From Prevotella lacticifex (GTDB taxonomy: Bacteria; Bacteroidota; Bacteroidia; Bacteroidales; Bacteroidaceae): DNA of 64,000 nucleotides. The position numbers and the translations under genes were made by a program. Shown here one piece after another: positions 1 to 64,000 of this stretch (position 1 is its first letter; each line of letters begins with the position of its first letter). The stretch is taken from positions 124,001-188,000 of the forward strand of contig NZ_BPTV01000001.1 of NCBI RefSeq assembly GCF_019973375.1. The letters are read 5' to 3'. The notes under the pieces were generated by a model. The model saw only the letters and a list, made by a program, of their open reading frames with translations. It did not search any database and was not told where the DNA came from.

Positions 1-1516
1 AGGAACAACGTAGAAATTTTTGAACCTTTGAACTGTCAGTTATCCCCAGCCTCATTAATGCAAGAATCCTGAGTTCAGTGTTCAGACGCTTGCCTTCTTT
101 GAGCTCTATCTGTGAGTCCGAACGAAGCAAGGCATTCACGTCATTTATAAAATTAGGGAATAACCGTAGAAATGCTTCGTCGAAATTATTATAGAATGTC
201 TCCACCTCTTTGTTTAGATAAAGATTGGACTGAATGGTATCGTAGAGCTCATCGAAGTTGTGCTTATGGGCGACCTTGCTCAAGTGTTTCCTGTAGTCTT
301 CCATTTTACCTATATATAAAAGGCAAAGTTGCATAAAGCGCGTTATATATTCCTCTTTAATCTTATTTGATAGAGACAACTGTTTGTTTAGATTGTCCTG
401 AGCAATGTTTGCTTCTTTTATTTGCTCATTCATTTCTTTGAGTTTGTTATTTGCCTCCTGTATTATTCGCATCTTCTTGCGAAGGCTGATAGAAGCAATT
501 GACAATAGAATGAGCAAAATACCCACAATGGTCAGGGCAATAAGAATCATGTTCCGGCTTTCATGTTTGTGTTTCACCATAGTTGAATCAATAACCGAAA
601 GGAATATTGAGGTTTCAACTATGCGCATTCTGGCATTGCAGGCTTCGGCATCTTCTATACATTGGTGAATGTATCTATATGAACGGTCAATGTCTCCTTT
701 CTTATAAAGCAGGACAGCTAGCTCGCGCAAAGCTACATATTCACGCACAGCATTCTTTACACCGGCTGTTGACGACATTGCAAGGTACTTTATCTGTTTG
801 TCGGTTTCACCTAACTTGCCATAAAACTCGGACAGCACATAGTACTTCAGACCTGCGTCGTTAGTTGCTAGATTGTCTGGTAAGCCTTTTGACAGTTGAG
901 CTATGGCTTCAGTGGTTTTCCCATTGTCATTAAGTCGCTCGGTCTTTAGGATAAGATCTTCCGGGGCATAAGCTATAGCCGAATCACGGCATACGTCCAT
1001 CTGTTCTGTATATTCAGCCTTTTTGCTTTTGTCTGTGGAATACGTGGCTAAATTACGATAAACATTCATTCCAAGATAGAAATGACTTCTCCTTAGCCAT
1101 GAAGAATGTCCCGCAATATTTGTATTGTTGTATATCTCCAGAGCTTCGTGATGCATTCCAGCAAAGTTATACAAAAATGCCAGACTCATATTTGTATCCA
1201 TGATTCTTTCTTCATCGCCTAGCTCGTCAGCTAGTTTTATCGCCTGGTTTATATAGGTTAATGATGAGTCCAAAGCAAAACTTTGGTAATCACGATATAT
1301 GTCCATAAGGAGGTTATATTTGGCTTCCTTTGAACGTGTGAATGGTAATTTGTCCTTTTTCTCTTGTATTGAGTGTTGTTTAAGACTAATATATTTAGGA
1401 TAATCTTTTAATGCTGTATCAAGGTCATTCAGATATTTGTTATCATCCTTATTGCTACAACCATACAGCGCAAAAAGACTAAGTACTATTCCTAATATGT
1501 ATGTTATTTGTCTCAT
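1..1516 (-). CDS. TPR-containing DUF6377 family regulator (C-terminus cut by window edge)
   Basis: I translated this reading frame by hand; it is open from the ATG at 1516 to the left edge. The N-terminus is a lipoprotein-like signal (MRQITYILGIV..., lipobox LYGC), then about 280 residues of helical TPR-like repeats, one membrane helix (MILIALTIVGILLILLSIAS), a coiled-coil stretch, and a C-terminal part with LRILALMRLGITDSSKVQKF, typical of the DUF6377 domain that ends in a helix-turn-helix-like module. Members are thought to be membrane-bound regulators; the ligand is unknown. The gene is visibly AT-richer than the rest of the window, which suggests recent acquisition. A TAnnTTTG box (TACGTTTG on the minus strand, 1577-1570) lies upstream, without a good -33 match. 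The last residues of the protein are outside the window. Confidence 0.8.
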   Translation of the reverse strand, partial: MRQITYILGIVLSLFALYGCSNKDDNKYLNDLDTALKDYPKYISLKQHSIQEKKDKLPFTRSKEAKYNLLMDIYRDYQSFALDSSLTYINQAIKLADELGDEERIMDTNMSLAFLYNFAGMHHEALEIYNNTNIAGHSSWLRRSHFYLGMNVYRNLATYSTDKSKKAEYTEQMDVCRDSAIAYAPEDLILKTERLNDNGKTTEAIAQLSKGLPDNLATNDAGLKYYVLSEFYGKLGETDKQIKYLAMSSTAGVKNAVREYVALRELAVLLYKKGDIDRSYRYIHQCIEDAEACNARMRIVETSIFLSVIDSTMVKHKHESRNMILIALTIVGILLILLSIASISLRKKMRIIQEANNKLKEMNEQIKEANIAQDNLNKQLSLSNKIKEEYITRFMQLCLLYIGKMEDYRKHLSKVAHKHNFDELYDTIQSNLYLNKEVETFYNNFDEAFLRLFPNFINDVNALLRSDSQIELKEGKRLNTELRILALMRLGITDSSKVQKFLRCS

Positions 1517-1763
1517 TCTGATTCACATTTTCGGTCAGATTAATTGAACTGCTATTCAATAATCTGTTGCAAACGTACAAAAAATATAAGAAATACAGAA
1601 CTTTTTTGTGGGAAAAATGTTTTAGAAAGTAGATTATGGAGTTTCTTGTATTGAAGCACAACATGGGACATTATTTGTGAGCCGGCACAAGACCGGTCCC
1701 TACGAAGCGTCAGTAACTGCGAAAGTTGATTTATTAAGTACAAAGTTATGGCTTTGCTTTTCC
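1517..1763. other. AT-rich intergenic region
   Basis: There is no convincing gene here. It holds the putative -7 box for the DUF6377 gene near 1570-1577 and another minus-strand TAACTTTG at 1749-1742. Two short overlapping minus-strand frames are AT-rich and not protein-like. Confidence 0.5.
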
Positions 1764-2273
1764 TTATACGGCTATAGCGTTTCCGTTTGCATTTAGCTCT
1801 CTATAGATGATGATGCCGATGGCAATCATGAAGCCACATGCCAGCCCGCTTATGTGTCCGGTCATGCTCGTGGTCCGTGCAAAGCTGAGAAGCAGATTTA
1901 TTATGCAGATAGCTCCAATGACAACAAGCCCTTCTTGTCGTTGTCCCGTTTTTATCCAGGTGTACAGGGACAGAGTTATATAAGTGCCCGCCATGCCGAA
2001 GATGCCTCCGCTGGCTCCTACGACAATGCCCTGCGAGAAGGCAAGAAACGCAAGGCCTGAGAACAGGCTTGAGGCTAAGAAGACGGCGGCTTGTCCCATA
2101 GGTTTTACTTCTGGCATCATGAAGAACGAGACTATCAGCAACGACAAGATGTTCCCGAAGAGATGATGGAAGCTGCCGTGAAGGAACGCATAGGTAAACA
2201 AGCGCCACCATTGCTGGTCTTCGTATATCGCATAACTGTTTAGTGCCCCTAACGAAGGATAGGTGCAGCACAT
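1764..2273 (-). CDS. Rhomboid-family intramembrane serine protease, N-terminally short
   Basis: The 169-residue product has the rhomboid core: WWRLFTYAFLHGSFHHLFGN in loop 1 and helix 2 (Asn41), the GASGG nucleophile motif (Ser88) and GHISG (His140), so the catalytic Ser/His pair and oxyanion Asn are present. Rhomboids cleave membrane proteins within the bilayer. The usual first transmembrane helix before the loop is missing: two stop codons lie directly upstream of the only ATG, and no rhomboid-like sequence was found in the other frames upstream. The protein is therefore either a 5-helix minimal form or a 5'-truncated relic. The family A repeat begins about 145 bp upstream, so an insertion or deletion there could have removed the 5' end. 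A full-length paralogue lies at 17103-18053. Confidence 0.7.
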   Translation of the reverse strand: MCCTYPSLGALNSYAIYEDQQWWRLFTYAFLHGSFHHLFGNILSLLIVSFFMMPEVKPMGQAAVFLASSLFSGLAFLAFSQGIVVGASGGIFGMAGTYITLSLYTWIKTGQRQEGLVVIGAICIINLLLSFARTTSMTGHISGLACGFMIAIGIIIYRELNANGNAIAV

Positions 2274-2418
2274 TGGTTATCAATGCTTTATCCACATTCC
2301 TTTACAGAGGAAGGGTAGATAATGAAGTCGATGCAACGCTATGCCGCATGACCACTGCTTTCGGACAGCAACATTGGCTGTGGCATGTAGTAAAACATGA
2401 TAATCTCTGCCACTGACA

Positions 2419-2693
2419 GCCTCAAGAGGCTGAATCGTCAATAACCACAGACTAAGCGAGTGATAACGAGCGCAGTCCGGGGATCATAAATGCCGCCAAG
2501 CATTCAGTCAGTGCCTCGAAAACGCACAATAGCACAAAGTGCGCGAGAGCCTCAAAGTATGGCGTTTATGCGTGTCCCGCTATTCAACCTCTTCGAGGCT
2601 GGTCGTGGATTTCTTGCAGCCGTGTCTTACCCCAGACTGTGGTCGCTGCGATCCCTTAGTCTGGGGTTATTGAGAATTAAGCCTCGTCGGGGC
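2419..2693. repeat. Family A inverted-repeat element, full copy 1
   Basis: About 275 bp. The left arm (2419-2482) and right arm (2630-2693) are imperfect reverse complements of each other, and each arm folds on itself (for example CAGACTAAGCG...CGCAGTCCGGGG and CCCCAGACTG...CTTAGTCTGGGG). The spacer contains AGTGCCTCGAAAACGCACAA and TCGAGGCTGGTCGTGGAT, both conserved in the copy at 59802-60071. A left-half fragment is at 33307-33415. It has no transposase, so it is either a non-autonomous mobile element or a large structured intergenic repeat. Confidence 0.85.
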
Positions 2694-2961
2694 TTTACGT
2701 GGCAGCAAGGATACGACACCTATCCACGCCAACCCGCACCCAGCAAAGGAATCATTAACGCATGGCCGTTGGTTGATGACGGCACTGCCCCTTTAGGACT
2801 CTAATCCTTCCATTATAATGTTTGAATAGTATCACTCCACGGCCGGGGAAGACATTCTTGATTATGGCGATTGAGAGCAAAAATTGGCGGTGACAAGGGG
2901 AATTGTTTGTTGAATAATGGGTATTGATTTGTTTAAACGCCTAAAATAGTGGCACTTAGCT

Positions 2962-2993
2962 CTTGCATTATATTTCTGTTGTTTGTAATTTTG
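2962..2993 (+). promoter_or_regulatory. Bacteroidetes-type promoter for the surface protein
   Basis: A CTTG -33 (3 of 4 matches to TTTG), a 20-bp spacer and a TAATTTTG -7 box. The expected start near 3000 gives a leader of about 60-100 nt. Confidence 0.5.
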
Positions 2994-3098
2994 CCATCGA
3001 CTTAACAGCAAAATAGTGCTGATGAACTTAAATATCAACTCATTTATCAACTCAGGTGAATTATGAAGAGTATTCGCAAAGAAATTCGGAACGACGAC

Positions 3099-5555
3099 AT
3101 GAACACATTTAAAATAAAATTCATGCTCGCCGCTGCAATCCTTACGGCGGTTGGGGCCATCAGCGGCAGAGCTGACGACACTCATAAGGTGCTTAATTCT
3201 ACGAAAGATACCTACGAGGACGTCAGAGCTCTGCATCTCGTGACGAAGGACGAATTTACAAAGCACGGAGTTAACTACATTCCTTATTGGGCTGGAAAAG
3301 ACTCTAAGACTTTAGCTTTCCCAATAACCTTCAATCAAAATGCGCAAATTCAAGATTACGGACAGAATGCGCAAATTCAAGAATACGGACAGTTCGAATG
3401 GATTGTTCCGGAAGCATTCTCCACGACAAAAACGGGAAGCCTACTTGAGTTCAATGCTAAATATATTGATGGTACGGACGACTCTCATCCGAATATTGTC
3501 AGCAATATGCGTTTCATCACAAACAATATCGGCAGTGGCACTCACTATCCCGATTATAACACCAACGACGATAAAAACCAGCTTTTCAACGGTTCTTTCG
3601 ACGTAAAATATTACCCCAACGCGAATACAATATCCAATGGTACAATGACTTTGGGCGCTGGAAAGTTCCGTGTTCGCCTTACCTCCGATGTGCTGAAGAA
3701 GCTTCAGAACTCCGGCATAACGCTTGCCGGTCGCGGCGTTACTTATGAGCAAGTCAATATTGTCGACCCATACGCTGTGTTCCCCGGAGCTAATTCCACG
3801 ACCACGCTGACGGTCGGCGGACCAAAGAACAGCTCAAATACTGATGCAAACTGGTGGCAGAATGCCATCGTTCTCGACAAGAGCCTCTTCACCAATGCCA
3901 AGGCTGGGTTCCAGATTCGTGTCTTTACCACTCCTACTTCGGATAACGCCAATGTTTATACGGGTTACCCCACTAACGAGGACATGAGCAAGACGAAGCT
4001 GAATCAGACCGACGACGAGACGAGTCAGGTTTATTTTCAGGTCATTACAGGCACTACCGCCAGTCCAACGAAGAAACTCATCGACAAGGGTTGGGACTAT
4101 ATGAACACCGATGCCGTATTCACTATCGACCAGGAGACTTTGGATACCATCAAGAACAACAGCGATTGCACGGTCCAGCTTATTGTCCGCTATGCTACCA
4201 TAAGAAAGGTGTCGCTGGCTAAGGTGTGGTCGGAACGACAAAATATCGAAATCAGCGGTGAGTCGAAGAAGTTCGACACCGGCAACACATGGAGCGACAA
4301 CGCATCCACAACAGAAACAGAGGCTGACCGCAAGACCTATATCGGTGTATATACCCGAAACATCTTGGGCCTCGGCAACGTGATGGTCGGCGATATTATC
4401 CGTATCCCGGTGAGCAGCGTTCAGAGTGGGGCCGAATACCAGTTCCAGCTCTTCGGCGACAATACCAGCACTGTAGCCGACGACCGTCTGTGCAATTTGA
4501 GCCAAAAAATTACATTGTCGACCGACAAGCAGGTCATAGAATACGCGCTGACAGAAGATGACGTAAAGAAGATAAACACGTGGGTGACCAAGAGCGACGG
4601 CACCAATGACCCTAAATGGTACTGGATAGCCCTGCGCGGTAAGGGCTTCACTGCCAACAATATATACTACGACAAGAATACCTCCAGCGTTCAAAACCAC
4701 GATGTCTATCTCGATGAGAGTCAAGAAATTACCACTATCGGCGATGAGCCAAACGTCAATGTACACTTGAAACGTAAGTTCACAAAGGGCAAATGGGCCA
4801 CAATTATGTTTCCGTTCTCGCTGAACGCCCAGCAGATTAATGATGCTTTCGGTCCGAACTGCGTGGTTGCACGCTTCAACAGGTCGGATATCAACGATGA
4901 TCCAAATGAGACTGGATATAAGACAAAGTACAAAAGAATATTCCTTACTTCTGCAAGCGTCATCAACGCCAATGAACCTCAGATGCTGAAGATTGTAGAT
5001 GACAATTATGCCAAATACGAATATGAATTTGACAATGTGGACCTGACAATGCGCAGTTCAAAGGATTTGTCAAATGTTAATTATGGTAACGGATATCTCA
5101 CTTGCGGACAATTTACTATGATTGGCACCTACAGTAAGATTCCCGAGTTGCCTAAGTATGCCGTCATCCTCCTAAACCGCAAGAACGACCACCACAATAA
5201 TGATATGCATCAGGACTTCTATTGGGTTGGCGACAATACCATTAAAAATGGCGGAAAGAGCATCAAGGGCTATCACTGGTATATGTATCTCGGTTCAGGC
5301 GGTCAGATACAGACAAGCGATTATACCAATTACTTTGCTTCAAGCAGCAGTTCAAAAGTCTCTTTCTACCTCGACGACGAGCCGATGTTCGACAATGACG
5401 ATCCGACCCTGATACATGATATCGATTATACCAGTGAAGCTCGTGCCAAGGCAATATATAATCTTCAGGGTCAGCTTGTTAGAGATAACGGCGACACCAC
5501 TGATCTGGCACCGGGACTGTATATCGTCAATGGCAAAAAAATAATGGTCAACTAA
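3099..5555 (+). CDS. Large secreted surface protein with C-terminal sorting-type tail
   Basis: The function is not recognised. I chose the ATG at 3099 because it gives a compact signal peptide (MNTFKIKFMLAAAILTAVGA, cleavage near GRA-DD); an in-frame ATG at 3063 would add 12 charged residues. The mature protein of about 790 residues is rich in Asn, Thr and aromatic residues and looks beta-sandwich-like. It ends with a block of the type IYNLQGQLV...LAPGLYIVNGKKIMV, the short C-terminal module common on Prevotella and Bacteroides secreted proteins and resembling type IX sorting signals. Near residues 80-98 the 9-residue unit NAQIQDYGQ is repeated in tandem because of a 27-bp duplication (3339-3365 and 3366-3392). 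The next gene starts 5 nt after the stop, so the two are co-transcribed. Confidence 0.75.
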   Translation: MNTFKIKFMLAAAILTAVGAISGRADDTHKVLNSTKDTYEDVRALHLVTKDEFTKHGVNYIPYWAGKDSKTLAFPITFNQNAQIQDYGQNAQIQEYGQFEWIVPEAFSTTKTGSLLEFNAKYIDGTDDSHPNIVSNMRFITNNIGSGTHYPDYNTNDDKNQLFNGSFDVKYYPNANTISNGTMTLGAGKFRVRLTSDVLKKLQNSGITLAGRGVTYEQVNIVDPYAVFPGANSTTTLTVGGPKNSSNTDANWWQNAIVLDKSLFTNAKAGFQIRVFTTPTSDNANVYTGYPTNEDMSKTKLNQTDDETSQVYFQVITGTTASPTKKLIDKGWDYMNTDAVFTIDQETLDTIKNNSDCTVQLIVRYATIRKVSLAKVWSERQNIEISGESKKFDTGNTWSDNASTTETEADRKTYIGVYTRNILGLGNVMVGDIIRIPVSSVQSGAEYQFQLFGDNTSTVADDRLCNLSQKITLSTDKQVIEYALTEDDVKKINTWVTKSDGTNDPKWYWIALRGKGFTANNIYYDKNTSSVQNHDVYLDESQEITTIGDEPNVNVHLKRKFTKGKWATIMFPFSLNAQQINDAFGPNCVVARFNRSDINDDPNETGYKTKYKRIFLTSASVINANEPQMLKIVDDNYAKYEYEFDNVDLTMRSSKDLSNVNYGNGYLTCGQFTMIGTYSKIPELPKYAVILLNRKNDHHNNDMHQDFYWVGDNTIKNGGKSIKGYHWYMYLGSGGQIQTSDYTNYFASSSSSKVSFYLDDEPMFDNDDPTLIHDIDYTSEARAKAIYNLQGQLVRDNGDTTDLAPGLYIVNGKKIMVN
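3339..3392 (+). repeat. 27-bp tandem duplication inside the surface protein gene
   Basis: Two 27-bp units, 3339-3365 and 3366-3392, differ by a single base and keep the reading frame, encoding NAQIQDYGQ and NAQIQEYGQ. This looks like a recent slippage or duplication event that adds 9 residues. Confidence 0.9.
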
Positions 5556-5560
5556 TAACT

Positions 5561-5800
5561 ATGAACAAAATGAAAAAGAAATATATAAAGCCCCAAACAA
5601 CCCTTATAGTGCTGGAAATACAGAACCCGTTGCTGGTAAACTCGGTCAACAATGGGAAAGAAATTACCGAATCAGTCGTAGAGGGAGATTTCGAATTCGT
5701 CAGTGAGGCCCCCGGTGATAATGCGTCCAGCGACGACGACGATGAAGCCTGCGCCAAGCGTGTCGGCGGCACTGCATGGAGTACGTGGGACGAAGAATAA
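5561..5800 (+). CDS. Small acidic peptide, unknown function
   Basis: A 79-residue product starting 5 nt after the surface-protein stop. It begins MNKMKKKYIKPQTTLIVLEI (a second ATG at 5570 gives MKKKYIKP). This start pattern, basic residues followed by YIKP and a short hydrophobic run, is widespread in small Bacteroidales proteins usually called hypothetical. The rest is very acidic (SSDDDDEACAKR) and ends GGTAWSTWDEE. There is no clear cleavable signal peptide or lipobox. The single Cys and the Gly-Gly before an aromatic tail recall precursor peptides, but no modification enzyme lies nearby. Tight linkage to the surface protein suggests a partner, chaperone or regulatory role; this is inference. 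Confidence 0.6.
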   Translation: MNKMKKKYIKPQTTLIVLEIQNPLLVNSVNNGKEITESVVEGDFEFVSEAPGDNASSDDDDEACAKRVGGTAWSTWDEE

Positions 5801-5843
5801 AAAAAATAACACGAAACCTTATGTGAGACTTCTTGAGGCCTGT

Positions 5844-6048
5844 AGCGGCAGTTGGTTAAGAAGTTAGTTATTTTCTATGTCGAAAGTCATTGGCTGATAA
5901 GTAGGCAATATGTTCGTTATATCGAAAGTTATTGGTTAATAAGTAGATAGTCGTTTGTTTTAGTCGGCAGTTTTACTTAAGTGGTTAGTTGTTATTACGG
6001 CCGGCAGTTATTGGTTAAGTAGTTAGTTGTTTTTTCAATCGGTGTCTG
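5844..6048 (+). repeat. Degenerate 40-nt tandem repeats (TTGGTTAA..AGTTAGTTGTT type)
   Basis: About five units of roughly 40 bp with the consensus GGCAGTTATTGGTTAAGTAG followed by TTAGTTGTTTT. They resemble in style the 44-bp array at 26151-26340, which is also built on TTGGTTA. Both arrays sit directly downstream of cell-envelope genes. Confidence 0.6.
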
Positions 6049-6148
6049 CCATTATTAGGCAGGAATCGGTTAGGTCAGAACCGCGGGGCCGATAGAAGAT
6101 CACTAAGGGCGTGTAAGCAACAAAGCAAAACTGAGTTGATTTTGCTAT

Positions 6149-6190
6149 GGGACTGTCTTGGATGTGATGTCCGGACAGCCCCGTTTTTTT
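6149..6190 (+). terminator. Rho-independent terminator
   Basis: Stem GGGACTGTC pairing with GACAGCCCC (one mismatch), followed by seven Ts. It ends the surface-protein transcription unit. Confidence 0.75.
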
Positions 6191-6209
6191 ATGAAAAACG
6201 CTTTATTAT

Positions 6210-6240
6210 TTTGGTAATTGAAATAAATGATTTATATTTG
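6210..6240 (+). promoter_or_regulatory. Promoter of pyrE
   Basis: Perfect TTTG (6210-6213), 19-bp spacer, perfect TAnnTTTG box TATATTTG (6233-6240), 27 bp upstream of the pyrE ATG. Confidence 0.8.
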
Positions 6241-6267
6241 CATTAAATTTATCAAAACACTAAACAA

Positions 6268-6906
6268 ATGGAAGATCTGAAGAAAGTTTTTGCTGCAAAG
6301 CTCCTTGACATCAAGGCCATAAAGCTTCAGCCCAACGATCCGTTCACATGGGCCTCCGGCTGGCAGTCGCCGTTCTACTGCGATAACCGCAAGACGCTGT
6401 CGTACCACGACATCCGCTCCTTCGTGAAGGTGGAGCTCACCCATGCCATCATGGAGAATTTCCCAGAGGCTACGGCCGTTGCCGGTGTAGCCACGGGAGC
6501 CATTGCCCAGGGAGCCCTTGTTGCCGACGAGCTGGCACTGCCTTACGCCTACGTCCGTCCGAAACCGAAGGACCACGGCACCCGTAACCAGATTGAGGGT
6601 CAGCTGCCGGAGGGTGCTAAAGTCGTTGTCGTCGAGGACCTTATCTCGACCGGTGCATCATCGCTGAAGGCCGTCGAGGCCCTGCGCCGTGTAGGCTTCG
6701 AGGTCGTCGGCATGGTAGCCTCCTACACCTACGGATTCCCCATCGCCGAGAAAGCGTTCAAGGACGCTAAGGTGAAGCTCGTCACGCTCACCGACTACGA
6801 ACATGTTGTGGCTCAGGCACTTGCCACCGGATATATCAAGGAGAACGAGGTGAGCATGCTCCAGGAATGGCGCAAGGATCCTGCTAACTGGAAGAGTCAG
6901 TCATGA
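6268..6906 (+). CDS. pyrE: Orotate phosphoribosyltransferase
   Basis: Converts orotate and PRPP to orotidine 5'-phosphate in de novo pyrimidine synthesis, in the cytoplasm. The 212-residue length is normal for the family. The PRPP-binding signature VVVEDLISTGASS is at about residues 120-132, and the substrate segment FTWASGWQSPFYCDN is at residues 27-40. It has its own strong promoter just upstream. The next gene overlaps its stop by 4 nt (ATGA), so the two are co-translated. Confidence 0.95.
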   Translation: MEDLKKVFAAKLLDIKAIKLQPNDPFTWASGWQSPFYCDNRKTLSYHDIRSFVKVELTHAIMENFPEATAVAGVATGAIAQGALVADELALPYAYVRPKPKDHGTRNQIEGQLPEGAKVVVVEDLISTGASSLKAVEALRRVGFEVVGMVASYTYGFPIAEKAFKDAKVKLVTLTDYEHVVAQALATGYIKENEVSMLQEWRKDPANWKSQS

Positions 6907-7352
6907 AGTTGGAAAGTGCAGTAAAGGCCGTTCCGCACAGTCAGCGGGCGGTGTACGACACCCTCAGCGACCTCACCCACCTCAAGAGTCTCAAGGATCG
7001 CATTCCCGCAGGTTCCACGGGCAACGCCGAGATGGACGAGGTGAAGGATAAACTCCAAGATTTGTCGTTCGACAAGGACTCGATGTCGATAAACATCTCG
7101 CCCGTGGGCAATGTGTCGATGCGCATCGTGGACCGTGAGGAGCCGAAGATGATAAAATTTGAAAGCGAGAAATCGCCACTGAAGTTCAAATTCTGGATTC
7201 AGATGCTCCCCGTCGAGGCCACGACATCGAAGCTCCGGCTGACCATCGATGCCGATGTGCCGTTCTTCGCCAAGGGAATGGTGGAGAAACCGCTGCAGGA
7301 GGCACTGGAGAAGATTGCCGACATGATGGCGATGATTCCCTACGAGGAATAA
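6903..7352 (+). CDS. SRPBCC-fold (START/polyketide cyclase-like) protein
   Basis: A 149-residue protein with the helix-grip pattern of the SRPBCC superfamily: an N-terminal strand (KLESAVKAVPHSQRAVYDTL), a middle region of alternating strands (SISINISPVGNVSMRIV-like) and a long C-terminal helix (GMVEKPLQEALEKIADMMAM). These proteins bind hydrophobic ligands; the ligand here is unknown. It overlaps pyrE by 4 nt, an arrangement that suggests coupled expression rather than a shared pathway. No catalytic residues can be assigned. Confidence 0.75.
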   Translation: MKLESAVKAVPHSQRAVYDTLSDLTHLKSLKDRIPAGSTGNAEMDEVKDKLQDLSFDKDSMSINISPVGNVSMRIVDREEPKMIKFESEKSPLKFKFWIQMLPVEATTSKLRLTIDADVPFFAKGMVEKPLQEALEKIADMMAMIPYEE

Positions 7353-7660
7353 TCGCCGGGAGGCTGACAGTCAGCTACTTGCCGCACCGATGACTACACC
7401 GGTGCGGTCTGTTGCCTGTGCGGCTGCGTAAGATGGCGGCCGCGAGGCGGTGGAGTGAATACCGGCGCGCGGCTGTTGTACCCAGTCAAGGGTATATATA
7501 ATTCAAGTTTCGGACGTCAATAAACCATTGGCAGGGCGAGGTCCTTGTGGCCGTCAGCAGCCATAAAATTGATTTCGGATTGACCGAAGAGTCGTCCAGA
7601 CAGGTCGCGGACGGCCGAAACATGAATATTTATAATAATGTAAAAGGAAAGAAAAGACGG
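7353..7660. other. Intergenic region upstream of argH
   Basis: A GC-rich perfect 8-bp hairpin (CCGCACCG...CGGTGCGG, 7382-7407) follows the SRPBCC stop but has no T run. The argH frame is open further upstream from 7547, but that 38-residue extension is not argH-like. No clear promoter box was found. Confidence 0.5.
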
Positions 7661-9007
7661 ATGGCAAATAAGCTTTGGGAAAAGGACTTTGAAGTCAATA
7701 AGGAAATAGAGAGGTTTACGGTAGGCCGTGACCGCGAGATGGACTTGTATCTCGCCAAGTACGACGTTCTCGGGTCGATGGCGCATATCACCATGCTCGA
7801 GTCGATAGGCTTGCTGACGAATGACGAGCTCGAAAAGCTCCTCGCCGAGCTGCGGAAGATCTACACGGTGTGTGAGGAGGGGAAATTCGTTATCGAACCC
7901 GATGTCGAGGATGTCCACTCGCAGGTGGAGCTGATGCTCACGCGTGCCCTCGGCGATATGGGCAAGAAAATCCACTCGGGCCGCAGCCGCAACGACCAGG
8001 TGCTCGTCGACCTTAAACTCTTCACCCGTCATGAGATACGCGACATCGCCGACCACGTGAAAATCCTCTTCGACGAGCTGATACAGAAGAGCAACCAGTA
8101 TAAGGATGCGCTCATGCCGGGCTATACCCACATGCAGATAGCCATGCCGTCGAGTTTCGGACTGTGGTTCGGAGCCTATGCCGAGTCGTTGGCCGACGAC
8201 ATGCTCTTCCTCCAGGCTGCCTACAAGATGACGAACCGCAATCCCCTCGGGTCGGCGGCGGGCTACGGCAGCTCATTCCCGCTTAACAGGCAGATGACCA
8301 CCGACTTACTCGGTTTCGACACCATGGACTATAATGTCGTCTACGCGCAGATGGGCCGTGGAAAGATGGAACGCAATGTGGCCTTCGCCCTGGCAACCAT
8401 CGCCGGCACCCTGGCGAAGATGGCCTACGACGCTTGTCTGATGAACTGTCAGAATTTCGGATTCATCCGCCTGCCTAAGGAGTGTACGACGGGGTCGAGT
8501 ATCATGCCGCACAAGAAGAATCCGGATGTCTTTGAGCTCATCAGGGCCAAGTGCAACAAGCTGCAGTCGCTGCCGCAGCAGGTGATGCTCATCATGAACA
8601 ACCTGCCAACGGGATACTTCCGTGACCTTCAGGAGATTAAAGAGGTGTTCCTGCCAGCCTTCGGGGAGCTGCGCGACTGCTTGCAGATGGCCGCATACAT
8701 TATTAATAAGATGGAGGTGAACGAGGATATCCTCGACAATCCTATGTACGACCCGATGTTCTCGGTGGAGGAGGTCAACAAGCTTGCCGCCGCCGGAATG
8801 CCGTTCCGCGACGCATATAAGAAGGTGGGACTGGAGATAGAGCGCGGCACATTCCATGCCGACAAGGCTATCCACCACACCCACGAGGGGTCGATCGGCA
8901 ACCTCTGCAACGACCGTATCGTGGCGCTCATGGAGCAGAATCTCCATGGTTTCAACTTCGAGAGGGCCGAGGAGGCCGAGCAGAACCTCTTAGACTCCTG
9001 CCGATGA
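7661..9007 (+). CDS. argH: Argininosuccinate lyase
   Basis: Splits argininosuccinate into arginine and fumarate, the last step of arginine synthesis. The start at 7661 (MANKLWEKDFEVN) gives 448 residues, the family's usual length; the frame continues upstream to 7547 but those residues are not conserved-looking. The superfamily signature TGSSIMPHKKNPD is at about residues 278-290, and HSGRSRNDQV near residue 107 is the substrate-binding block. It is followed by a lipoprotein gene overlapping by 4 nt. No other arg genes are in the window. Confidence 0.95.
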   Translation: MANKLWEKDFEVNKEIERFTVGRDREMDLYLAKYDVLGSMAHITMLESIGLLTNDELEKLLAELRKIYTVCEEGKFVIEPDVEDVHSQVELMLTRALGDMGKKIHSGRSRNDQVLVDLKLFTRHEIRDIADHVKILFDELIQKSNQYKDALMPGYTHMQIAMPSSFGLWFGAYAESLADDMLFLQAAYKMTNRNPLGSAAGYGSSFPLNRQMTTDLLGFDTMDYNVVYAQMGRGKMERNVAFALATIAGTLAKMAYDACLMNCQNFGFIRLPKECTTGSSIMPHKKNPDVFELIRAKCNKLQSLPQQVMLIMNNLPTGYFRDLQEIKEVFLPAFGELRDCLQMAAYIINKMEVNEDILDNPMYDPMFSVEEVNKLAAAGMPFRDAYKKVGLEIERGTFHADKAIHHTHEGSIGNLCNDRIVALMEQNLHGFNFERAEEAEQNLLDSCR

Positions 9008-9603
9008 GCCACAGATGGAATATCGGCCGGATGGTGGCGAGGGCCGCTGTGGCCGCTGCCATGGTGGCGGTGACGACGGTTGTGGCTGGCTGCAGCGGTG
9101 AGAGTACGGTCAGCCGACGCTATCCATGCCACTTCACGTTCCACACCGAATGGCATCCTACGAGCATGATTGTCACGGCCCTGAACTCGTATAACTACTA
9201 CGTCAACATAGCGATGACGACATACCGCGGGGCCTACGTCGTCAACAGCAGCGACGCCAAGGGGACGAAGGAGCCGATAACGCTGTCGAACGAACTCGAA
9301 AACCTGGCCTACAGCGGTGGCATATACCTCGGTGCCGGCGGTGCCTACGGGTCGATAATCGTGGGACGGACAAACTTCAACGGCATCGTGGCGTGGGACG
9401 GACAGTGTCCGAACTGTGCCACGGGGTATACTTCGAGCTATCAGCTGAAATGGACCGATAATGCCACGGTAGTGAAATGCAGTAACTGCGGGCGCACCTA
9501 CTCGCTCGAGACGGGTGCCATACTCAGTGGAAATAAGGGAGATAGACTGATGCAGTATATCGTCAGCTATGTGCCTAACGGGGTGCTCGGAATAGGAAAT
9601 TGA
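9004..9603 (+). CDS. Lipoprotein with Rieske-like four-cysteine motif
   Basis: A 199-residue protein with a lipoprotein signal (hydrophobic VAAAMVAVTTVVAGC, lipobox VAGC), so it is probably membrane-anchored. The C-terminal half has CPNC, about 20 residues, then CSNCGRTYSLETG. This spacing and the YSLETG ending resemble the cluster-binding part of Rieske proteins (CxH...CxxH followed by F-D/S-L-x-T-G), but both histidines are replaced by cysteines, so it may bind zinc or an iron-sulphur centre in a different way. Its ATG overlaps the argH stop (ATGA). The function is unknown. Confidence 0.7.
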   Translation: MSHRWNIGRMVARAAVAAAMVAVTTVVAGCSGESTVSRRYPCHFTFHTEWHPTSMIVTALNSYNYYVNIAMTTYRGAYVVNSSDAKGTKEPITLSNELENLAYSGGIYLGAGGAYGSIIVGRTNFNGIVAWDGQCPNCATGYTSSYQLKWTDNATVVKCSNCGRTYSLETGAILSGNKGDRLMQYIVSYVPNGVLGIGN

Positions 9604-9621
9604 AAAAAATATGCGATTTTA

Positions 9622-9653
9622 TTTGGAAATCGCGAAAAAATTTATTATCTTTG
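9622..9653 (+). promoter_or_regulatory. Promoter of tRNA-Leu
   Basis: TTTG (9622-9625), 20-bp spacer, TATCTTTG (9646-9653), 49 bp before the mature tRNA. Confidence 0.75.
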
Positions 9654-9702
9654 CAGTTGCAAACTGTGTTTTGTGATGTTGCATAGTGCAACCACATGGA
9701 TT

Positions 9703-9788
9703 GCCGCAATGGTGGAATTGGTAGACACGAGGGACTTAAAATCCCTTGGCCAGTGATGGCTGTACGGGTTCGAGTCCCGTTCGCGGCA
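9703..9788 (+). tRNA. tRNA-Leu (anticodon TAA)
   Basis: An 86-nt class II tRNA. Acceptor GCCGCAA pairs with the 3' segment ending GCGGCA; the anticodon stem GGGA/TCCC encloses CTTAAAA with TAA at 9737-9739; a long variable arm follows; the T-loop is GTTCGAGTC. CCA is not encoded. The lipoprotein gene downstream starts 28 nt after it and may be co-transcribed. Confidence 0.95.
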
Positions 9789-9816
9789 CTTGTATCGTTT
9801 AGTTTTTCTTCCGCCA

Positions 9817-10818
9817 ATGAAAAGGTACGCCTATCTCCTCGTTCTTTCGTTAATTCTCGCCGCATGCGGTGAAAGTAAAGGACATTTCAAGATTGAGGGA
9901 AGGTTTCTGCATATTAACACCGGTGAACTCTATGTCTATAGCCCCGACGGGGTTATCGACGGTATGGACACGATAAAGATTCAGGACGGCCGTTTTGCCC
10001 TTGACGTGCCATGCCACGATGAGGGTACGATCATGATTGTATTCCCCAACTACTCGCAGCAGCCCGTCTTCGCTGAGTCGGGCGGGGCTGTGGAGATTAA
10101 GGCCGACGCCTCACACCTCAAAGAGATGGAGGTCAAGGGCACCGATGCCAACGAACTGATGACGAAGTTCAGGAAGTCGCTGTCGAATGTGTCGCCGCCT
10201 GAGGAGACGCGTCTCGCCGGTCAGTTCATCAAGGATCATCCCGAGTCGCCGGTGAGCATCTATCTCACGCGCCGCTATTTCGTCGATGCCGACAAGCCCG
10301 ACTATGCCAAGGCAGCGGCTTTCATACGGCTGATGATGAAGGCACAGAAGTCCAGCGGGTCGCTGGCGAGACTCAAGGAGCAGGTCGACCTCACACAACT
10401 TCGCACACCGGGGAAGGCTCTTCCGGCATTCTCGGCTGTCGACGTGAAAGGACGGAAAGTGACGAACGCCGACCTCAACGGTCCTATGGCCGTCATCAAC
10501 GTGTGGGCAACATGGAGCTACGAGAGTCTCGATGCGCTCAGTGCCCTCTCGCAGGCCGAGACGGAGGCTGCCGGGAAGCTGAAGATAGTGAGCATCTGCG
10601 TCGACGCGAACAAAGGCGACTGCCTGCGGTCGATGGACAACTACAGGGTGGACTGGCCGGTGGTGTGCGACGGGTCGATGCTCGACAGCAAGCTGATGAA
10701 GCAGTTGGGACTCAGCACGGTGCCGGAGTGTATCGTCATACGCAACGGCAGGATAGTGCAGAGCGGTATCAACGCTGCTGAGCTAAGACGGTTCTTGGAG
10801 AATACCTACGAACGCTGA
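9817..10818 (+). CDS. DUF4369/thioredoxin-fold lipoprotein lacking the CxxC motif
   Basis: A lipoprotein (MKRYAYLLVLSLILAAC, lipobox LAAC) of 333 residues from the ATG at 9817; the frame upstream enters the tRNA and is not real. The N-terminal part (GHFKIEGRFLHINTGELYVY) matches the DUF4369 layout, and the C-terminal 140 residues have a TlpA/AhpC-type thioredoxin fold (VINVWATWSYESLDALSAL). Where redox-active members have WCxxC, this protein has WATWSYES, so both catalytic cysteines are missing and a thiol-disulphide role is unlikely. It is more likely a binding or structural envelope protein. Confidence 0.8.
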   Translation: MKRYAYLLVLSLILAACGESKGHFKIEGRFLHINTGELYVYSPDGVIDGMDTIKIQDGRFALDVPCHDEGTIMIVFPNYSQQPVFAESGGAVEIKADASHLKEMEVKGTDANELMTKFRKSLSNVSPPEETRLAGQFIKDHPESPVSIYLTRRYFVDADKPDYAKAAAFIRLMMKAQKSSGSLARLKEQVDLTQLRTPGKALPAFSAVDVKGRKVTNADLNGPMAVINVWATWSYESLDALSALSQAETEAAGKLKIVSICVDANKGDCLRSMDNYRVDWPVVCDGSMLDSKLMKQLGLSTVPECIVIRNGRIVQSGINAAELRRFLENTYER

Positions 10819-10851
10819 ACGCACCCCGAAAGATATACCTATAACTAAACA

Positions 10852-12399
10852 ATGCTTGTAAAAACCTATAGTGCAGCCGTTAACGGACTTGAGGTGACAA
10901 CGATCACCGTGGAGGTGAGCATGACGCGTGGTGTGCTCTACCACCTCACGGGTCTCGCCGATACCGCTGTCAAGGAGAGCCACGACCGTATTGCCGCCGC
11001 TCTGCTGAACAACGGGTATAAGTTTCCCGTGGCCGACATCACGGCAAACCTCGCACCGGCCGACCTACGGAAGGAGGGGGCGGGGTTCGACCTGCCTCTG
11101 GCCATAGCCATACTGGCATCGAACGAGAATGTCAATACCGATCTTTTGGATAAGTATATGCTTGTGGGCGAATTAGGCCTCGACGGTCATCTGCAGCCCG
11201 TCAAGGGTGCGCTGCCCATAGCCATCAAGGCGCGGGCCGAGCACTTCAAGGGACTCATCGTCCCGAAGGCTAACGAACACGAGGCTGCCGTCGTCGACAC
11301 TCTCGAGGTCTATGGTATGGACAATATCCTCGAGGTTATCGGGTTCCTCAACGGAACGTCGTCACCACAGCCTTGTGTCGTCGATACGCGAAAGGAGTTC
11401 TACGAGCATCAGTATAAATTCGACCTCGATTTCGCCGATGTGCGTGGTCAGGAAAATGTCAAGAGGGCCTTCGAGGTGGCTGCCGCCGGTGGACACAATA
11501 TCATTCTCGTGGGACCACCGGGCAGCGGAAAGAGCATGATGGCCAAACGGTTGCCGTCGATACTGCCACCGCTGTCGTTGGCTGAGAGCTTAGAAACGAC
11601 GCAAATACATTCCATCGCGGGAAAACTGAGTCGCGGTGAGGGACTGATATGCCAGCGCCCGTTCCGCAGTCCGCATCATACTATCTCGGAGGTGGCTCTC
11701 GTCGGCGGCGGAAATAATCCTATGCCGGGCGAGATAACGTTGGCACATAATGGCGTGCTCTTCTGCGATGAGCTGCCGGAATTCAACAAGCATACGTTGG
11801 AGGTGCTGCGCCAGCCCCTCGAGGACAGACAGATAACTATCAGCCGCGCCAAGTACACTGTCACATATCCATGCTCGTTTATGTTCGTGGCGTCGATGAA
11901 TCCATGTCCCTGCGGATATTATGGCGACCCTACCCACCACTGTGTGTGTACGCCGGGACAGATACAGCGCTACCTCTCGAAGATCAGCGGTCCGCTCCTC
12001 GACCGTATCGACATACAGTGCGAGATATCTGCACTGCCGTTCAGCGACCTGTCGAAAGCCGAGCCCGGCGAACCGTCGGCGAAGATCAGGGAGCGAGTAA
12101 TAGCGGCAAGAGCAATACAGACGGAACGCTTCAAGGGAGTAAAAGGCTTGCACTGCAATGCTCAGATGAGTGAGCGGATGATTCACCAGTATGCTGAGCC
12201 CGATGAGGCGGGACTGGCAATGCTGCGCACGGCTATGGAGCGTCTGCATCTCTCAGCACGCGCCTACAGCAGAATTCTGAAGGTGGCACGCACCATCGCC
12301 GACCTTGCCGGTGCCGAGAAGGTAGGAGCTGAGCATATCGCCGAGGCCATCGGCTACCGCCAGATGGACCGCAGCGACTGGGCCGAGAGGGGACTGTAG
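10852..12399 (+). CDS. comM: YifB/ComM-family Mg-chelatase-like AAA+ ATPase
   Basis: A 515-residue protein with an N-terminal ChlI/Lon-S5-like domain (about 1-165), an AAA+ domain with Walker A GPPGSGKSMM (about 221-230) and Walker B-type LFCDELPEF, and a C-terminal Mg-chelatase helix bundle. In naturally competent bacteria ComM is a hexameric helicase that extends branch migration of incoming DNA; in other bacteria the role is unclear. It follows the thioredoxin-fold gene by 33 nt. Identification of the family is firm; the role in competence is inferred. Confidence 0.9.
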   Translation: MLVKTYSAAVNGLEVTTITVEVSMTRGVLYHLTGLADTAVKESHDRIAAALLNNGYKFPVADITANLAPADLRKEGAGFDLPLAIAILASNENVNTDLLDKYMLVGELGLDGHLQPVKGALPIAIKARAEHFKGLIVPKANEHEAAVVDTLEVYGMDNILEVIGFLNGTSSPQPCVVDTRKEFYEHQYKFDLDFADVRGQENVKRAFEVAAAGGHNIILVGPPGSGKSMMAKRLPSILPPLSLAESLETTQIHSIAGKLSRGEGLICQRPFRSPHHTISEVALVGGGNNPMPGEITLAHNGVLFCDELPEFNKHTLEVLRQPLEDRQITISRAKYTVTYPCSFMFVASMNPCPCGYYGDPTHHCVCTPGQIQRYLSKISGPLLDRIDIQCEISALPFSDLSKAEPGEPSAKIRERVIAARAIQTERFKGVKGLHCNAQMSERMIHQYAEPDEAGLAMLRTAMERLHLSARAYSRILKVARTIADLAGAEKVGAEHIAEAIGYRQMDRSDWAERGL

Positions 12400-12427
12400 T
12401 CAGCCACCGCCCCACCCCACCGTTTCC

Positions 12428-12590
12428 TTTCTACAGTTTCTATCGCACATATAGCTTTTATAGTGCCTATAGTTTCTATAGTGTCTATAGTTTCTATAGT
12501 ACCTATAGTTTCTATAGTGCCTATAGCTTCTATAGTTTCTATAGTACCTATAGCTACTATAGCTTCTCCTATAGCCTCTATAAGACCAAA
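12428..12590. repeat. CTATAG-rich intergenic repeat tract 1
   Basis: About 160 bp of short units such as TTTCTATAGTGCCTATAG, repeated about ten times with a 9-18 bp period. An open frame through it only encodes a repeated IGTIETI pattern and is not a gene. Similar tracts occur at 30470-30540, 48741-48870 and 51910-52095. Confidence 0.8.
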
Positions 12591-12622
12591 AATCCCCGGC
12601 TGCTCTGGGCAACCGGGGAAAT
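12590..12622. terminator. Bidirectional terminator between comM and secDF
   Basis: Stem CCCCGG/CCGGGG with flanking A/T on both sides (AAAATCCCCGG...CCGGGGAAATAATT), placed between two convergent genes. Confidence 0.65.
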
Positions 12623-12670
12623 AATTATATTGGTTTTGGCTCACAAGCCTGTGAGCTAAAACAGATGTTA

Positions 12671-15664
12671 CTATGCTTTGACCTCTGCTGCAGCAGCCTC
12701 AGCCTGCTCGCGGCGAATCTTCTTACCGAGAATCATGTAAGCCACCGGCGATACGATGAAGATAGAACTCAGGGTACCGATGATGACACCGATGATCATG
12801 GCAAACGAGAAGCTGCGGATGCTGTCGCCGCCGAGGATGAAGATTGCAAGCAGAACGATCAATGTAGATACCGACGTGTTCACTGTACGTGCAAGGGTTT
12901 CATTGATTGAATTGTTGAAGTTCTCCTCAAGGTCAGCCTTAGGATGCAGACGGAGGTTCTCGCGGATACGGTCCATCACGACCACGGAGTCGTTGACGTC
13001 ATATCCGATGACCGTCAGGATAGCTCCGATGAATGTCTGGTCGACCTCAAGTGAGAATCCTATCCATCCGTAGCATACGGAGAAGAAGCCTATAACGATG
13101 ATTGTATCGAGAATCAAGGCCGCAATAGCACCGGTAGAGAATCCGACGTTGCGGAAACGCAGCAGGATATAGAGGAAGATACATACGATAGCGAAGATGA
13201 CGCTGAGGAAAGCGTTGTAAGTGATGTTCTTAGCTATCGACGGACCAACCTTTGCCGAGCTGATGATGGAACCGCCCTTACGGATGTCTGGATTCTTGAA
13301 TGCCTCGACATTACCCTGCGAGACGAACCCGCCCTTCTTCAGAGCGTTGTAGAGAATGGTCTCTGCCTTATCGTCCTCCATCGGGTCGTTAGACTGGATG
13401 TTGTAGTTTGTCGACACGCGGATGGTCTTGCCATCGGTACCGAGGGCAATAACGTTTGTCGTTGCGGGCTTGCCGGCATTGTCGCCGACGGTATTGACGA
13501 AGGCATCGCGGAGCACCGTACGCACCTCCTCAACCTGTACTGGCTTCTCGAGGGCTACGACGTAGTTGCGGCCACCGGTGAAGTCGATACTCATGCTCAG
13601 TCCACGAACGAGGAACGAAGCGACGAACAGAACGATGACAACGGCGTAAGCGGTGAAGCTCTTCTTGTACATTCCCATGAAGTTGACATGGGTGTTCTGC
13701 ATCATGTTCTTGCTGGCGCTGGTCCAGAACTTCAGGTTCAGCCACTTATCGTGTTTGAGCTTGTTCTCGTAGACGAGACGAGTGAGGAACACAGCCGTGA
13801 AGAACGAGATGACGACACCGATAATCCATGTTGTAGCGAAGCCGCGGATTGGTCCTGTACCCCTCACGAGGAGGATGACGCCGGTAATAAGAGATGTGAG
13901 GTTGGAGTCGAAGATTGCCGAGAACGCGTTGCTGTAACCGGCCTCAACAGCCTGTTTCATACCCTTACCCTTGCGCAGTTCCTCCTTGATACGCTCGTAG
14001 ATAAGCACGTTGGCATCGACAGCTGTACCGAGGGTCAGCACCATACCGGCGATACCCGGCATCGTAAGCGCACTCTGGAACGAGGCCAGAATACCTAAGG
14101 TGAAGAAGATATTGACGAGCAGGGCGCAGTTGGCGAGCATACCCGGAATAACATTATATATAACGACCATATAGATCATCAGCAGCACGAAGGCTACGAC
14201 GAACGAGATAAGTCCCTGCTGGATGGACTGGGCACCGAGCGACGGACCGACGACCTCCTCCTGAACGATCTTTGCAGGAGCAGGCATACGGCCTGACTTC
14301 AGGGTGTTGGCGAGGTCCTTGGTATCCTCAATGGTGAAGTTTCCGGATATTGACGACTGGCCGCCATCGATTTCCTGGTTCACGCGAGGTGCTGAATATA
14401 CGACGCCGTCGAGGACAATGGCTACTGCCTTGCCGACGTTGGCCTTTGTCAGGGCTGCCCATTCGCGGGCACCCTCCGAGTTCATCGTCATGCTAACTTC
14501 AGGCTTTCCGAAGTTGTCGAACTGGTCTTTGGCATCGGTGATGACATCACCCTCCAGTGGAGCACGTCCGTCGGAGGTTGTGACCTTGATAGCATAGAGC
14601 TCGAAGACATTCTTCTGCTGCATGCCGTCGGCAGGCTTTGCGCCCCAGAGCAGTTTCACGTCGGGACCGAGGATCTGCTTTGCCAGCGGCGAATATATCA
14701 TCTTGTTGATGGCAGCGGTATCGCGGAGGTTAGCGTAGCCGACGAGGCTCAGGCTGCCTTCAGGAGCGAGCTGCAGACGTGAGATGAGCGGGTTGGCCTT
14801 GCGGGCAGCAGCCATCTCCATGTCGGAACTGTTCTGCTTGTTTTTGGCACCATTGAGAGTAGGTTTCTTGGCGTCCTTGGCATCAGCGGTCTTAGTAGAG
14901 TCGTTAGTGCTCTTTCCGCCATTAGCCAGACGAGTATTGAGCTCGCGGAGCTTAGGTGCAATCTCGCTGTTGTCCCATGTCTCCCAGAACTCGAGGTTTG
15001 CCGAACCCTGCAGGAGCTTACGCATACGCTCTGGCTCGCGGATTCCCGGCATCTCGACCATCAGACGGCCTTCCTGACCCTGAATCTTCTGGATGTTTGG
15101 CTGAACGACACCGAACTGGTCGATACGGTTCCGCACGACGTTGTATGAGTTGTCGATGGCAGCGGTGACCTCCTCCTGGAGGGCTTTCTTAACATCGTCG
15201 TCGGATGTCTGGGTGTTGACCTTGCCCTTAAGCTGCTGTGTGGCAAACACCTCGGCGAGCTTATGACCCGGTGCTACCTTGTGGTAGGCATCGACGAAAA
15301 GCGAAATGAAATCACTCTGGGACGTCATCTCTTCTTTCTTGGCCATGTCCATAGCTTTCAGATATGCCGGGTCAGTCTTGTGATCGGCAAGCACATCAAC
15401 TACGTCAGGGACCGAGATCTCAAGGATAACGTTCATACCGCCCTTAAGGTCGAGTCCGAGACCAATCTGGGTCTCAAGACACTTCTGGTAAGGATAAATT
15501 CCCAAATACTTGACAGAGTCGAGGTAGTCCTGTCGCGCAATCGGGTCTTTAATCTTCGCAGCCTCACTGTCGTAGTAGCTTGTGGCTACCGAGAAGGACA
15601 GATAGAAGATGCTTGCCAGTGTCAGTAAGACGGTAATACAAATTACTAATCCTTTGTTACGCAT
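12671..15664 (-). CDS. secDF: Protein translocase SecDF (fused SecD and SecF)
   Basis: The 997-residue inner-membrane protein uses the proton gradient to help SecYEG export proteins. The SecD half has an N-terminal helix (GLVICITVLLTLASIFYLSF), large periplasmic domains with GLDLKGGMNVILEI, and five helices including GTAVDANVLIYERIKEELRKG. The SecF half starts near residue 645 with the second N-terminal helix and has SIDFTGGRNYVVAL and GYDVNDSVVVMDRIRENL. The fusion is normal for Bacteroidetes. A minus-strand TACCTTTG box (15724-15717) lies 53 bp before the ATG. A Lys/Ala-rich tail ends the protein. Confidence 0.97.
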   Translation of the reverse strand: MRNKGLVICITVLLTLASIFYLSFSVATSYYDSEAAKIKDPIARQDYLDSVKYLGIYPYQKCLETQIGLGLDLKGGMNVILEISVPDVVDVLADHKTDPAYLKAMDMAKKEEMTSQSDFISLFVDAYHKVAPGHKLAEVFATQQLKGKVNTQTSDDDVKKALQEEVTAAIDNSYNVVRNRIDQFGVVQPNIQKIQGQEGRLMVEMPGIREPERMRKLLQGSANLEFWETWDNSEIAPKLRELNTRLANGGKSTNDSTKTADAKDAKKPTLNGAKNKQNSSDMEMAAARKANPLISRLQLAPEGSLSLVGYANLRDTAAINKMIYSPLAKQILGPDVKLLWGAKPADGMQQKNVFELYAIKVTTSDGRAPLEGDVITDAKDQFDNFGKPEVSMTMNSEGAREWAALTKANVGKAVAIVLDGVVYSAPRVNQEIDGGQSSISGNFTIEDTKDLANTLKSGRMPAPAKIVQEEVVGPSLGAQSIQQGLISFVVAFVLLMIYMVVIYNVIPGMLANCALLVNIFFTLGILASFQSALTMPGIAGMVLTLGTAVDANVLIYERIKEELRKGKGMKQAVEAGYSNAFSAIFDSNLTSLITGVILLVRGTGPIRGFATTWIIGVVISFFTAVFLTRLVYENKLKHDKWLNLKFWTSASKNMMQNTHVNFMGMYKKSFTAYAVVIVLFVASFLVRGLSMSIDFTGGRNYVVALEKPVQVEEVRTVLRDAFVNTVGDNAGKPATTNVIALGTDGKTIRVSTNYNIQSNDPMEDDKAETILYNALKKGGFVSQGNVEAFKNPDIRKGGSIISSAKVGPSIAKNITYNAFLSVIFAIVCIFLYILLRFRNVGFSTGAIAALILDTIIVIGFFSVCYGWIGFSLEVDQTFIGAILTVIGYDVNDSVVVMDRIRENLRLHPKADLEENFNNSINETLARTVNTSVSTLIVLLAIFILGGDSIRSFSFAMIIGVIIGTLSSIFIVSPVAYMILGKKIRREQAEAAAAEVKA

Positions 15665-15804
15665 TGTTTTTTTATTGTTGTTTTGATATATTTTCGTTTT
15701 AGATTGCTATAGTGTGCAAAGGTACTTATTTTTTTCACATTATGAAAAATTTATCGTTGGTAAATGTCAATTTCTCCTAACAAAAAGCCAAGAATGTCAT
15801 AATT

Positions 15805-16935
15805 TTAGCGTTTTCCGCGGGGTGTGAGCCAGCAAATGATGGGATAGTGGTCGGAGTAAGGGCATGTATTGTCGACTTTTGCGGCATAAGGTTTCCATTC
15901 GGACGAGCACAGAATATTGTCGATTCTGACGTGTATGCTGCTCTTGTGGTACGACCAGCCGGGTCCGTTGCCGGTAGCGACATAACAGTCGGTGAGCCCA
16001 CGTGCTATCCGCCGGTGGGTGTAGGAGATGGGACTGTCGTTGAAGTCGCCGCAGACGATGACGCTCATACCCTCGCTGCGCTTCTTGGCAATGTAATCGG
16101 CAACAGCGTCGGCCTGCGAGGCGCGCTTTTCGGAGCCCTCACCGAGCTTGCGCAGGAGGAACTTCGATTCCTTTTTGCTGCTCCCCTGCTGCATCTCGCC
16201 ATGCACAAGCCGGCTGAAACTGGTCTTGTCCTCCTGCGACAGTCCCACGCTCTCGAGGTGGTTGTTGACCAAGAGTACCTTCTGTCCGTTGATATTGAGG
16301 ACGTAAGCCTCACTGAGGTTGTAGCGCGAGTCGTACTTTATACGCTCCCGGCTGATGATGGGGTATCGGGAGTAGAGGGCAAGGATGTCGCCCTGCGGTG
16401 ACGATTTCTGCACGGTGTCGCTGTATTCGTAGGCCGAAGCGAGTGTGGAATAGATTTTCTCAGGATTCTGAAGGTCGTAGGAGGCTTCCTGGAGGCACAC
16501 TATGTCGGCTCCGCTGTTGAGAATATAATCGACGATAGGGTTTGTCTCGTCCTGATTGGTGTTCCATGGATTGAACATGAAGACGTTGAACGACAGCACC
16601 TTAATGGCTCCTTTAGGTGGGTCGGAGGGTATGTTTACGGGACAATAGCGGCGCACGGGTCCCCAGCACAGGAGGAATCCGATGATTGGAACTACCGCGA
16701 ACTTTGACCTGTTCAGGAGCCAGAAGATGAGGAAAACGACGTTGACACCCATCGCCATGGGCATGGCAAGGCCGAGCGACGGCAGCAGGAAGTGCTGGCG
16801 CGGGTCGATGTGGTCGGTGTATCCAATGAGGATCATCCCCACGATGGCAAGGATATTCAGTGGCAGAACCACCCGCCGGAGTGTCCGTCCCCATAGTGAC
16901 CGCCGCCTTGCGGTCTGTGATTGTTGGCTCATCAT
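15805..16935 (-). CDS. Endonuclease/exonuclease/phosphatase family membrane protein
   Basis: A 376-residue protein with three N-terminal membrane helices (about 22-95) and a metal-dependent EEP phosphohydrolase domain: LSFNVFMFN, VCLQEASYD, VNNHLESVG, CGDFNDSP and SDHYPI supply the Asn, Glu, His, Asp-Asn and Asp-His catalytic set. Members act on DNA, phospholipids or phosphoesters; the substrate here is not evident. It lies downstream of the rhomboid gene on the same strand with a 167-bp gap, a frequent pair in Bacteroidales. The start could be either of two adjacent ATGs. Confidence 0.88.
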   Translation of the reverse strand: MMSQQSQTARRRSLWGRTLRRVVLPLNILAIVGMILIGYTDHIDPRQHFLLPSLGLAMPMAMGVNVVFLIFWLLNRSKFAVVPIIGFLLCWGPVRRYCPVNIPSDPPKGAIKVLSFNVFMFNPWNTNQDETNPIVDYILNSGADIVCLQEASYDLQNPEKIYSTLASAYEYSDTVQKSSPQGDILALYSRYPIISRERIKYDSRYNLSEAYVLNINGQKVLLVNNHLESVGLSQEDKTSFSRLVHGEMQQGSSKKESKFLLRKLGEGSEKRASQADAVADYIAKKRSEGMSVIVCGDFNDSPISYTHRRIARGLTDCYVATGNGPGWSYHKSSIHVRIDNILCSSEWKPYAAKVDNTCPYSDHYPIICWLTPRGKR

Positions 16936-17102
16936 ACTGTTTCTCCTGAATAAAATCGGTCGTTTCTCTCTTTATTTCTCACTACTTTTTGACGTAAAAT
17001 GCTTTCGCACATTAGCGAAACGCTACCGAACAGAACGCCCAGATAGCTCCTCCTGCACTGCTCAGAGTATTCTTCTGCCTGCAAATCACGGTTCTTCGGC
17101 CT

Positions 17103-18053
17103 TTATCTGTTGCTATTCTCGAAGAGCCGTTTCTTCTCCTCGTCGGTGAGACTGTCGTAGCCGCTGCGCCGTATCTTGTCGAGAATGCGGTCGACCTCGT
17201 CCTGTTCGGCCTTCTTCCGGGCGTTATAGTCCCAGTCGCTTTCGTGGCTAACATCCTCTGTATTTGGCTGATAGTGGAATTTTCCCGATGCTCCGTCGGT
17301 CTTCCGACGGTGGCTGGTATGCCGTTCCCAGGAGTCTTTCATCTTCTCGAAGAAACTTGCCCCATTGCTCATTCCGTAGTTTCCGTTACCGCTGTAGGGG
17401 TGTTTCTGCCAGTATTTTATCAGAATGAATCCGAAGAGCATACCCCCGAGATGGGCCACATGAGCCACTCCGTCGCCGGGTTGTCCGAGAGCGTAGAAGA
17501 GCTCGAGGGCCACCGAGCCGATGACGAGCCATTTGGCTTTGATTGGAATCGGTATGGGGATGATGAACATCCGCTCGTCGGGGAACAGCATTCCGAAGGC
17601 CAACAGGATGGCATAGATGGCTCCCGATGCTCCCACGGTGGTCATCAGGTTGAGATACTGCGCCATGGGGATGATGTCGCCGCCGTTGTTCACCGTCTGA
17701 TAATCGGCCAAATGCTGCACCATGTACGATGCATACTGCGCAAGTTCCTGGCAAAGTCCGGCTCCGACACCGCAGATAATGTAATAAAAAAGGAATTTCT
17801 TCGGACCCCACACATTCTCGATAACCATACCGAACATCCACAGCATAAACATGTTCATGAGGATGTGCATGAAGCCTCCGTGCATGAACATGTAGGTGAT
17901 GAGCTGATAGAGGTGAAAGTCGGACGCCTTGAAGAAGTGCAGTCCGAGAATACTCGTCAGGTCGATGCCCATTGGCGCGAGAAGTTCGGTAACGATGAAC
18001 ATCACGATATTGATGATGAGCAGCGACCGTGTCACTGTTGGTATATTACGCAT
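17103..18053 (-). CDS. Rhomboid family intramembrane serine protease
   Basis: A 316-residue protein with six membrane helices in the first 215 residues. The active site is complete: HGGFMHILMNMFMLWMFG, TVGASGAIYA (catalytic Ser) and HVAHLGGMLFGF (catalytic His). The roughly 100-residue C-terminal tail is soluble and charged, ending in a helix pattern (ILDKIRRSGYDSLTDEEKKR) common in Bacteroidales rhomboids. It cleaves unknown membrane proteins. A minus-strand TAATTTTG box (18144-18137) lies 84 bp upstream, and the HU gene diverges from it. Confidence 0.93.
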   Translation of the reverse strand: MRNIPTVTRSLLIINIVMFIVTELLAPMGIDLTSILGLHFFKASDFHLYQLITYMFMHGGFMHILMNMFMLWMFGMVIENVWGPKKFLFYYIICGVGAGLCQELAQYASYMVQHLADYQTVNNGGDIIPMAQYLNLMTTVGASGAIYAILLAFGMLFPDERMFIIPIPIPIKAKWLVIGSVALELFYALGQPGDGVAHVAHLGGMLFGFILIKYWQKHPYSGNGNYGMSNGASFFEKMKDSWERHTSHRRKTDGASGKFHYQPNTEDVSHESDWDYNARKKAEQDEVDRILDKIRRSGYDSLTDEEKKRLFENSNR

Positions 18054-18226
18054 AGTGTTTTATCTTTAAATGGTTTGGGTTGGGCCTTGCCGCCGACAGT
18101 GCCGCCGGCACGGCCTTTACCACGTTAATGACCCCGCAAAATTACGAAAAAATCCCCGTATAGAGGCTATGGCAGGCCCACAAACAACAAAAATATGGTT
18201 TTTTCTTCTTTTTTTTTGAAAAAAGG

Positions 18227-18257
18227 TTTGAATATTGAAACTATTGAATTATATTTG
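18227..18257 (+). promoter_or_regulatory. Promoter of the HU gene
   Basis: TTTG (18227-18230), 19-bp spacer, TATATTTG (18250-18257), 52 bp before the ATG at 18310. Confidence 0.8.
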
Positions 18258-18309
18258 TGCCCGTAAACCAAGCAAATCCATTAATACCAATATTAATAAA
18301 TCAATAGTT

Positions 18310-18585
18310 ATGAACAAATCGGAATTAATCGACGCTATCGCTGCAGGCGCAGGTCTGGGCAAGGCAGAAGCAAAGAAGGCCCTCGACGCTACTGTTGAGG
18401 CTGTTAAGGAAGAACTCACTAAGGGTGGTAAGATTCAGCTTGTTGGTTTCGGCACATTCGCTGTCTCGGAGCGTCCAGCTCGTGAGGGTATCAACCCTTC
18501 GACCAAGGAGAAGATTCAGATTGCTGCCAAGAAGGTTGTAAAGTTCAAGGCCGGTGCTGAGCTCGCAGAGGCTGTGAACAAGTAA
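18310..18585 (+). CDS. hup: HU family DNA-binding protein
   Basis: A 91-residue nucleoid protein. The start at 18310 (MNKSELIDAIAAGAGLGKAE) matches the family; the frame extends upstream to 18235 but those 25 residues overlap the promoter. It has the HU signature GFGTFAVSERPAREGINPST, whose arms insert into the DNA minor groove. It has its own strong promoter and a strong terminator, which suits a highly expressed single gene. Confidence 0.96.
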   Translation: MNKSELIDAIAAGAGLGKAEAKKALDATVEAVKEELTKGGKIQLVGFGTFAVSERPAREGINPSTKEKIQIAAKKVVKFKAGAELAEAVNK

Positions 18586-18608
18586 AAATGTAAATTATTT
18601 TACAGTAT

Positions 18609-18637
18609 AGGCGAGTCTTCCGGCTCGCCTTTCTTTT
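18609..18637 (+). terminator. Terminator of the HU gene
   Basis: Stem AGGCGAG/CTCGCCT with loop TCTTCCGG, followed by a T-rich run. Confidence 0.8.
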
Positions 18638-18657
18638 GTGCCCGTTTCAAGCGAATA

Positions 18658-19155
18658 ATGTTTATCGACACCACTTTCCGCCGTCTGTATCAGCCACTCT
18701 GTCTTTACGCCATGCACTATCTTTCAGGCGATGCCGATGCAGCCGAGGATATCGTTCAGGACTGTTTTGTGAAATATTGGGAGTCGCGGCCCACGAACGC
18801 CCGCGGTTTCCTCTACACCGCTGTGCGCAATGCGTGCATCGACAGTCTGCGGCGGCGCCATCCCGAGGTGGTAGCCTTTGCTCCCCACGACCTCGACGGT
18901 ATCATCAGCGACGCCGAGGCTCAGAGTCGTTCCGACCTCGAGGCCCGTCTGTGGAGCCGCATCGACAAGCTGCCCGAGCGCTGCCGTCAGGTGTTTCTGA
19001 TGAGCAAGCGCGACGGAATGACCTATTCGGAGATTGCCGATGAGCTCGGCCTGTCGGTAAAAACCGTGGAGCACCAGGTGAGCAAGACCCTCCGCCGACT
19101 GCGCTGCGACGACAACGACAGCGGAAATATGATGTTTGTACTCCTCATAGCGTAA
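18658..19155 (+). CDS. ECF-type RNA polymerase sigma factor
   Basis: A 165-residue sigma-70 family protein: region 2 (LYAMHYLSGDADAAEDIVQD, KYWE) at about 15-45 and region 4 (MTYSEIADELGLSVKTVEHQ) at about 121-140. It directs RNA polymerase to envelope or transport genes and is normally held by a FecR-type anti-sigma. In most Bacteroidales loci such a gene directly precedes fecR; here the only FecR is 5 kb away inside the TonB operon, with an opposite-strand gene between. It starts only 21 nt after the HU terminator. Confidence 0.9.
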   Translation: MFIDTTFRRLYQPLCLYAMHYLSGDADAAEDIVQDCFVKYWESRPTNARGFLYTAVRNACIDSLRRRHPEVVAFAPHDLDGIISDAEAQSRSDLEARLWSRIDKLPERCRQVFLMSKRDGMTYSEIADELGLSVKTVEHQVSKTLRRLRCDDNDSGNMMFVLLIA

Positions 19156-19261
19156 CCTTTTTCGGTTATGATTTTATCATACAAACGAACATCGGACTCC
19201 TCAATAGCCATCATTTCTGACATCAAAGCAGTTTGTCCAGTTTCGTCCTGCAAGCGGTTCC

Positions 19262-20038
19262 TTACGATTTAAGGCTCATTTCCCTGGCCTTGACCACCGC
19301 GTCGAGGATAACCTCGTTGGCCCGGTTGTCGATGGTTGCGGCCTTCTCCTCCTCAAAGAGATTCCTCATGGCAGGATATTCGCCACACACATCAATGCCT
19401 ATAACATTCTCCTGACTAAGCAGTTGCATCACCAGGTCGTGCAACTCGTCCAACCGAATCACGCCCTGATCCCAGTTGGTGACCGCACTCTCGCGGTTGA
19501 GGGCATCCTTGTCGATGGAGAGATAAACGTTGTGACCCTTCGACAGCTCATGCCTGCCCGTCACAATGCGCTCAAACTCAGCATAGTCCACATAACGGAC
19601 CTTCCGCCGTATGTTCTCGGGAACGGTCTTCAGCGCCTCCCGCGGAGTCCCGATGAGCAGCACTTCCTTGAGATTTTTGTTCTGCCGAATGACACTGTCC
19701 ACCCAGTCGCCGCAGGTAAGCACCCCCGGAACGAGCGACGGCTGCATGTCGGTGTGGTGGTCGACGAGCAACAGCGTGAAAGGCTCGTCAATCTTGTCGG
19801 TCCACAGTTTCGTCATATAATGGTAGTCGCCGGAGTCGATGAAGTGAATGCCCCGCGCCCCGTAGCCGCTGATGCGGTCGGTGATAGTCTTGCGAGCCGC
19901 CGCACTGAGAATGCAGTCGGTGCCACTGATGTCGGAGCAGTCGATGTGGATAAAGTCGGGATTGTCGGCAAACTGCTCCATATTGTAAGCTCCTGAGAAA
20001 TTCATCACGATGACAGGAGCCTTTTTTATTCTCCTCAT
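19262..20038 (-). CDS. UPF0489/arginase-fold family protein
   Basis: A 258-residue protein related to the ureohydrolase fold. The putative binuclear metal ligands are present: DSGDYHY, the DxHxD motif in LLLVDHHTDMQ, and SIDKDAL. Arginase-family enzymes hydrolyse guanidino compounds, but this branch has no established substrate. It is a single gene on the minus strand between the ECF factor and the TonB operon, with no arginine-metabolism partner adjacent. Confidence 0.75.
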   Translation of the reverse strand: MRRIKKAPVIVMNFSGAYNMEQFADNPDFIHIDCSDISGTDCILSAAARKTITDRISGYGARGIHFIDSGDYHYMTKLWTDKIDEPFTLLLVDHHTDMQPSLVPGVLTCGDWVDSVIRQNKNLKEVLLIGTPREALKTVPENIRRKVRYVDYAEFERIVTGRHELSKGHNVYLSIDKDALNRESAVTNWDQGVIRLDELHDLVMQLLSQENVIGIDVCGEYPAMRNLFEEEKAATIDNRANEVILDAVVKAREMSLKS

Positions 20039-20416
20039 AAATTTCCTTTACTTTTCGTTCCGTCCACTGCAATATGCGTGCCAGATGGCTTGGAAGAATA
20101 TTTTTGACAGCCGTTTGTATGTGCAATCGATGCGATTCTTCCTCTGAACTTTTATTCTTCGGCTATATTCAGAGGCTCTTTGCTGCCACGGAAAAGCCCC
20201 GACTGGTTCTCCGCATCGTCGAGGCTGTTAACGGAAAGAATAAAAGATTATTGGCACGCACATAATGCGGATGTCGCGAACGACTATTACTACTAAGTCA
20301 CGGAGTTCCTCAGATGCAAAGATTATCCTTTAGCTCGTCGTTTCATCTGTCGTTTTTTATGATTTGGATATACCGGCACGACGACACGCCAACGTTGAAA
20401 TATATTTACACGATTC

Positions 20417-20521
20417 CAATACATGCCATTTCGGCTTGCGAAACGGTCCATTTCAGCTTACGAAACGGGCCGTTTTGCGTTCTAAAACGGGCCGTTTTGC
20501 AACGCCAAATGGCATGTATTG
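20417..20521. repeat. Family B palindromic element, copy 1
   Basis: A 105-bp element bounded by inverted CAATACATGCCATTT and AAATGGCATGTATTG. Inside are three successive palindromes of the form AAACGGNCCGTTT (here AAACGGTCCATTT, AAACGGGCCGTTT, AAACGGGCCGTTT) separated by about 10 bp. A second copy with the same layout lies at 33126-33228. Confidence 0.9.
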
Positions 20522-20794
20522 ATAAGCCTTTGTAAATCAACAACATACAAGGATGAATCAAAACGTACTTAATTATGAATTACTTTTACATATTATAGCA
20601 TGCATTCACGTGTCAATCTGCACTCCTATATAATATATGTTGGCATCGTATAACCGGCGGGTTCAGACAGTATGCAGTTCTCCCCGGCTCGGTTTATCAC
20701 AGGATTGTCGCGGTTTAAGCATGGATTTCGGAGAGGATTTGGAGTGTTCGGGAGCCACGGAAGAAAGATTTTTTTATTTTTTTCATTTGCCGAT

Positions 20795-20821
20795 GGGGGT
20801 ATTCTGATGTTTCTGCGTCAT
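20795..20821 (+). promoter_or_regulatory. Candidate ECF sigma promoter of the TonB operon
   Basis: GGGGGTA (20795-20801), 14 bp, then CGTCAT (20816-20821), preceded by a long T tract. The GG..TA upstream box and CGTC downstream box fit the general form of ECF-sigma promoters and differ completely from the TTTG/TAnnTTTG housekeeping promoters elsewhere in the window. The operon's ATG is 35 bp downstream. Confidence 0.5.
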
Positions 20822-20855
20822 ATGGGGTGACACGCCGAGTGATTATTCACGGATT

Positions 20856-23336
20856 ATGATACTGAGAAAATATATACTGTTAGTACTTTTGTTAGCTCTC
20901 CCTCTCGCCGTCATGGCGCAGGGGCACAGTCTGCGAACGGAGATGGAACGTTTGCACAAGACCTTCAACATCGACTTTGTCTACGACTCGTCGCTGCCCA
21001 CCGACCATGCTTATAGCGGGCCTTCGCTCGACGGAATGACCCTCCGGCGCGCGCTGTCGACGCTCTTCCGCGGTACGGGAATAGCCTTCCGGCAGAAAGG
21101 ACGGTACGTGATGCTGACCAGCAAGCCTGAGAAAATGGTGAAAAAACGTGCGGTCAAGCCATCGACACGCAAGCAGCGCACTACGCGGAAGGCCGTTGCC
21201 GAAAATGAGGACACCCCTGACGGGGGCGACACCGAGCTCGGCGAAGTCGTTGTCAACGGCAGTCTCAACTCGCCGCTGCTGTCGACGCAGACGGGCATGC
21301 GCACCCTGACGAAGTCCGATATCATGTCGGCATTCGCCTTGGCAAGCACTCCCGACGTGGTGAAAACGCTACAGCGCTTCAGCGGGGTGGCCCCGGGGGT
21401 GGAACTGATGAGCGGACTCTATGTCCACGGGGGCGACGACGACGAGAACCTTTTCCTCATGGACGGGTCGCCGCTCTACTCGGTCAACCACACCCTCGGC
21501 CTCTTTTCGTCGTTCAATGTCGACGTGGTGAAGAGCATCGACTTCTATAAGAGCGGATTTCCCGCACGCTACGGCGGACGCCTGTCGTCGGTTGTCGATG
21601 TGCGCACAGCCGATGGCGACATGCGTCACGTCCACGGCAGCTACCGCATAGGACTCCTCGACGGCAGCATTCACATCGAAGGACCGCTGCGTAAGGACAA
21701 GACCTCATTCAATATAGGACTGCGGCGGTCGTGGCTCGACCTTATTACGCGTCCGCTCTGCGTCATCCGCAACCGCCACTATGATAACGACAAGCTGACG
21801 CTCAACTACTACTTCCACGACCTCAACGCCCGTGTGACAAACATCTTCAGCGATCGCTCGAGGATGGCTCTGAGCGTATACTCGGGCGACGACAACCTCC
21901 ACAGCAAAGAAGATATGTCAGATAAGTATGACTATGAGGTCGATAAGGACATCACCGACGAGCACATGAGCTGGGGAAACCTGAACGCCGCCGTCGACTG
22001 GCAGTACAAAATAACGCCGAAGATGACTTCCACGCTCACGACCTTCTACACCTACAACCGGTCGCGGGTGACCGAGGACGACGACAATAGCACCATATAC
22101 CAGGGGCAGGAGAGCAGCGTCGACAGGATATCGAACTCTTATCGCTCCACCATCAACGACTTAGGCTACCGCGCGTCCGCCGACTATCGGCCGTCGGTCC
22201 ACCACCACATACGCTTCGGCACCGACTACACCTGGCACTCCTTCCGGCCACAGACCCGCAGCAACAGCAACATCACCGGCGAGAGCGGAGCCGTCGACAC
22301 CACGCTGATAGCATCGCACAACAGTCACGTGGCGCACGAATGGAACGCTTATGCCGAGGATGAGGTGTCGGTGAACGACATGTGGAGCCTCAACGCGGGG
22401 GTCAACGCATCGCTGTTCCACATCGCCGGAAAGACCTTCGCCAGTGCCGACCCACGGCTCGCCGTGAAGTTCCAGGTCTGCCCGCGGCTATCGTTCAAGG
22501 CCTCGGCAACGGTCATGTCTCAATATGTTCATAAGATTGCCAGCACCTTTATCGAACTGCCCACCGACTACTGGGTGCCAACCACCTCAAGGCTTCGGCC
22601 GATGAAGTCGTTGCAGTTTGCCGCCGGTGTCTACTATCAGCCTGACAGTCACTGGCTTATATCTATGGAGGGATATATCAAGCGCACACGCCACATCCTT
22701 CAATATTGCAGTTGGACGGGACTCGAACCACCCGCCGACAGCTGGGACGAGATGGTCATGGACGGTCGTGGACGGTTCTATGGCCTTGAGGTCGATGCCG
22801 CTTACAGCAACCGGGACATCACTCTGCGTGGAACATACACCCTGTCGTGGAACAAACGAAGGTATCCCGAGTTCTACCCCGACTGGTTCTACGATAAGTT
22901 TGACAACCGCCACAAAGGCAATATTTCGGCCCAGTGGAACATCTCGCCGAAGGTGTCGATGTTCGCCGTGTGGTCGTTCCACTCCGGCAACCGTATCACC
23001 GTGCCCACTCAGTATGTCCGACTGCCCAATGTTCCCGATGGCCATCCGACAACAGTCCCGGGGACTTCCGACGACGATGGCAGCGGATTCGTCTACGAGC
23101 ACCCTAACAATATGACCCTCCCGGCCTACCACCGCCTCGACATAGGCTTCGACTTCAAGCACCGCACGCGGCATGGGCACGAGATAGTGTGGAACGTCAG
23201 CGTGTATAATGCCTACTGCCACATGAACTCGATGTGGGCAAACGTGAAAATAAGCGATACCACAGGACGGATGCGACTGCACAACCACGCATTCATTCCC
23301 GCCATTCCGTCACTGAGCTACACCTATAAATTCTGA
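20856..23336 (+). CDS. TonB-dependent outer-membrane receptor with STN domain
   Basis: The 826-residue protein has a signal peptide (MILRKYILLVLLLALPLAVM-AQ), an STN domain (about 25-95, LHKTFNIDFVYDSSL...LFRGTGIAFRQ), a basic linker, a plug domain (about 145-255; VAPGVELMSGLYVHGGDDDE, FLMDGSPLY) and a barrel ending in the terminal aromatic YTYKF. The STN domain is the signalling module that contacts a FecR-type anti-sigma, which is encoded two genes downstream. Together with the DUF4249 lipoprotein it forms a transport pair for an unknown substrate. It is the first gene of a four-gene operon. Confidence 0.93.
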   Translation: MILRKYILLVLLLALPLAVMAQGHSLRTEMERLHKTFNIDFVYDSSLPTDHAYSGPSLDGMTLRRALSTLFRGTGIAFRQKGRYVMLTSKPEKMVKKRAVKPSTRKQRTTRKAVAENEDTPDGGDTELGEVVVNGSLNSPLLSTQTGMRTLTKSDIMSAFALASTPDVVKTLQRFSGVAPGVELMSGLYVHGGDDDENLFLMDGSPLYSVNHTLGLFSSFNVDVVKSIDFYKSGFPARYGGRLSSVVDVRTADGDMRHVHGSYRIGLLDGSIHIEGPLRKDKTSFNIGLRRSWLDLITRPLCVIRNRHYDNDKLTLNYYFHDLNARVTNIFSDRSRMALSVYSGDDNLHSKEDMSDKYDYEVDKDITDEHMSWGNLNAAVDWQYKITPKMTSTLTTFYTYNRSRVTEDDDNSTIYQGQESSVDRISNSYRSTINDLGYRASADYRPSVHHHIRFGTDYTWHSFRPQTRSNSNITGESGAVDTTLIASHNSHVAHEWNAYAEDEVSVNDMWSLNAGVNASLFHIAGKTFASADPRLAVKFQVCPRLSFKASATVMSQYVHKIASTFIELPTDYWVPTTSRLRPMKSLQFAAGVYYQPDSHWLISMEGYIKRTRHILQYCSWTGLEPPADSWDEMVMDGRGRFYGLEVDAAYSNRDITLRGTYTLSWNKRRYPEFYPDWFYDKFDNRHKGNISAQWNISPKVSMFAVWSFHSGNRITVPTQYVRLPNVPDGHPTTVPGTSDDDGSGFVYEHPNNMTLPAYHRLDIGFDFKHRTRHGHEIVWNVSVYNAYCHMNSMWANVKISDTTGRMRLHNHAFIPAIPSLSYTYKF

Positions 23337-23367
23337 ACAAAAAACAAGGTCCGACAACGACAAAACA

Positions 23368-24393
23368 ATGAAAATGAAAAAGATACACATATATAATATA
23401 CTCTTGTTAATGGCTGTCGTGATGCTCGCCTCGTGCAAGGACGACATCCGGCTCGATGGCTCCGGCAATACGCCGGAGCTGGTTGTCTACTGTTTTCCGT
23501 CGACCGCCGACACCACTTTCATCAATGTCAGCCGCAGTCTGCCCGTCAGCAAGTATACCGTCAAATACCACCCCACGGGCATCAACGACGCCACGATAAC
23601 CTATACCGTCAACGGACAGCCGCAGAATGTATGCTCGCGCGGCGACGGCAGCTACTATGTCGTGGCACGACAGCAGCCCGGCGACAAGATTGCGGTGGAA
23701 GTGTCGGCCGACGGTCTCGCCGATGCCGGTGGCGAGACGACCATCCCCGACACCGTGGCCTTAGGACCGGCATCCTACCGCACCGTGTCCATCGGCGAGG
23801 AGGACTGGAACTACATGGAGAGCTACTATCAGTTTATAGCCGATTTCACCGACCCAGCCGCATCGTCCGACTACTATGCCGCAAGGGTGAGGATGAAGAT
23901 AGGAAAGGACACCACCGAGTTTAGTGGCATCGTTATGGACGACGGAACAGTCTACGGCGACTCTATCCACTTCCATTCCTACACTTACTACCCGAAGGTG
24001 TACTCCCAGAGTGAGCCGCTGATGAACCCCGTGAGCAATATCGACGACAGCTTCGGATTCTCGTCAGACTTCTACCAAGACCTCTGCATCTTCAACGACG
24101 CGTCGATAAACGGACAGACCTACCGCCTACATCTCAACGTGCTGCCAGGCGAAACCGACCCCGAGACCTACGGCTACACCTACAGTGATGTGAAAGCTTA
24201 TAGGGTGGAGGTGCTCCATCTGACGCCGGAGCTCTATCGGTTCCTGCAGTCCATCAACGCCGTAGAGAACAGCGACCTGGCTCAGCACGGCCTCGCGCAA
24301 ATCCAGCCGACGTTGTCGAATGTTCATGGCGGTTTCGGACTGATTGCGGGATGGAACGTCTCGCGGTCGGACTTCGTCAGTTTGAATAAATAA
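23368..24393 (+). CDS. DUF4249 family lipoprotein
   Basis: A 341-residue lipoprotein (MKMKKIHIYNILLLMAVVML, lipobox LASC) with the DUF4249 layout: an N-terminal beta-sandwich (PELVVYCFPSTADTTFINVS) and a later block with YRVEVLHLTPELYRFLQSI. DUF4249 proteins are almost always encoded next to TonB-dependent receptors in Bacteroidetes and are presumed surface partners for substrate capture. It starts 31 nt after the receptor and shares its operon. Confidence 0.88.
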   Translation: MKMKKIHIYNILLLMAVVMLASCKDDIRLDGSGNTPELVVYCFPSTADTTFINVSRSLPVSKYTVKYHPTGINDATITYTVNGQPQNVCSRGDGSYYVVARQQPGDKIAVEVSADGLADAGGETTIPDTVALGPASYRTVSIGEEDWNYMESYYQFIADFTDPAASSDYYAARVRMKIGKDTTEFSGIVMDDGTVYGDSIHFHSYTYYPKVYSQSEPLMNPVSNIDDSFGFSSDFYQDLCIFNDASINGQTYRLHLNVLPGETDPETYGYTYSDVKAYRVEVLHLTPELYRFLQSINAVENSDLAQHGLAQIQPTLSNVHGGFGLIAGWNVSRSDFVSLNK

Positions 24394-24429
24394 TCTGTTT
24401 TTAAGCAATATATAACTTAATCATCCGTT

Positions 24430-25233
24430 ATGAGCAAGGAACTTAAATTCGTGACACGAAATTATCGCCGCGGTGTCCTCGATGTGAGGCGCGCTTACCG
24501 TGCAACGCTCTCCAAGGCGGGTCGGCGACAAAAGAGTGAAATTCGGTGGATGGCCGCTGCTGCCGTCATTGTGGTGCTCCTCGTGGGTGGTGCCATAGCT
24601 TATATGCTGCCGCGACAAGCCCGGGAGACGACGATAGCCGCCGGACAGCAGAACAGGGTAGTGACGCTCGCCGACGGCACAAGGGTAACGCTCGCGCCCC
24701 ACTCGTCTATAATGTACGCCGACGACTGCCGCGACATAGAGATGACGGGACGCGCCTACTTCGACATACGCCACGACGCGTCGCGGCCTTTCGTCATCCA
24801 CGATACCGATTATGTTATCCGCGACATTGGCACAAAGCTCGTGGTGGAGGAGCGGATGCTCGGTGGCGGACAGAAGACGACAAGCGTTTATGTGGCCCAG
24901 GGGTCGGTGAGCCTCATGGCTAACGCCGCTGCCGAAGGCGTCATCGTCAGCGCCGGCGATATGTATCAGATTAGCTCATCGGCGACAAAACCAGTAAAAG
25001 TAGGCCGACTTCCATCAGAAAACAGTCTGACGGCATGGGCAACGCACGAGTTCCACTTCGACGGTACACCGCTGCCGCAGGTCCTCGACGATCTGTCGGC
25101 ATACTATCATGTGGACCTCTCCTGCCCTAACGGACAGCAAAAGCGGCTTACTGCCGACTTCCGTGCCGACAGTCTGGACTCTATAATCAATATGATTGAG
25201 GAAACTTTGGATGTCGATATCAGCAGGAAATAA
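24430..25233 (+). CDS. FecR-family anti-sigma regulator
   Basis: A 267-residue single-pass protein: about 39 cytoplasmic residues, a membrane helix (41-60, MAAAAVIVVLLVGGAIAYML), a periplasmic FecR domain (VTLADGTRVTLAPHSSIMYA, FVIHDTDYVIRDIGT) and a C-terminal DUF4974 domain (HFDGTPLPQVLDDLSAYYHV). It should pass the receptor's signal to an ECF sigma factor. The cytoplasmic anti-sigma part is short and lacks the longer helical segment often seen (80 residues or more). The only candidate sigma partner in the window is at 18658. It lies downstream of the receptor, the reverse of the common order. Confidence 0.88.
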   Translation: MSKELKFVTRNYRRGVLDVRRAYRATLSKAGRRQKSEIRWMAAAAVIVVLLVGGAIAYMLPRQARETTIAAGQQNRVVTLADGTRVTLAPHSSIMYADDCRDIEMTGRAYFDIRHDASRPFVIHDTDYVIRDIGTKLVVEERMLGGGQKTTSVYVAQGSVSLMANAAAEGVIVSAGDMYQISSSATKPVKVGRLPSENSLTAWATHEFHFDGTPLPQVLDDLSAYYHVDLSCPNGQQKRLTADFRADSLDSIINMIEETLDVDISRK

Positions 25234-25285
25234 TTCGCCTGTGATTATGAGAAGATAATAAAAACAACGAAAAATAGTCTAAAAA

Positions 25286-25972
25286 ATGAAAGTTAAGAAC
25301 TTGTTTTTACCAATTGTTCTTTGTCTGCCACTGACTCTTTCGGCTCAGCAGACCAGTGATAATGAAACCCGTGACCATGCCGTTTATTTAGAGATAGGTG
25401 GTGGTTCACTTATTTCGGGAGCGAGCTATGAGCAGCGTTTCGGTAAGAACTCGCGGTGGGGAGTGCGTGCCGGAGTAGGTTTCGGCTACAGCAGCTCGTC
25501 GTCTTTCTTCATGGGCAGCACCTCCACAAGAGCCTGGACGGTGCCCGTGGGAGTGAACTATCTTGTCGGCAGCAAGAAGAATAGTCTCGAAGTGGGCGTG
25601 GGAGTGAGCCTCGGCGTGTACAATCTCCACTATGATGAGTTGTCGTACGAGAACGTCTCTGAGGCTACCTTCAATGATTTTCTCGCCAATCCACAGAAGT
25701 ATCCGGGTAACATGATAAGCGCATATTCCGACACTTCCGACCCTCCTACATATACCTTTGGATACAGATATGGAAAGTCGAAGAATGAGTTTGGCTATTT
25801 CTTCTTCGGAAACATTGGATATCGGCATGTCGCCAAGAGCGGATTTATGTTCCGTGTGGGCATCACTCCGACCCTCAATTTTGGTGGAAATCATGCCGTC
25901 TACTGCGGCTTTGGCGACGACTATAATAAAGTTTCAGCCATCCCGTACATCGGATTCGGCTGGGCATTTTAG
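25286..25972 (+). CDS. Outer-membrane beta-barrel protein
   Basis: A 228-residue protein with a signal peptide (MKVKNLFLPIVLCLPLTLSA-QQ) and alternating amphipathic strands rich in Gly, Tyr, Phe and Ser (YLEIGGGSLISGASYEQRFG, NIGYRHVAKSGFMFRVGI), ending in the aromatic IGFGWAF typical of barrel proteins. The size suggests an 8-10 stranded barrel. It is the last gene of the TonB operon (52 nt after fecR). The role is unknown. Confidence 0.8.
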   Translation: MKVKNLFLPIVLCLPLTLSAQQTSDNETRDHAVYLEIGGGSLISGASYEQRFGKNSRWGVRAGVGFGYSSSSSFFMGSTSTRAWTVPVGVNYLVGSKKNSLEVGVGVSLGVYNLHYDELSYENVSEATFNDFLANPQKYPGNMISAYSDTSDPPTYTFGYRYGKSKNEFGYFFFGNIGYRHVAKSGFMFRVGITPTLNFGGNHAVYCGFGDDYNKVSAIPYIGFGWAF

Positions 25973-26045
25973 CTATTAGAGCCGCGAAGTAGCACTCTGG
26001 AGCCCCGGTTCCGCTGCACTCCGGCCGAAAACGACAAAAAACAAG

Positions 26046-26084
26046 ACCCCGCCACACCTTTAAAAGGAGGTTGGGCGGGGTTTT
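26046..26084 (+). terminator. Terminator of the TonB operon
   Basis: Stem ACCCCGCC/GGCGGGGT with an inner AACC/GGTT-type region, followed by TTTT. Confidence 0.8.
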
Positions 26085-26150
26085 CTGTATTGTTTCCGTA
26101 TGACCGAATGAACCTTTGGTAAGCTATTCCGGCTGTTTTCAGCAGTACTC

Positions 26151-26340
26151 GGTTAGCTGATAATTAGCGATTCCGGCACTTTTCAGCAATCCTCGGTTAG
26201 CCGATAATTAGCCATTTCAGCAGTTTTAAGCAGTCCTTGGTTAGCTGATAATTAGCCATTTCAGCAGTTTTCAGCAGTCCTTGGTTAGCTGATAATTAGC
26301 CATTTCAGCAGTTTCGGTTAGCCGGAAGTTAGCCTTCTGG
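26151..26340. repeat. 44-bp tandem repeat array (GGTTAGCTGATAATTAGCC)
   Basis: Units begin with GGTTAGCYGATAATTAGC at 26151, 26195, 26239 and 26283 (exact 44-bp spacing), plus a shortened unit at 26316. Each unit also carries CAGCAGTTTTCAGCAGTCCT. The middle two units are nearly identical, so the array may vary in number between strains. Confidence 0.85.
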
Positions 26341-26395
26341 CACCTATCTTAGCTTATTTTTGGTCGCTAAACAGGCCATTCGGTCCCTTTATCGG

Positions 26396-27214
26396 TTAGT
26401 CCTTAATCTCTGACGGGTTCTTACCGATGTAAGCGAGAATACCTCCGTCGACGTAGAGGATGTGGCCGTTGACGAAGTCGCTGGCATCGCTGGCGAGGAA
26501 CACTGCCGGACCCATAAGGTCCTCAGGGGTGCCCCAGCGTGCTGCCGGCGTCTTGCTGACGATGAATTTGTCGAACGGATGACGGCTGCCATCGGCCTGA
26601 CGCTCACGGAGTGGAGCTGTCTGCGGTGTTGCTATATAACCCGGGCCGATACCGTTGCACTGGATGTTGTACTCGCCGAACTCCGAGCAGATATTTCTTG
26701 TGAGCATCTTCAGACCACCCTTTGCGGCAGCATAGGCCGAGACGGTCTCACGGCCGAGCTCCGACATCATCGAGCAGATATTGATAATCTTTCCGTGTCC
26801 CTTCTTCTTCATACCCGGAATGACGGCCTTCGAGACGATGAACGGTGCGTTGAGGTCGATGTCTATGACCTGGCGGAAGTCCTCCACCGACATTTCCTCC
26901 ATCGGTATGCGCTTGATGATTCCGGCGTTGTTGACGAGGATATCGATGGTGCCGAGTTCCTTTTCGATGTCGGCAACCATTTTCTTCACCTCATCCTCCT
27001 TTGTGCAGTCGCAAATGTATCCTTTTGCGTCGATGCCCTTGGCCTTATAGTCGGCAAGAGCCTGGTCCATGTGCTTCTGGCTGCGGCAGTTGAAAGCAAT
27101 CTTAGCTCCAGCCTGAGCGTAAGCCTCTGCAATGGCAAAACCGATACCGTAAGCGGCACCAGTGACGAGGGCTACCTTTCCCTCGAGTGAGAAATTCTTT
27201 GAAAATGTGTCCAT
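26396..27214 (-). CDS. kduD: 2-deoxy-D-gluconate 3-dehydrogenase / KduD-type short-chain dehydrogenase
   Basis: A 272-residue SDR enzyme. It has the NAD-binding glycine motif TGAAYGIGFAIAEAYAQAG (about 18-36), the NNAG motif (ILVNNAGII) and the catalytic Ser...YAAAK. In uronate breakdown it reduces or oxidises 2,5-diketo-3-deoxygluconate to 2-keto-3-deoxygluconate. The assignment rests mainly on its position 29 nt after kduI; by sequence alone gluconate 5-dehydrogenase would also fit. Confidence 0.85.
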   Translation of the reverse strand: MDTFSKNFSLEGKVALVTGAAYGIGFAIAEAYAQAGAKIAFNCRSQKHMDQALADYKAKGIDAKGYICDCTKEDEVKKMVADIEKELGTIDILVNNAGIIKRIPMEEMSVEDFRQVIDIDLNAPFIVSKAVIPGMKKKGHGKIINICSMMSELGRETVSAYAAAKGGLKMLTRNICSEFGEYNIQCNGIGPGYIATPQTAPLRERQADGSRHPFDKFIVSKTPAARWGTPEDLMGPAVFLASDASDFVNGHILYVDGGILAYIGKNPSEIKD

Positions 27215-27243
27215 ACTGTTATTTATTTTTCCGTTGAATAATC

Positions 27244-28089
27244 TTATTTCAGGTCGGTAATCTCGACAACATCCTGGTCGCCGTAGTCGAGATTCTCACC
27301 TCCCATACCCCAGATGAATGTGTAGTTGTGGGTGGCCGCCGCCGAGTGGATGCTCCATTCGGGAGAGAGAACGGCCTCGTCGCCCTTCATCCAGATGTGA
27401 CGCGTCTCCTGCGGCTGTCCCATCAGGTGGCAGACAGCCTGTCCCTCAGGCACTTCAAAGTAGAAGTAAGCCTCCATGCGACGGCTGTGGGTATGTGCCG
27501 GCATCGTGTTCCACACCGATCCGGTGGCCAGTTCGGTCATTCCCATCTGCAACTGGCATGTGGGCAGCACCTGGTTGACAATCATCTTGTTTATCGTCCG
27601 CTCGTTCGACATCTCCAATGAGCCCATGTGCATGCTGATGGCATCGGCTTTCGTAATCTTGCGGGTGGGATACGACGTGTGGGCCGGGGTACTGTTGAAG
27701 TAGAATTTTGCCGGAGTCGTGGCATCGTTGCTGTGGAAGGTGATGTCGCGGTCGCCGCTGCCGATATACAGAGCCTCCTTGAATCCGAGCGTATATACCT
27801 CATCGCCGACGCTGACAGTGCCCTCTCCCAGCCCTACGTTGAATATTCCGAGCTCACGGCGGGTAGTGAAGTGTGGAGCGCGAAGGGGCGCGATGGCCTC
27901 CAAGAGCAGGTCCTCACCGACGGGCATGGCACCACCGACAATCATCCTGTCGTACATCGAGTAGACCATATTCACTTCGTCGCCGACAAACAGCGTCTCG
28001 ATGAGGAAGTCATGGCGCAACCGTGCAGTGTCGTAAGTCTTTGCGTCAACGGGGTTTGACGCATATCTCAATTCATAATTTGTTTTCAT
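27244..28089 (-). CDS. kduI: 5-dehydro-4-deoxy-D-glucuronate isomerase
   Basis: A 281-residue KduI: the start MKTNYELRYASNPVDAKTYD and the block MVYSMYDRMIVGGAMPV are characteristic. It isomerises the unsaturated uronate product of pectin or glycosaminoglycan lyases. The zinc-site pattern MPAHTHSRRMEAYFYFE supplies the His/Glu ligands. A perfect minus-strand promoter lies 45 bp upstream. It forms an operon with the kduD-type gene. No lyase or SusC/D pair is adjacent, so the degradation enzymes must be encoded elsewhere. Confidence 0.95.
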   Translation of the reverse strand: MKTNYELRYASNPVDAKTYDTARLRHDFLIETLFVGDEVNMVYSMYDRMIVGGAMPVGEDLLLEAIAPLRAPHFTTRRELGIFNVGLGEGTVSVGDEVYTLGFKEALYIGSGDRDITFHSNDATTPAKFYFNSTPAHTSYPTRKITKADAISMHMGSLEMSNERTINKMIVNQVLPTCQLQMGMTELATGSVWNTMPAHTHSRRMEAYFYFEVPEGQAVCHLMGQPQETRHIWMKGDEAVLSPEWSIHSAAATHNYTFIWGMGGENLDYGDQDVVEITDLK

Positions 28090-28133
28090 CGACCGTAATT
28101 TGTTTTCCTTGTCAGTAATTTGTTTTGTTTCCG

Positions 28134-28164
28134 CAAAGATACAATAAAGTGGGTAGAAAACAAA
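28134..28164 (-). promoter_or_regulatory. Promoter of kduI-kduD
   Basis: On the minus strand: TTTG (28164-28161), 19-bp spacer, TATCTTTG (28141-28134). Confidence 0.8.
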
Positions 28165-28329
28165 ATAATTAACCTTGAATCTTCTTATTTTTAATTAATA
28201 TCATCCTCGCAAATATGCCTCAGACGCATTCTATACGTCTGTATTATCACGAAAGTCAGCACGAATATTGATAGTCCGTTGGTTACTGACAGCCGCAAGG
28301 GCGCTGCCCTGCAAACGCCCGAAAGACGC

Positions 28330-30336
28330 TTAAAACTTCCACCTCAGCTGAAGTTCCATGTCAGTCTGTGAGCTGGCGGCTATCATCTGCTGGCCCGTGG
28401 AGATGTGGTTGCGGTCGAAATAGTCGGTGGTGCCGACCTTCGCTATGACCATCAGGGCCTTGGAGATGTCGGCGCGGGCAAAAACCGCATATCGGATTCC
28501 GCGCCCGTAGTAGGACGGGAAGGAGAAGGAATAGAGCGGACCGCGCTCATACGAGTATATGCGACTGGCGTAGTCGTCGGTCCGGAAGTAGCCGAAGGTG
28601 GCTGCGAGGCGCACGACTCCAAAGTCGTAGGCTCCCGTTGCCGACCCCATATATCCCGTGCTCCGCTTCTTGTAGTTGCTGTAAGCCATATCGCCCTGCA
28701 CCTTTGCATTCCATCGTTTTGTCGCGTATCCCACCGACAGCCGCCCCCGCTGCGTCGTGACATCGGCGAGAGCAGTATGGTCGGCATTGTCTTTCTGGCT
28801 CATTTTCAGGTGATAACGTCCGACGACCGTCCATCCCTTGGTCGTCCATGTGGCCGTTATGTTGTTGTCCCAGCTATGACTTGCCGCACTCACCTGGTAG
28901 CGGGCTTGCGCGAAGTAGGCATAATCGGTGTAGAAGAGCAAGCTCAAATGGCGTGTGGCCTGCCAGTATCCACCTATATATATACCGCTCTCGTTCTGTA
29001 TGTGACCCCCATCGCTGAAACTCGATGCCAATAGCGACGAGTAGCGTTTGCTGTAGAAGCGCTGCATGGCGAGCAGCGACAGCGTCCTTGTGGCTACGAA
29101 CGAGATGCTGTTGATGGTCGCAATGCCGTGGCTGTTGCCCACTGCCGTTTCGCCGTTGACGGCTATGCGGTGATTGATATATCCATAGTCGACGCTTGCA
29201 TTGACAAATCCGTTGCCCATGGGGGCATACCTGCGGTACAGACGCTGTGTGTCGGGCTTCAGACTACGGTCGAAACGTGTGTAGACGGCCGTCGCTCCAA
29301 GGTGGAATCCGCCGCCTTCCCAGTGGATATTGCCGCCGACGGTGGTCTCGTGGGCATTGTTTTTCTTCCTGAGTTCCGTTGTCGTGCGGTGGTAGCCCGA
29401 CGTGACGATGGTCCGGATGTTGCCGAGGGTGTCGAGTGTAGCATCGATAGGGCGGTAGGAGACGAAAGCCGTGGCGTCGAGACCCTTACCAACGCTCACC
29501 GTTGCCGCCGCTCCCTGCATGTATTTTGCCGCCGACCGCGACGTGTTGGCCCGTATGCTGTTGGTGCTGCGGCCGAGGCTGCTGAGCGTCATCATCTTCC
29601 CGAAACCGAAGTCGTTGTTCACCACCAAGCCCATTCCCATGCGCAGTTTATACTGTCCCACGGCCATCGTCTTCAGTCTTCCGAGCCCTCGCACGACGAG
29701 ATAGTAGGCATAGTGGTCATAGCCCATGCCGTTCTTGTCGGCGAAGAACGGCTCGCCGGCATCCTGCGCGCCCAGGATTCCCGCCTGGACATACTTGCCG
29801 TAGGTGAACTCATAGCGTATTCCATGGCGGTATTTCGGACCACGATATTTACCTGTTTTGTCGCCTTCACGGTCATAGAAAGGAATATTGCCGGTGGCCG
29901 TAAGCTCATTTCGCCCGTGGCGGACGATGTCGGCAAGGTGTGGGAAGTGCTCCTTAGCGCCGTAGTCGCCTATATATATAAAATAGGTAAGGAGGTAGCG
30001 GCGTGTGGGGTCGAGGCTCTCGATCATCGACAGTTCACCGACGCTCTTCATGCCCTTGTACTGATAGACGTAGGCCTCGATGTCCTCAATCTGCTGAGCC
30101 GAGAGGAACGGTATGCGTCCGAGGTCGTCCCTTGTTGCCGTATTGATGTTTATGGGGTTCTCCTCAAGGTCGATGAGTATGTCGTACATATCCGATGCGA
30201 CGGCTATGTCGTTGTCGTCCTGGGCTGTCAGCTCCTCGAGCAGAGTCTCCCATGGGCGCTGACCCTGGGCCGCGACGGTGGCGCAGGACAGAAAGAGGAA
30301 TAGGATGAATGTCGTTGTTCTCAGGTATCGCATCAT
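28330..30336 (-). CDS. Helix-hairpin-helix protein with a predicted outer-membrane barrel
   Basis: A 668-residue protein with a signal peptide (MMRYLRTTTFILFLFLSC...AAQ), a ComEA-like helix-hairpin-helix region at about 45-120 (PININTATRDDLGRIPFLSA, then MKSVGELSMIESLDPTRR), and about 530 residues of alternating aromatic strands ending MELQLRWKF, as in outer-membrane barrels. The HhH motif normally binds DNA without sequence preference, so a periplasmic HhH joined to a barrel is unusual. The family is common in Bacteroidetes without a firm function. It is a single gene with its own promoter. Confidence 0.8.
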   Translation of the reverse strand: MMRYLRTTTFILFLFLSCATVAAQGQRPWETLLEELTAQDDNDIAVASDMYDILIDLEENPININTATRDDLGRIPFLSAQQIEDIEAYVYQYKGMKSVGELSMIESLDPTRRYLLTYFIYIGDYGAKEHFPHLADIVRHGRNELTATGNIPFYDREGDKTGKYRGPKYRHGIRYEFTYGKYVQAGILGAQDAGEPFFADKNGMGYDHYAYYLVVRGLGRLKTMAVGQYKLRMGMGLVVNNDFGFGKMMTLSSLGRSTNSIRANTSRSAAKYMQGAAATVSVGKGLDATAFVSYRPIDATLDTLGNIRTIVTSGYHRTTTELRKKNNAHETTVGGNIHWEGGGFHLGATAVYTRFDRSLKPDTQRLYRRYAPMGNGFVNASVDYGYINHRIAVNGETAVGNSHGIATINSISFVATRTLSLLAMQRFYSKRYSSLLASSFSDGGHIQNESGIYIGGYWQATRHLSLLFYTDYAYFAQARYQVSAASHSWDNNITATWTTKGWTVVGRYHLKMSQKDNADHTALADVTTQRGRLSVGYATKRWNAKVQGDMAYSNYKKRSTGYMGSATGAYDFGVVRLAATFGYFRTDDYASRIYSYERGPLYSFSFPSYYGRGIRYAVFARADISKALMVIAKVGTTDYFDRNHISTGQQMIAASSQTDMELQLRWKF

Positions 30337-30370
30337 AGTCGTGGCTTTAGTTATGTAGTGTCTATGCTTG

Positions 30371-30402
30371 CAAAATTAACCATTTTGCTCCGTAACGCCA
30401 AA
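30371..30402 (-). promoter_or_regulatory. Promoter of the helix-hairpin-helix gene
   Basis: On the minus strand: TTTG (30402-30399), 20-bp spacer, TAATTTTG (30378-30371), 35 bp before the ATG. Confidence 0.7.
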
Positions 30403-30469
30403 TATCTGTGGCAAAAATCCCCGTGTTTTTCACATTACCGCTAAGTCACTAAGGCTGAGTCATATAATT

Positions 30470-30540
30470 TTCTACGTATCCCTATAGAATCCTATGATAC
30501 CTTATAGTCCCCTATAGAATCCGAAATCCTATAAAATCCA
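30470..30540. repeat. CTATAG-rich intergenic repeat tract 2
   Basis: Short units such as CCCCTATAGAATCC and CCTTATAGTCC, the same style as the tracts at 12428, 48741 and 51910. Confidence 0.65.
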
Positions 30541-30593
30541 GGCTCACAGAGGATTGGAAGCCACTGATTACGACTTCCAATCCACTGCGAGCC
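30541..30593 (-). terminator. Terminator of the GH51 gene
   Basis: A long hairpin: GGCTCACAG-A-GGATTGGAAG pairs with CTTCCAATCC-A-CTGCGAGCC around a 13-nt loop. On the minus strand it is followed by an AT-rich stretch (TGGATTTTATAG). Confidence 0.65.
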
Positions 30594-30602
30594 CGGTTAT
30601 GA

Positions 30603-32549
30603 TTATTCGAATACGAACACGCTGAAACTGCTTGCCGGCAGACTCACGGTGAACGTGTTGCCGGTGGCGGTGATGTCGGTGGTCGTCGGAACGATACGGT
30701 CCGGATGATCGATGGTGTTCTCATCGGTGAGCGCGGCAGCCTTGAGGATGGTCTGCTGAGCCTTGCGCACGTTCTTCACCCCGTTGAGGTTGATGGTCAC
30801 CTGCTGAGCGTTGGCGGCACTGTTGCCCACCTTTACGATGTACTGTTTCTTTATCTTGTCGTATACCGCACTGGCATACAGACCGTTACTTCCCTCTACG
30901 TTGGCTCCATTCTCGGTCACCTTGAGCATATTTGTGCCCTTGTGGGTGCCGTAGAGCATCTGCACATACCAGTTGGCCGAGCGCACACTGTTGAGGTTGT
31001 CGAACCAGATGAGGTCGGGTTTCCACTGCCAGCCGTCGACATGAGCGAAGAGAGGAGCATACGTAGCCTGATAAACGACATCGGCGTTGCGCTCCAGACC
31101 CGTCATGAAACAAGCCTCGGAGAGTGCTGCCTCCCAGTTGTTGCGCTCACCCTTTCCATGAGCCGCATACTCACCGGCGAACACTTTCGGACCCCGACGG
31201 TCGTATTTGTCGTAGCGGCCGGCATTATCGAGGAACCACTGCGGCGACTTATAGTAATGCTCATCGACGAGGTCGACATTGAGTTTCCGCATCTGCTGCC
31301 AGCCATAGTCGAAGTCCTTGCCATCGGCCGACGGACCCGATGTGCCACAAATCTTTATATTCGGATACTTTGCGCGTATCTGCTTGACGAACACCTCGAG
31401 GCGCTCTGCATAGAGCGGTCCCCACTGTTCGTTGCCGATACCTATCTGCTTGAGATTGAAAGGCTTAGGATGGCCGAGCCGAGCACGTATCTTTCCCCAC
31501 TTGGTATTGACGTCACCATTGCAGAACTCGATGAGGTCGAGGGCGTCGTCGACATACGGCTGGAGGTCCTTGAGGGCCACATGAGCGTTAGAGTCGTTGT
31601 CGGCATTCTGAAACTGGCAGGCCAGTCCGCACGAGAGTACGGGCAGTGGCTCAGCGCCAATCTTCTCGGCTAAGAGGAAATACTCATAGAATCCGAGTCC
31701 ATAGCTCTGGTAGTAGTCGGCATACTGGCGGTGAGGGAAGGTGTAGTTCCATCGGTTCTCGTTGATGGGTCTGTTCTCCGGGTCGCCGATAGTGTTCTTC
31801 CACTGATAGCGTGTCTGCAGGTCCGTACCCTCGACGATGCATCCACCGGGGAATCGGAAGATGCCGGGGTGGAGGTCATCAAGGTCCTTGACGAGGTCGG
31901 CGCGCAGTCCGTGCCAGTTGTCCTCGGGGAAGAGCGACACGTAGTCGAGGTCGACAGCCTCACTGCCAGCATTGAAGATGCGCAGCAGACCGTGCTGCAT
32001 GGTGCGGTTGGCGGTCAGCGTGACGGTCTTTTTCTGCCACTGGTTATTACTGAGGGTAATCACCTGGCGGTCCATCGGCACATTATCGTCGCCGACGAGT
32101 TCCACCCTTATCTTCGCCGTCTTACCCTGGAGATTGTTCAGCCGGGCGTAGACGGTGAAGTCGTATTTCATTCCTTTCTTGAATCCCATACCGAAGAAGC
32201 CCTTGTTCTCCAGTCCGCTGGTCTTCTCCTTATGTCCGCTGGGATAGACGGTAACATAATGTGGGTTGCGCGTGAAGGCCGGCTCGAAGTCGCAGACGGT
32301 CACCTTTCCAAAGGTGTTCCACCCCTGCAGATGATTGGGGAATTCGAAGTTGCGGTTCAGAACCATCTCGGCGTATAGTCCGCCATCGGCTCCGAAGTTG
32401 ATGTCCTCAAAGAATATGCCATACATCGTGGGCTGTACGATGCCTCCGGGCTTGCCGGCATCGACGGTGAGTTGTCGTGTCTGGGCGACGGAACCAGTCA
32501 GGGAGAGTGCCGCCGCGAGAAGAACAGTAAGAATCTTTTTCTTTTTCAT
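30603..32549 (-). CDS. Alpha-L-arabinofuranosidase, glycoside hydrolase family 51
   Basis: A 648-residue secreted enzyme: signal peptide (MKKKKILTVLLAAALSLTG...AQ), a substrate block YGIFFEDINFGADGGLYAEM, an inserted carbohydrate-binding-like region (about 110-210), and a catalytic barrel with acid/base Glu in IGNEQWG (about 372) and nucleophile Glu in FAGEYAAHG (about 458), then a C-terminal beta domain. It removes arabinose side chains from arabinan or arabinoxylan. A minus-strand TAACTTTG box lies at 32621-32614. It is isolated from other polysaccharide genes, apart from kduI-kduD 2.5 kb away. Confidence 0.95.
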   Translation of the reverse strand: MKKKKILTVLLAAALSLTGSVAQTRQLTVDAGKPGGIVQPTMYGIFFEDINFGADGGLYAEMVLNRNFEFPNHLQGWNTFGKVTVCDFEPAFTRNPHYVTVYPSGHKEKTSGLENKGFFGMGFKKGMKYDFTVYARLNNLQGKTAKIRVELVGDDNVPMDRQVITLSNNQWQKKTVTLTANRTMQHGLLRIFNAGSEAVDLDYVSLFPEDNWHGLRADLVKDLDDLHPGIFRFPGGCIVEGTDLQTRYQWKNTIGDPENRPINENRWNYTFPHRQYADYYQSYGLGFYEYFLLAEKIGAEPLPVLSCGLACQFQNADNDSNAHVALKDLQPYVDDALDLIEFCNGDVNTKWGKIRARLGHPKPFNLKQIGIGNEQWGPLYAERLEVFVKQIRAKYPNIKICGTSGPSADGKDFDYGWQQMRKLNVDLVDEHYYKSPQWFLDNAGRYDKYDRRGPKVFAGEYAAHGKGERNNWEAALSEACFMTGLERNADVVYQATYAPLFAHVDGWQWKPDLIWFDNLNSVRSANWYVQMLYGTHKGTNMLKVTENGANVEGSNGLYASAVYDKIKKQYIVKVGNSAANAQQVTINLNGVKNVRKAQQTILKAAALTDENTIDHPDRIVPTTTDITATGNTFTVSLPASSFSVFVFE

Positions 32550-32739
32550 TTAACGTTAGTTTTCGGTTTTGGTCTTAATTAGTTTTTAATTAATCTCGTA
32601 TTTCACTACTATGCAAAGTTACGTCTTTTACCTCCTATCATGGTGGAAAATCAGAAATAAATGGTGGAAAAATCAGAAATAAAGGTTAAGCGAACAGAAT
32701 TGAAAGGTTTTTCGGACAGAAATAAAACGTTTGATGCGG

Positions 32740-32925
32740 TTGGGAGGAAGGAGGATAGGGATTGGATGATGGGCAGATGACAGCTGAATTATTGTGCGCT
32801 GATGATCGGATGATTGGCTGATGATGGAGAAATGATTGGCCGATGATGGGGAAATGATTGGCTGCGGCAGCCGGATGATGGGCCGTTGATGGGGAAATGA
32901 TTGGCTGCTGATTATTGAATGACGA
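32740..32925. repeat. Low-complexity GATGATTGG/GGGGAAATGATTGGC repeats
   Basis: Degenerate units such as GGGGAAATGATTGGCTG and GGCTGATGATGG are repeated about eight times. A minus-strand open frame across it is Pro/His/Asn-rich only because of the repeat. Confidence 0.6.
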
Positions 32926-33125
32926 TTGTAAGCGGTTCATTCGGTTAGTGGATGTTTTCATTTTCGTATCTGATAATTCCTTTCACGTCAGATTTTCGCA
33001 GTCCAATGAATGTATCGGGAAAGCGCGATGGCAGCTGTTTTTCATCGTTTTGACGAGTAAAAATATTTCATAATGCATTCCTTTTTACCCCATCTCTGTT
33101 ATCCATTGATTACCAACGGCTTACA

Positions 33126-33228
33126 AATACATGCCATTTTGCGTTGCGAAACGGTCCGTTTTAGCTTGCAAAACGGACCGTTTTAGACGCTGAAACGGCC
33201 CGTTTCGCAGGCCCAAATGGCATGTATT
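33126..33228. repeat. Family B palindromic element, copy 2
   Basis: A 103-bp element, same orientation and layout as 20417-20521: ends AATACATGCCATTT / AAATGGCATGTATT around AAACGGTCCGTTT, AAACGGACCGTTT and AAACGGCCCGTTT. The middle base of each palindrome differs between copies while the arms pair, as expected if structure or symmetry is conserved. Confidence 0.9.
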
Positions 33229-33306
33229 GAAATGGTGTAAAATAAATTCAGAAAATAAGATATGAGTGAACGGCCGCAATACGTCTATCTTCTCAGCCAC
33301 CAACAC

Positions 33307-33415
33307 CCCCTAACGGAGCTGAATCGCCAGTAAACTAAGCGAGCGATAGCGAGTGCAGTCTGGAGGAAATGGGCGGAGAGAATACTAAACATGCAGTGCC
33401 TCGGAAACACACTAT
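33307..33415. repeat. Family A element, left-half fragment
   Basis: Matches the left arm and the start of the spacer of the full copies (ACTAAGCGAGCGATAGCGAG, then CAGTGCCTCGGAAACACAC). The right half is missing; rnhA's 3' end lies about 50 bp further on. Confidence 0.8.
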
Positions 33416-33463
33416 GCCCGAATTTTGGGGATGCCCATTGCCGTCACCGGCCATTGAGAGGGC

Positions 33464-33952
33464 TCACTTCCTCCCGAAGTCAGCTGGTATCTCTCCCCAC
33501 TTGCTGGTCTCCCACTTTGTTACCTCTGTGGCGACGGTGTGTGTGCGGAGCCAGGTTTCGGCACGGGCGATGATGTTATAGAGTTGGGCCGTCTGTGGAG
33601 TGCGGGACAACTTTGTTTTACACTGCTTCTTCTTTACCCAAAGGATGGCATTATATGAATCGCTATACACAATCTTATCGTGAATGCCCCGCTGATTCAT
33701 AAGCGCAAGGGCATGCACGATGGCAAGGAACTCCCCGATATTGTTTGTTCCCTGCATAGGTCCGAAGTGGAATACCTGCTCGCCGGTGGCCAGGTCGATG
33801 CAACGATATTCCATCGGCCCGGGATTGCCCGAGCACGCCGCATCGACGGCCCAGGCGTTGGCGCTGACCTCCGGCGGCAACGGCAGCACGGTGTCGTGGC
33901 GCCACGACGGCGGGTTCACCACTTCGTCGGTATTTTTCCGTTTCTTTTCCAT
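33464..33952 (-). CDS. rnhA: Ribonuclease HI family protein
   Basis: A 162-residue RNase H: WAVDAACSGNPGPMEYR (first catalytic Asp), NNIGEFLAIVHAL (Glu), VYSDSYNAILWV (Asp) and a C-terminal EIPADFGRK with the fourth acid. It cuts the RNA strand of RNA-DNA hybrids. The start codon overlaps the argS stop by one base (TAATG), so translation is coupled. It has about 30 extra N-terminal residues before the catalytic fold. Confidence 0.92.
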   Translation of the reverse strand: MEKKRKNTDEVVNPPSWRHDTVLPLPPEVSANAWAVDAACSGNPGPMEYRCIDLATGEQVFHFGPMQGTNNIGEFLAIVHALALMNQRGIHDKIVYSDSYNAILWVKKKQCKTKLSRTPQTAQLYNIIARAETWLRTHTVATEVTKWETSKWGEIPADFGRK

Positions 33953-35769
33953 TACATTCTCTCCGGCACCTCAATGCCAAGGAGTGTCATTCCCTCTTTG
34001 ATGACCTTTGCCACATTCTTTGCCAAGACGAGGCGCGTGACCTTCTCTGCATCGGTATCGGCGTTGAGGATACTGTAGTCGTGATAGAACTGGTTGAAGG
34101 CCTTCGTCAGCTCGTAGCAGTAGTTGGCAATGCCAGCGGGGTTGTAGTTCTGTCCGGCATCGGCAACGGCCACGCCGAAGTTGTTCAGCTGCATAATGAG
34201 CTCCACCTCCTTAGCGTTGAGGGGCGCGTCGGCGGCGAGGACCTCCGGGAGAACGATATTCTCGTCGGCAGCCTTGCGGAGGATACTGCGTATGCGGGCG
34301 TAGGTGTACTGGATGAAGGGTCCGGTATTGCCGTTGAAGTCGATGGACTCGGCAGGATTGAACATCATATTCTTCCGGGCATCGACCTTGAGGATGAAGT
34401 ACTTCAGCGCACCCATACCCACGATGCGAGCTATCTCGTCCTTCTCGGCATCGGAGAAATCCTTGCTCTGTCCGTGCTCCGTGGCTGTGGCTTTGGCGTC
34501 GGCAATCATCTGAGCTATAAGGTCGTCGGCATCGACGACGGTGCCCTCACGCGACTTCATCTTTCCCGTGGGCAGGTTCACCATACCATAGGAGAAGTGT
34601 ACGAGGTCCTTGCCCCACTTGAAGCCGAGGCGGTCGAGGATTATCGACAGAACCTGGAAGTGGTAGTTCTGCTCGTTGCCGACGACATATATCATCTTGT
34701 CGATAGGATAGTCGTTGAAACGCATCTCGGCGGTACCGATGTCCTGGGTCATATACACCGTAGTTCCGTCGGAGCGGATTAGGAGTTTCTGGTCGAGGCC
34801 GTCCTTGGTGAGGTCGGCCCATACCGAGCCGTCGTCCTTCTTGTAGAACAGGCCTTTGTCGAGACCCTCCATCACCTTCTTCTTTCCTTCGAGGTAGGTG
34901 TTGCTCTCGTAGTATATCTTGTCGAAGCTGACACCGAGAGCCTTATACGTCTCGTCGAAGCCTTTGTATACCCACGAGTTCATCTTAGCCCAAAGGTCGC
35001 GGATCTCCTTGTCGCCGGCCTCCCAGCGCACAAGCATCTTGTGGGCCTCCTTGATGAGCGGTGCCTCCTGCTCGGCCTTGGCCTTGGCCTCGTCGTCGCC
35101 CATTCCCTCAGCCTTATATTTAGCTTCGAGCTCGTTGCACTCCTCCTTGTAATGCTTGTCGAAGAGAACGTAGAAGTCGCCGATGAGGTGGTCGCCCTTC
35201 TTTCCCGTCGATTCCGGCGTGCAGCCGTTGCCCCACTTTATCCATGCGAGCATCGACTTCATGATGTGTATACCGCGGTCGTTGACGATATTTGTCTTCA
35301 CCACCCTGTTGCCGTTGGCCTGCATAATCTGCGCTAACGACCATCCGAGGAGGTTGTTGCGCACGTGACCAAGGTGCAGGGGCTTATTGGTGTTCGGCGA
35401 CGAATATTCGACCATCACGAGCGGAGAGTCGGCAGTGGGTTCCTTCTCGCCCCATTTCTCGTCGGCGTTGATATCGTTGAGCAGTCCCACCCATGCCGAT
35501 GAAGCCACGACGATATTGAGGAATCCCTTCACGACATTATAGTCGGCCACGGCCGAACAGTGCTCCTTCAGGTACTGGCCTATCTCTGAGGCTGTATCCT
35601 CGGGTTTCTTCTTCGACGTGCGGAGCAGGGGGAACACCACAAGGGTGATATTGCCCTCAAAGTCGGGACGCGTTTTCTGCAACTGGATCATCTTCTCGGG
35701 CACCTCGGCACCGTAGAGTTCCTTCACCGCCTCAAGGGCAGAGAGTGTTATCTGTTTTTCTATGTTCAT
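33952..35769 (-). CDS. argS: Arginyl-tRNA synthetase
   Basis: A 605-residue class I synthetase that charges tRNA-Arg. The HIGH motif appears as HLGH in SSPNTNKPLHLGHVRNN (about 128-144). KMKSREGTVV serves in place of KMSKS. The C-terminal anticodon-binding domain includes YTYARIRSILRKA and the end LLGIEVPERM. The length and domain order are normal. A TACTTTTG box lies at 35802-35795 on the minus strand. It is followed by rnhA. Confidence 0.97.
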   Translation of the reverse strand: MNIEKQITLSALEAVKELYGAEVPEKMIQLQKTRPDFEGNITLVVFPLLRTSKKKPEDTASEIGQYLKEHCSAVADYNVVKGFLNIVVASSAWVGLLNDINADEKWGEKEPTADSPLVMVEYSSPNTNKPLHLGHVRNNLLGWSLAQIMQANGNRVVKTNIVNDRGIHIMKSMLAWIKWGNGCTPESTGKKGDHLIGDFYVLFDKHYKEECNELEAKYKAEGMGDDEAKAKAEQEAPLIKEAHKMLVRWEAGDKEIRDLWAKMNSWVYKGFDETYKALGVSFDKIYYESNTYLEGKKKVMEGLDKGLFYKKDDGSVWADLTKDGLDQKLLIRSDGTTVYMTQDIGTAEMRFNDYPIDKMIYVVGNEQNYHFQVLSIILDRLGFKWGKDLVHFSYGMVNLPTGKMKSREGTVVDADDLIAQMIADAKATATEHGQSKDFSDAEKDEIARIVGMGALKYFILKVDARKNMMFNPAESIDFNGNTGPFIQYTYARIRSILRKAADENIVLPEVLAADAPLNAKEVELIMQLNNFGVAVADAGQNYNPAGIANYCYELTKAFNQFYHDYSILNADTDAEKVTRLVLAKNVAKVIKEGMTLLGIEVPERM

Positions 35770-35909
35770 CGTTTCGTTGTTTTCTATTGGTTTGCAAAAG
35801 TACGAAAATTATTGCTAATAAGCAATTTATAGGTGATATTTCTCGTTATCCACGTTTCGCCCGCGGGCCTCATCGGCCCCACCGGCTGCTTTCTCCGCAC
35901 CGGCTCAGC

Positions 35910-37265
35910 TTATGCCCTCGCCGCCTCAATCTTCCTCTTCAGGTGACGATAGAGGAAGAACATTGCCGGAACGAGGAACACATCGGCCGCCACCCAGGCC
36001 ACTGGGTCGCCATAGCAGACGCCGAGGAATCCCAAGGCGGGTACGAGCCAGAGGCTTACGCCGATGCGCGCCACCATCTCCATTACGCCGCTGAGCATCG
36101 ACAGGTTGCTGTAGCCGAGACCCTGGATGCCGTAGCGGAGAATGGTGAGCAGTCCCAAGGCGGGATAGAAATAGTTGGTTATGCGCATAAACATAGCGGC
36201 ATTGGTGATGACCTCCTGCTCGCCGCTGTCGACGAAGAGCTCCATCATCTCGTCGGCGAAGGGATAGATGAGCGCCACCGTCAGGACGAAATAGACGAGC
36301 ATGATACGCATGGCTGCGAAGATGCCACGGCGCACACGGGCCGTATCGCGGGCCCCGATATTCTGTCCGCAGTATGTGGCCATGGCCAGACCGATATTCT
36401 CAAAGACGCAGGTGAAGAGATATTTTATGCGCATCGATGCCGTGAAAGCAGCCACACACGTGGTGCCGAGGGCGTTGTTGGCGCTCTGGAGCATGATGAT
36501 GCCGATGCCGGTGATGGAGAACTGCAAGCCCATCGGCACACCGTTGTTGAGCAGGATGGAGATGCGCTTGTTGTCGAAAGTCCGCTCGCTGCCCTTGGGG
36601 ATAAGGATTTTCACTCGTCCTACGATATACCACCCGCACAGGATGCACGAGAAAAGCTGCGAGAGCAGTGTGGCGAGTCCGGCACCGAAGACTCCCAATC
36701 CGCAGACGAGGATGAGCAGCACGTCGAGGACGATATTGACCACCGACGAGAAAATGAGGAAAAAGAACGGATGCTTCGAGTCGCCGAGGGCCCGCAGGAA
36801 TCCCGCCAGGAGGTTATAGCCTATGGTGAAGGGTATGGCGAGGAACTGCATGAAGAGGAAAGTGTAGGCATCGCGGTAGATGTCGGCAGGGGTATTGACG
36901 AGGACAAGGACCCTGTCGCAGAGCATGCAGCTGACAATGGTGATGACGACAGCAAAGACGACGCCTATGCGCAAGGCGTTGGCCACATACGACCGCATCT
37001 TCGGGAAGTCCTTGGCACCGAAAGCCTGGGCCACAGGGATGGCGAAACCGGCACAGGAGCCGTTGCAGAAGCCCATGATGAGAAACATTATCGACGACGA
37101 GGCACCGACGGCGGCCAGCGCGCCGACACCTATCCACCGGCCTACGATGGCGGCATCGATGATGAGATACATCTGTTGGAGGATGTACCCAAGGATGAGG
37201 GGAAGAGCAAACCGCAGGATGCCACGGGTGGGCGAACCTACGGTCATATCGTTAATGGCGGCCAT
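35910..37265 (-). CDS. MATE family efflux transporter
   Basis: An inner-membrane transporter of about 451 residues with 12 predicted helices in two halves; PLILGYILQQMYLIIDAAIV and RWIGVGALAAVGASSSIMFL are typical MATE helices 1-2. It exports drugs or metabolites using an ion gradient; the substrate is unknown. I chose the ATG at 37265 (MAAINDMTVGSPTRGILRF); 37295 would overlap the upstream gene by 44 nt, and 37247 is also possible. It overlaps the previous gene, so the two are co-transcribed. Confidence 0.92.
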   Translation of the reverse strand: MAAINDMTVGSPTRGILRFALPLILGYILQQMYLIIDAAIVGRWIGVGALAAVGASSSIMFLIMGFCNGSCAGFAIPVAQAFGAKDFPKMRSYVANALRIGVVFAVVITIVSCMLCDRVLVLVNTPADIYRDAYTFLFMQFLAIPFTIGYNLLAGFLRALGDSKHPFFFLIFSSVVNIVLDVLLILVCGLGVFGAGLATLLSQLFSCILCGWYIVGRVKILIPKGSERTFDNKRISILLNNGVPMGLQFSITGIGIIMLQSANNALGTTCVAAFTASMRIKYLFTCVFENIGLAMATYCGQNIGARDTARVRRGIFAAMRIMLVYFVLTVALIYPFADEMMELFVDSGEQEVITNAAMFMRITNYFYPALGLLTILRYGIQGLGYSNLSMLSGVMEMVARIGVSLWLVPALGFLGVCYGDPVAWVAADVFLVPAMFFLYRHLKRKIEAARA

Positions 37266-37692
37266 CGGCGGGTCCCTTCTTTTCGGCAGCAGCATCGCTT
37301 GGAGACAGATTCATGTCGGCAATCTGCTGCATCTTCTTACGGCGGCTGAGCGAGTAGACGGTGCCGTGGGCCTCGACATAGTCGAAGAGCTTATAGGCCT
37401 TGGTGAGGAGCATATCGCGCAGAGGCGCATTCTTGTACGATCCCTCGGCGAAGAACAGCTCGGCGAGCATGTCGAGACGGCTTATGCGCTCAGCAGCGGT
37501 CCACTGGTCGGAGGCGTAGACGAGGATCTCGTCGAACGAGAGGTTTCGCAGCACGTCGTAGCTGCCAACATACTGACGGTAAAGGTCTTTGAGGTCCTCG
37601 TCGGTGCGCTCGTCGACCTTCTTCTCGAGAAACCGTGACAGGGCTGCCATGAATTCCTCAATGATACGGATAAAGTAGTCGCGTTGTAACAT
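37252..37692 (-). CDS. Conserved hypothetical helical protein
   Basis: 146 residues, mostly alpha-helical and charged: MLQRDYFIRIIEEFMAALSR, then DLKDLYRQYVGSYDVLRNLS and LAELFFAEGSYKNAPLRDML. No signal peptide or membrane helix. I do not recognise a function; the repeat-like helical pairs suggest a TPR-type scaffold. It lies 4 nt after the helicase's last codon and overlaps the MATE gene start, so all three are one unit. Confidence 0.7.
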   Translation of the reverse strand: MLQRDYFIRIIEEFMAALSRFLEKKVDERTDEDLKDLYRQYVGSYDVLRNLSFDEILVYASDQWTAAERISRLDMLAELFFAEGSYKNAPLRDMLLTKAYKLFDYVEAHGTVYSLSRRKKMQQIADMNLSPSDAAAEKKGPADGRH

Positions 37693-37696
37693 ATTT

Positions 37697-38140
37697 TCAT
37701 TCTGTTTGTCCGTCGTCGGCGGCCGTTGTTTCAGCGGTTTCGGTGGCGGAGAGTGATTTCACATAGTTATATAATTTCTTATAGAAGTCGTGGCGGCAGA
37801 GCGTTGTGGGGTCGCCGAGGATGATAAGCTTCATTCTCGCACGGGTGATAGCCACATTCATACGGCGCAGGTCGCTGAGGAATCCTATCTGTCCCTCACC
37901 GTTGGCTCTGACAAGACTGATGAGGACGACATCACGCTCCTGGCCCTGAAAGCCGTCGATGGTGTTGACGGTGATAAGACTGCGGTAGGGTTTGAAGAAC
38001 TCGCGCTTGGCGATGAGCCTCCGAAGATACTGGACCTGAGCACGATAGGGCGAGATGACACCCACGTCGATGCTCTCGTCGAGCACCCTCTGCTTGCCAA
38101 TCTTCGTGAGGTAGCCCTGGAGGGTGTCGAGGGTTATGCG
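37697..38140 (-). pseudogene. Upf1-like SF1 helicase, C-terminal fragment (3' of IS insertion)
   Basis: This is the distal part of the helicase interrupted by the ISAon1-type element. It carries motif IV (GVISPYRAQVQYLRRL), motif V (VNTIDGFQGQERDVVLISLV) and motif VI (NVAITRARMKLIILGD). The frame stays open into the IS end and a TTG at 38188 could start it, but without the Walker motifs it cannot work as a helicase. Joined to 39768-41258 after removing the IS and one target copy, the frame reads EARITLDTLQG without a break. Confidence 0.92.
38133..38140. repeat. 8-bp target-site duplication, left copy
   Basis: GTTATGCG directly abuts the IS left end and is repeated at 39760-39767. Confidence 0.92.
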
Positions 38141-38191
38141 GGCCCAAGGGGGATTGTCCGTGGCGGGCGGATGCCGCTGCCTAACCAAAGA
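38141..38191. repeat. IS terminal inverted repeat, left (51 bp)
   Basis: Reverse complement of 39709-39759 with one mismatch (G against A within GGCGGRCGG). The transposase stop codon (38181-38183) lies inside it. Confidence 0.93.
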
Positions 38192-39269
38192 CGGTAATAC
38201 ATCTATAGAAAAAGAAGGGTATATCCCTTATCCCCTTCAGGCATGACCTGAAGGCTTTCATCTTGGAGTTGAGCGATTCTGCAGAAGCATTAGTGTCTCT
38301 GTTGATAAAGTAATTGAGTATCTCGTCCTCGTAGTGCTGGATAGACTGTTTTACGGATTTGATTTCTCTAAGGGTAGATTTGGTGACCTTCTTGTACCAT
38401 CCTTCAAGCGCTTTCTTCGCAGTCGCCTTGGTGTTAGACTTCGTACGGAAGATTGCTCTGAGATCGTTTATCAGCCAATACGCCTCCTTCAGTTTCGGGA
38501 AAAGCCGGAACAGAATTCTTGCCCTCTTCTTCTGGTTTATGCTCCAGTCGCCATAGCATCTGCCCAGTTGCTTCTTGCACCGGGTCAGAGCTTCTACCAA
38601 GGTCTCTCCATTGCTCAGCCTCTTGGGCTCAAACCTTGTATTCAGCCGCATTGGCTTGCGGCCTCGGCGCTTACCCTTGCATCGCTTCTTACCTTGCTTT
38701 TTCCTGCTGTTACGATAGTACTTGCGTTGCTTGGCGAGTTGTTCCAGGTGTTTCTTGAACTCTGCCTTCTGGCGGTTTACATCCTTGACAGCTTCCCGCT
38801 TGTATTTCATGCGCAGTTCCTCGATCCCTTCACCACCTCGTTTCATGACATGGAAGCAGTCGCGTACCACCATGGCATTAGGGAAGGCCATTCTCACGAT
38901 AGAGCGCATGCTGTCGCTCAGGTCCATGGAGACCAGCCCTACCGCTTCCCGATCCTTTTGCGGCATCTTTCTCAGGGCTTTGGCAACTGTCTCGGGGTCG
39001 GTGCCCTTGACAATAGCAACGATGGCGCCCTTCTTGCCATGCGCATCCTTGTTGTGGAGAATCGTGTACACCTCATGCCCGAACTCAGACTCGTCAATAC
39101 CGAGCCTCGGGCCGAGGTTCTTGGCGATAAGTATTCCATCATCGACATTCTCTTTCTTAACCCAAGTGGGAAAATCGCTCAAAGTATCCTTGTAGGCACG
39201 CGCAAAAGTGTTGCCCTGGATCATGTAAGTCCAGCTCAGGCTCTTGGCCGTCACTGGCTCATTGTCCAT
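38181..39269 (-). CDS. ISAon1-type transposase, catalytic part
   Basis: A 362-residue DDE transposase: first Asp in LGIDESEFG, second in GLVSMDLSDSMRS, Glu in TNASAESLNSKMKAF, with DCFHVMKRGGEGIEELR between. The layout resembles the ISL3-like DDE enzymes, and 8-bp target duplications fit that group. The start ATG overlaps the end of the upstream N-terminal ORF by 11 nt (ATGGACAATGA), so it is likely translated by coupling. A Lys/Arg-rich insert (GKKRCKGKRRGRKPM) is present near residue 195. Confidence 0.92.
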   Translation of the reverse strand: MDNEPVTAKSLSWTYMIQGNTFARAYKDTLSDFPTWVKKENVDDGILIAKNLGPRLGIDESEFGHEVYTILHNKDAHGKKGAIVAIVKGTDPETVAKALRKMPQKDREAVGLVSMDLSDSMRSIVRMAFPNAMVVRDCFHVMKRGGEGIEELRMKYKREAVKDVNRQKAEFKKHLEQLAKQRKYYRNSRKKQGKKRCKGKRRGRKPMRLNTRFEPKRLSNGETLVEALTRCKKQLGRCYGDWSINQKKRARILFRLFPKLKEAYWLINDLRAIFRTKSNTKATAKKALEGWYKKVTKSTLREIKSVKQSIQHYEDEILNYFINRDTNASAESLNSKMKAFRSCLKGIRDIPFFFYRCITVFG

Positions 39270-39657
39270 CCGCTCTCTTTAAAAAAAGCGCCAGCTCCTT
39301 GGAGTATGACGTACCTTCGCAGACTATCTTCGCTGCCTCTTCCAGAGGAAATGAGACACTCTTACCATCAGCTGTAAGCCAGCGCCGACGACGCACATGA
39401 AGTATCGTCTTGCGGTTGCGAACAGGGAAGTCGTATATCATCCTCTCTTCACCGAAGCCGTTTGACTTGACGCCATCAAAGCCCTCTGGACGATTGTCCT
39501 TCTCATCAAGATATATGTGAAGCTCGGTCTTGTAAAGCTTCCCGTGATCTTTGGCTGGCTGCTCGTTGAAGTCCACCACGTCAAAGTAGTTAGTCACGCC
39601 CTCGGGGAGGATATATATCGCTAAACCTTTGTAGAAGTCTATCTTTTCTTGTTCCAT
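39259..39657 (-). CDS. ISAon1-type transposase N-terminal region protein
   Basis: About 132 residues from the ATG at 39657 (MEQEKIDFYKGLAIYILPEG); an upstream ATG at 39693 is also in frame. The middle part (RKTILHVRRRRWLTADGKSV) resembles the zinc-ribbon/DNA-binding front end of related transposases. It overlaps the catalytic ORF by 11 nt. A minus-strand TACCTTTG box at 39670-39663 sits only 6 nt before the ATG, so the mRNA may be nearly leaderless. Confidence 0.85.
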   Translation of the reverse strand: MEQEKIDFYKGLAIYILPEGVTNYFDVVDFNEQPAKDHGKLYKTELHIYLDEKDNRPEGFDGVKSNGFGEERMIYDFPVRNRKTILHVRRRRWLTADGKSVSFPLEEAAKIVCEGTSYSKELALFLKRADGQ

Positions 39658-39708
39658 GACCGCAAAGGTAAGCAAAAAAAATAGTTTTAGCACGCTATCA
39701 TATCAAGT

Positions 39709-39759
39709 TCTTTGGTTAGGCAGCGGCATCCGTCCGCCACGGACAATCCCCCTTGGGCC
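39709..39759. repeat. IS terminal inverted repeat, right (51 bp)
   Basis: Partner of 38141-38191; 50 of 51 positions match. Confidence 0.93.
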
Positions 39760-39767
39760 GTTATGCG
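39760..39767. repeat. 8-bp target-site duplication, right copy
   Basis: GTTATGCG, identical to 38133-38140. Confidence 0.92.
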
Positions 39768-41258
39768 GGCCTCCTCCTTGTTGATACGGCCGAAGCTCTC
39801 GCCGACGAAACTCTCGTTAACGTTTTGTACGTCAACCCACTGCATGGGCACATCGTAGTCGAGGATGCCGCGGTACCTTATCTGCGGGGCACTCTCCACC
39901 TGTCCGTCGTAGAACCAGTCGGACGAGAACCGCATAATCTCGTCGTTCATACGGTATTGCACCTTCAGGAGGGTGACCACCTCGGGCTTGTTCTCGACGA
40001 TACGCTCCATGAGCGTCTTGCCGAGGCCGGCTCTCATGGCGGCAACGCTCTTCACCGTCGGTGGCAGCTGGCAGTGGTCGCCGGCGAGGATGACCCTCGT
40101 ACAGCGCTTCATAGGTATCCAGCACGCGGCTTCAAGGGCCTGGGCGGCCTCGTCGATGAACAGTGTGCCGAACTTCTGGCCTTCCATAATCCGGCTGTTG
40201 GAGCCTACAAGGGTGGAGGCGATGACGCGGGCCCGTCCGAAGAGGTCGGCGTTGATGCGAATCTCCAATTCCGTGGCCCTCGCCTTGAGACGCTCCATCT
40301 TCTGGTGGAAGCTCTCAGAGCCCTTGCGGCGTGCCGACCGCAACTGTCTGATAGCCTTACGTATAGCCCACAGCTGCGGATAGTCGGCATGAGCCTCAAA
40401 CTGTCGCTCGTAGGTGAAGCCAAGCATCTTGTCGTTGACACGGGTTGGATTGCCGATGCGCAGGACGTTGATGCCACGGTCGACGAGTTTTTCGGCTATC
40501 CAGTCGACGGCCATATTGCTCTGAGCGCAGACAAGCACCTGACTCTCGCGCATAAGGGTTTCGTTGATGGCCTCAACGAGAGTGGTGGTCTTTCCGGTGC
40601 CGGGAGGACCGTGGACGATGGCCACATCCTTGGCCCACAGCACCTCATTGACGGCGCGTTCCTGGGTGGGGTTGAGCCAGGGGAAGCGCATCGGGGCAAA
40701 GGTAAACTTCCGGGCTTTCTGGTGTGAGTAGAAAAGGTCGCGGAGATAAGCTAAGCGGTTGCCCTTGGCAGCTATCACACGGTCGAGGGCATCGAACATC
40801 ATCCGATAGCCGGTCTCGTCGAACGACAACTGAACACCGACGGGAACATCGGCCGACTGGAGGTCGAGGAGGGGCGCTGAGTCGGGGACGATGATGACCA
40901 TCCGGTCGCCGTCGACGTAAGAGACGGTGCCCGTGAAGTTGAAATATTTTATGCCCGTGGCACTCTTAGCCCCCTGTGGCACTGCGCCGTCCTGCATTCT
41001 GAAGAACATCACAGGCTTGCCAAACTCGAAATTGTGCTCGATGTCCTGGTCGGCGGTGCGGAACACCTCGATGGCGAGCTGATTCATACTGTTGTAGAAG
41101 CGCTTGCCAACACGCAGCGGATACCAGGCATCGCCACGCTTGACCTTGCGCGCCATGCCCGTCGACTCGGTCTGGCGGCGGAAGGTCTCCTTCTCGGCAT
41201 AGTACTCCATCTGGAGCAGCAGCCGCTGTCGTTGTAATGATTGAATCGGTGTCTCCAT
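39760..41258 (-). pseudogene. Upf1-like SF1 helicase, N-terminal fragment (5' of IS insertion)
   Basis: The first roughly 497 residues of a DNA2/NAM7-type helicase. It contains Walker A VHGPPGTGKTTTLVEA, motif II FIDEAAQALEAACWIPM, motif III AGDHCQLPPTVKS and QYRMNDEIMRF. The frame runs 26 codons into the IS and stops at 39687 with non-native residues. The break falls between EARIT and LDTLQG. Such helicases unwind RNA or DNA; the bacterial role is unclear. The truncated protein lacks motifs IV-VI and is presumably inactive. Confidence 0.92.
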
Positions 41259-41331
41259 AAATCATCTGCAAAAGTAAGAATTTAAAATGACATAGTGCCG
41301 TCTTCTCGTTTTAATTTAATAATTTTGCACA

Positions 41332-42036
41332 ATGATAATGGATATAAGGTTAGACAATCTTTCAATAGGCTACGGCCATGGCGCACCGTTAGCCTCGGCA
41401 ATCAACGCCGTGGTGCACGGTGGCGAGCTGACATGCGTGATAGGACGCAACGGCACCGGCAAGTCGACACTGCTGAAGACGCTGACGGGCTTCATACCAG
41501 CAATGGCGGGGCGGGTGGTCGTCGGCGGACGCTGTCTGTCGGCATTATCGCAGCGCGAGCGGTCGCGGACGGTAAGCGTGGTGCTCACAGCAACACCGGA
41601 TGTCGAGAATGTCACTGCCGGCGAGATGGTGGCTATGGGACGGATGCCGTGGACGGGATTCTGGGGACGACTGTCGGCTGCCGACCGCATCATCGTCGAC
41701 AGGGCGATGGCGATGGCGGGAGTAGAAACTCTCGCTGACCGTACGACGCGGACGCTATCTGACGGTGAGCGACAGAAGGTAATGATAGCGAGGGCATTAG
41801 CCCAGCAGACACCGGTGATGGTCCTCGACGAGCCCACGGCTTTCCTCGACTATACGGCGAAGGCTGAGACGATGAGTCTCCTCCGTCAACTGGCCCACGA
41901 CGAGAAAAAGGCGATAATAATGTCCACCCACGACCTTGGCCTCTGCGTCAGCCATGCCGACCGCTTCCTCCTCTTGGACAGTGGTTCCCTCAAAGAGGTT
42001 ACAAAGGAGGAGGTCGAAAGTATCATCAAGGAGTAG
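41332..42036 (+). CDS. ABC transporter ATP-binding protein, FecE/BtuD type
   Basis: A 234-residue ATPase: Walker A GRNGTGKSTLLKTL (about 39-52), signature LSDGERQKVMIARALAQQ, Walker B VMVLDEPTAFLDY, and the H-loop STHDLGL. It is closest in layout to iron-siderophore/cobalamin importers. No permease or binding-protein gene is adjacent: the neighbours are a helicase and a tRNA. A TAATTTTG box at 41320-41327 ends only 4 nt before the ATG, suggesting a leaderless transcript, or a start at the second ATG (41338). Confidence 0.88.
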   Translation: MIMDIRLDNLSIGYGHGAPLASAINAVVHGGELTCVIGRNGTGKSTLLKTLTGFIPAMAGRVVVGGRCLSALSQRERSRTVSVVLTATPDVENVTAGEMVAMGRMPWTGFWGRLSAADRIIVDRAMAMAGVETLADRTTRTLSDGERQKVMIARALAQQTPVMVLDEPTAFLDYTAKAETMSLLRQLAHDEKKAIIMSTHDLGLCVSHADRFLLLDSGSLKEVTKEEVESIIKE

Positions 42037-42269
42037 AATGTCACCTACGGCCACCACGATTGTCAACGGCCCCCACGATTGCTATGACCTGACTGACTGG
42101 CGGCTTACCAGTGTCCATCCAATGCCGCCTTGCCGCCTGCGATTGCCTACAGGCCCCTTAGCCAAGGGAGTTCTTCCTTCCAGCAGCAAAAAATCTTTTT
42201 TCAATCGCCGACGGTGCCGCAATTCTGCGTCAATTTCGAGTTAAATAAATTGTTAAAAGAGCTCGAAAA

Positions 42270-42301
42270 TTTGGATTTGCCCAAAAAATTTTGTATCTTT
42301 G
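42270..42301 (+). promoter_or_regulatory. Promoter of tRNA-Arg
   Basis: TTTG (42270-42273), 20-bp spacer, TATCTTTG (42294-42301), 28 bp before the tRNA. Confidence 0.8.
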
Positions 42302-42329
42302 CATTCGCTATTCGTCAGCGTAAGACGAT

Positions 42330-42401
42330 GCTCTGATAGTTCAATGGATAGAACGGAGGTTTCCTAAACCTTTGATCCGGGTTCGATTCCCGGTCGGAGT
42401 A
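42330..42401 (+). tRNA. tRNA-Arg (anticodon CCT)
   Basis: Acceptor GCTCTGA/TCGGAGT (G-U at the end), D-stem GTTC/GAAC, anticodon stem GAGGT/ACCTT with loop TTCCTAA (CCT at 42363-42365), and T-arm CCGGGTTCGATTCCCGG. CCA is not encoded. Confidence 0.93.
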
Positions 42402-42633
42402 CCCGGAAGAGGGGGAGATGGCAGGATTTTTGCTGCCACATCTCTTCGTTATTATTTATCACCCTTGACGAACCACCCTACGCGCATTATCCTACAGCCA
42501 TAAATAAGCGACGGGCATAACCGGCGCTACGACTGCATTGGTCGGCTACGCATAGCGGAGGAATATGCAGTCGATGCTGAACGACAGCCAACGGTCCAAA
42601 GACTGAAGGTCCACTGCGCAGGAGCGGACTACA
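42402..42633. other. Intergenic region after tRNA-Arg
   Basis: A hairpin at 42415-42444 (GAGATGGCAG...CTGCCACATCTC) may end tRNA transcription. A further inverted pair, CGACTGCAT...ATGCAGTCG, lies at about 42530-42573. No gene seen. Confidence 0.5.
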
Positions 42634-42777
42634 CTATGGTTCGGAGAGGTAGCCCTTTACGAACAGGTCGTAGGCTACTGCCTCAAGCTCGGAGAGGCGC
42701 ATGGTCTCGACAGCATGCTCAATCTTCTTTATCAGCATGTCGCGTTTATATTCTTCGGTATCGGTAAGCTTTTCCAT
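42634..42777 (-). CDS. Small conserved-looking protein, 47 residues
   Basis: An ORF found by direct reading: MEKLTDTEEYKRDMLIKKIE, then HAVETMRLSELEAVAYDLFV and KGYLSEP, stop TAG. It is amphipathic and alpha-helical, with a balanced charge and no codon oddities. It begins 62 nt after the prmC stop on the same strand. Small helical proteins of this sort occur in many Bacteroidales genomes, but I cannot name the family. Confidence 0.55.
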   Translation of the reverse strand: MEKLTDTEEYKRDMLIKKIEHAVETMRLSELEAVAYDLFVKGYLSEP

Positions 42778-42839
42778 ATTTTGTCTGATAGTATGTTGAT
42801 ATACGAGATGATACTTTTTGCCGACAGCTATTCCACTGT

Positions 42840-43706
42840 CTAAAGGGTTGAGACCACAAACCGGCTCATGCCGAACTGGTCCTTCCTAACGGTAGCACTG
42901 CTGAAGCCACGTTCACGGAGCATGGATGCCACATCGTCGGCATAGAGGGCGTTGACCTCGAAGTACAGCCCACCGCCCTTGCGCAGACTGCGGAGGGCAT
43001 AGGAGGCTATGGCCGAATAGAACCGCAGAGGATCGTCGTCGGGAACGAAGAGGGCCAGTCCGGGCTCATGGTTGACAACATTGTCGGCCATCGTAGGCCG
43101 TTCCTTACAGCAGATATAAGGCGGATTGCTCACGATAACGTCGTAAGCGGCATCGCCACCTGCCGGCAGTGCGTCGGCATCGAGGATGTCGCGAAGTCTG
43201 AAATCGACGGAGGCATGGAGCCGGCGGGCATTATCGCGGGCCGTGAGCAGAGCATCGCCGGAGATGTCCCACGCCTCGACAGCGCTGTTGGGGATGTCGA
43301 GGGACAGCGTCACGGCTATGCAGCCGCTGCCGGTACCCACGTCGAGGATGCGCAGGGGCACTGGGGGCTCGAGACAGCAGAACGGACGGTCGTGGTCAGC
43401 AACTATCATCGAGCACAGCTCGGCAGTCTCGGGACGAGGGATAAGCACCGACGGATTGACCGCAAAACGGTGTCCGGCGAACCATTCGAAGCCGAGAACA
43501 TACTGTACAGGTGTTCCTGACTGTATTTCTTTTAACTTTTCTTCGATTAGCTGTTGGCTCTCTGCGGATAATTCAGTAACTTTGCCGCCGACAATATCGG
43601 TCAGCGACATATCGAAGAGGCCGTCGAGCAGCACACGCACCACAGCCTGAGCTTCACGGGGGTCATACTTCGGCACAAGCTTGTGCCATAGTTCCTGGTA
43701 AGTCAT
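42840..43706 (-). CDS. prmC: Peptide chain release factor N(5)-glutamine methyltransferase
   Basis: 288 residues from MTYQELWHKLVPKYDPREAQ (ATG at 43706; upstream frame residues are not family-like). It methylates the GGQ glutamine of release factors RF1 and RF2 using S-adenosylmethionine. The SAM-binding motif LRILDVGTGSGCIAVTL and the catalytic NPPY (DVIVSNPPYICCKE) are present. Divergent from ribD, with a 113-bp shared upstream region. Confidence 0.94.
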   Translation of the reverse strand: MTYQELWHKLVPKYDPREAQAVVRVLLDGLFDMSLTDIVGGKVTELSAESQQLIEEKLKEIQSGTPVQYVLGFEWFAGHRFAVNPSVLIPRPETAELCSMIVADHDRPFCCLEPPVPLRILDVGTGSGCIAVTLSLDIPNSAVEAWDISGDALLTARDNARRLHASVDFRLRDILDADALPAGGDAAYDVIVSNPPYICCKERPTMADNVVNHEPGLALFVPDDDPLRFYSAIASYALRSLRKGGGLYFEVNALYADDVASMLRERGFSSATVRKDQFGMSRFVVSTL

Positions 43707-43819
43707 AACGACCGCAAAAGTACAATTTATTTTCCATACGCACACGACAGAGGCGACAGAAAATTCGCATTACTGCCATTTACGTATGACAACATCGAAC
43801 AACAACCTTTCTATTGGGG

Positions 43820-44800
43820 ATGAAAGAGACTGACGAACAATTCATGCGGCGCTGCATACAGATAGCCCGCAACGGCCTGCTGAAGGCGAAGCCGAACCCA
43901 TCGGTGGGTGCGGTGATCGTCGATGCCGGCGGAAAGATTATCGGCGAGGGCTACACATCGGCTTTCGGCGGACCGCACGCCGAGGTCAACGCCTTCGCAT
44001 CGGTGCGTCCTGAGGACGAGGCTCTGCTTCGCGGGGCCACCATCTACGTCTCGCTGGAACCTTGTTCGCACTGGGGAAAGACTCCCCCGTGCTGCGACCT
44101 CATCATCAGGAAAGGTGTCCGCAGGGTTGTCTGCGGATGTGTCGACCCCTTCGCGAAGGTGCAGGGGCGCGGCATACAGCGTATCCGTGAGGCCGGCATT
44201 GAGGTGACCGTGGGCGTCTTAGAGAAGGAATGCAGAGAATCGAACAAGCGGTTCTTCGTTTTCAACACCCTACACCGACCATATATCCTGCTGAAATGGG
44301 CACAGTCGGCCGACGGATTCATCGACGATCACTACCAGCCAACTCTCTTCTCCACACCATTCACGCAGATGCTGGCGCATAAGCTGAGGGCCGAGAACGA
44401 CGCAATACTCGTCGGCAGGGTTACCATGATGAAGGACAAGCCGCGGCTCAACGTCAGAGAATGGACGGGCCACGACCCGCAGCGAATTACCCTCACGCAC
44501 CACGAAGAGGGCCCAGAACTCTTAGAATACTGCTACGGAGATGGATGGAAAGCCTTCTGCGACATCGACGAGGCCCTCGACTGGATGTACAACAAAGATC
44601 TGCAGTCGCTGATAGTGGAAGGAGGAGCGGCAACGATAAACAGCTTCATAGCCCGCGGACTGTGGGACGAGATACGGGTGGAGACGGCTCCGAAACTCGT
44701 CGGCGACGGCACACAGGCTCCGAAGATTCCCGACGGGGCCGTGGAGAAGTGCCGCGACGTGTTCGACGGCAACAGTATAGCGTACTACACAAGACCTTAA
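43820..44800 (+). CDS. ribD: Bifunctional riboflavin deaminase/reductase
   Basis: A 326-residue enzyme for steps two and three of riboflavin synthesis. The deaminase domain (1-145) has the zinc motifs PHAEVNA and PCSHWGKTPPCC; the reductase domain (150-326) has ILLKWAQSADGFI and SLIVEGGAATINSFI. I chose the ATG at 43820; a TTG 6 nt earlier is in frame. It is followed 16 nt later by the hybrid two-component gene. The prmC/ribD divergent arrangement is common in Bacteroidetes. Confidence 0.95.
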   Translation: MKETDEQFMRRCIQIARNGLLKAKPNPSVGAVIVDAGGKIIGEGYTSAFGGPHAEVNAFASVRPEDEALLRGATIYVSLEPCSHWGKTPPCCDLIIRKGVRRVVCGCVDPFAKVQGRGIQRIREAGIEVTVGVLEKECRESNKRFFVFNTLHRPYILLKWAQSADGFIDDHYQPTLFSTPFTQMLAHKLRAENDAILVGRVTMMKDKPRLNVREWTGHDPQRITLTHHEEGPELLEYCYGDGWKAFCDIDEALDWMYNKDLQSLIVEGGAATINSFIARGLWDEIRVETAPKLVGDGTQAPKIPDGAVEKCRDVFDGNSIAYYTRP

Positions 44801-44816
44801 AGCATCAACACAGACA

Positions 44817-47800
44817 ATGAATACAGCAGTACGAGAGAATAAGCATGGAGTCTTCAGGCGGTTTATAATGGCGCTAAGCCTTACCATCATGACAGCCGTA
44901 AGTGGACTGGCGCAGATGAAAGGGCTGCTACACTTCGATAATTTCACTACAAACAACAAAAGTGTCTACGCTTGCTACCGCGACGCCGACGGCATACTGT
45001 GGATGGGAACATCGCAGGGATTGATGACCTATGCGCAGCTGCAAGGCCAATTCTCGTTATATAATAGGTATGGCGATGCTCTTAACAATGTCATCAATGG
45101 CATCAACCAGGACAATACCGGACGGCTGTGGCTCATGACCCAGGCCTCACGATATATCGTTTACAACCCACGCACCAACGAGTGTATCGACGACATGGAG
45201 ACTTACTTACGGAAGATGGGTATCAACGTGAGCTATCAGTTCTACACATATATCGACAACCAGGGGTGCGTGTGGATTTATAAGGACAACAAAGTATACT
45301 GCAAAGACTTCAAGACGGGAGCCATGAGGCGGTTGGCACTGCCCTACTCTACGGGTGCCGTGGTGAAGATGATCGACGACGGCAGGAAGATGACAATCAT
45401 CACCCGCGATGCCGTTTACCAGCTCATTGGCAATAAGTTAAGCAGAAAGGAGTCGACACCGGAGCCTATAACAAAATTCGAGATATACCTTACCATCGAT
45501 AAAGGAGGTAACCTGTGGATGGCGGCGAACATGAAGCTCTTCCGCTATTCGGCCTCAACACACACCTGGACAGCCTTCCCGGAGGTGAAACCCGACATCA
45601 CCGGTATGCTCAGTCTGCCAAACGGCGACATGTGCGTGTCGACGACAAACAACGGCCTTTTCGTTTTCGGCCCGCAAGGACACCTCAAGAATAATATTCT
45701 ACAGACGGCCCCGAACCGCGACGGACTCATGAACAGCCATCTGCAGGCCATATACTACGACCCGCCTACGGCCTCGTTGCTCATCAGCTACCATAAGACC
45801 GGCATGTCACTATGGACAGGACAGAACGCCAACGGAATAAAAAAAGTGTACATACAGTCGCCCGAACACGACTATATCGTTGAGGATGTAATCAGTTTCG
45901 ACTTCTTAGGACAGAACCTCATAGCAGGAACGGAGGACGACGGTATCTATGCTATCAGTCCCGACGGGTCGTTGGTGTATAATAAATATGCCGGGCACGC
46001 CGTCACCGCCATCATGCACGACAGTGAGGGGAAGCTGTGGACGGGTATGTACCATGGCGGACTGGTATGCGACGACGGTCGGACATTCTTCGCGGGAATG
46101 TCGCCTTACAAGATTATCCAACCAAAGGAGAACCCCGGGAAGTTCTTCGTCATACTCAACGGCATGGGAATGAAGGCACTCGACCCAGTGACGGGAAAGG
46201 CCGACAGCATTCCCACCGACAACCCCTGGATTATGGATATGGTGGAAACAGGTGGGAAGATTTATTGCGCCACACCGAAATATCTGTATATCATCAACAC
46301 TGCGACACTGAAGACGGACACCATTCCCGTGTCGAAATTTCCCAATTCGGGAATAAGCAACGGCACCAAAGCCCTGACAGCCGACAGCCGGGGATGGGTG
46401 TGGATAGTCAACTACAAGAGCAATACGCCCGTCGACATCTACGATACGCATACGGGGCGCATCATGCAGGTACCGCGTCTCAACATCTACGACGTCAAAG
46501 GCATCGTCGAGGATAGTGATGGCAATATGTGGTGTACTACCGACCGGGGAATAATCTGTGTCAGGGTGACCGACAAGAACGCCCCTGCATTCATACTGAC
46601 ACTCTTTCCCGACCAGGCACTGTATAACGACCGCGCCATCAAACTGTTACCCGACGGACGAATTGTGGCCGGCACAACCGACGGCTACGAGCTTTTCAAC
46701 CCGAAGAATCTGTTCAGCAGTGTCAAGGAGACGGCCAAAGACTGTCCACTGATACTCGCTTCAATACAAATCAACGGCAATAATATCACTCCCAACGACT
46801 CACTGAAAGGCCGCAGGCTAATATCTTCCGACCTGCCCTACGTTCATGAACTTAACCTGAAATACGGCGAAAACCACGTCACACTCGAGTATCTGCCACG
46901 CAATATCGGAATGGACAATAACCGCACATGGCACTACTGCGTCAGCGGTCTGCACGACGGCGACCAGCCACTCATCGGCGGACGGATAACGCTGTCGAAC
47001 CTCTCGCCGGGAACATACCACATCGAAATCTACGATCCAAACTCAAACCAAGGTAAGAACAGATACAAGGTGATGACCATCCACATCGCCTATCCTTTGT
47101 GGTTGTCATGGTGGGCATTCCTCATCTACATCGCCATAGCAGGTGTCGTGACCTACGTCGTATACATTCTCCACCACCGACGCACAGCCTACCGCAATGG
47201 AATAAGGAAAATGAAGGAGGAGGCACGGCGCGAGAAGGCCATCGACGATATGAAGATAAACTTCTTCGCAAATGTCAGCCACGACCTGCGCACACCGCTG
47301 ACGCTCATCATCGCACCAGTGGAGGAGCTCATCGACAAGGCCAGGGACAACGACACGAAGAGTATTCTGATTATGGTGCACAAGAACGCACAACGGCTCT
47401 ACTCGCTTGTGAACCAGATTCTCGACTTCAGAAAGATTGGTCCCGGCGGACAGAAGTTCCAGCTTAAGACCGTCGACATCGTGGGACTGGTACGCGGTGC
47501 CGTCGATACCTTCAGACTGATGGCACGCAGCCAGAACATTGAACTAACGATGTCGTCATCCGACAAAAGCATTCTCACGGCTGTCGACGCCGACAAGATT
47601 ACGAAGGTGGTAATGAACCTGGTGTCGAACGCATTCAAATTCACACCCGGCGGCGGCAAAGTCAGCGTGGAAGTCAGACGCGACGGAGGAAAGGTGATGA
47701 TAATCGTAGCCGACACGGGAGAGGGAATTCCACAAGAGAAGCGAAAGATAATCTTCGAACGCGGCTACACATCGGCATCCGAGGAGTACAATACCGAAGG

Positions 47801-48743
47801 CCAGGGCTTAGGACTGAGCATCGTGAAGAGCTACGTCGACATGCACCACGGAACGATAACGGTGACCGACAACGACCCGCAGGGAGCGGTGTTTACCGTC
47901 TGTCTGCCCGATATCCTCACCGATGTCGACACCGGACGGGGCGATATACCCACACCGGCACTGGAGAATCATCCCGCGCCGGAGACGTCCAAGACGCTCC
48001 TCCTCGTCGAGGATAACACAGATCTGCTCAACTACATGGTCCACGTGTTGGAGAAGGAATACACCGTATGCCAGGCCATCGATGGCTCCCAGGCCCTCGA
48101 CATCCTCAAGACAACACATATCGACATCATAGTCAGCGACGTGATGATGGAGGGTATGGACGGAATGGAACTCTGCCGGAGGGTGAAGACCGATATAACC
48201 ATATCGCACATACCGCTCATCCTGCTCACTGCAAGGGCCCTCGATGCCGACCAGCTCAAGGGATTGCAGTTGGGCGCCGACGACTATATCACCAAACCGT
48301 TCAACTTCGAGATTCTCCGTCAGCGCATCCGTAATATCCTCCAGCGCACGGAGAGGGCAAAGGGGATCTTCAAGAATGAAATCGAGGTGAAACCGTCGGC
48401 AATAACGGTGACAACCCTCGATGAGGAGTTCATAGCCAAGGCCATAAAGATTGTGGAGGAGAACATGAAGAATGCGGACTTCTCCGTCGACGAACTCGCG
48501 GCGGCAATGAACATGCACCGTACGAGCCTCTACAAGAAAATCCTCGCCATCACGGGGCTTACGCCACTGCTCTTCATCCGGTCACTGAAGATGAAACGCG
48601 CCCATCAGATGATGAGCCGGGGAGGAGTGAGGGTAGCACAGGTGGCCTTCGAGGTGGGATTCAACTCGCCTAAGATTTTCGCCCGCTACTTCAAGGAGGA
48701 ATACGGTGTCACTCCTACCGAGTTCATGAGGCAGAATAAATAG
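44817..48743 (+). CDS. Hybrid two-component system regulator (sensor kinase, receiver and AraC domain in one protein)
   Basis: A 1,308-residue one-piece regulator. Order: signal/membrane anchor (about 17-33), two seven-bladed beta-propellers in the periplasm (to about 690), a Y_Y_Y domain (about 690-755), a membrane helix (LWLSWWAFLIYIAIAGVVTY, about 761-780), HisKA with ANVSHDLRTPLTLI (His about 821), ATPase (VMNLVSNAFKF, ADTGEGIP), receiver (IIVSDVMMEGMDG, Asp about 1107) and a C-terminal AraC HTH. In Bacteroides such proteins sense oligosaccharides and switch on a neighbouring polysaccharide locus. No such locus is adjacent here. Confidence 0.95.
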   Translation: MNTAVRENKHGVFRRFIMALSLTIMTAVSGLAQMKGLLHFDNFTTNNKSVYACYRDADGILWMGTSQGLMTYAQLQGQFSLYNRYGDALNNVINGINQDNTGRLWLMTQASRYIVYNPRTNECIDDMETYLRKMGINVSYQFYTYIDNQGCVWIYKDNKVYCKDFKTGAMRRLALPYSTGAVVKMIDDGRKMTIITRDAVYQLIGNKLSRKESTPEPITKFEIYLTIDKGGNLWMAANMKLFRYSASTHTWTAFPEVKPDITGMLSLPNGDMCVSTTNNGLFVFGPQGHLKNNILQTAPNRDGLMNSHLQAIYYDPPTASLLISYHKTGMSLWTGQNANGIKKVYIQSPEHDYIVEDVISFDFLGQNLIAGTEDDGIYAISPDGSLVYNKYAGHAVTAIMHDSEGKLWTGMYHGGLVCDDGRTFFAGMSPYKIIQPKENPGKFFVILNGMGMKALDPVTGKADSIPTDNPWIMDMVETGGKIYCATPKYLYIINTATLKTDTIPVSKFPNSGISNGTKALTADSRGWVWIVNYKSNTPVDIYDTHTGRIMQVPRLNIYDVKGIVEDSDGNMWCTTDRGIICVRVTDKNAPAFILTLFPDQALYNDRAIKLLPDGRIVAGTTDGYELFNPKNLFSSVKETAKDCPLILASIQINGNNITPNDSLKGRRLISSDLPYVHELNLKYGENHVTLEYLPRNIGMDNNRTWHYCVSGLHDGDQPLIGGRITLSNLSPGTYHIEIYDPNSNQGKNRYKVMTIHIAYPLWLSWWAFLIYIAIAGVVTYVVYILHHRRTAYRNGIRKMKEEARREKAIDDMKINFFANVSHDLRTPLTLIIAPVEELIDKARDNDTKSILIMVHKNAQRLYSLVNQILDFRKIGPGGQKFQLKTVDIVGLVRGAVDTFRLMARSQNIELTMSSSDKSILTAVDADKITKVVMNLVSNAFKFTPGGGKVSVEVRRDGGKVMIIVADTGEGIPQEKRKIIFERGYTSASEEYNTEGQGLGLSIVKSYVDMHHGTITVTDNDPQGAVFTVCLPDILTDVDTGRGDIPTPALENHPAPETSKTLLLVEDNTDLLNYMVHVLEKEYTVCQAIDGSQALDILKTTHIDIIVSDVMMEGMDGMELCRRVKTDITISHIPLILLTARALDADQLKGLQLGADDYITKPFNFEILRQRIRNILQRTERAKGIFKNEIEVKPSAITVTTLDEEFIAKAIKIVEENMKNADFSVDELAAAMNMHRTSLYKKILAITGLTPLLFIRSLKMKRAHQMMSRGGVRVAQVAFEVGFNSPKIFARYFKEEYGVTPTEFMRQNK

Positions 48744-48870
48744 CCTCTATAGCTTCCATAGCTTCTATAGCCCATATAGAAACTATGGAAGCTATAGCCT
48801 TTATTGAAACTATGGAAGCTATAGCCTATATAGAAAATATATCCTCTATGGCCTCTATAGCTGCTATAGC
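48741..48870. repeat. CTATAG-rich intergenic repeat tract 3
   Basis: Includes a perfect 15-bp inverted pair, CTATAGCTTCCATAG (48747-48761) and CTATGGAAGCTATAG (48783-48797), the second arm repeated again about 30 bp later. It begins at the stop codon of the regulator gene and could serve as its transcript end. Confidence 0.8.
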
Positions 48871-48910
48871 AACTATAGATTCACTCTTTTACATGTTTTC
48901 ACACCGTTAA

Positions 48911-48942
48911 TTTGTGAGGTAAATCTTTTTTGTTTACCTTTG
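48911..48942 (+). promoter_or_regulatory. Promoter of the M16 protease gene
   Basis: TTTG (48911-48914), 20-bp spacer, TACCTTTG (48935-48942), 49 bp before the ATG at 48992. Confidence 0.75.
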
Positions 48943-48991
48943 TGACTTATATAAAAATGTGAGATCAATTTATAATCATATAACTGGAATT

Positions 48992-51808
48992 ATGCGAATT
49001 AAACACTTTCTCGTAGTAGCGTTTATGTTCGTGGCAGCAATGGCTACAGCGCAACAGATGCCGACAATACCCGTCGACAAGAACGTGCGCATCGGCAAGC
49101 TGCCAAACGGTCTGACCTACTACATCCGCCACAACGAGTGGCCGGAGCATGTAGCCAACTTCTACATTGCACAGCGTGTAGGCTCCATTCAGGAGAACGA
49201 GGACCAGCGTGGTCTGGCCCACTTCCTTGAGCACATGGCCTTCAACGGCTCTGAGCACTTCCCCGACTCCACCCTCCTCGAGTTCACCCGCGGTCTCGGA
49301 GTGGAGTTCGGCAGCAACCTCAACGCCTACACGAGCATCGACCAGACGGTATATCGCGTCTGCGACGTGCCGACAAAGCGACAGAGCGCCCTCGACTCCT
49401 GCGTGCTCATACTCAAGGACTGGTCGAACGGACTGACCCTCGCAGGAAGTGAGATCGACAAGGAGCGCGGTGTCATCCACCAGGAGTGGCAGTTGCGGTC
49501 GTCGGCAGGACAGCGCATCTTCGAGCGCGTGCTGCCCCGTCTCTACCCAGGCAGCAAGTACGGCGTGCGTCTGCCTATCGGACTGATGTCGGTCGTCGAC
49601 AACTTCAAGTACAAGGAGCTCCGCGACTACTACCACAAGTGGTATCGCCCTGACAACCAAGCCATTATCATAGTGGGCGATGTCGATGTCGACCACATGG
49701 AGAACCTCATCAAGGAACTGTGGAAGGATGCCACCGTTCCGGCCAATGCGGCTCAGGTGAAAGAGGAGCCAGTGCCCGATAACGACACAGCCATCTACGT
49801 CTTCGACAAGGACAAGGAGATGCCTTACTCGCAGATAAGCATCGCCATGAAGCACGACCCCATGCCCGACGAGATGAAGAGCAATCCTACCTACTACATG
49901 ATGGACTACATGAAGTCGCTCATCAGCATGATGTTCAACCAGCGGCTGAGAGAGGCCACACTGAAAGCCGACTGTCCGTTCACCTCAGCTTACGGCTACG
50001 ACGGCGAGTACATATACTCGAAGACCAAGGATGCCTTCCAGATTGAGGCCAACGCCAAGGACGGCCGCGACCTCGACGCCCTGAAAGCCCTCTACCGCGA
50101 GGCTCAGCGCGTGCGCCAGTTCGGATTCACCCAGGGCGAGTTCGACCGCTCGAAGGCCGAAATCCTCTCACAGTATGAGGATGCTTACAACAACCGCAAC
50201 AAGATTCGCAACTCGCAGTTCGGCGATGAATACCGCGACAACTACCTCGACCACGATCCTATCCCGGGCATCGAGTGGGAGTATCAGTTCATCAACCAGA
50301 TTGCGAATATGCCGCAGCTCGGCCTTGAGACAGTGAACAAGTTCGCCAAGGAGCTCATCACCGATAACGACACCAACCTCGTAGTTACCGACTTCGCCCA
50401 GGAGAAGGCCGGCAAGACATATCCCACAGAGGCTGAGATGGCCGATGCCGTCAAGGCTGTGCGCGCCGAGAAGCTCACACCGTATGTCGACAACGCCAAG
50501 AACGAGCCTATCGTCGACGAGAAGAAACTCCCGAAGGCCGGGAAAATCAAGTCGGAGAAGGACAACAAACAACTCGGATTCAAGGTGCTCACCCTCTCAA
50601 ACGGTGCTAAGGTGGTGCTCAAGCACACCGACTTTAAGCAGAACGACATCGTCTTCTACGCCGAGGCCAAGGGCGGAAAGAGTCTCTACGGACCTGCCGA
50701 CTACCTCAACGTGAAGTACCTCAACAACGCCGTGGCAGCCAGCGGATTCGGCAACTTCAGCAACTCCGAACTGCAGAAGGCCCTCTACGGCAAGCAGGTA
50801 AGCATCAGCTCGGGCATCAGCAACTTCTGGCAGACACTAAACGGATCTACCACTCCTAAGGACTTAGAGACCCTCATGCAGCTCGTCTACCTCCGCTTCA
50901 CCGGAATACAGAAAGACCAGGAGTCATACGACGCAGCCATGCAGCGCACACGTCTGGCCCTCCAGAACAAGGATCTCACCCCGGAGGCCGTCTTCAGCGA
51001 CTCACTGCAGAACACTATCTACGGTCATAACCCCCGCTTTGCACCTCAGCAGGCCAGCGACCTCGACAAGATCAGCTACGACCGCATGCTCCAGATTTAC
51101 AAGGAGCGTTTCGCCAACGCCGGACAGTTCACCTTCTACTTCGTCGGCAACTTCGACGAGGCTAAGCTGCGCCCGCTCATCGAGAAGTATATCGCTTGCC
51201 TGCCAGCCGGAAAGAAGGAGAACTTCAAGGAGATTACCATCTACCCCGACGGCAACGCAACAAATAAGTTCAGCCGCAAGATGGAGACCCCGAAGGCCAT
51301 CGCCTTCGACTTCATGCACATGCCGATGGCCTATAACGTCGACAACAGCGTGCTCGCCGACGCTGCCGGTCAGGTACTGTCGATGGTCTACCTCAAGCAG
51401 ATACGCGAGGATGCCAGCGCAGCTTATTCCGTCGGTGCTTACGGCGGACTGACAATGATAGGCACAAAGAGCATCGCCCTCATGCAGGACTACTGCCCTA
51501 TGGATCCGAACAAGGTCGACCAGGCCACCGGACTGCTCGTCTCCGGACTGAAGGAGTGCGCCGTGAAAGTCGATGCCGACAAGGTTCAGAAAGTCAAGGA
51601 GTTCATGCTCAAGCAGGCCGACGAGGATGCTAAGGACAACAGCCACTGGCTCGACATTCTCAGCACTTACGTCAACTACGGTGTCGACTTCCAGACAGGC
51701 TACAAGCAGGCTGTCAACGCTCTCACCCCAGAGCGCATCGCAGCTTACCTCAAGAGTCTGTCGGCTGCCGGCAACCACGCCTCTGTCGTCATGACCCCGC
51801 AGAAGTAA
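48992..51808 (+). CDS. M16 family zinc metallopeptidase
   Basis: About 938 residues from the ATG at 48992 (MRIKHFLVVAFMFVAAMATA-QQ, a signal peptide). An in-frame GTG at 48959 adds 11 unlikely residues. It is exported to the periplasm. The inverted zinc motif HFLEH (about 77-81, in LAHFLEHMAFNGS) with a downstream Glu in EIDKERGVIHQEW marks the catalytic half. The C-terminal half is a catalytically inactive M16 repeat with KGGKSLYGPADYLNV. It degrades peptides in a clam-shell chamber. It is a single gene with a strong promoter and terminator. Confidence 0.95.
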   Translation: MRIKHFLVVAFMFVAAMATAQQMPTIPVDKNVRIGKLPNGLTYYIRHNEWPEHVANFYIAQRVGSIQENEDQRGLAHFLEHMAFNGSEHFPDSTLLEFTRGLGVEFGSNLNAYTSIDQTVYRVCDVPTKRQSALDSCVLILKDWSNGLTLAGSEIDKERGVIHQEWQLRSSAGQRIFERVLPRLYPGSKYGVRLPIGLMSVVDNFKYKELRDYYHKWYRPDNQAIIIVGDVDVDHMENLIKELWKDATVPANAAQVKEEPVPDNDTAIYVFDKDKEMPYSQISIAMKHDPMPDEMKSNPTYYMMDYMKSLISMMFNQRLREATLKADCPFTSAYGYDGEYIYSKTKDAFQIEANAKDGRDLDALKALYREAQRVRQFGFTQGEFDRSKAEILSQYEDAYNNRNKIRNSQFGDEYRDNYLDHDPIPGIEWEYQFINQIANMPQLGLETVNKFAKELITDNDTNLVVTDFAQEKAGKTYPTEAEMADAVKAVRAEKLTPYVDNAKNEPIVDEKKLPKAGKIKSEKDNKQLGFKVLTLSNGAKVVLKHTDFKQNDIVFYAEAKGGKSLYGPADYLNVKYLNNAVAASGFGNFSNSELQKALYGKQVSISSGISNFWQTLNGSTTPKDLETLMQLVYLRFTGIQKDQESYDAAMQRTRLALQNKDLTPEAVFSDSLQNTIYGHNPRFAPQQASDLDKISYDRMLQIYKERFANAGQFTFYFVGNFDEAKLRPLIEKYIACLPAGKKENFKEITIYPDGNATNKFSRKMETPKAIAFDFMHMPMAYNVDNSVLADAAGQVLSMVYLKQIREDASAAYSVGAYGGLTMIGTKSIALMQDYCPMDPNKVDQATGLLVSGLKECAVKVDADKVQKVKEFMLKQADEDAKDNSHWLDILSTYVNYGVDFQTGYKQAVNALTPERIAAYLKSLSAAGNHASVVMTPQK

Positions 51809-51830
51809 CACTCTATATCATACCGCAACG

Positions 51831-51897
51831 AATCCGCTGCCCCCACTCTTCCCCCGCCTCCGGGCCTCAACGAAGAGTGGACGCAGCGGATTTTTTT
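51831..51897 (+). terminator. Terminator of the M16 protease gene
   Basis: Stem AATCCGCTGC...GCAGCGGATT with inner CCACTCTT/AAGAGTGG, then seven Ts. Confidence 0.85.
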
Positions 51898-51909
51898 GTT
51901 TGCACGTTC

Positions 51910-52095
51910 CCCTTAGCTTCCTATCTCAATACCACAAGGGATCTCCTATGACTCCCTACAAATACTATAGTCCCCTATAATTCCCTATAGCTCCCTATCC
52001 CAATGCCACAAGGGATCCAGTTTCCTATGGCTTCCTACAAATCCTATAGTCCCCTATAATTCCCTATAGCTCCCTATCCCACTGCCACGAGGGAT
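51910..52095. repeat. CTATAG-rich intergenic repeat tract 4, 79-bp period
   Basis: About 2.5 copies of a 79-bp unit containing CTATAGTCCCCTATAATTCC and CTATAGCTCCCTATCCC, then TGCCACAAGGGAT; matching points are 51957 and 52036. Confidence 0.75.
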
Positions 52096-52343
52096 TGTTT
52101 TTTTCTCTCTCACCTCTTCTACAACAGCGCTACGAGGCGACTTATTTCACATTGTAGCAGGAGATAAGTGATATTTTGCAGACAACGATTCCTTATTCTC
52201 CCAAATATTCAGTAATTTTGCAACCTAATCCTAATATATTAAGGTAGAGGGTGCAGCGCGGCAAAACAATTATGACGGCTGCAGCGCGCTACACTATAAT
52301 CCTGAGGCCGGTGACAGAGGCCATGGAGCAAACAACAAAGACT
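52096..52343. other. Intergenic region upstream of the lipoprotein-amidase-metG unit
   Basis: A TAATTTTG box at 52213-52220 is a possible promoter; the TTTG upstream is at the wrong distance. Otherwise nothing recognised. Confidence 0.4.
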
Positions 52344-52901
52344 ATGAGAAAGATACAGACATTGATGAATGTTGCCGCTGTGGCACTATTCTTAGGAGCC
52401 TGCAGCACGACCCAGAAAACGTTTCAAATATCTAAAGGCAGCGGTGTGCCTGTTCATGCTGTCGACACCATACGGGTGACACCCATAGCCGATGTGCTGA
52501 GCATCAAGGAGCTCGTAGGCGTCTTTGCCAACGAGAGCGATGCCGATGCTGCCATGTCCAAGTACGGATACAAGATGAAGAAGGGTTACGAGGTGTTCCG
52601 CGTCGACAAGTATGACAAGATGTACTATAAGAACTGCCGGCTGGCAAAGATTATCACCGACGGGAAATACGACGATTATCCACGCGCGCTGAAGGCCGGA
52701 ATATCCAGTTTCGTAGCCGTGAAAGGCGAGAGCATGATGCTCGGCGTGTTCAACAACGCTGCCTATGAGAATCTCGTAAGTCAGGTGAAGATGAACGGGT
52801 TCCACCTCGATATGGCCGGCAACGAGGACATCTACACCGACGGCAAGTACTATATTGCCTGCAACAAGAACAATCGTACAATAAGAATACAGAAAGTATG
52901 A
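52344..52901 (+). CDS. Lipoprotein of unknown function
   Basis: 185 residues from the ATG at 52344 (MRKIQTLMNVAAVALFLGAC, lipobox LGAC). The frame is open from 52251 but the added part is not signal-like. The body is mixed alpha/beta with two copies of a roughly 60-residue pattern: SADAAMSKYGYKMKKGYEVF-like and NAAYENLVSQVKMNGFHLD. No known domain is recognised. Its stop overlaps the amidase start (ATGA), so it likely works in the envelope with the amidase. Confidence 0.75.
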   Translation: MRKIQTLMNVAAVALFLGACSTTQKTFQISKGSGVPVHAVDTIRVTPIADVLSIKELVGVFANESDADAAMSKYGYKMKKGYEVFRVDKYDKMYYKNCRLAKIITDGKYDDYPRALKAGISSFVAVKGESMMLGVFNNAAYENLVSQVKMNGFHLDMAGNEDIYTDGKYYIACNKNNRTIRIQKV

Positions 52902-53632
52902 AGAAAAAGAACATCACTCTTTGTGCCGCCTTCCTCTTTTTGTCGTTGGCAGCCACAGGTTGCAAGCCCCGTCAGACTCCCCGTGTGGATGCTCCGAAGG
53001 CCGTAGCCACCGAGGAGAAACAGCAGCCGGCAACAGCCGACACCACCGCTGCTTCAAGCCCGAAAGGACCACAGATAAAGGATATCACATCGCGTGTGAC
53101 GTGGGGTTACCGCCCTGCCAACCGCACGAAGAACGATGTCGACATTGTCGTCGTACACTCCAACTATCACGTTGTCGACCAGGCAAGGCAGAAGTTCGAC
53201 TTCAATGTCGACGGGTGCATAAAGCAGTTCCGCGACGGAGGCACCTCGGCCCACTATCTCATCACCCGCGACGGCACCATCCTCAAGATGGTCGACGAGA
53301 AGAATGTGGCCTATCATGCCGGTAAGAGTGCCCTGCCCGACGGCAGCCGCCAGTTTCTCAACTCATCGTCGATAGGCATCGAGGTCATAAGCATGAAGCG
53401 TAACGGACCCACGGAGGCACAGTACCGCGCCCTCGACGAGCTCATCAAGGACATCTGCTCGCGCTACAACATACGCTATCTTGTGCGCCATTCCGACATC
53501 GCCACACCCCACGGGCGCAAGGACGACCCATGGGGAATGGACTGGAAGCGCGTCTGCAAGAGCGTGAAAGCCGAATACCCCAACATCACAACATATAATA
53601 TTCCGGTAAAGAATAATCCGCAGTTTAAATAA
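52898..53632 (+). CDS. N-acetylmuramoyl-L-alanine amidase (amidase_2/PGRP fold), lipoprotein
   Basis: A 244-residue lipoprotein ([20 protein letters not shown], lipobox ATGC) with a Pro/Ala/Thr linker to about residue 60, then a zinc amidase domain: VVVHSNYHV (first His), [15 protein letters not shown] and [19 protein letters not shown] (second His and the Lys-Asp pair of the active site). It cuts the bond between muramic acid and the stem peptide in peptidoglycan. It overlaps the upstream lipoprotein gene by 4 nt and precedes metG by 4 nt. Confidence 0.9.
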
Positions 53633-53636
53633 TTTT

Positions 53637-55709
53637 ATGACAAAGAATTTCAAACGCACGACCATCACCGCCGCTCTTCCCTATGCCAACGGCGGCGTGC
53701 ATATCGGGCATCTCGCAGGCGTTTATGTTCCTGCCGACATCTACGCCCGCTATCTCCGACTGAAAAAGGAGGACGTCATCTTCATCGGCGGCAGCGATGA
53801 GCACGGAGTGCCAATCACTATCCGCGCCAAGAAGGAAGGTATCACACCGCAGGATGTCTGCGACCGTTACCACAAGATTATCAAAGACTCGTTCAAGGAG
53901 TTCGGTATCTCGTTCGACATCTACAGCCGTACCACGTCGCCGACGCACAACAAGCTCGCCAGCGACTTCTTCCGCAAACTCTACGACGACGGCAAGCTCA
54001 TCGAGAAAGAGTCGGAGCAGCTCTACGACCCCGAGGCCAAGCAGTTTCTCGCCGACCGTTATGTCATGGGCACATGTCCTCACTGCGGCAACCCCAATGC
54101 CTACGGCGACCAGTGTGAGAAATGCGGTTCCGACCTCAGTCCGCTTGAGCTCATCAATCCCCACAGCACCATCAGCGGCGCAAAACCCGAGCTCAGGAAG
54201 ACGAAGAACTGGTATCTGCCTCTGAACCAGTATCAGGACTGGCTCAAGGAGTGGATTCTCGATGGTCATAAGGAGTGGCGGCCGAACGTCTACGGACAGT
54301 GCAAGTCGTGGCTCGACATGGACCTGCAACCACGTGCCATGACCCGCGACCTCGACTGGGGAATCCCTGTGCCCGTCGAGGGGGCTGAGGGAAAGGTGCT
54401 CTACGTGTGGTTCGACGCACCAATAGGATACATCTCGAACACCAAGGAACTCTGCGATGCAGAGCCGGAGCGTTGGGGTTCATGGGAGAAATGGTGGAAA
54501 GACCCTGACACACGCCTCGTCCACTTCATCGGAAAGGACAATATCGTCTTCCACTGCCTTATCTTCCCCGTCATGCTGAAGGCCCACGGCGGCTATATCC
54601 TCCCCGACAACGTGCCGGCAAACGAATTCCTCAACCTCGAGAACGACAAGATAAGTACCTCGCGCAACTGGGCTGTGTGGCTCGACGAGTATCTGCGCGA
54701 CTTCCCCGGCAAGCAGGATGTGCTGCGCTATGTGCTCACAGCCAACGCACCGGAGACGAAGGACAACAACTTCACATGGAAGGATTTCCAGGAGCGCAAC
54801 AACTCGGAGCTCGTGGCCATCTACGGCAATTTCGTCAACCGTGCCCTCCAACTCACGAAGAAATACTGGAACGGTGTGGTACCGGCTTGTGGCGAGCTGC
54901 TCGACGTCGACCGCCAGGCTATCCAGGAGTTCAAGGACGTGAAGGAGAAAGTAGAGCAGTATCTCGACAACTTCAAGTTCCGCGAGGCACAGAAGGAGGC
55001 CATGAACCTGGCCCGCATCGGCAACAAATACATCACTGAGTGTGAGCCGTGGAAAGTTTGGAAGACCGATCCGAAACGTGTGGAGACCATTCTGAACATC
55101 TCCCTCCAGCTCGTCGCCAACCTCGCCATAGCCTTTGAGCCGTTCCTCCCGTTCAGCTCGAAGAAACTTCGCGAGATGATCAACCTCAAGAACTTCGACT
55201 GGGCTGAGCTCGGCAGCACCGACCTTCTCGAGGCCGGACACCAGTTGGCTGAGCCGCAGCTGCTCTTCGAGAAGATTGAGGATGACGCCATCCAGAATCA
55301 GCTCGACAAGCTCGCTGCCACAAAGAAGGCCAACGAGGCTGCCGAGGCCGCCAAGGACTATAAGGCTGAGCCTGTAAAGCCTAACATTCCGTTCGACGAG
55401 TGGGAGAAACTCGACATCCGCGTGGGACACGTCAAGGCCTGTCAGAAGGTTAAGAAGTCGAACAAGCTCCTTCAGTTCACCATCGACGACGGCAGCGGCA
55501 CCGACCGCACAATTCTCTCGGGTATCGCCAAGTTCTACAAACCCGAGGACCTCGAGGGCAAGGACGTGCTCTTCATCGCCAACCTTGCACCGCGCAAGAT
55601 GATGGGCATCGAGAGTCAGGGCATGATTCTGTCGGCTTTGAACTTCGACGGCTCCCTCAGCGTCACCACAACGCTCAGCAGTGTCAAGCCTGGTTCGCAG
55701 GTAGGATAA
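53637..55709 (+). CDS. metG: Methionyl-tRNA synthetase with C-terminal tRNA-binding domain
   Basis: A 690-residue class I synthetase. The HIGH-type motif is in [15 protein letters not shown] (about 15-29). The zinc knuckle [19 protein letters not shown] is at about 146-164. The KMSKS equivalent is DKISTSRNW (about 338-346). The final 110 residues ([20 protein letters not shown]) are the EMAP-type tRNA-binding domain. A linker rich in Ala/Lys separates the parts. It is last in the lipoprotein-amidase-metG unit. Confidence 0.97.
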
Positions 55710-55739
55710 GTCAATAGACACATTATTATATAGTACAGG

Positions 55740-55783
55740 CATCCACGCTCCGCAATCGTCGGGACGTGGATGTTTTTGTTTTT
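55740..55783 (+). terminator. Terminator of metG
   Basis: Stem CATCCACG/CGTGGATG with a 17-nt loop, followed by TTTTTGTTTTT. It lies between metG and the convergent xerD. Confidence 0.85.
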
Positions 55784-55805
55784 CGGCGTTCCGGTGTTGC
55801 GAAGT

Positions 55806-56777
55806 CTATATTTTGTCGTTGCCAGCCCGACCGTTTTCTTCGTTGTGGCGGATATTCCGGGGGTGGTGCTGGAGTATCTCGGTCCGCAGTTCCGACATGT
55901 CTATGTGGGTGTAAATCACCGTTGTAGCTATGCGTTCGTGGCCGAGCATGGCCTGGATAGCCCGCAGGTCGGCACCACCCTCAAGGAGAGCGGTAGCGAA
56001 AGAATGGCGGAAGGTGTGGGGCGAGATGGTTTTCTTTATGCCGGCATCACGCGCATACTGCTTGACCATGATGAGTATCATCGTACGGGTGAGGTGATGA
56101 CCACGGCGGTTGAGGAACACATAATCCTCCTCACCCGGCTTTATGTTTGTCATCTCGTTACGGTCAGCAAACCAATAAGTTATCTCGTCGATGGCCTTCT
56201 GGGATATAGGCACGAGGCGCTGCTTCGACCCTTTGCCCGTGACCCGGATGAAATTATCGTCGAGATAGAGGTCGGAGAGTTTCAGATTGACAAGCTCCGA
56301 CACACGCAGACCACACGAGAAGAGCACCTCTATGATGGCTTTATTGCGCTGTCCCTCCCACTTTTGCAGGTCGATGGCATCCTCAATCATGTCCACTTCC
56401 TTCGTCGACAGTACCTCGGGAAGATGCTCGCCGATATTCGGACTCTCGAGAAGTTCCGTCGGGTCGTCGTCGATAGTACCATCAATGACCAGAAAACGGT
56501 AGAACGAGCGCACGCCACTGAGTATCCTGGCCTGCGACTTCGCGCCAATGCCGAGGTCGGCGAGGGTGGCCACGAAGTTCTCGAGGTCGGCGAGTTTCAC
56601 GGCCGTGAAAGGTATGCACACCTCATTGAGGTAGTCGACGAGATGTGTAAGGTCGTGCATGTAGGCGTCGACGGTGTTCTGCGAGTAGCCACGCTCCAGT
56701 TTCAGATAGCGGCGGTACCGGTGCAGGATGGAGGTCGCAGGACTGTTGTCGGACGGTTCCATCTCCACGTTTTCCAT
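55806..56777 (-). CDS. xerD: Site-specific tyrosine recombinase XerD
   Basis: About 323 residues from the ATG at 56777 (MENVEMEPSD); 56801 would put the coding start into the -33 box of the divergent aroQ promoter. It has an N-terminal SAM-like DNA-binding domain (YRRYLKLERGYSQNTVDAYM) and a catalytic domain with the Arg in SCGLRVSELVNL, then HTFRHSFATALLEGGADL, LGHERIATT and the nucleophile Tyr in VIYTHI. It resolves chromosome dimers at dif sites with a XerC partner. No dif-like site was identified here. Confidence 0.93.
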   Translation of the reverse strand: MENVEMEPSDNSPATSILHRYRRYLKLERGYSQNTVDAYMHDLTHLVDYLNEVCIPFTAVKLADLENFVATLADLGIGAKSQARILSGVRSFYRFLVIDGTIDDDPTELLESPNIGEHLPEVLSTKEVDMIEDAIDLQKWEGQRNKAIIEVLFSCGLRVSELVNLKLSDLYLDDNFIRVTGKGSKQRLVPISQKAIDEITYWFADRNEMTNIKPGEEDYVFLNRRGHHLTRTMILIMVKQYARDAGIKKTISPHTFRHSFATALLEGGADLRAIQAMLGHERIATTVIYTHIDMSELRTEILQHHPRNIRHNEENGRAGNDKI

Positions 56778-56793
56778 TTTATCTTCCTTAATA

Positions 56794-56825
56794 TTTGGCA
56801 TTCTGACTGATTTTTCCTAAATTTG
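56794..56825 (+). promoter_or_regulatory. Promoter of aroQ operon
   Basis: TTTG (56794-56797), 20-bp spacer, TAAATTTG (56818-56825). A minus-strand TATCTTTG box for xerD sits at 56854-56847, so the two promoters overlap face to face. Confidence 0.75.
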
Positions 56826-56884
56826 CACTCTTGTAATATTACCTTACAAAGATAAACAAAAAGGGCGAAAGCAAGACAAGAAAT

Positions 56885-57307
56885 ATGAAAATTCTGATTA
56901 TCAACGGTCCTAATCTCAACCTCCTCGGAGTCCGTGAGCCCGGCATCTACGGCAAGGAGTCGATGGACAGCTACCTCCCGCGGCTCCGCGGTTGCTATCC
57001 CGATATCGACATTGAATACTTCCAGAGCAATGTCGAGGGCGAGCTCATCAACAAGATGCAGGAGGTGGGATTCAGCTACGACGGTATCGTCCTCAACGCC
57101 GGTGCCTACACCCACACGTCGATAGCCATTCTCGACTGCATACGGTCGCTGCGAACACCCGTTGTGGAGGTTCACATCAGCAATGTCAACGATCGCGAGG
57201 AGTACCGCCGCCACTCCATGATCGGCCCGGGATGCAAAGGCACCATCCAGGGCTTCGGCCTCGACAGCTACCGGCTGGCCATCGAAGCACTGTTGGGACA
57301 GCGATGA
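56885..57307 (+). CDS. aroQ: 3-dehydroquinate dehydratase, type II
   Basis: A 140-residue enzyme for the third shikimate-pathway step. The start MKILIINGPNLNLLGVREPG carries the conserved NGPNLNLLG with the catalytic Tyr at IYG, and the C-terminal block has VEVHISNVNDREEYRRHS with the catalytic His. First gene of a unit with the methyltransferase, rbfA and a permease; it overlaps the next gene by 4 nt. Confidence 0.96.
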   Translation: MKILIINGPNLNLLGVREPGIYGKESMDSYLPRLRGCYPDIDIEYFQSNVEGELINKMQEVGFSYDGIVLNAGAYTHTSIAILDCIRSLRTPVVEVHISNVNDREEYRRHSMIGPGCKGTIQGFGLDSYRLAIEALLGQR

Positions 57308-58005
57308 AAGGCAGCACCATCAATCCCGCCGGCTTTCAGGCTCCCGCCATGCTTCACGACGAGCGTGACGAGGCCCTCACCGCGTACATCGAAGGTCATA
57401 TTACGCCCGAAGACGACTACCTGCACCGGCTGTGGCGGGCCACGAACATCCACACCATCCACGGACGTATGGCCTCTGGTCATCTCCAGGGCGAACTGCT
57501 GAAGATGCTCGTCATGATGGCGCGCCCCGACAATATCCTTGAGGTCGGCACCTTCTCGGGCTACAGTGCCATCTGTCTGGCACGCGGACTGAAGGCCATT
57601 GGGGGCAGAAAGCTCTACACGTTCGAGATCAACGACGAGATGGAGGACTTCACACGCCCCTGGCTCGAAGGCTCCGACGTGGCGTCGTTCATCGACTTCC
57701 GCATCGGCGACGCAAACATTGAGGCTCCAAAACTCGGTGTTATGTTCGACATGGCCTTTCTCGACGGCGACAAAAGGACATATTGTTCTACCTACGATAC
57801 GATATTTCCGCTGATGAACAAAGGTGGCATAATTCTTGCCGACAACACCCTGTGGGACGGTCATGTCGTCGACCACGACTACGACCACGACTCACAAACC
57901 GCGGGCATCCGCAACTTTAACGACAAAGTGGCCGCCGACACGAGGGTCGAGAACGTCATCCTCCCCGAACGCGACGGTCTTACAATCATTAGAATAAAAC
58001 AATAA
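57304..58005 (+). CDS. Class I SAM-dependent O-methyltransferase
   Basis: 233 residues from the ATG at 57304, overlapping the aroQ stop (ATGA). The earlier in-frame start would run inside aroQ. The SAM-binding motif is ILEVGTFSGYSAICLARGL, and the metal-binding block MAFLDGDKRTY with GIILADNTLWDGHVVDHDYD matches the catechol/caffeoyl-CoA O-methyltransferase (TrmR/YrrM-like) group. The substrate may be a tRNA base or a small catechol-like compound. Confidence 0.9.
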   Translation: MKGSTINPAGFQAPAMLHDERDEALTAYIEGHITPEDDYLHRLWRATNIHTIHGRMASGHLQGELLKMLVMMARPDNILEVGTFSGYSAICLARGLKAIGGRKLYTFEINDEMEDFTRPWLEGSDVASFIDFRIGDANIEAPKLGVMFDMAFLDGDKRTYCSTYDTIFPLMNKGGIILADNTLWDGHVVDHDYDHDSQTAGIRNFNDKVAADTRVENVILPERDGLTIIRIKQ

Positions 58006-58009
58006 AACT

Positions 58010-58345
58010 ATGCAAGAAACAAGACAAAACAGAATAGCAAGGCTCCTGCAGAAGGAGTTAGCAACAATCTTCCAGCAGCAGACAAGGCAGACTCACGGTG
58101 TCTTAGTGAGCGTCACAAGAGTGCGTATCAGTCCCGACCTGAGCATCTGCACAGCCTATCTGAGCATCTTCCCGTCGGAGAAAGCGGAGGATCTGCTGAA
58201 GAATATCAATGCCAACGAGAAGTCCATACGCTACGACCTCGGTCGCCGCGTACACAACCAGCTGCGCATCATTCCGGAGCTGCGATTCCATCTCGACGAC
58301 TCGCTCGACTACATAGAGCACATTGACGAACTGCTGAAGAAATGA
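58010..58345 (+). CDS. rbfA: Ribosome-binding factor A
   Basis: A 111-residue KH-fold protein that helps 16S rRNA 5'-end maturation of the 30S subunit. TRQNRIARLLQKELATIFQQ and VTRVRISPDLSICTAYLSIF are family-typical, as is the C-terminal NQLRIIPELRFHLDDSLDYI. It follows the methyltransferase by 4 nt and overlaps the permease gene by 4 nt. Confidence 0.95.
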   Translation: MQETRQNRIARLLQKELATIFQQQTRQTHGVLVSVTRVRISPDLSICTAYLSIFPSEKAEDLLKNINANEKSIRYDLGRRVHNQLRIIPELRFHLDDSLDYIEHIDELLKK

Positions 58346-59568
58346 ATTTCCCCCTATACATTGCAAAGAGGTATATCTTCTCGAAGAAGAGTACACACGC
58401 AATAAACATCATCAGCATCATCTCCGTCCTCGGCGTTGCCGTTGCCACCACTGCCCTTGTGGTTATCCTCAGTGGCTTCAACGGTTTCGCCGACCTCGTA
58501 GCGTCGTTCTTCACCAATTTCGACCCGCAGATAAAGGTGCAGCCGGCCGAGGGCAAGACGATGAAAGCCGACGACCCCAAGCTCCTGAAGCTGTGTTCGC
58601 TGCCTGAGGTTGCAAACTCATCGGCATGCCTTGAGGATCAGGCTCTTGCCGTATATCAGGACCACCAGCAGATGGTTATGATAAAAGGTGTCGACGACAA
58701 CTTTGCCGACCTCAGCGGGATAAAGAACATCCTCTATGGCAACGGCGACTACAGTCTGCATGCCGCCGACCTCGAATATGGCATTCCCGGCATCGGCCTG
58801 GCCCAGCTTATGGGTCTCGGCAGCCAGTGGCAGGGCTATATGCGCATCTACGCGCCACGCCGTCAGGGTCAGCTCGATATGAGTGATCCCGACAATGCCT
58901 TCACCGTCGACTCACTGTTGTCGGCAGGTGTGGTGTTTCAGGTCAAGCAAGGCAAATATGACCGCAACTACATGATTACCTCGCTCCACTTCGCCCAGAA
59001 GCTCTTCCGCAGTCAGGGCGAGGTGTCGTCGATGGAGTTCCGACTGAAAGCCGGTGAGGATGTCGATAAGGTCAAGGAGAAGATGAAGTCGCTCCTCGGC
59101 CCTTCCTACACCGTCAAAGACCGCTATGAACAGCAGGCCGATACGTTCAAGATTATGAAAGTGGAGAAACTCTTCGCATATATCTTCCTGACGTTCATCC
59201 TCGTCATTGCCTGCTTCAACATCATCGGCAGCCTGTCGATGCTCATTATCGACAAGAAATCCGACATAATAACCCTCCGCAACCTCGGTGCCACGAACAA
59301 GCAGATTCGCCGTGTGTTCCTCTTCGAGGGCAGGATGATCTCCGTCGCGGGAGCCGTTATCGGCATCGCCGTCGGACTGCTCCTTTGCTGGCTGCAACAG
59401 AGATACGGCATTGTGCGACTCGGCGACGAGGCCGGCAACTTCGTTATCAACGCCTATCCCATCAGCGTTCATCCCGTCGACATCCTCACAATCTTCGTCA
59501 CCGTCATTGCCGTAGGCTGGCTTGCCGTATGGTATCCGGTCAGGAGATTCACCACAAAGATAGAATAA
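58342..59568 (+). CDS. ABC transporter permease, LolC/LolE-type FtsX family
   Basis: A 408-residue inner-membrane protein: a helix near the N-terminus (INIISIISVLGVAVATTALV), a large periplasmic domain (about 50-265) and three C-terminal helices (LFAYIFLTFILVIACFNIIG). The start MNFPLYIAKRYIFSKKSTHA matches lipoprotein-releasing permeases. With an ATPase encoded elsewhere it would move lipoproteins from the inner membrane. Last gene of the aroQ unit; a strong terminator follows. Confidence 0.9.
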   Translation: MNFPLYIAKRYIFSKKSTHAINIISIISVLGVAVATTALVVILSGFNGFADLVASFFTNFDPQIKVQPAEGKTMKADDPKLLKLCSLPEVANSSACLEDQALAVYQDHQQMVMIKGVDDNFADLSGIKNILYGNGDYSLHAADLEYGIPGIGLAQLMGLGSQWQGYMRIYAPRRQGQLDMSDPDNAFTVDSLLSAGVVFQVKQGKYDRNYMITSLHFAQKLFRSQGEVSSMEFRLKAGEDVDKVKEKMKSLLGPSYTVKDRYEQQADTFKIMKVEKLFAYIFLTFILVIACFNIIGSLSMLIIDKKSDIITLRNLGATNKQIRRVFLFEGRMISVAGAVIGIAVGLLLCWLQQRYGIVRLGDEAGNFVINAYPISVHPVDILTIFVTVIAVGWLAVWYPVRRFTTKIE

Positions 59569-59581
59569 ACGTTTCAGCAAT

Positions 59582-59621
59582 AACAGTTGTCCTGCCCCAA
59601 CGGGTGGGACAACTGTTTTAT
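59582..59621 (+). terminator. Terminator of the aroQ unit
   Basis: Stem AACAGTTGTCC/GGACAACTGTT with a loop of 12-14 nt, then TTATT. Confidence 0.85.
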
Positions 59622-59801
59622 TATCGGTTGCTCAACGTACCAAACTGTAGATCAGATATTTGTATCGCTACAGTTCCACTATATTAAACGATAGAGAAAC
59701 CACTTCTATCTTTATCATTTACCACCAGTAACCGATAGGAAAACCCATAAAAACTCCTCAACTTGCAGGACAACAAGTCTGACATCGTCATGCCACTACC
59801 A

Positions 59802-60071
59802 GCCCCGACGGGGCTGAATCGTCAATAACCCCGGACTAAGCGAGCGATAGCGAGCGCAGTCCGGGGAAAAGGAATGCAGAAGGAACAATCATTCAGTGCC
59901 TCGAAGACGCACAATAGCACGGAGTGCGCAAAAGCAAATATGTTTCTGCGCATTCCGCTAATCAACCTCTCCGAGGCTGGTCGTGGATATCTTGCGTCTA
60001 CGTTTACCCCAAGACTGCGGTCGCTGCGCTCCCTTAGTCTGGGGTTATTGAGAATTAAGCCCCCTCGGGGC
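59802..60071. repeat. Family A inverted-repeat element, full copy 3
   Basis: Two 65-bp arms, 59802-59866 and 60007-60071, are inverted copies of each other, and each contains its own hairpin (CCCCGGACT...AGTCCGGGG; CCCCAAGACT...AGTCTGGGG). The spacer has AGTGCCTCGAAGACGCACAA and CCGAGGCTGGTCGTGGATAT. Confidence 0.88.
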
Positions 60072-60318
60072 TTTGAGTTGGCTAAATTAAAATCGTGGTC
60101 TTCAGGTATGGTGAAGACGTAACCAATTTCAAGCCGTCGGGGCTTTGCGCTGGCTGAGTTAAAATCGTGGTCTTCAGGTATGGTGAAGACGTAACCAATT
60201 TCAAGCCGTCGGGGCTTTGCGTTGGCAGAGTAAAAATCGTGGCCTCCAGGGATAGTGAACCGTAGCCAACTTCAAGCCACCGGTGCTTTACGTTGGCAGA
60301 GTAAAAATCGCGGCGTCA
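60057..60318 (+). repeat. 72-bp tandem repeat array continuing from family A element
   Basis: Units start at 60057, 60131, 60203 and 60274 (74, 72 and 71 bp, then a partial). Each begins with a copy of the family A end (AAGCCGTCGGGGCTTTGCG) followed by TAAAATCGTGGTCTTCAGGT and GGTGAAGACGTAACCAATTTC. The array therefore extends the right end of the element. Confidence 0.85.
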
Positions 60319-60335
60319 GCGGTTTTCCCGGTTTT

Positions 60336-60461
60336 CCTTGCCGTGATGCAAGCCTGAGGAACGAAGGCTGTTTCTTCCCGGTGCCCACTTGCCGAAGCTT
60401 GCATCTAAACAAGTCGGCACCGGGAAGAAACATAGGGCGCAGCCCATGCATCACGGCAAGG
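60336..60461. repeat. 126-bp near-perfect hairpin
   Basis: Outer arms CCTTGCCGTGATGCA (60336-60350) and TGCATCACGGCAAGG (60447-60461) are perfect; inner arms 60371-60391 and 60410-60430 pair at 20 of 21 positions (TTTCTTCCCGGTGCC / GGCACCGGGAAGAAA). The loop is 18 nt. Too long for an ordinary terminator. Confidence 0.88.
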
Positions 60462-60483
60462 GTTTTTACAAGGGCTCTTTCAT

Positions 60484-60600
60484 TTAAGCCGACATAGAAG
60501 ACAATATGTCACAATGTAATCCGTTTAAATGAATGTGACGATAGGCACAAACGCCCGAAGGCGGTTTCTCAACCGCCAGGCTCTTAATACCTTTTGTCAT
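60484..60600 (-). other. Short frame carrying a copy of the transposase 5' end
   Basis: A 38-residue minus-strand frame starting MTKGIKSLAVEKPPSGV. Residues GIKSLAVEKP are the same ones that begin the ISAs1-type transposase on the plus strand at about 60759-60788, in opposite orientation. After EKP the similarity stops. This looks like the 5' end of a deleted or broken transposase gene. It is preceded by a perfect minus-strand promoter at 60710-60679. Confidence 0.5.
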
Positions 60601-60614
60601 ATATTTTTATTTTT

Positions 60615-60667
60615 GAAGAGGGGGTTTATGGTATTTGTGCGATTAGTGCACTTTGTGCCCCCTCTTC
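60615..60667. repeat. Inverted repeat GAAGAGGGGG/CCCCCTCTTC
   Basis: A 10-bp perfect stem with a 33-nt loop, lying in the 5' leader of the minus-strand promoter at 60679-60710. Confidence 0.7.
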
Positions 60668-60678
60668 TTTTTACACTG

Positions 60679-60710
60679 CAAAGATACAAAATAATTAGCT
60701 AATAACCAAA
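60679..60710 (-). promoter_or_regulatory. Strong minus-strand promoter pointing away from the transposase
   Basis: TTTG (60710-60707), 20-bp spacer, TATCTTTG (60686-60679). A transcript would start with the hairpin at 60615-60667 and then the short frame at 60600. Confidence 0.7.
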
Positions 60711-60770
60711 CAATTACGCACTTTTATCATCTCGGATGCAACTTTTTCTTCCCTATAAGGGATTAAGAGT

Positions 60771-61952
60771 TTGGCGGTTGAAAAACCGCATTTGCTGAGC
60801 CGAGATTTGTTAAATTTTATCCACTCAGTACCAGATTATCGTAGGATGAACAAAGGCAACTGTAAACACAAGTTGTCCGACATGCTTCTGCTGGTTATTT
60901 TGGCCAGGGCATGCGGCTGCGAGACTCGCAAGGACATTGTGGCCTTTGGAACGATCCATTTGAGCTACTTGCAAGACCACCTCGGCATTCTTGCTAAGGG
61001 ATGTCCGTCCGAGCCCACACTTTGCAGGATGGAAGGTGGAATCGACGACATTACTTTGGCCTCTTTGGTTTCGACATTATCACGAAAATACGTGTCGGAG
61101 CATGATGGAGCAAACAGACGGCACATTGCAATTGACGGCAAGTTCATGCTGGGTACGAAAATTGGCGACGGACGCTCTCCTGATGTTGTGACTGCTTTCA
61201 GCGTGACCGACCGGTTGCCGCTTGACACTGAAATGTGTGAGGTGAAAAGCAATGAGATAAAGGCTGTGCCCAAAATCATAGAGCGGGCTGACTACATGAA
61301 TGGATGCGTTATAACTGCGGATGCCATGTCGTGCCAAAGTTCTATCATCAAAGGCATCGTCGGGAAGGGAGCTGACTATCTTATTGCGCTGAAAGCCAAC
61401 CAGAAAGCAGCAAGATGGTCGGTAGAGGACGCTGTGCCTACGCTGCATCCTAACGACGAATGGAAGACGGAGTGGGAACTTGCCCACGGGAGGCTGTACC
61501 AACGCCGATGCCGTGTATATTCAGACATATCCGGTATCAAGGCGCTTGAAAAATTCCTCAATGTCAAGGCTGTGATTGCCATAGACACGCATACGATTGA
61601 AAAGAAAAGCGGAACGGAACAAAAACAGACGAGGTACTATATAACCAGTTTGGAAGAAAGGGCACAGACTTTGGATCGAATCAGCCGCATGCACTGGGGA
61701 ATCGAGAACAATCTCCATTGGACGCTGGATGCAAGAATGCGCCAGGACCGCACAAAGAGAAAAGAAACAAAGTCGGCCAGAAACTTGGACTCGATCCAGA
61801 AGCTTGTTTATATCATCTACACCATAGCCTCCAAAAAGCACCTGCCAGAGACCATCAGAAAGAGGAAAGAACTCTTTAAAGTCAAGTTCTCAGCCATTGC
61901 ATCTTACGCCAAGAACAGCTTGGCCTATGCTATTTCTCTTCTCAGTCTGTAG
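60771..61952 (+). CDS. ISAs1-family transposase
   Basis: About 393 residues from a TTG at 60771; the first ATG is 25 codons later, inside the conserved N-terminus. The DDE residues fit ISAs1/H-repeat-associated transposases: IDGKFMLGTK, GCVITADAMSC and MHWGIENNLHWTLDA. The N-terminal DUF4372-like block is FIHSVPDYRRMNKGNCKHKL with LSDMLLLVILARACGCETRK. A stop precedes the frame 5 codons upstream of the TTG, and the inverted fragment at 60600 has ATGACAAAA where this copy has a stop-containing sequence, so this copy may have lost its own start codon. Element ends were not found. Confidence 0.88.
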   Translation: MAVEKPHLLSRDLLNFIHSVPDYRRMNKGNCKHKLSDMLLLVILARACGCETRKDIVAFGTIHLSYLQDHLGILAKGCPSEPTLCRMEGGIDDITLASLVSTLSRKYVSEHDGANRRHIAIDGKFMLGTKIGDGRSPDVVTAFSVTDRLPLDTEMCEVKSNEIKAVPKIIERADYMNGCVITADAMSCQSSIIKGIVGKGADYLIALKANQKAARWSVEDAVPTLHPNDEWKTEWELAHGRLYQRRCRVYSDISGIKALEKFLNVKAVIAIDTHTIEKKSGTEQKQTRYYITSLEERAQTLDRISRMHWGIENNLHWTLDARMRQDRTKRKETKSARNLDSIQKLVYIIYTIASKKHLPETIRKRKELFKVKFSAIASYAKNSLAYAISLLSL

Positions 61953-62212
61953 AGGTCGTTAATTTTGAGGGATATATAATAAGCCCTAAGCTACATCCAG
62001 CTTGGGTAGGGGATACTTTATCCATTGGTCATCAGACCTTTACTACAAATAGCATTTCTGCGGTAAAGCGGAGACTGAGCAACAATCATGCCATGTCAGT
62101 CTAAATTTAAATGAAAGAACCGTAGGGTTTTTACCGGTTTTTGTCGGAAAAAGATGCCATTTCCTGACTTTGCGGTCTTTGCGGCTTTGCGAGAGGAAAT
62201 CACCGACGTGGC

Positions 62213-62244
62213 AGTAGGATGGGGATAAACCCCATCCCTACTGG
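62213..62244. repeat. Hairpin CAGTAGGATGGGG/CCCCATCCCTACTG
   Basis: A 13-bp stem with one bulge and a 5-nt loop (ATAAA). The function is unknown. Confidence 0.7.
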
Positions 62245-62407
62245 TGGCGGAATGCGGCAACGTGTTAATTATCAATGTGTTGCACAAATCCGCCGACGTG
62301 GTATAGGTAGGCAGAATTAGGACTGTCCGAATCTATGCAATTTTCTCGGATTGCCCCTAACCAGCCTAAGCCGCCCTGCAAAAGGATCACGACGGTAATA
62401 CGTTTGG

Positions 62408-62455
62408 CCTTGAAACGAAGAGTTATCGCTTTAGCGTGTTTTCAAGGTTTTTCTC
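62408..62455 (+). terminator. Possible terminator hairpin
   Basis: CCTTGAAA...TTTCAAGG followed by TTTTTCTCTT. It could end transcripts reading out of the IS region. Confidence 0.45.
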
Positions 62456-62562
62456 TTAATTTATAAATCTTCATTCAAAGAGGATACCATCGCGTGAAAC
62501 TGCCTATGCGTCACCCCAAATCATCACAAACAGATCATTATGTGCTCGAAGTCAGGAAATAT

Positions 62563-63186
62563 CTACAGCTGTCCGGCCTCAACCTGCAGGACGACACGCT
62601 CTATCAGACGGTCCCTGCCATTAGGCTCGTACCGCTTCTTCAGACTTGCACCGAAGAGTCCCGCAAAGGTCTGGTAGATACCTGCACGCAGGGGACCGAA
62701 GAAAGCCTTCACAATCTCGTAGGACGTCTGTCCGCACTCCCTGTCAACGAGTTTTATTAGCAGCTTACCCTGACTGTAGGTAAGCTCGTTCTTCAGCTTT
62801 TTATAGTACTGTTTCTTTATGCCTGCCTCCACCCGGTTGACCTGAGCCTGACGTTCCTTGGGGTCAGGGATAGTCTGCAGGTACTCCTCCGTCTCGAATA
62901 TGATGAGTTTCACCTGCTTAGCGTAGGGCAGCACCTTCTTGATGTTACGCACAAGACGATAGTAAGCCTGCCGTTCGGCTTCGTTCTTAAACACCAATGG
63001 GGCCATCTTCACGAAGGGCTCCGAGCGCCGTATATACTGCACCGAGTCGCCGTTCTGCATCACCTTTCCCACATACAAGTCGGGAACATAGCGCGGCCCC
63101 ACAGGCATGGGGTCGGCATCGGTGGCCTGAGCCGATGCACTGAGCACGGCAAAGGCGGCAACAAGCGTAAGTATTAGTCTCTTCAT
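62563..63186 (-). CDS. DUF4294 domain-containing exported protein
   Basis: 207 residues from the ATG at 63186 (MKRLILTLVAAFAVLSASA-QA signal peptide); the upstream 19 residues are not signal-like. DUF4294 region: RNIKKVLPYAKQVKLIIFET, then RVEAGIKKQYYKKLKNELTY and GKLLIKLVDRECGQTSYEIV. This is a conserved Bacteroidetes envelope protein of unknown function. Divergent from the 5'-nucleotidase gene. Confidence 0.9.
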   Translation of the reverse strand: MKRLILTLVAAFAVLSASAQATDADPMPVGPRYVPDLYVGKVMQNGDSVQYIRRSEPFVKMAPLVFKNEAERQAYYRLVRNIKKVLPYAKQVKLIIFETEEYLQTIPDPKERQAQVNRVEAGIKKQYYKKLKNELTYSQGKLLIKLVDRECGQTSYEIVKAFFGPLRAGIYQTFAGLFGASLKKRYEPNGRDRLIERVVLQVEAGQL

Positions 63187-63320
63187 ATCCATTATGGATG
63201 CAAAAGTAGCTATTATTTTCCGTCCGTCGTCCATTTTTAGCATAATTTTAAGGTTTATTGTTCCATTGCCTTTTTATTTTTAAGTAACTTTGTCGTGAAA
63301 ATAAATCACATCATTATTAA

Positions 63321-64000
63321 ATGATTATGACCCACATCAGAACAAGTCTTATCCTTGCCGCGGGATTGCTCCTGACGGCCTGTGGCTCTGCGACATACGT
63401 TACGTCGGGCAGCCGTGTGCTCATCGACTCACGCTACGACGCCCACCCCGACAGCGCAGCAGCAGCGTTCATAGCCCCCTACAAGGCCCGTGTCGATTCG
63501 ATAATGAATCCCATCGTCGGATATGCGGCCACCGATATGTCGTGCCATCAGCCCGAAAGCTCACAGTCGAACCTCTACACTGACATCCTTGTATGGAGCA
63601 GCAGCAAGTTCAACGAGCATCCCGACTTCGGCGTATATAATGTCGGCGGCATACGCGCCGCACTGTCGAAAGGGGCCGTCACCGTCGGCGACATCCTCGA
63701 TACGGCACCTTTCGAGAACAAGATCTGCTTCCTCACGCTCAGCGGCGATAAGGTCTTAGAGCTCTTCCGGCAGATTACCGGTCAGGGGGGACAGGGCCTC
63801 AGCCATTCCGTACGCCTCGTGATGGATAAGCACGGCCGGCTGCTCAGCGCTAAAATCAATGGCCGCGATGTCGACCCTAAAGCGTCCTACCGCATCGTAA
63901 CCCTCGACTACATAGCCCAGGGCAACGACAAGATGGAAGCTTTCAAGGCCAAGACAGCCGTCGTCTCACCGCAGTCGGAGGAGAACAACGTGCGATATCT
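63321..64000 (+). CDS. 5'-nucleotidase C-terminal domain lipoprotein (cut by window edge)
   Basis: Translated by hand; open to the right edge, so partial. It begins MIMTHIRTSLILAAGLLLTAC (lipobox LTAC), then a UshA/5'-nucleotidase C-terminal type domain: SQSNLYTDILVWSSSKFN, YNVGGIRAALSKGAVTVGDI, DTAPFENKICFLTLSGDKV, and YRIVTLDYIAQGNDKMEAF. In Bacteroidetes this domain is often encoded apart from its metallophosphatase partner, which would lie just beyond the window. A TAACTTTG box at 63285-63292 is the likely promoter. Confidence 0.88.
   Translation, partial: MIMTHIRTSLILAAGLLLTACGSATYVTSGSRVLIDSRYDAHPDSAAAAFIAPYKARVDSIMNPIVGYAATDMSCHQPESSQSNLYTDILVWSSSKFNEHPDFGVYNVGGIRAALSKGAVTVGDILDTAPFENKICFLTLSGDKVLELFRQITGQGGQGLSHSVRLVMDKHGRLLSAKINGRDVDPKASYRIVTLDYIAQGNDKMEAFKAKTAVVSPQSEENNVRY

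Follow-up and report, generated by a model that had tools for sequence, protein, structure and literature searches.

ERIC-type palindromic repeats are intergenic imperfect palindromes of about 127 bp that have been known for decades, and to our knowledge no enzyme has been shown to move them. The hairpins of IS608 lie on one strand, and mitochondrial double-hairpin elements are mobile and organellar, are shorter and enclose no nuclease. We know of no case in which a member of the PD-(D/E)XK superfamily serves as sole transposase. In REPIN/RAYT systems, as described in the excerpted parts of PMC3116915 and PMC6006769, scattered extragenic hairpins form inverted pairs with a spacer, show compensatory changes and have a single-copy cognate enzyme gene. 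REPs are 20-40 bp long and bear a GTAG- or CGTC-type tag (PMC3733652, in excerpt), IS200/IS605 elements such as IS608 carry folded subterminal structures at their ends (PMC6006769, in excerpt), and ERICs are named as an open case in the excerpted text of PMC3116915. GxxExxY is only a neighbour gene in the excerpt of PMC8934634, and a link between GxxExxY and mobility was not found in the literature searched.

The hairpin described here lies at 60336-60461 of the window (the whole 64,000-nucleotide stretch of Prevotella lacticifex DNA that was analysed) and is probably a solo, non-autonomous copy of a Prevotella mobile element family whose only gene encodes a GxxExxY nuclease. This mobile element family is new, and by analogy its layout would be that of REPIN/RAYT without the RAYT. 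Scattered inverted hairpin pairs, compensatory changes and a single-copy cognate enzyme gene are common to both; here, however, the enzyme is a PD-(D/E)XK rather than an HUH tyrosine enzyme, each half is itself a roughly 130-bp hairpin built of a closing stem, two small hairpins and one long one, and the gene belongs to a unit that a site either has or lacks entirely. The short length and tag of REPs are not seen, as the hairpin measures 126 bp and has GGTTTT flanks, with CGTC in some inner ends (GCGTCAGC) and not in all. Folded end structures are shared with IS200/IS605, but the hairpins here form an inverted pair, and the gene between them is no Y1 TnpA. ERICs are likewise long intergenic imperfect palindromes, but for the present family a parent element is seen in complete form, together with a candidate gene for the enzyme, and mitochondrial double-hairpin elements resemble it, as far as the excerpted description goes, in being scattered and hairpin-forming. 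The enclosed gene is a member of GxxExxY/PDDEXK_3 (TIGR04256, PF13366), although most members examined are without such hairpins. A link is thereby made between a palindromic repeat family and a parent element with a single small gene, and a testable role emerges for GxxExxY, whose family name refers to nothing but a motif.

The original prediction of a near-perfect 126-bp hairpin was correct. The 15-bp outer arms pair perfectly as a closing stem on the plus strand (60336-60350 with 60447-60461), inside which lie small hairpins (60351-60369 and 60435-60445) and a long inner hairpin (60370-60431) whose arms pair at 21 of the first 22 positions, a structure indicated by folding, alignment and compensatory changes. 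The segment 60316-60481 has a folding energy of -82.5 kcal/mol against a shuffled mean of -52.4 (z = -6.97), a value equalled by none of 200 shuffles. As an extent, 60336-60461 is right for the hairpin and too short for the element, which starts at about 60310 with an inner end on the plus strand, GCGGCGTCAGCGG followed by two GGTTTT blocks (60310-60335), conserved among copies with differing flanks. The absence of a T run, also claimed at the outset, was not borne out: the T-rich outer-end block GGGTTTTTAC (60460-60469, plus strand) begins within the outer arm and runs on beyond it, and the family has conserved T-rich GGTTTT blocks to either side.

The outer end is split by a 1655-bp insertion sequence with inverted ends (60470-62124, plus strand), which we take to belong to the ISAs1 family and whose transposase ORF (60771-61952) matches DDE_Tnp_1 and DDE_Tnp_1_assoc. 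The ten bases of GGGTTTTTAC resume, identical, at 62125-62134 and run on as CGGTTTTTGTCGGAA (62135-62149, plus strand), the missing outer end of the hairpin element, which matches the outer end of other copies and coincides with a weak model hit at 62045-62151. Given the 10-bp duplication and the split outer end, the insertion sequence entered the hairpin element and is not its source; it is a passenger and no part of the element proper. An FtsX/MacB-like permease gene (58342-59568) adjoins the hairpin on the other side. Model and similarity searches detected no partner hairpin for the window copy, and a promoter and terminator scan gave nothing above chance.

Two further repeats were seen beside this copy. 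At 60059-60320 a unit of 70-75 bp (AAGCCGTCGGGGCTTTGCG...GTGGTCTTCAGG) is repeated about three times in tandem up to the hairpin, and the same unit precedes several other hairpin copies in the genome. Another repeat, some 200 bp long with CCCCGGACT/AGTCCGGGG-like and CCCCAGACT/AGTCTGGGG-like sequence at its borders, lies upstream of the hairpin both in the window (59838-60050) and at L045 (1650-1860) and represents a second intergenic repeat family.

The hairpin is neither unique nor decaying in its pairing. Its own genome has it at 35 distinct places (45 search rows, ten of which are the opposite strand of the same palindromes), and a covariance model with strict filters places the family in 29 of 398 congeneric genomes, with pairing kept. 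A unique structured RNA, considered as a candidate, was ruled out by this repetitiveness. The proposed arm search with TTTCTTCCCGGTGCC gave exact matches in seven of the 35 aligned copies; this aligned set consists of 31 hairpins from G000 and four from G002, with the partial copies L024, L025, L041:2519 and L049, as well as L029, left out. Conservation extends past the hairpin: GCGnnnCAGC..GTTTTnnnGGTTTT precedes it as an inner end, GGTTTTnnnGGTTTTTGTC follows it, and beyond these conserved ends the flanks differ except in copies within shared longer repeats. A 44-pair structure accounts for the alignment with 91.3% of cells paired. Neighbouring ORFs differ from copy to copy, and both orientations occur. 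A scan across named genomes yielded 13 stretches, 12 from uncultured Prevotella and one from Hallella mizrahii, with own-genome records possibly left out. The own genome also has a second hairpin type (B), at about 20 places, the window copy being of type A.

In distant congeners the sequences of the arms differ and the architecture is the same, and the hairpins form divergent pairs in which the minus strand bears the left member and the plus strand the right. Such inverted hairpin pairs in extragenic space are a REPIN-type feature. The gap within a pair is 29-146 bp at 15 of the 17 loci read (261 bp at L104 and 597 bp at L068); the partner is partial at L065, L107 and L113 and rearranged at L070. 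In the own genome seven of the 35 type-A copies have a divergent B partner within 1 kb, in a pair search that dropped matches of fewer than 60 aligned bases; as one query in it was reversed, the orientation of the A copies was taken from a separate comparison. The outer ends of the elements match and thus constitute terminal inverted repeats, and the two ends of one element are more alike than the ends of different elements (permutation p 0.0002, 26 elements). The interpretation in the original prediction is partly supported. Among its readings, an element end pair came closest: the hairpin is indeed one end (type A), but it is the complete form that has two such ends, facing outward. Of a replication or recombination site, also offered there, analyses aimed at other questions gave no sign.

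Exchange or nesting of ends is hinted at in two places. The hairpins at L157 (1155-1303) and L163 (1012-1162) are 85% identical though their genes have clearly diverged, as if ends had been swapped, and L156 contains a third, weaker hairpin (1296-1457) inside a complete element, as if one element had entered another.

In H. mizrahii the hairpin pair encloses an ORF that matches PF13366 with 100.8 bits (cut-off 22) and TIGR04256 GxxExxY with 102.1 (cut-off 35), and at L107 a 24-residue fragment of the GxxExxY gene, 83% identical, remains between the hairpins. Residues D82, E92 and K94 are invariant in 14 aligned branch proteins (see below) and can be read also in a 31-row alignment; these D/E/K columns are presumably the catalytic residues of a PD-(D/E)XK nuclease. 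Three other approaches to the protein contributed nothing further: a single-sequence AlphaFold model of the nuclease (pLDDT 37) was left unused, two sequence matches in the PDB (E 0.07 and 0.11) were disregarded, and PADLOC returned a weak match (E 0.0012) to a CARF-PDDEXK profile.

The association of the hairpins with the GxxExxY gene is strong and concerns one branch of this gene family. Among 30 PF13366 loci of relatives the pair was found at L138 (G002) only, with one weak model match each at L119 and L139. Around the 30 loci of the 398 congeners that best match the H. mizrahii protein, strict end motifs lay on both sides at eight, and on both sides at 15 when model hits or looser motifs were added, making 16 with H. 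mizrahii itself. In a maximum-likelihood tree of 50 GxxExxY genes these 16 two-sided cases and three partial ones, in which a single end is recognisable or the pair is displaced (L155, L158, L166), form a single branch of 19, and this hairpin pair is absent from the 12-member sister branch and from the remaining 19 genes. Support is 87/92 for the branch of 19, which is below the usual threshold, and 100/99 for the branch together with its sister and L139; five of the 16 two-sided cases rest partly on weak model hits (E 0.01-0.22), and the sister branch has some weak one-sided matches. The near-identical L171-L173 of the sister branch have loose end-like motifs beside the gene on both sides, too close for a hairpin. 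Ten PF13366 loci without a tblastn match to the H. mizrahii protein (L119, L120, L123, L127, L129, L135, L141, L142, L147 and L148) were kept off the tree, and the pair is present in none of them; L138 was omitted because L149 covers that gene. Inverted repeats were also counted without the model, requiring at least 14 matched positions within 500 bp of the gene; they lay on both sides in 13 of 19 genes of the branch, 0 of 12 of the sister branch and 2 of 19 of the rest.

Outside the branch, L132 and L144 have unrelated inverted repeats on both sides (14+14 and 19+19 matched positions) that give no model match and are possibly a second association.

Genomes with a branch gene are enriched in hairpins, 11 of 18 being positive against 18 of the 380 others (Fisher 9e-10), where genomes whose match was unfetched or unplaced (e.g., G324, G233 and G133) were counted among the 380. 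With laxer filters 13 of 15 branch genomes were positive, compared with none of seven chosen genomes without the branch. In G061 the hairpins detected are the flanks of the gene itself, which makes it a weaker case in the enrichment, and some of the matches under the laxer filters are likewise such flanks. Beyond the genus, a match at E 1e-40 occurred in one of 393 genomes of the order, without an end motif or model hit, so far as sequence comparison goes the GxxExxY branch seems almost confined to the genus. G047, a genome from another family of the order, has twelve PF13366 matches, an apparent amplification, and its loci L119 and L143 are without the hairpin pair.

Comparison of orthologous sites revealed the unit as a whole to be present or absent. 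A unit of about 968 bp is present in G217 (L161) and G122 and is missing from the same site in G279, whose flanks (88% and 85% identical) meet directly, the left one running to 11511 and the right one starting at 11512. In G217 two ORFs converge tail to tail, with the unit at the 3' end of the regulator-like one, and G122 has the same arrangement at 90% identity. The heptamer ACTTCGT stands on both sides of the unit in G122 and singly in G279, and G217 has ACTTCGT and ACTTTGT. In the same interval G394 contains a GxxExxY element of another lineage plus about 1.5 kb of extra sequence. At a second orthologous site (flanks 90% and 93% identical) G122 has a gene-carrying form (L158) and G217 a gene-less pair (L105); the right hairpin of G217, when inverted, shares 81% identity with the left hairpin of G122, and the right border is common to both, G122 retaining only the last bases of the right end. 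These site patterns would suit a mobile or at least excisable unit, although each alone could also be a deletion, and the empty site in G279 in particular could be a precise one. Among 27 elements no general target duplication was found beside the end motif, the 7-bp ACTTCGT repeat being one case, and flanking palindromes were strong at two of the 27 (L068 and L159), too few for a target preference. The type-A locus L065 is common to G298 and G062; H. mizrahii matches only the flank beyond the hairpins there, so that it provides no empty site.

The complete element measures about 0.8-1.3 kb; at each end a hairpin of some 160 nt faces outward, and one GxxExxY (PD-(D/E)XK) gene lies between them. 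Its outermost bases read approximately GGGTTTTnnnGGTTTTTGT on the right, with the inverse on the left, and both hairpins run from inner to outer on the strand that ends at the element border. According to the mechanism we propose, the nuclease may recognise the folded ends, as single-stranded DNA or RNA, and cut or join them, possibly cutting near GGTTTTTGT; this would move the element itself and, in trans, also the copies derived from it. Pairs without the gene and lone hairpins scattered between genes would then be deletion or one-ended derivatives, the solo hairpins being products of movement in trans or remnants of recombination. Movement of the element by the nuclease is what we infer; our confidence is moderate for its role in the new element family and strong for the architecture and the association. 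Somewhat doubtful, yet well within reach, is the wider notion of a class of transposable elements with a GxxExxY PD-(D/E)XK enzyme as the sole enzyme acting on large folded ends; in its boldest form the ends would be transcribed outward to the border as structured RNA, and nuclease and hairpin RNA would make up a compact system. End-encoded RNA is known from TnpB, the layout of which is comparable.

Function as RNA, regulatory or as a nuclease partner, with the spread of the hairpin being secondary, is unlikely. Seventeen pairs are altered on both sides, compared with 9.0 in shuffled alignments and at most 12 when the pairing is slid, and the corresponding cells number 72 against 22.3. Single mismatches in the stem are G.T rather than A.C (38 versus 10; 25 hairpins versus six, p 0.0009), an excess on the border-ending strand that goes beyond the roughly 1.8-fold expected from base composition, and GCTTGC occurs in the central part of 34 of 66 hairpins. 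The G.T bias suggests that the border-ending strand folds in use, as RNA or as single-stranded DNA, and single-stranded DNA of the same strand would give the same compensatory and G.T pattern; related hairpins are, moreover, not independent in these counts. One strand is favoured energetically in 63 of 66 hairpins, but composition-matched shuffles equal this difference, which was therefore dropped as evidence for RNA. The variation of flanking ORFs and their orientations also speaks against an RNA role, as does Rfam 15, in which no family reached the gathering score for the hairpin and only weak microRNA- and snoRNA-like matches appeared below threshold. That the hairpin is a long transcription terminator of the ordinary kind is barely credible: a T run does follow the stem, but related copies keep a fixed long architecture beside ORFs in both orientations, sequence is conserved on both sides of the stem, and neither the divergent pairs nor the occupied and empty site would be expected of a terminator. 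The terminator scan did not return the hairpin, though its loop limit excludes one so long.

Other enzymes have also to be considered as movers. A MITE of an ordinary DDE insertion sequence, with GxxExxY captured once as cargo, would account for the terminal inverted repeats, the intergenic scatter and the possible 7-bp target repeat of one case, and at L041 an A-B pair of the own genome, 1.8 kb apart, does enclose an ISL3 transposase gene, two identical copies of which lie near other hairpins. These ISL3 copies are, however, a separate multi-copy gene that is inside one pair only, and among the spacers examined the parent elements found carry GxxExxY apart from that one pair. The ISAs1-like neighbour was rejected as mover, as it sits inside the hairpin element with its own ends and its own duplication. 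The whole GxxExxY branch is flanked, and chance capture would fit this only if the gene serves the element, so we consider a DDE origin improbable. Lower still should be placed the chance that these are REP/REPIN elements moved by an HUH Y1 tyrosine transposase (RAYT or IS200/IS605 TnpA) with GxxExxY as passenger. Inverted, scattered hairpin pairs and one enzyme gene per genome are REPIN-like (PMC3116915, in excerpt), and two Y1 genes are present in the own genome; but eight stretches around Y1 genes contained no hairpin, namely in G000 (L083, L084), G002 (L085, L086), G009, G001, G010 and G004 (L087, L088, L075, L082), and among the 26 of 35 genomes with Y1 genes only G000 and G002 were hairpin-positive in the DNA search. 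The gene between the pairs is GxxExxY, not Y1.

The own genome and the hairpin-rich G329 and G298 speak against an element family moved by its GxxExxY nuclease, as they have no branch gene (best E 2e-10, 9e-13 and 2e-24, against 4e-47 or better for the branch), and movement of hairpins there is unexplained by that gene. With scattered hairpins and no branch gene, the own-genome hairpins are probably relics.

The hairpins also leave marks on genome assemblies and are unevenly distributed. Six contigs of G002 (C6, C81, C177, C178, C208 and C270) end 37 bases inside a hairpin, which indicates that hairpins break assemblies. In the own genome, the segment C2:780001-865000 (L041-L043, L026 and L027) is a hot spot with twelve type-A hairpins in about 80 kb; its coding density is low in parts (0.52 at L042 and 0.49 at L026), and it contains the three identical ISL3 transposase genes.
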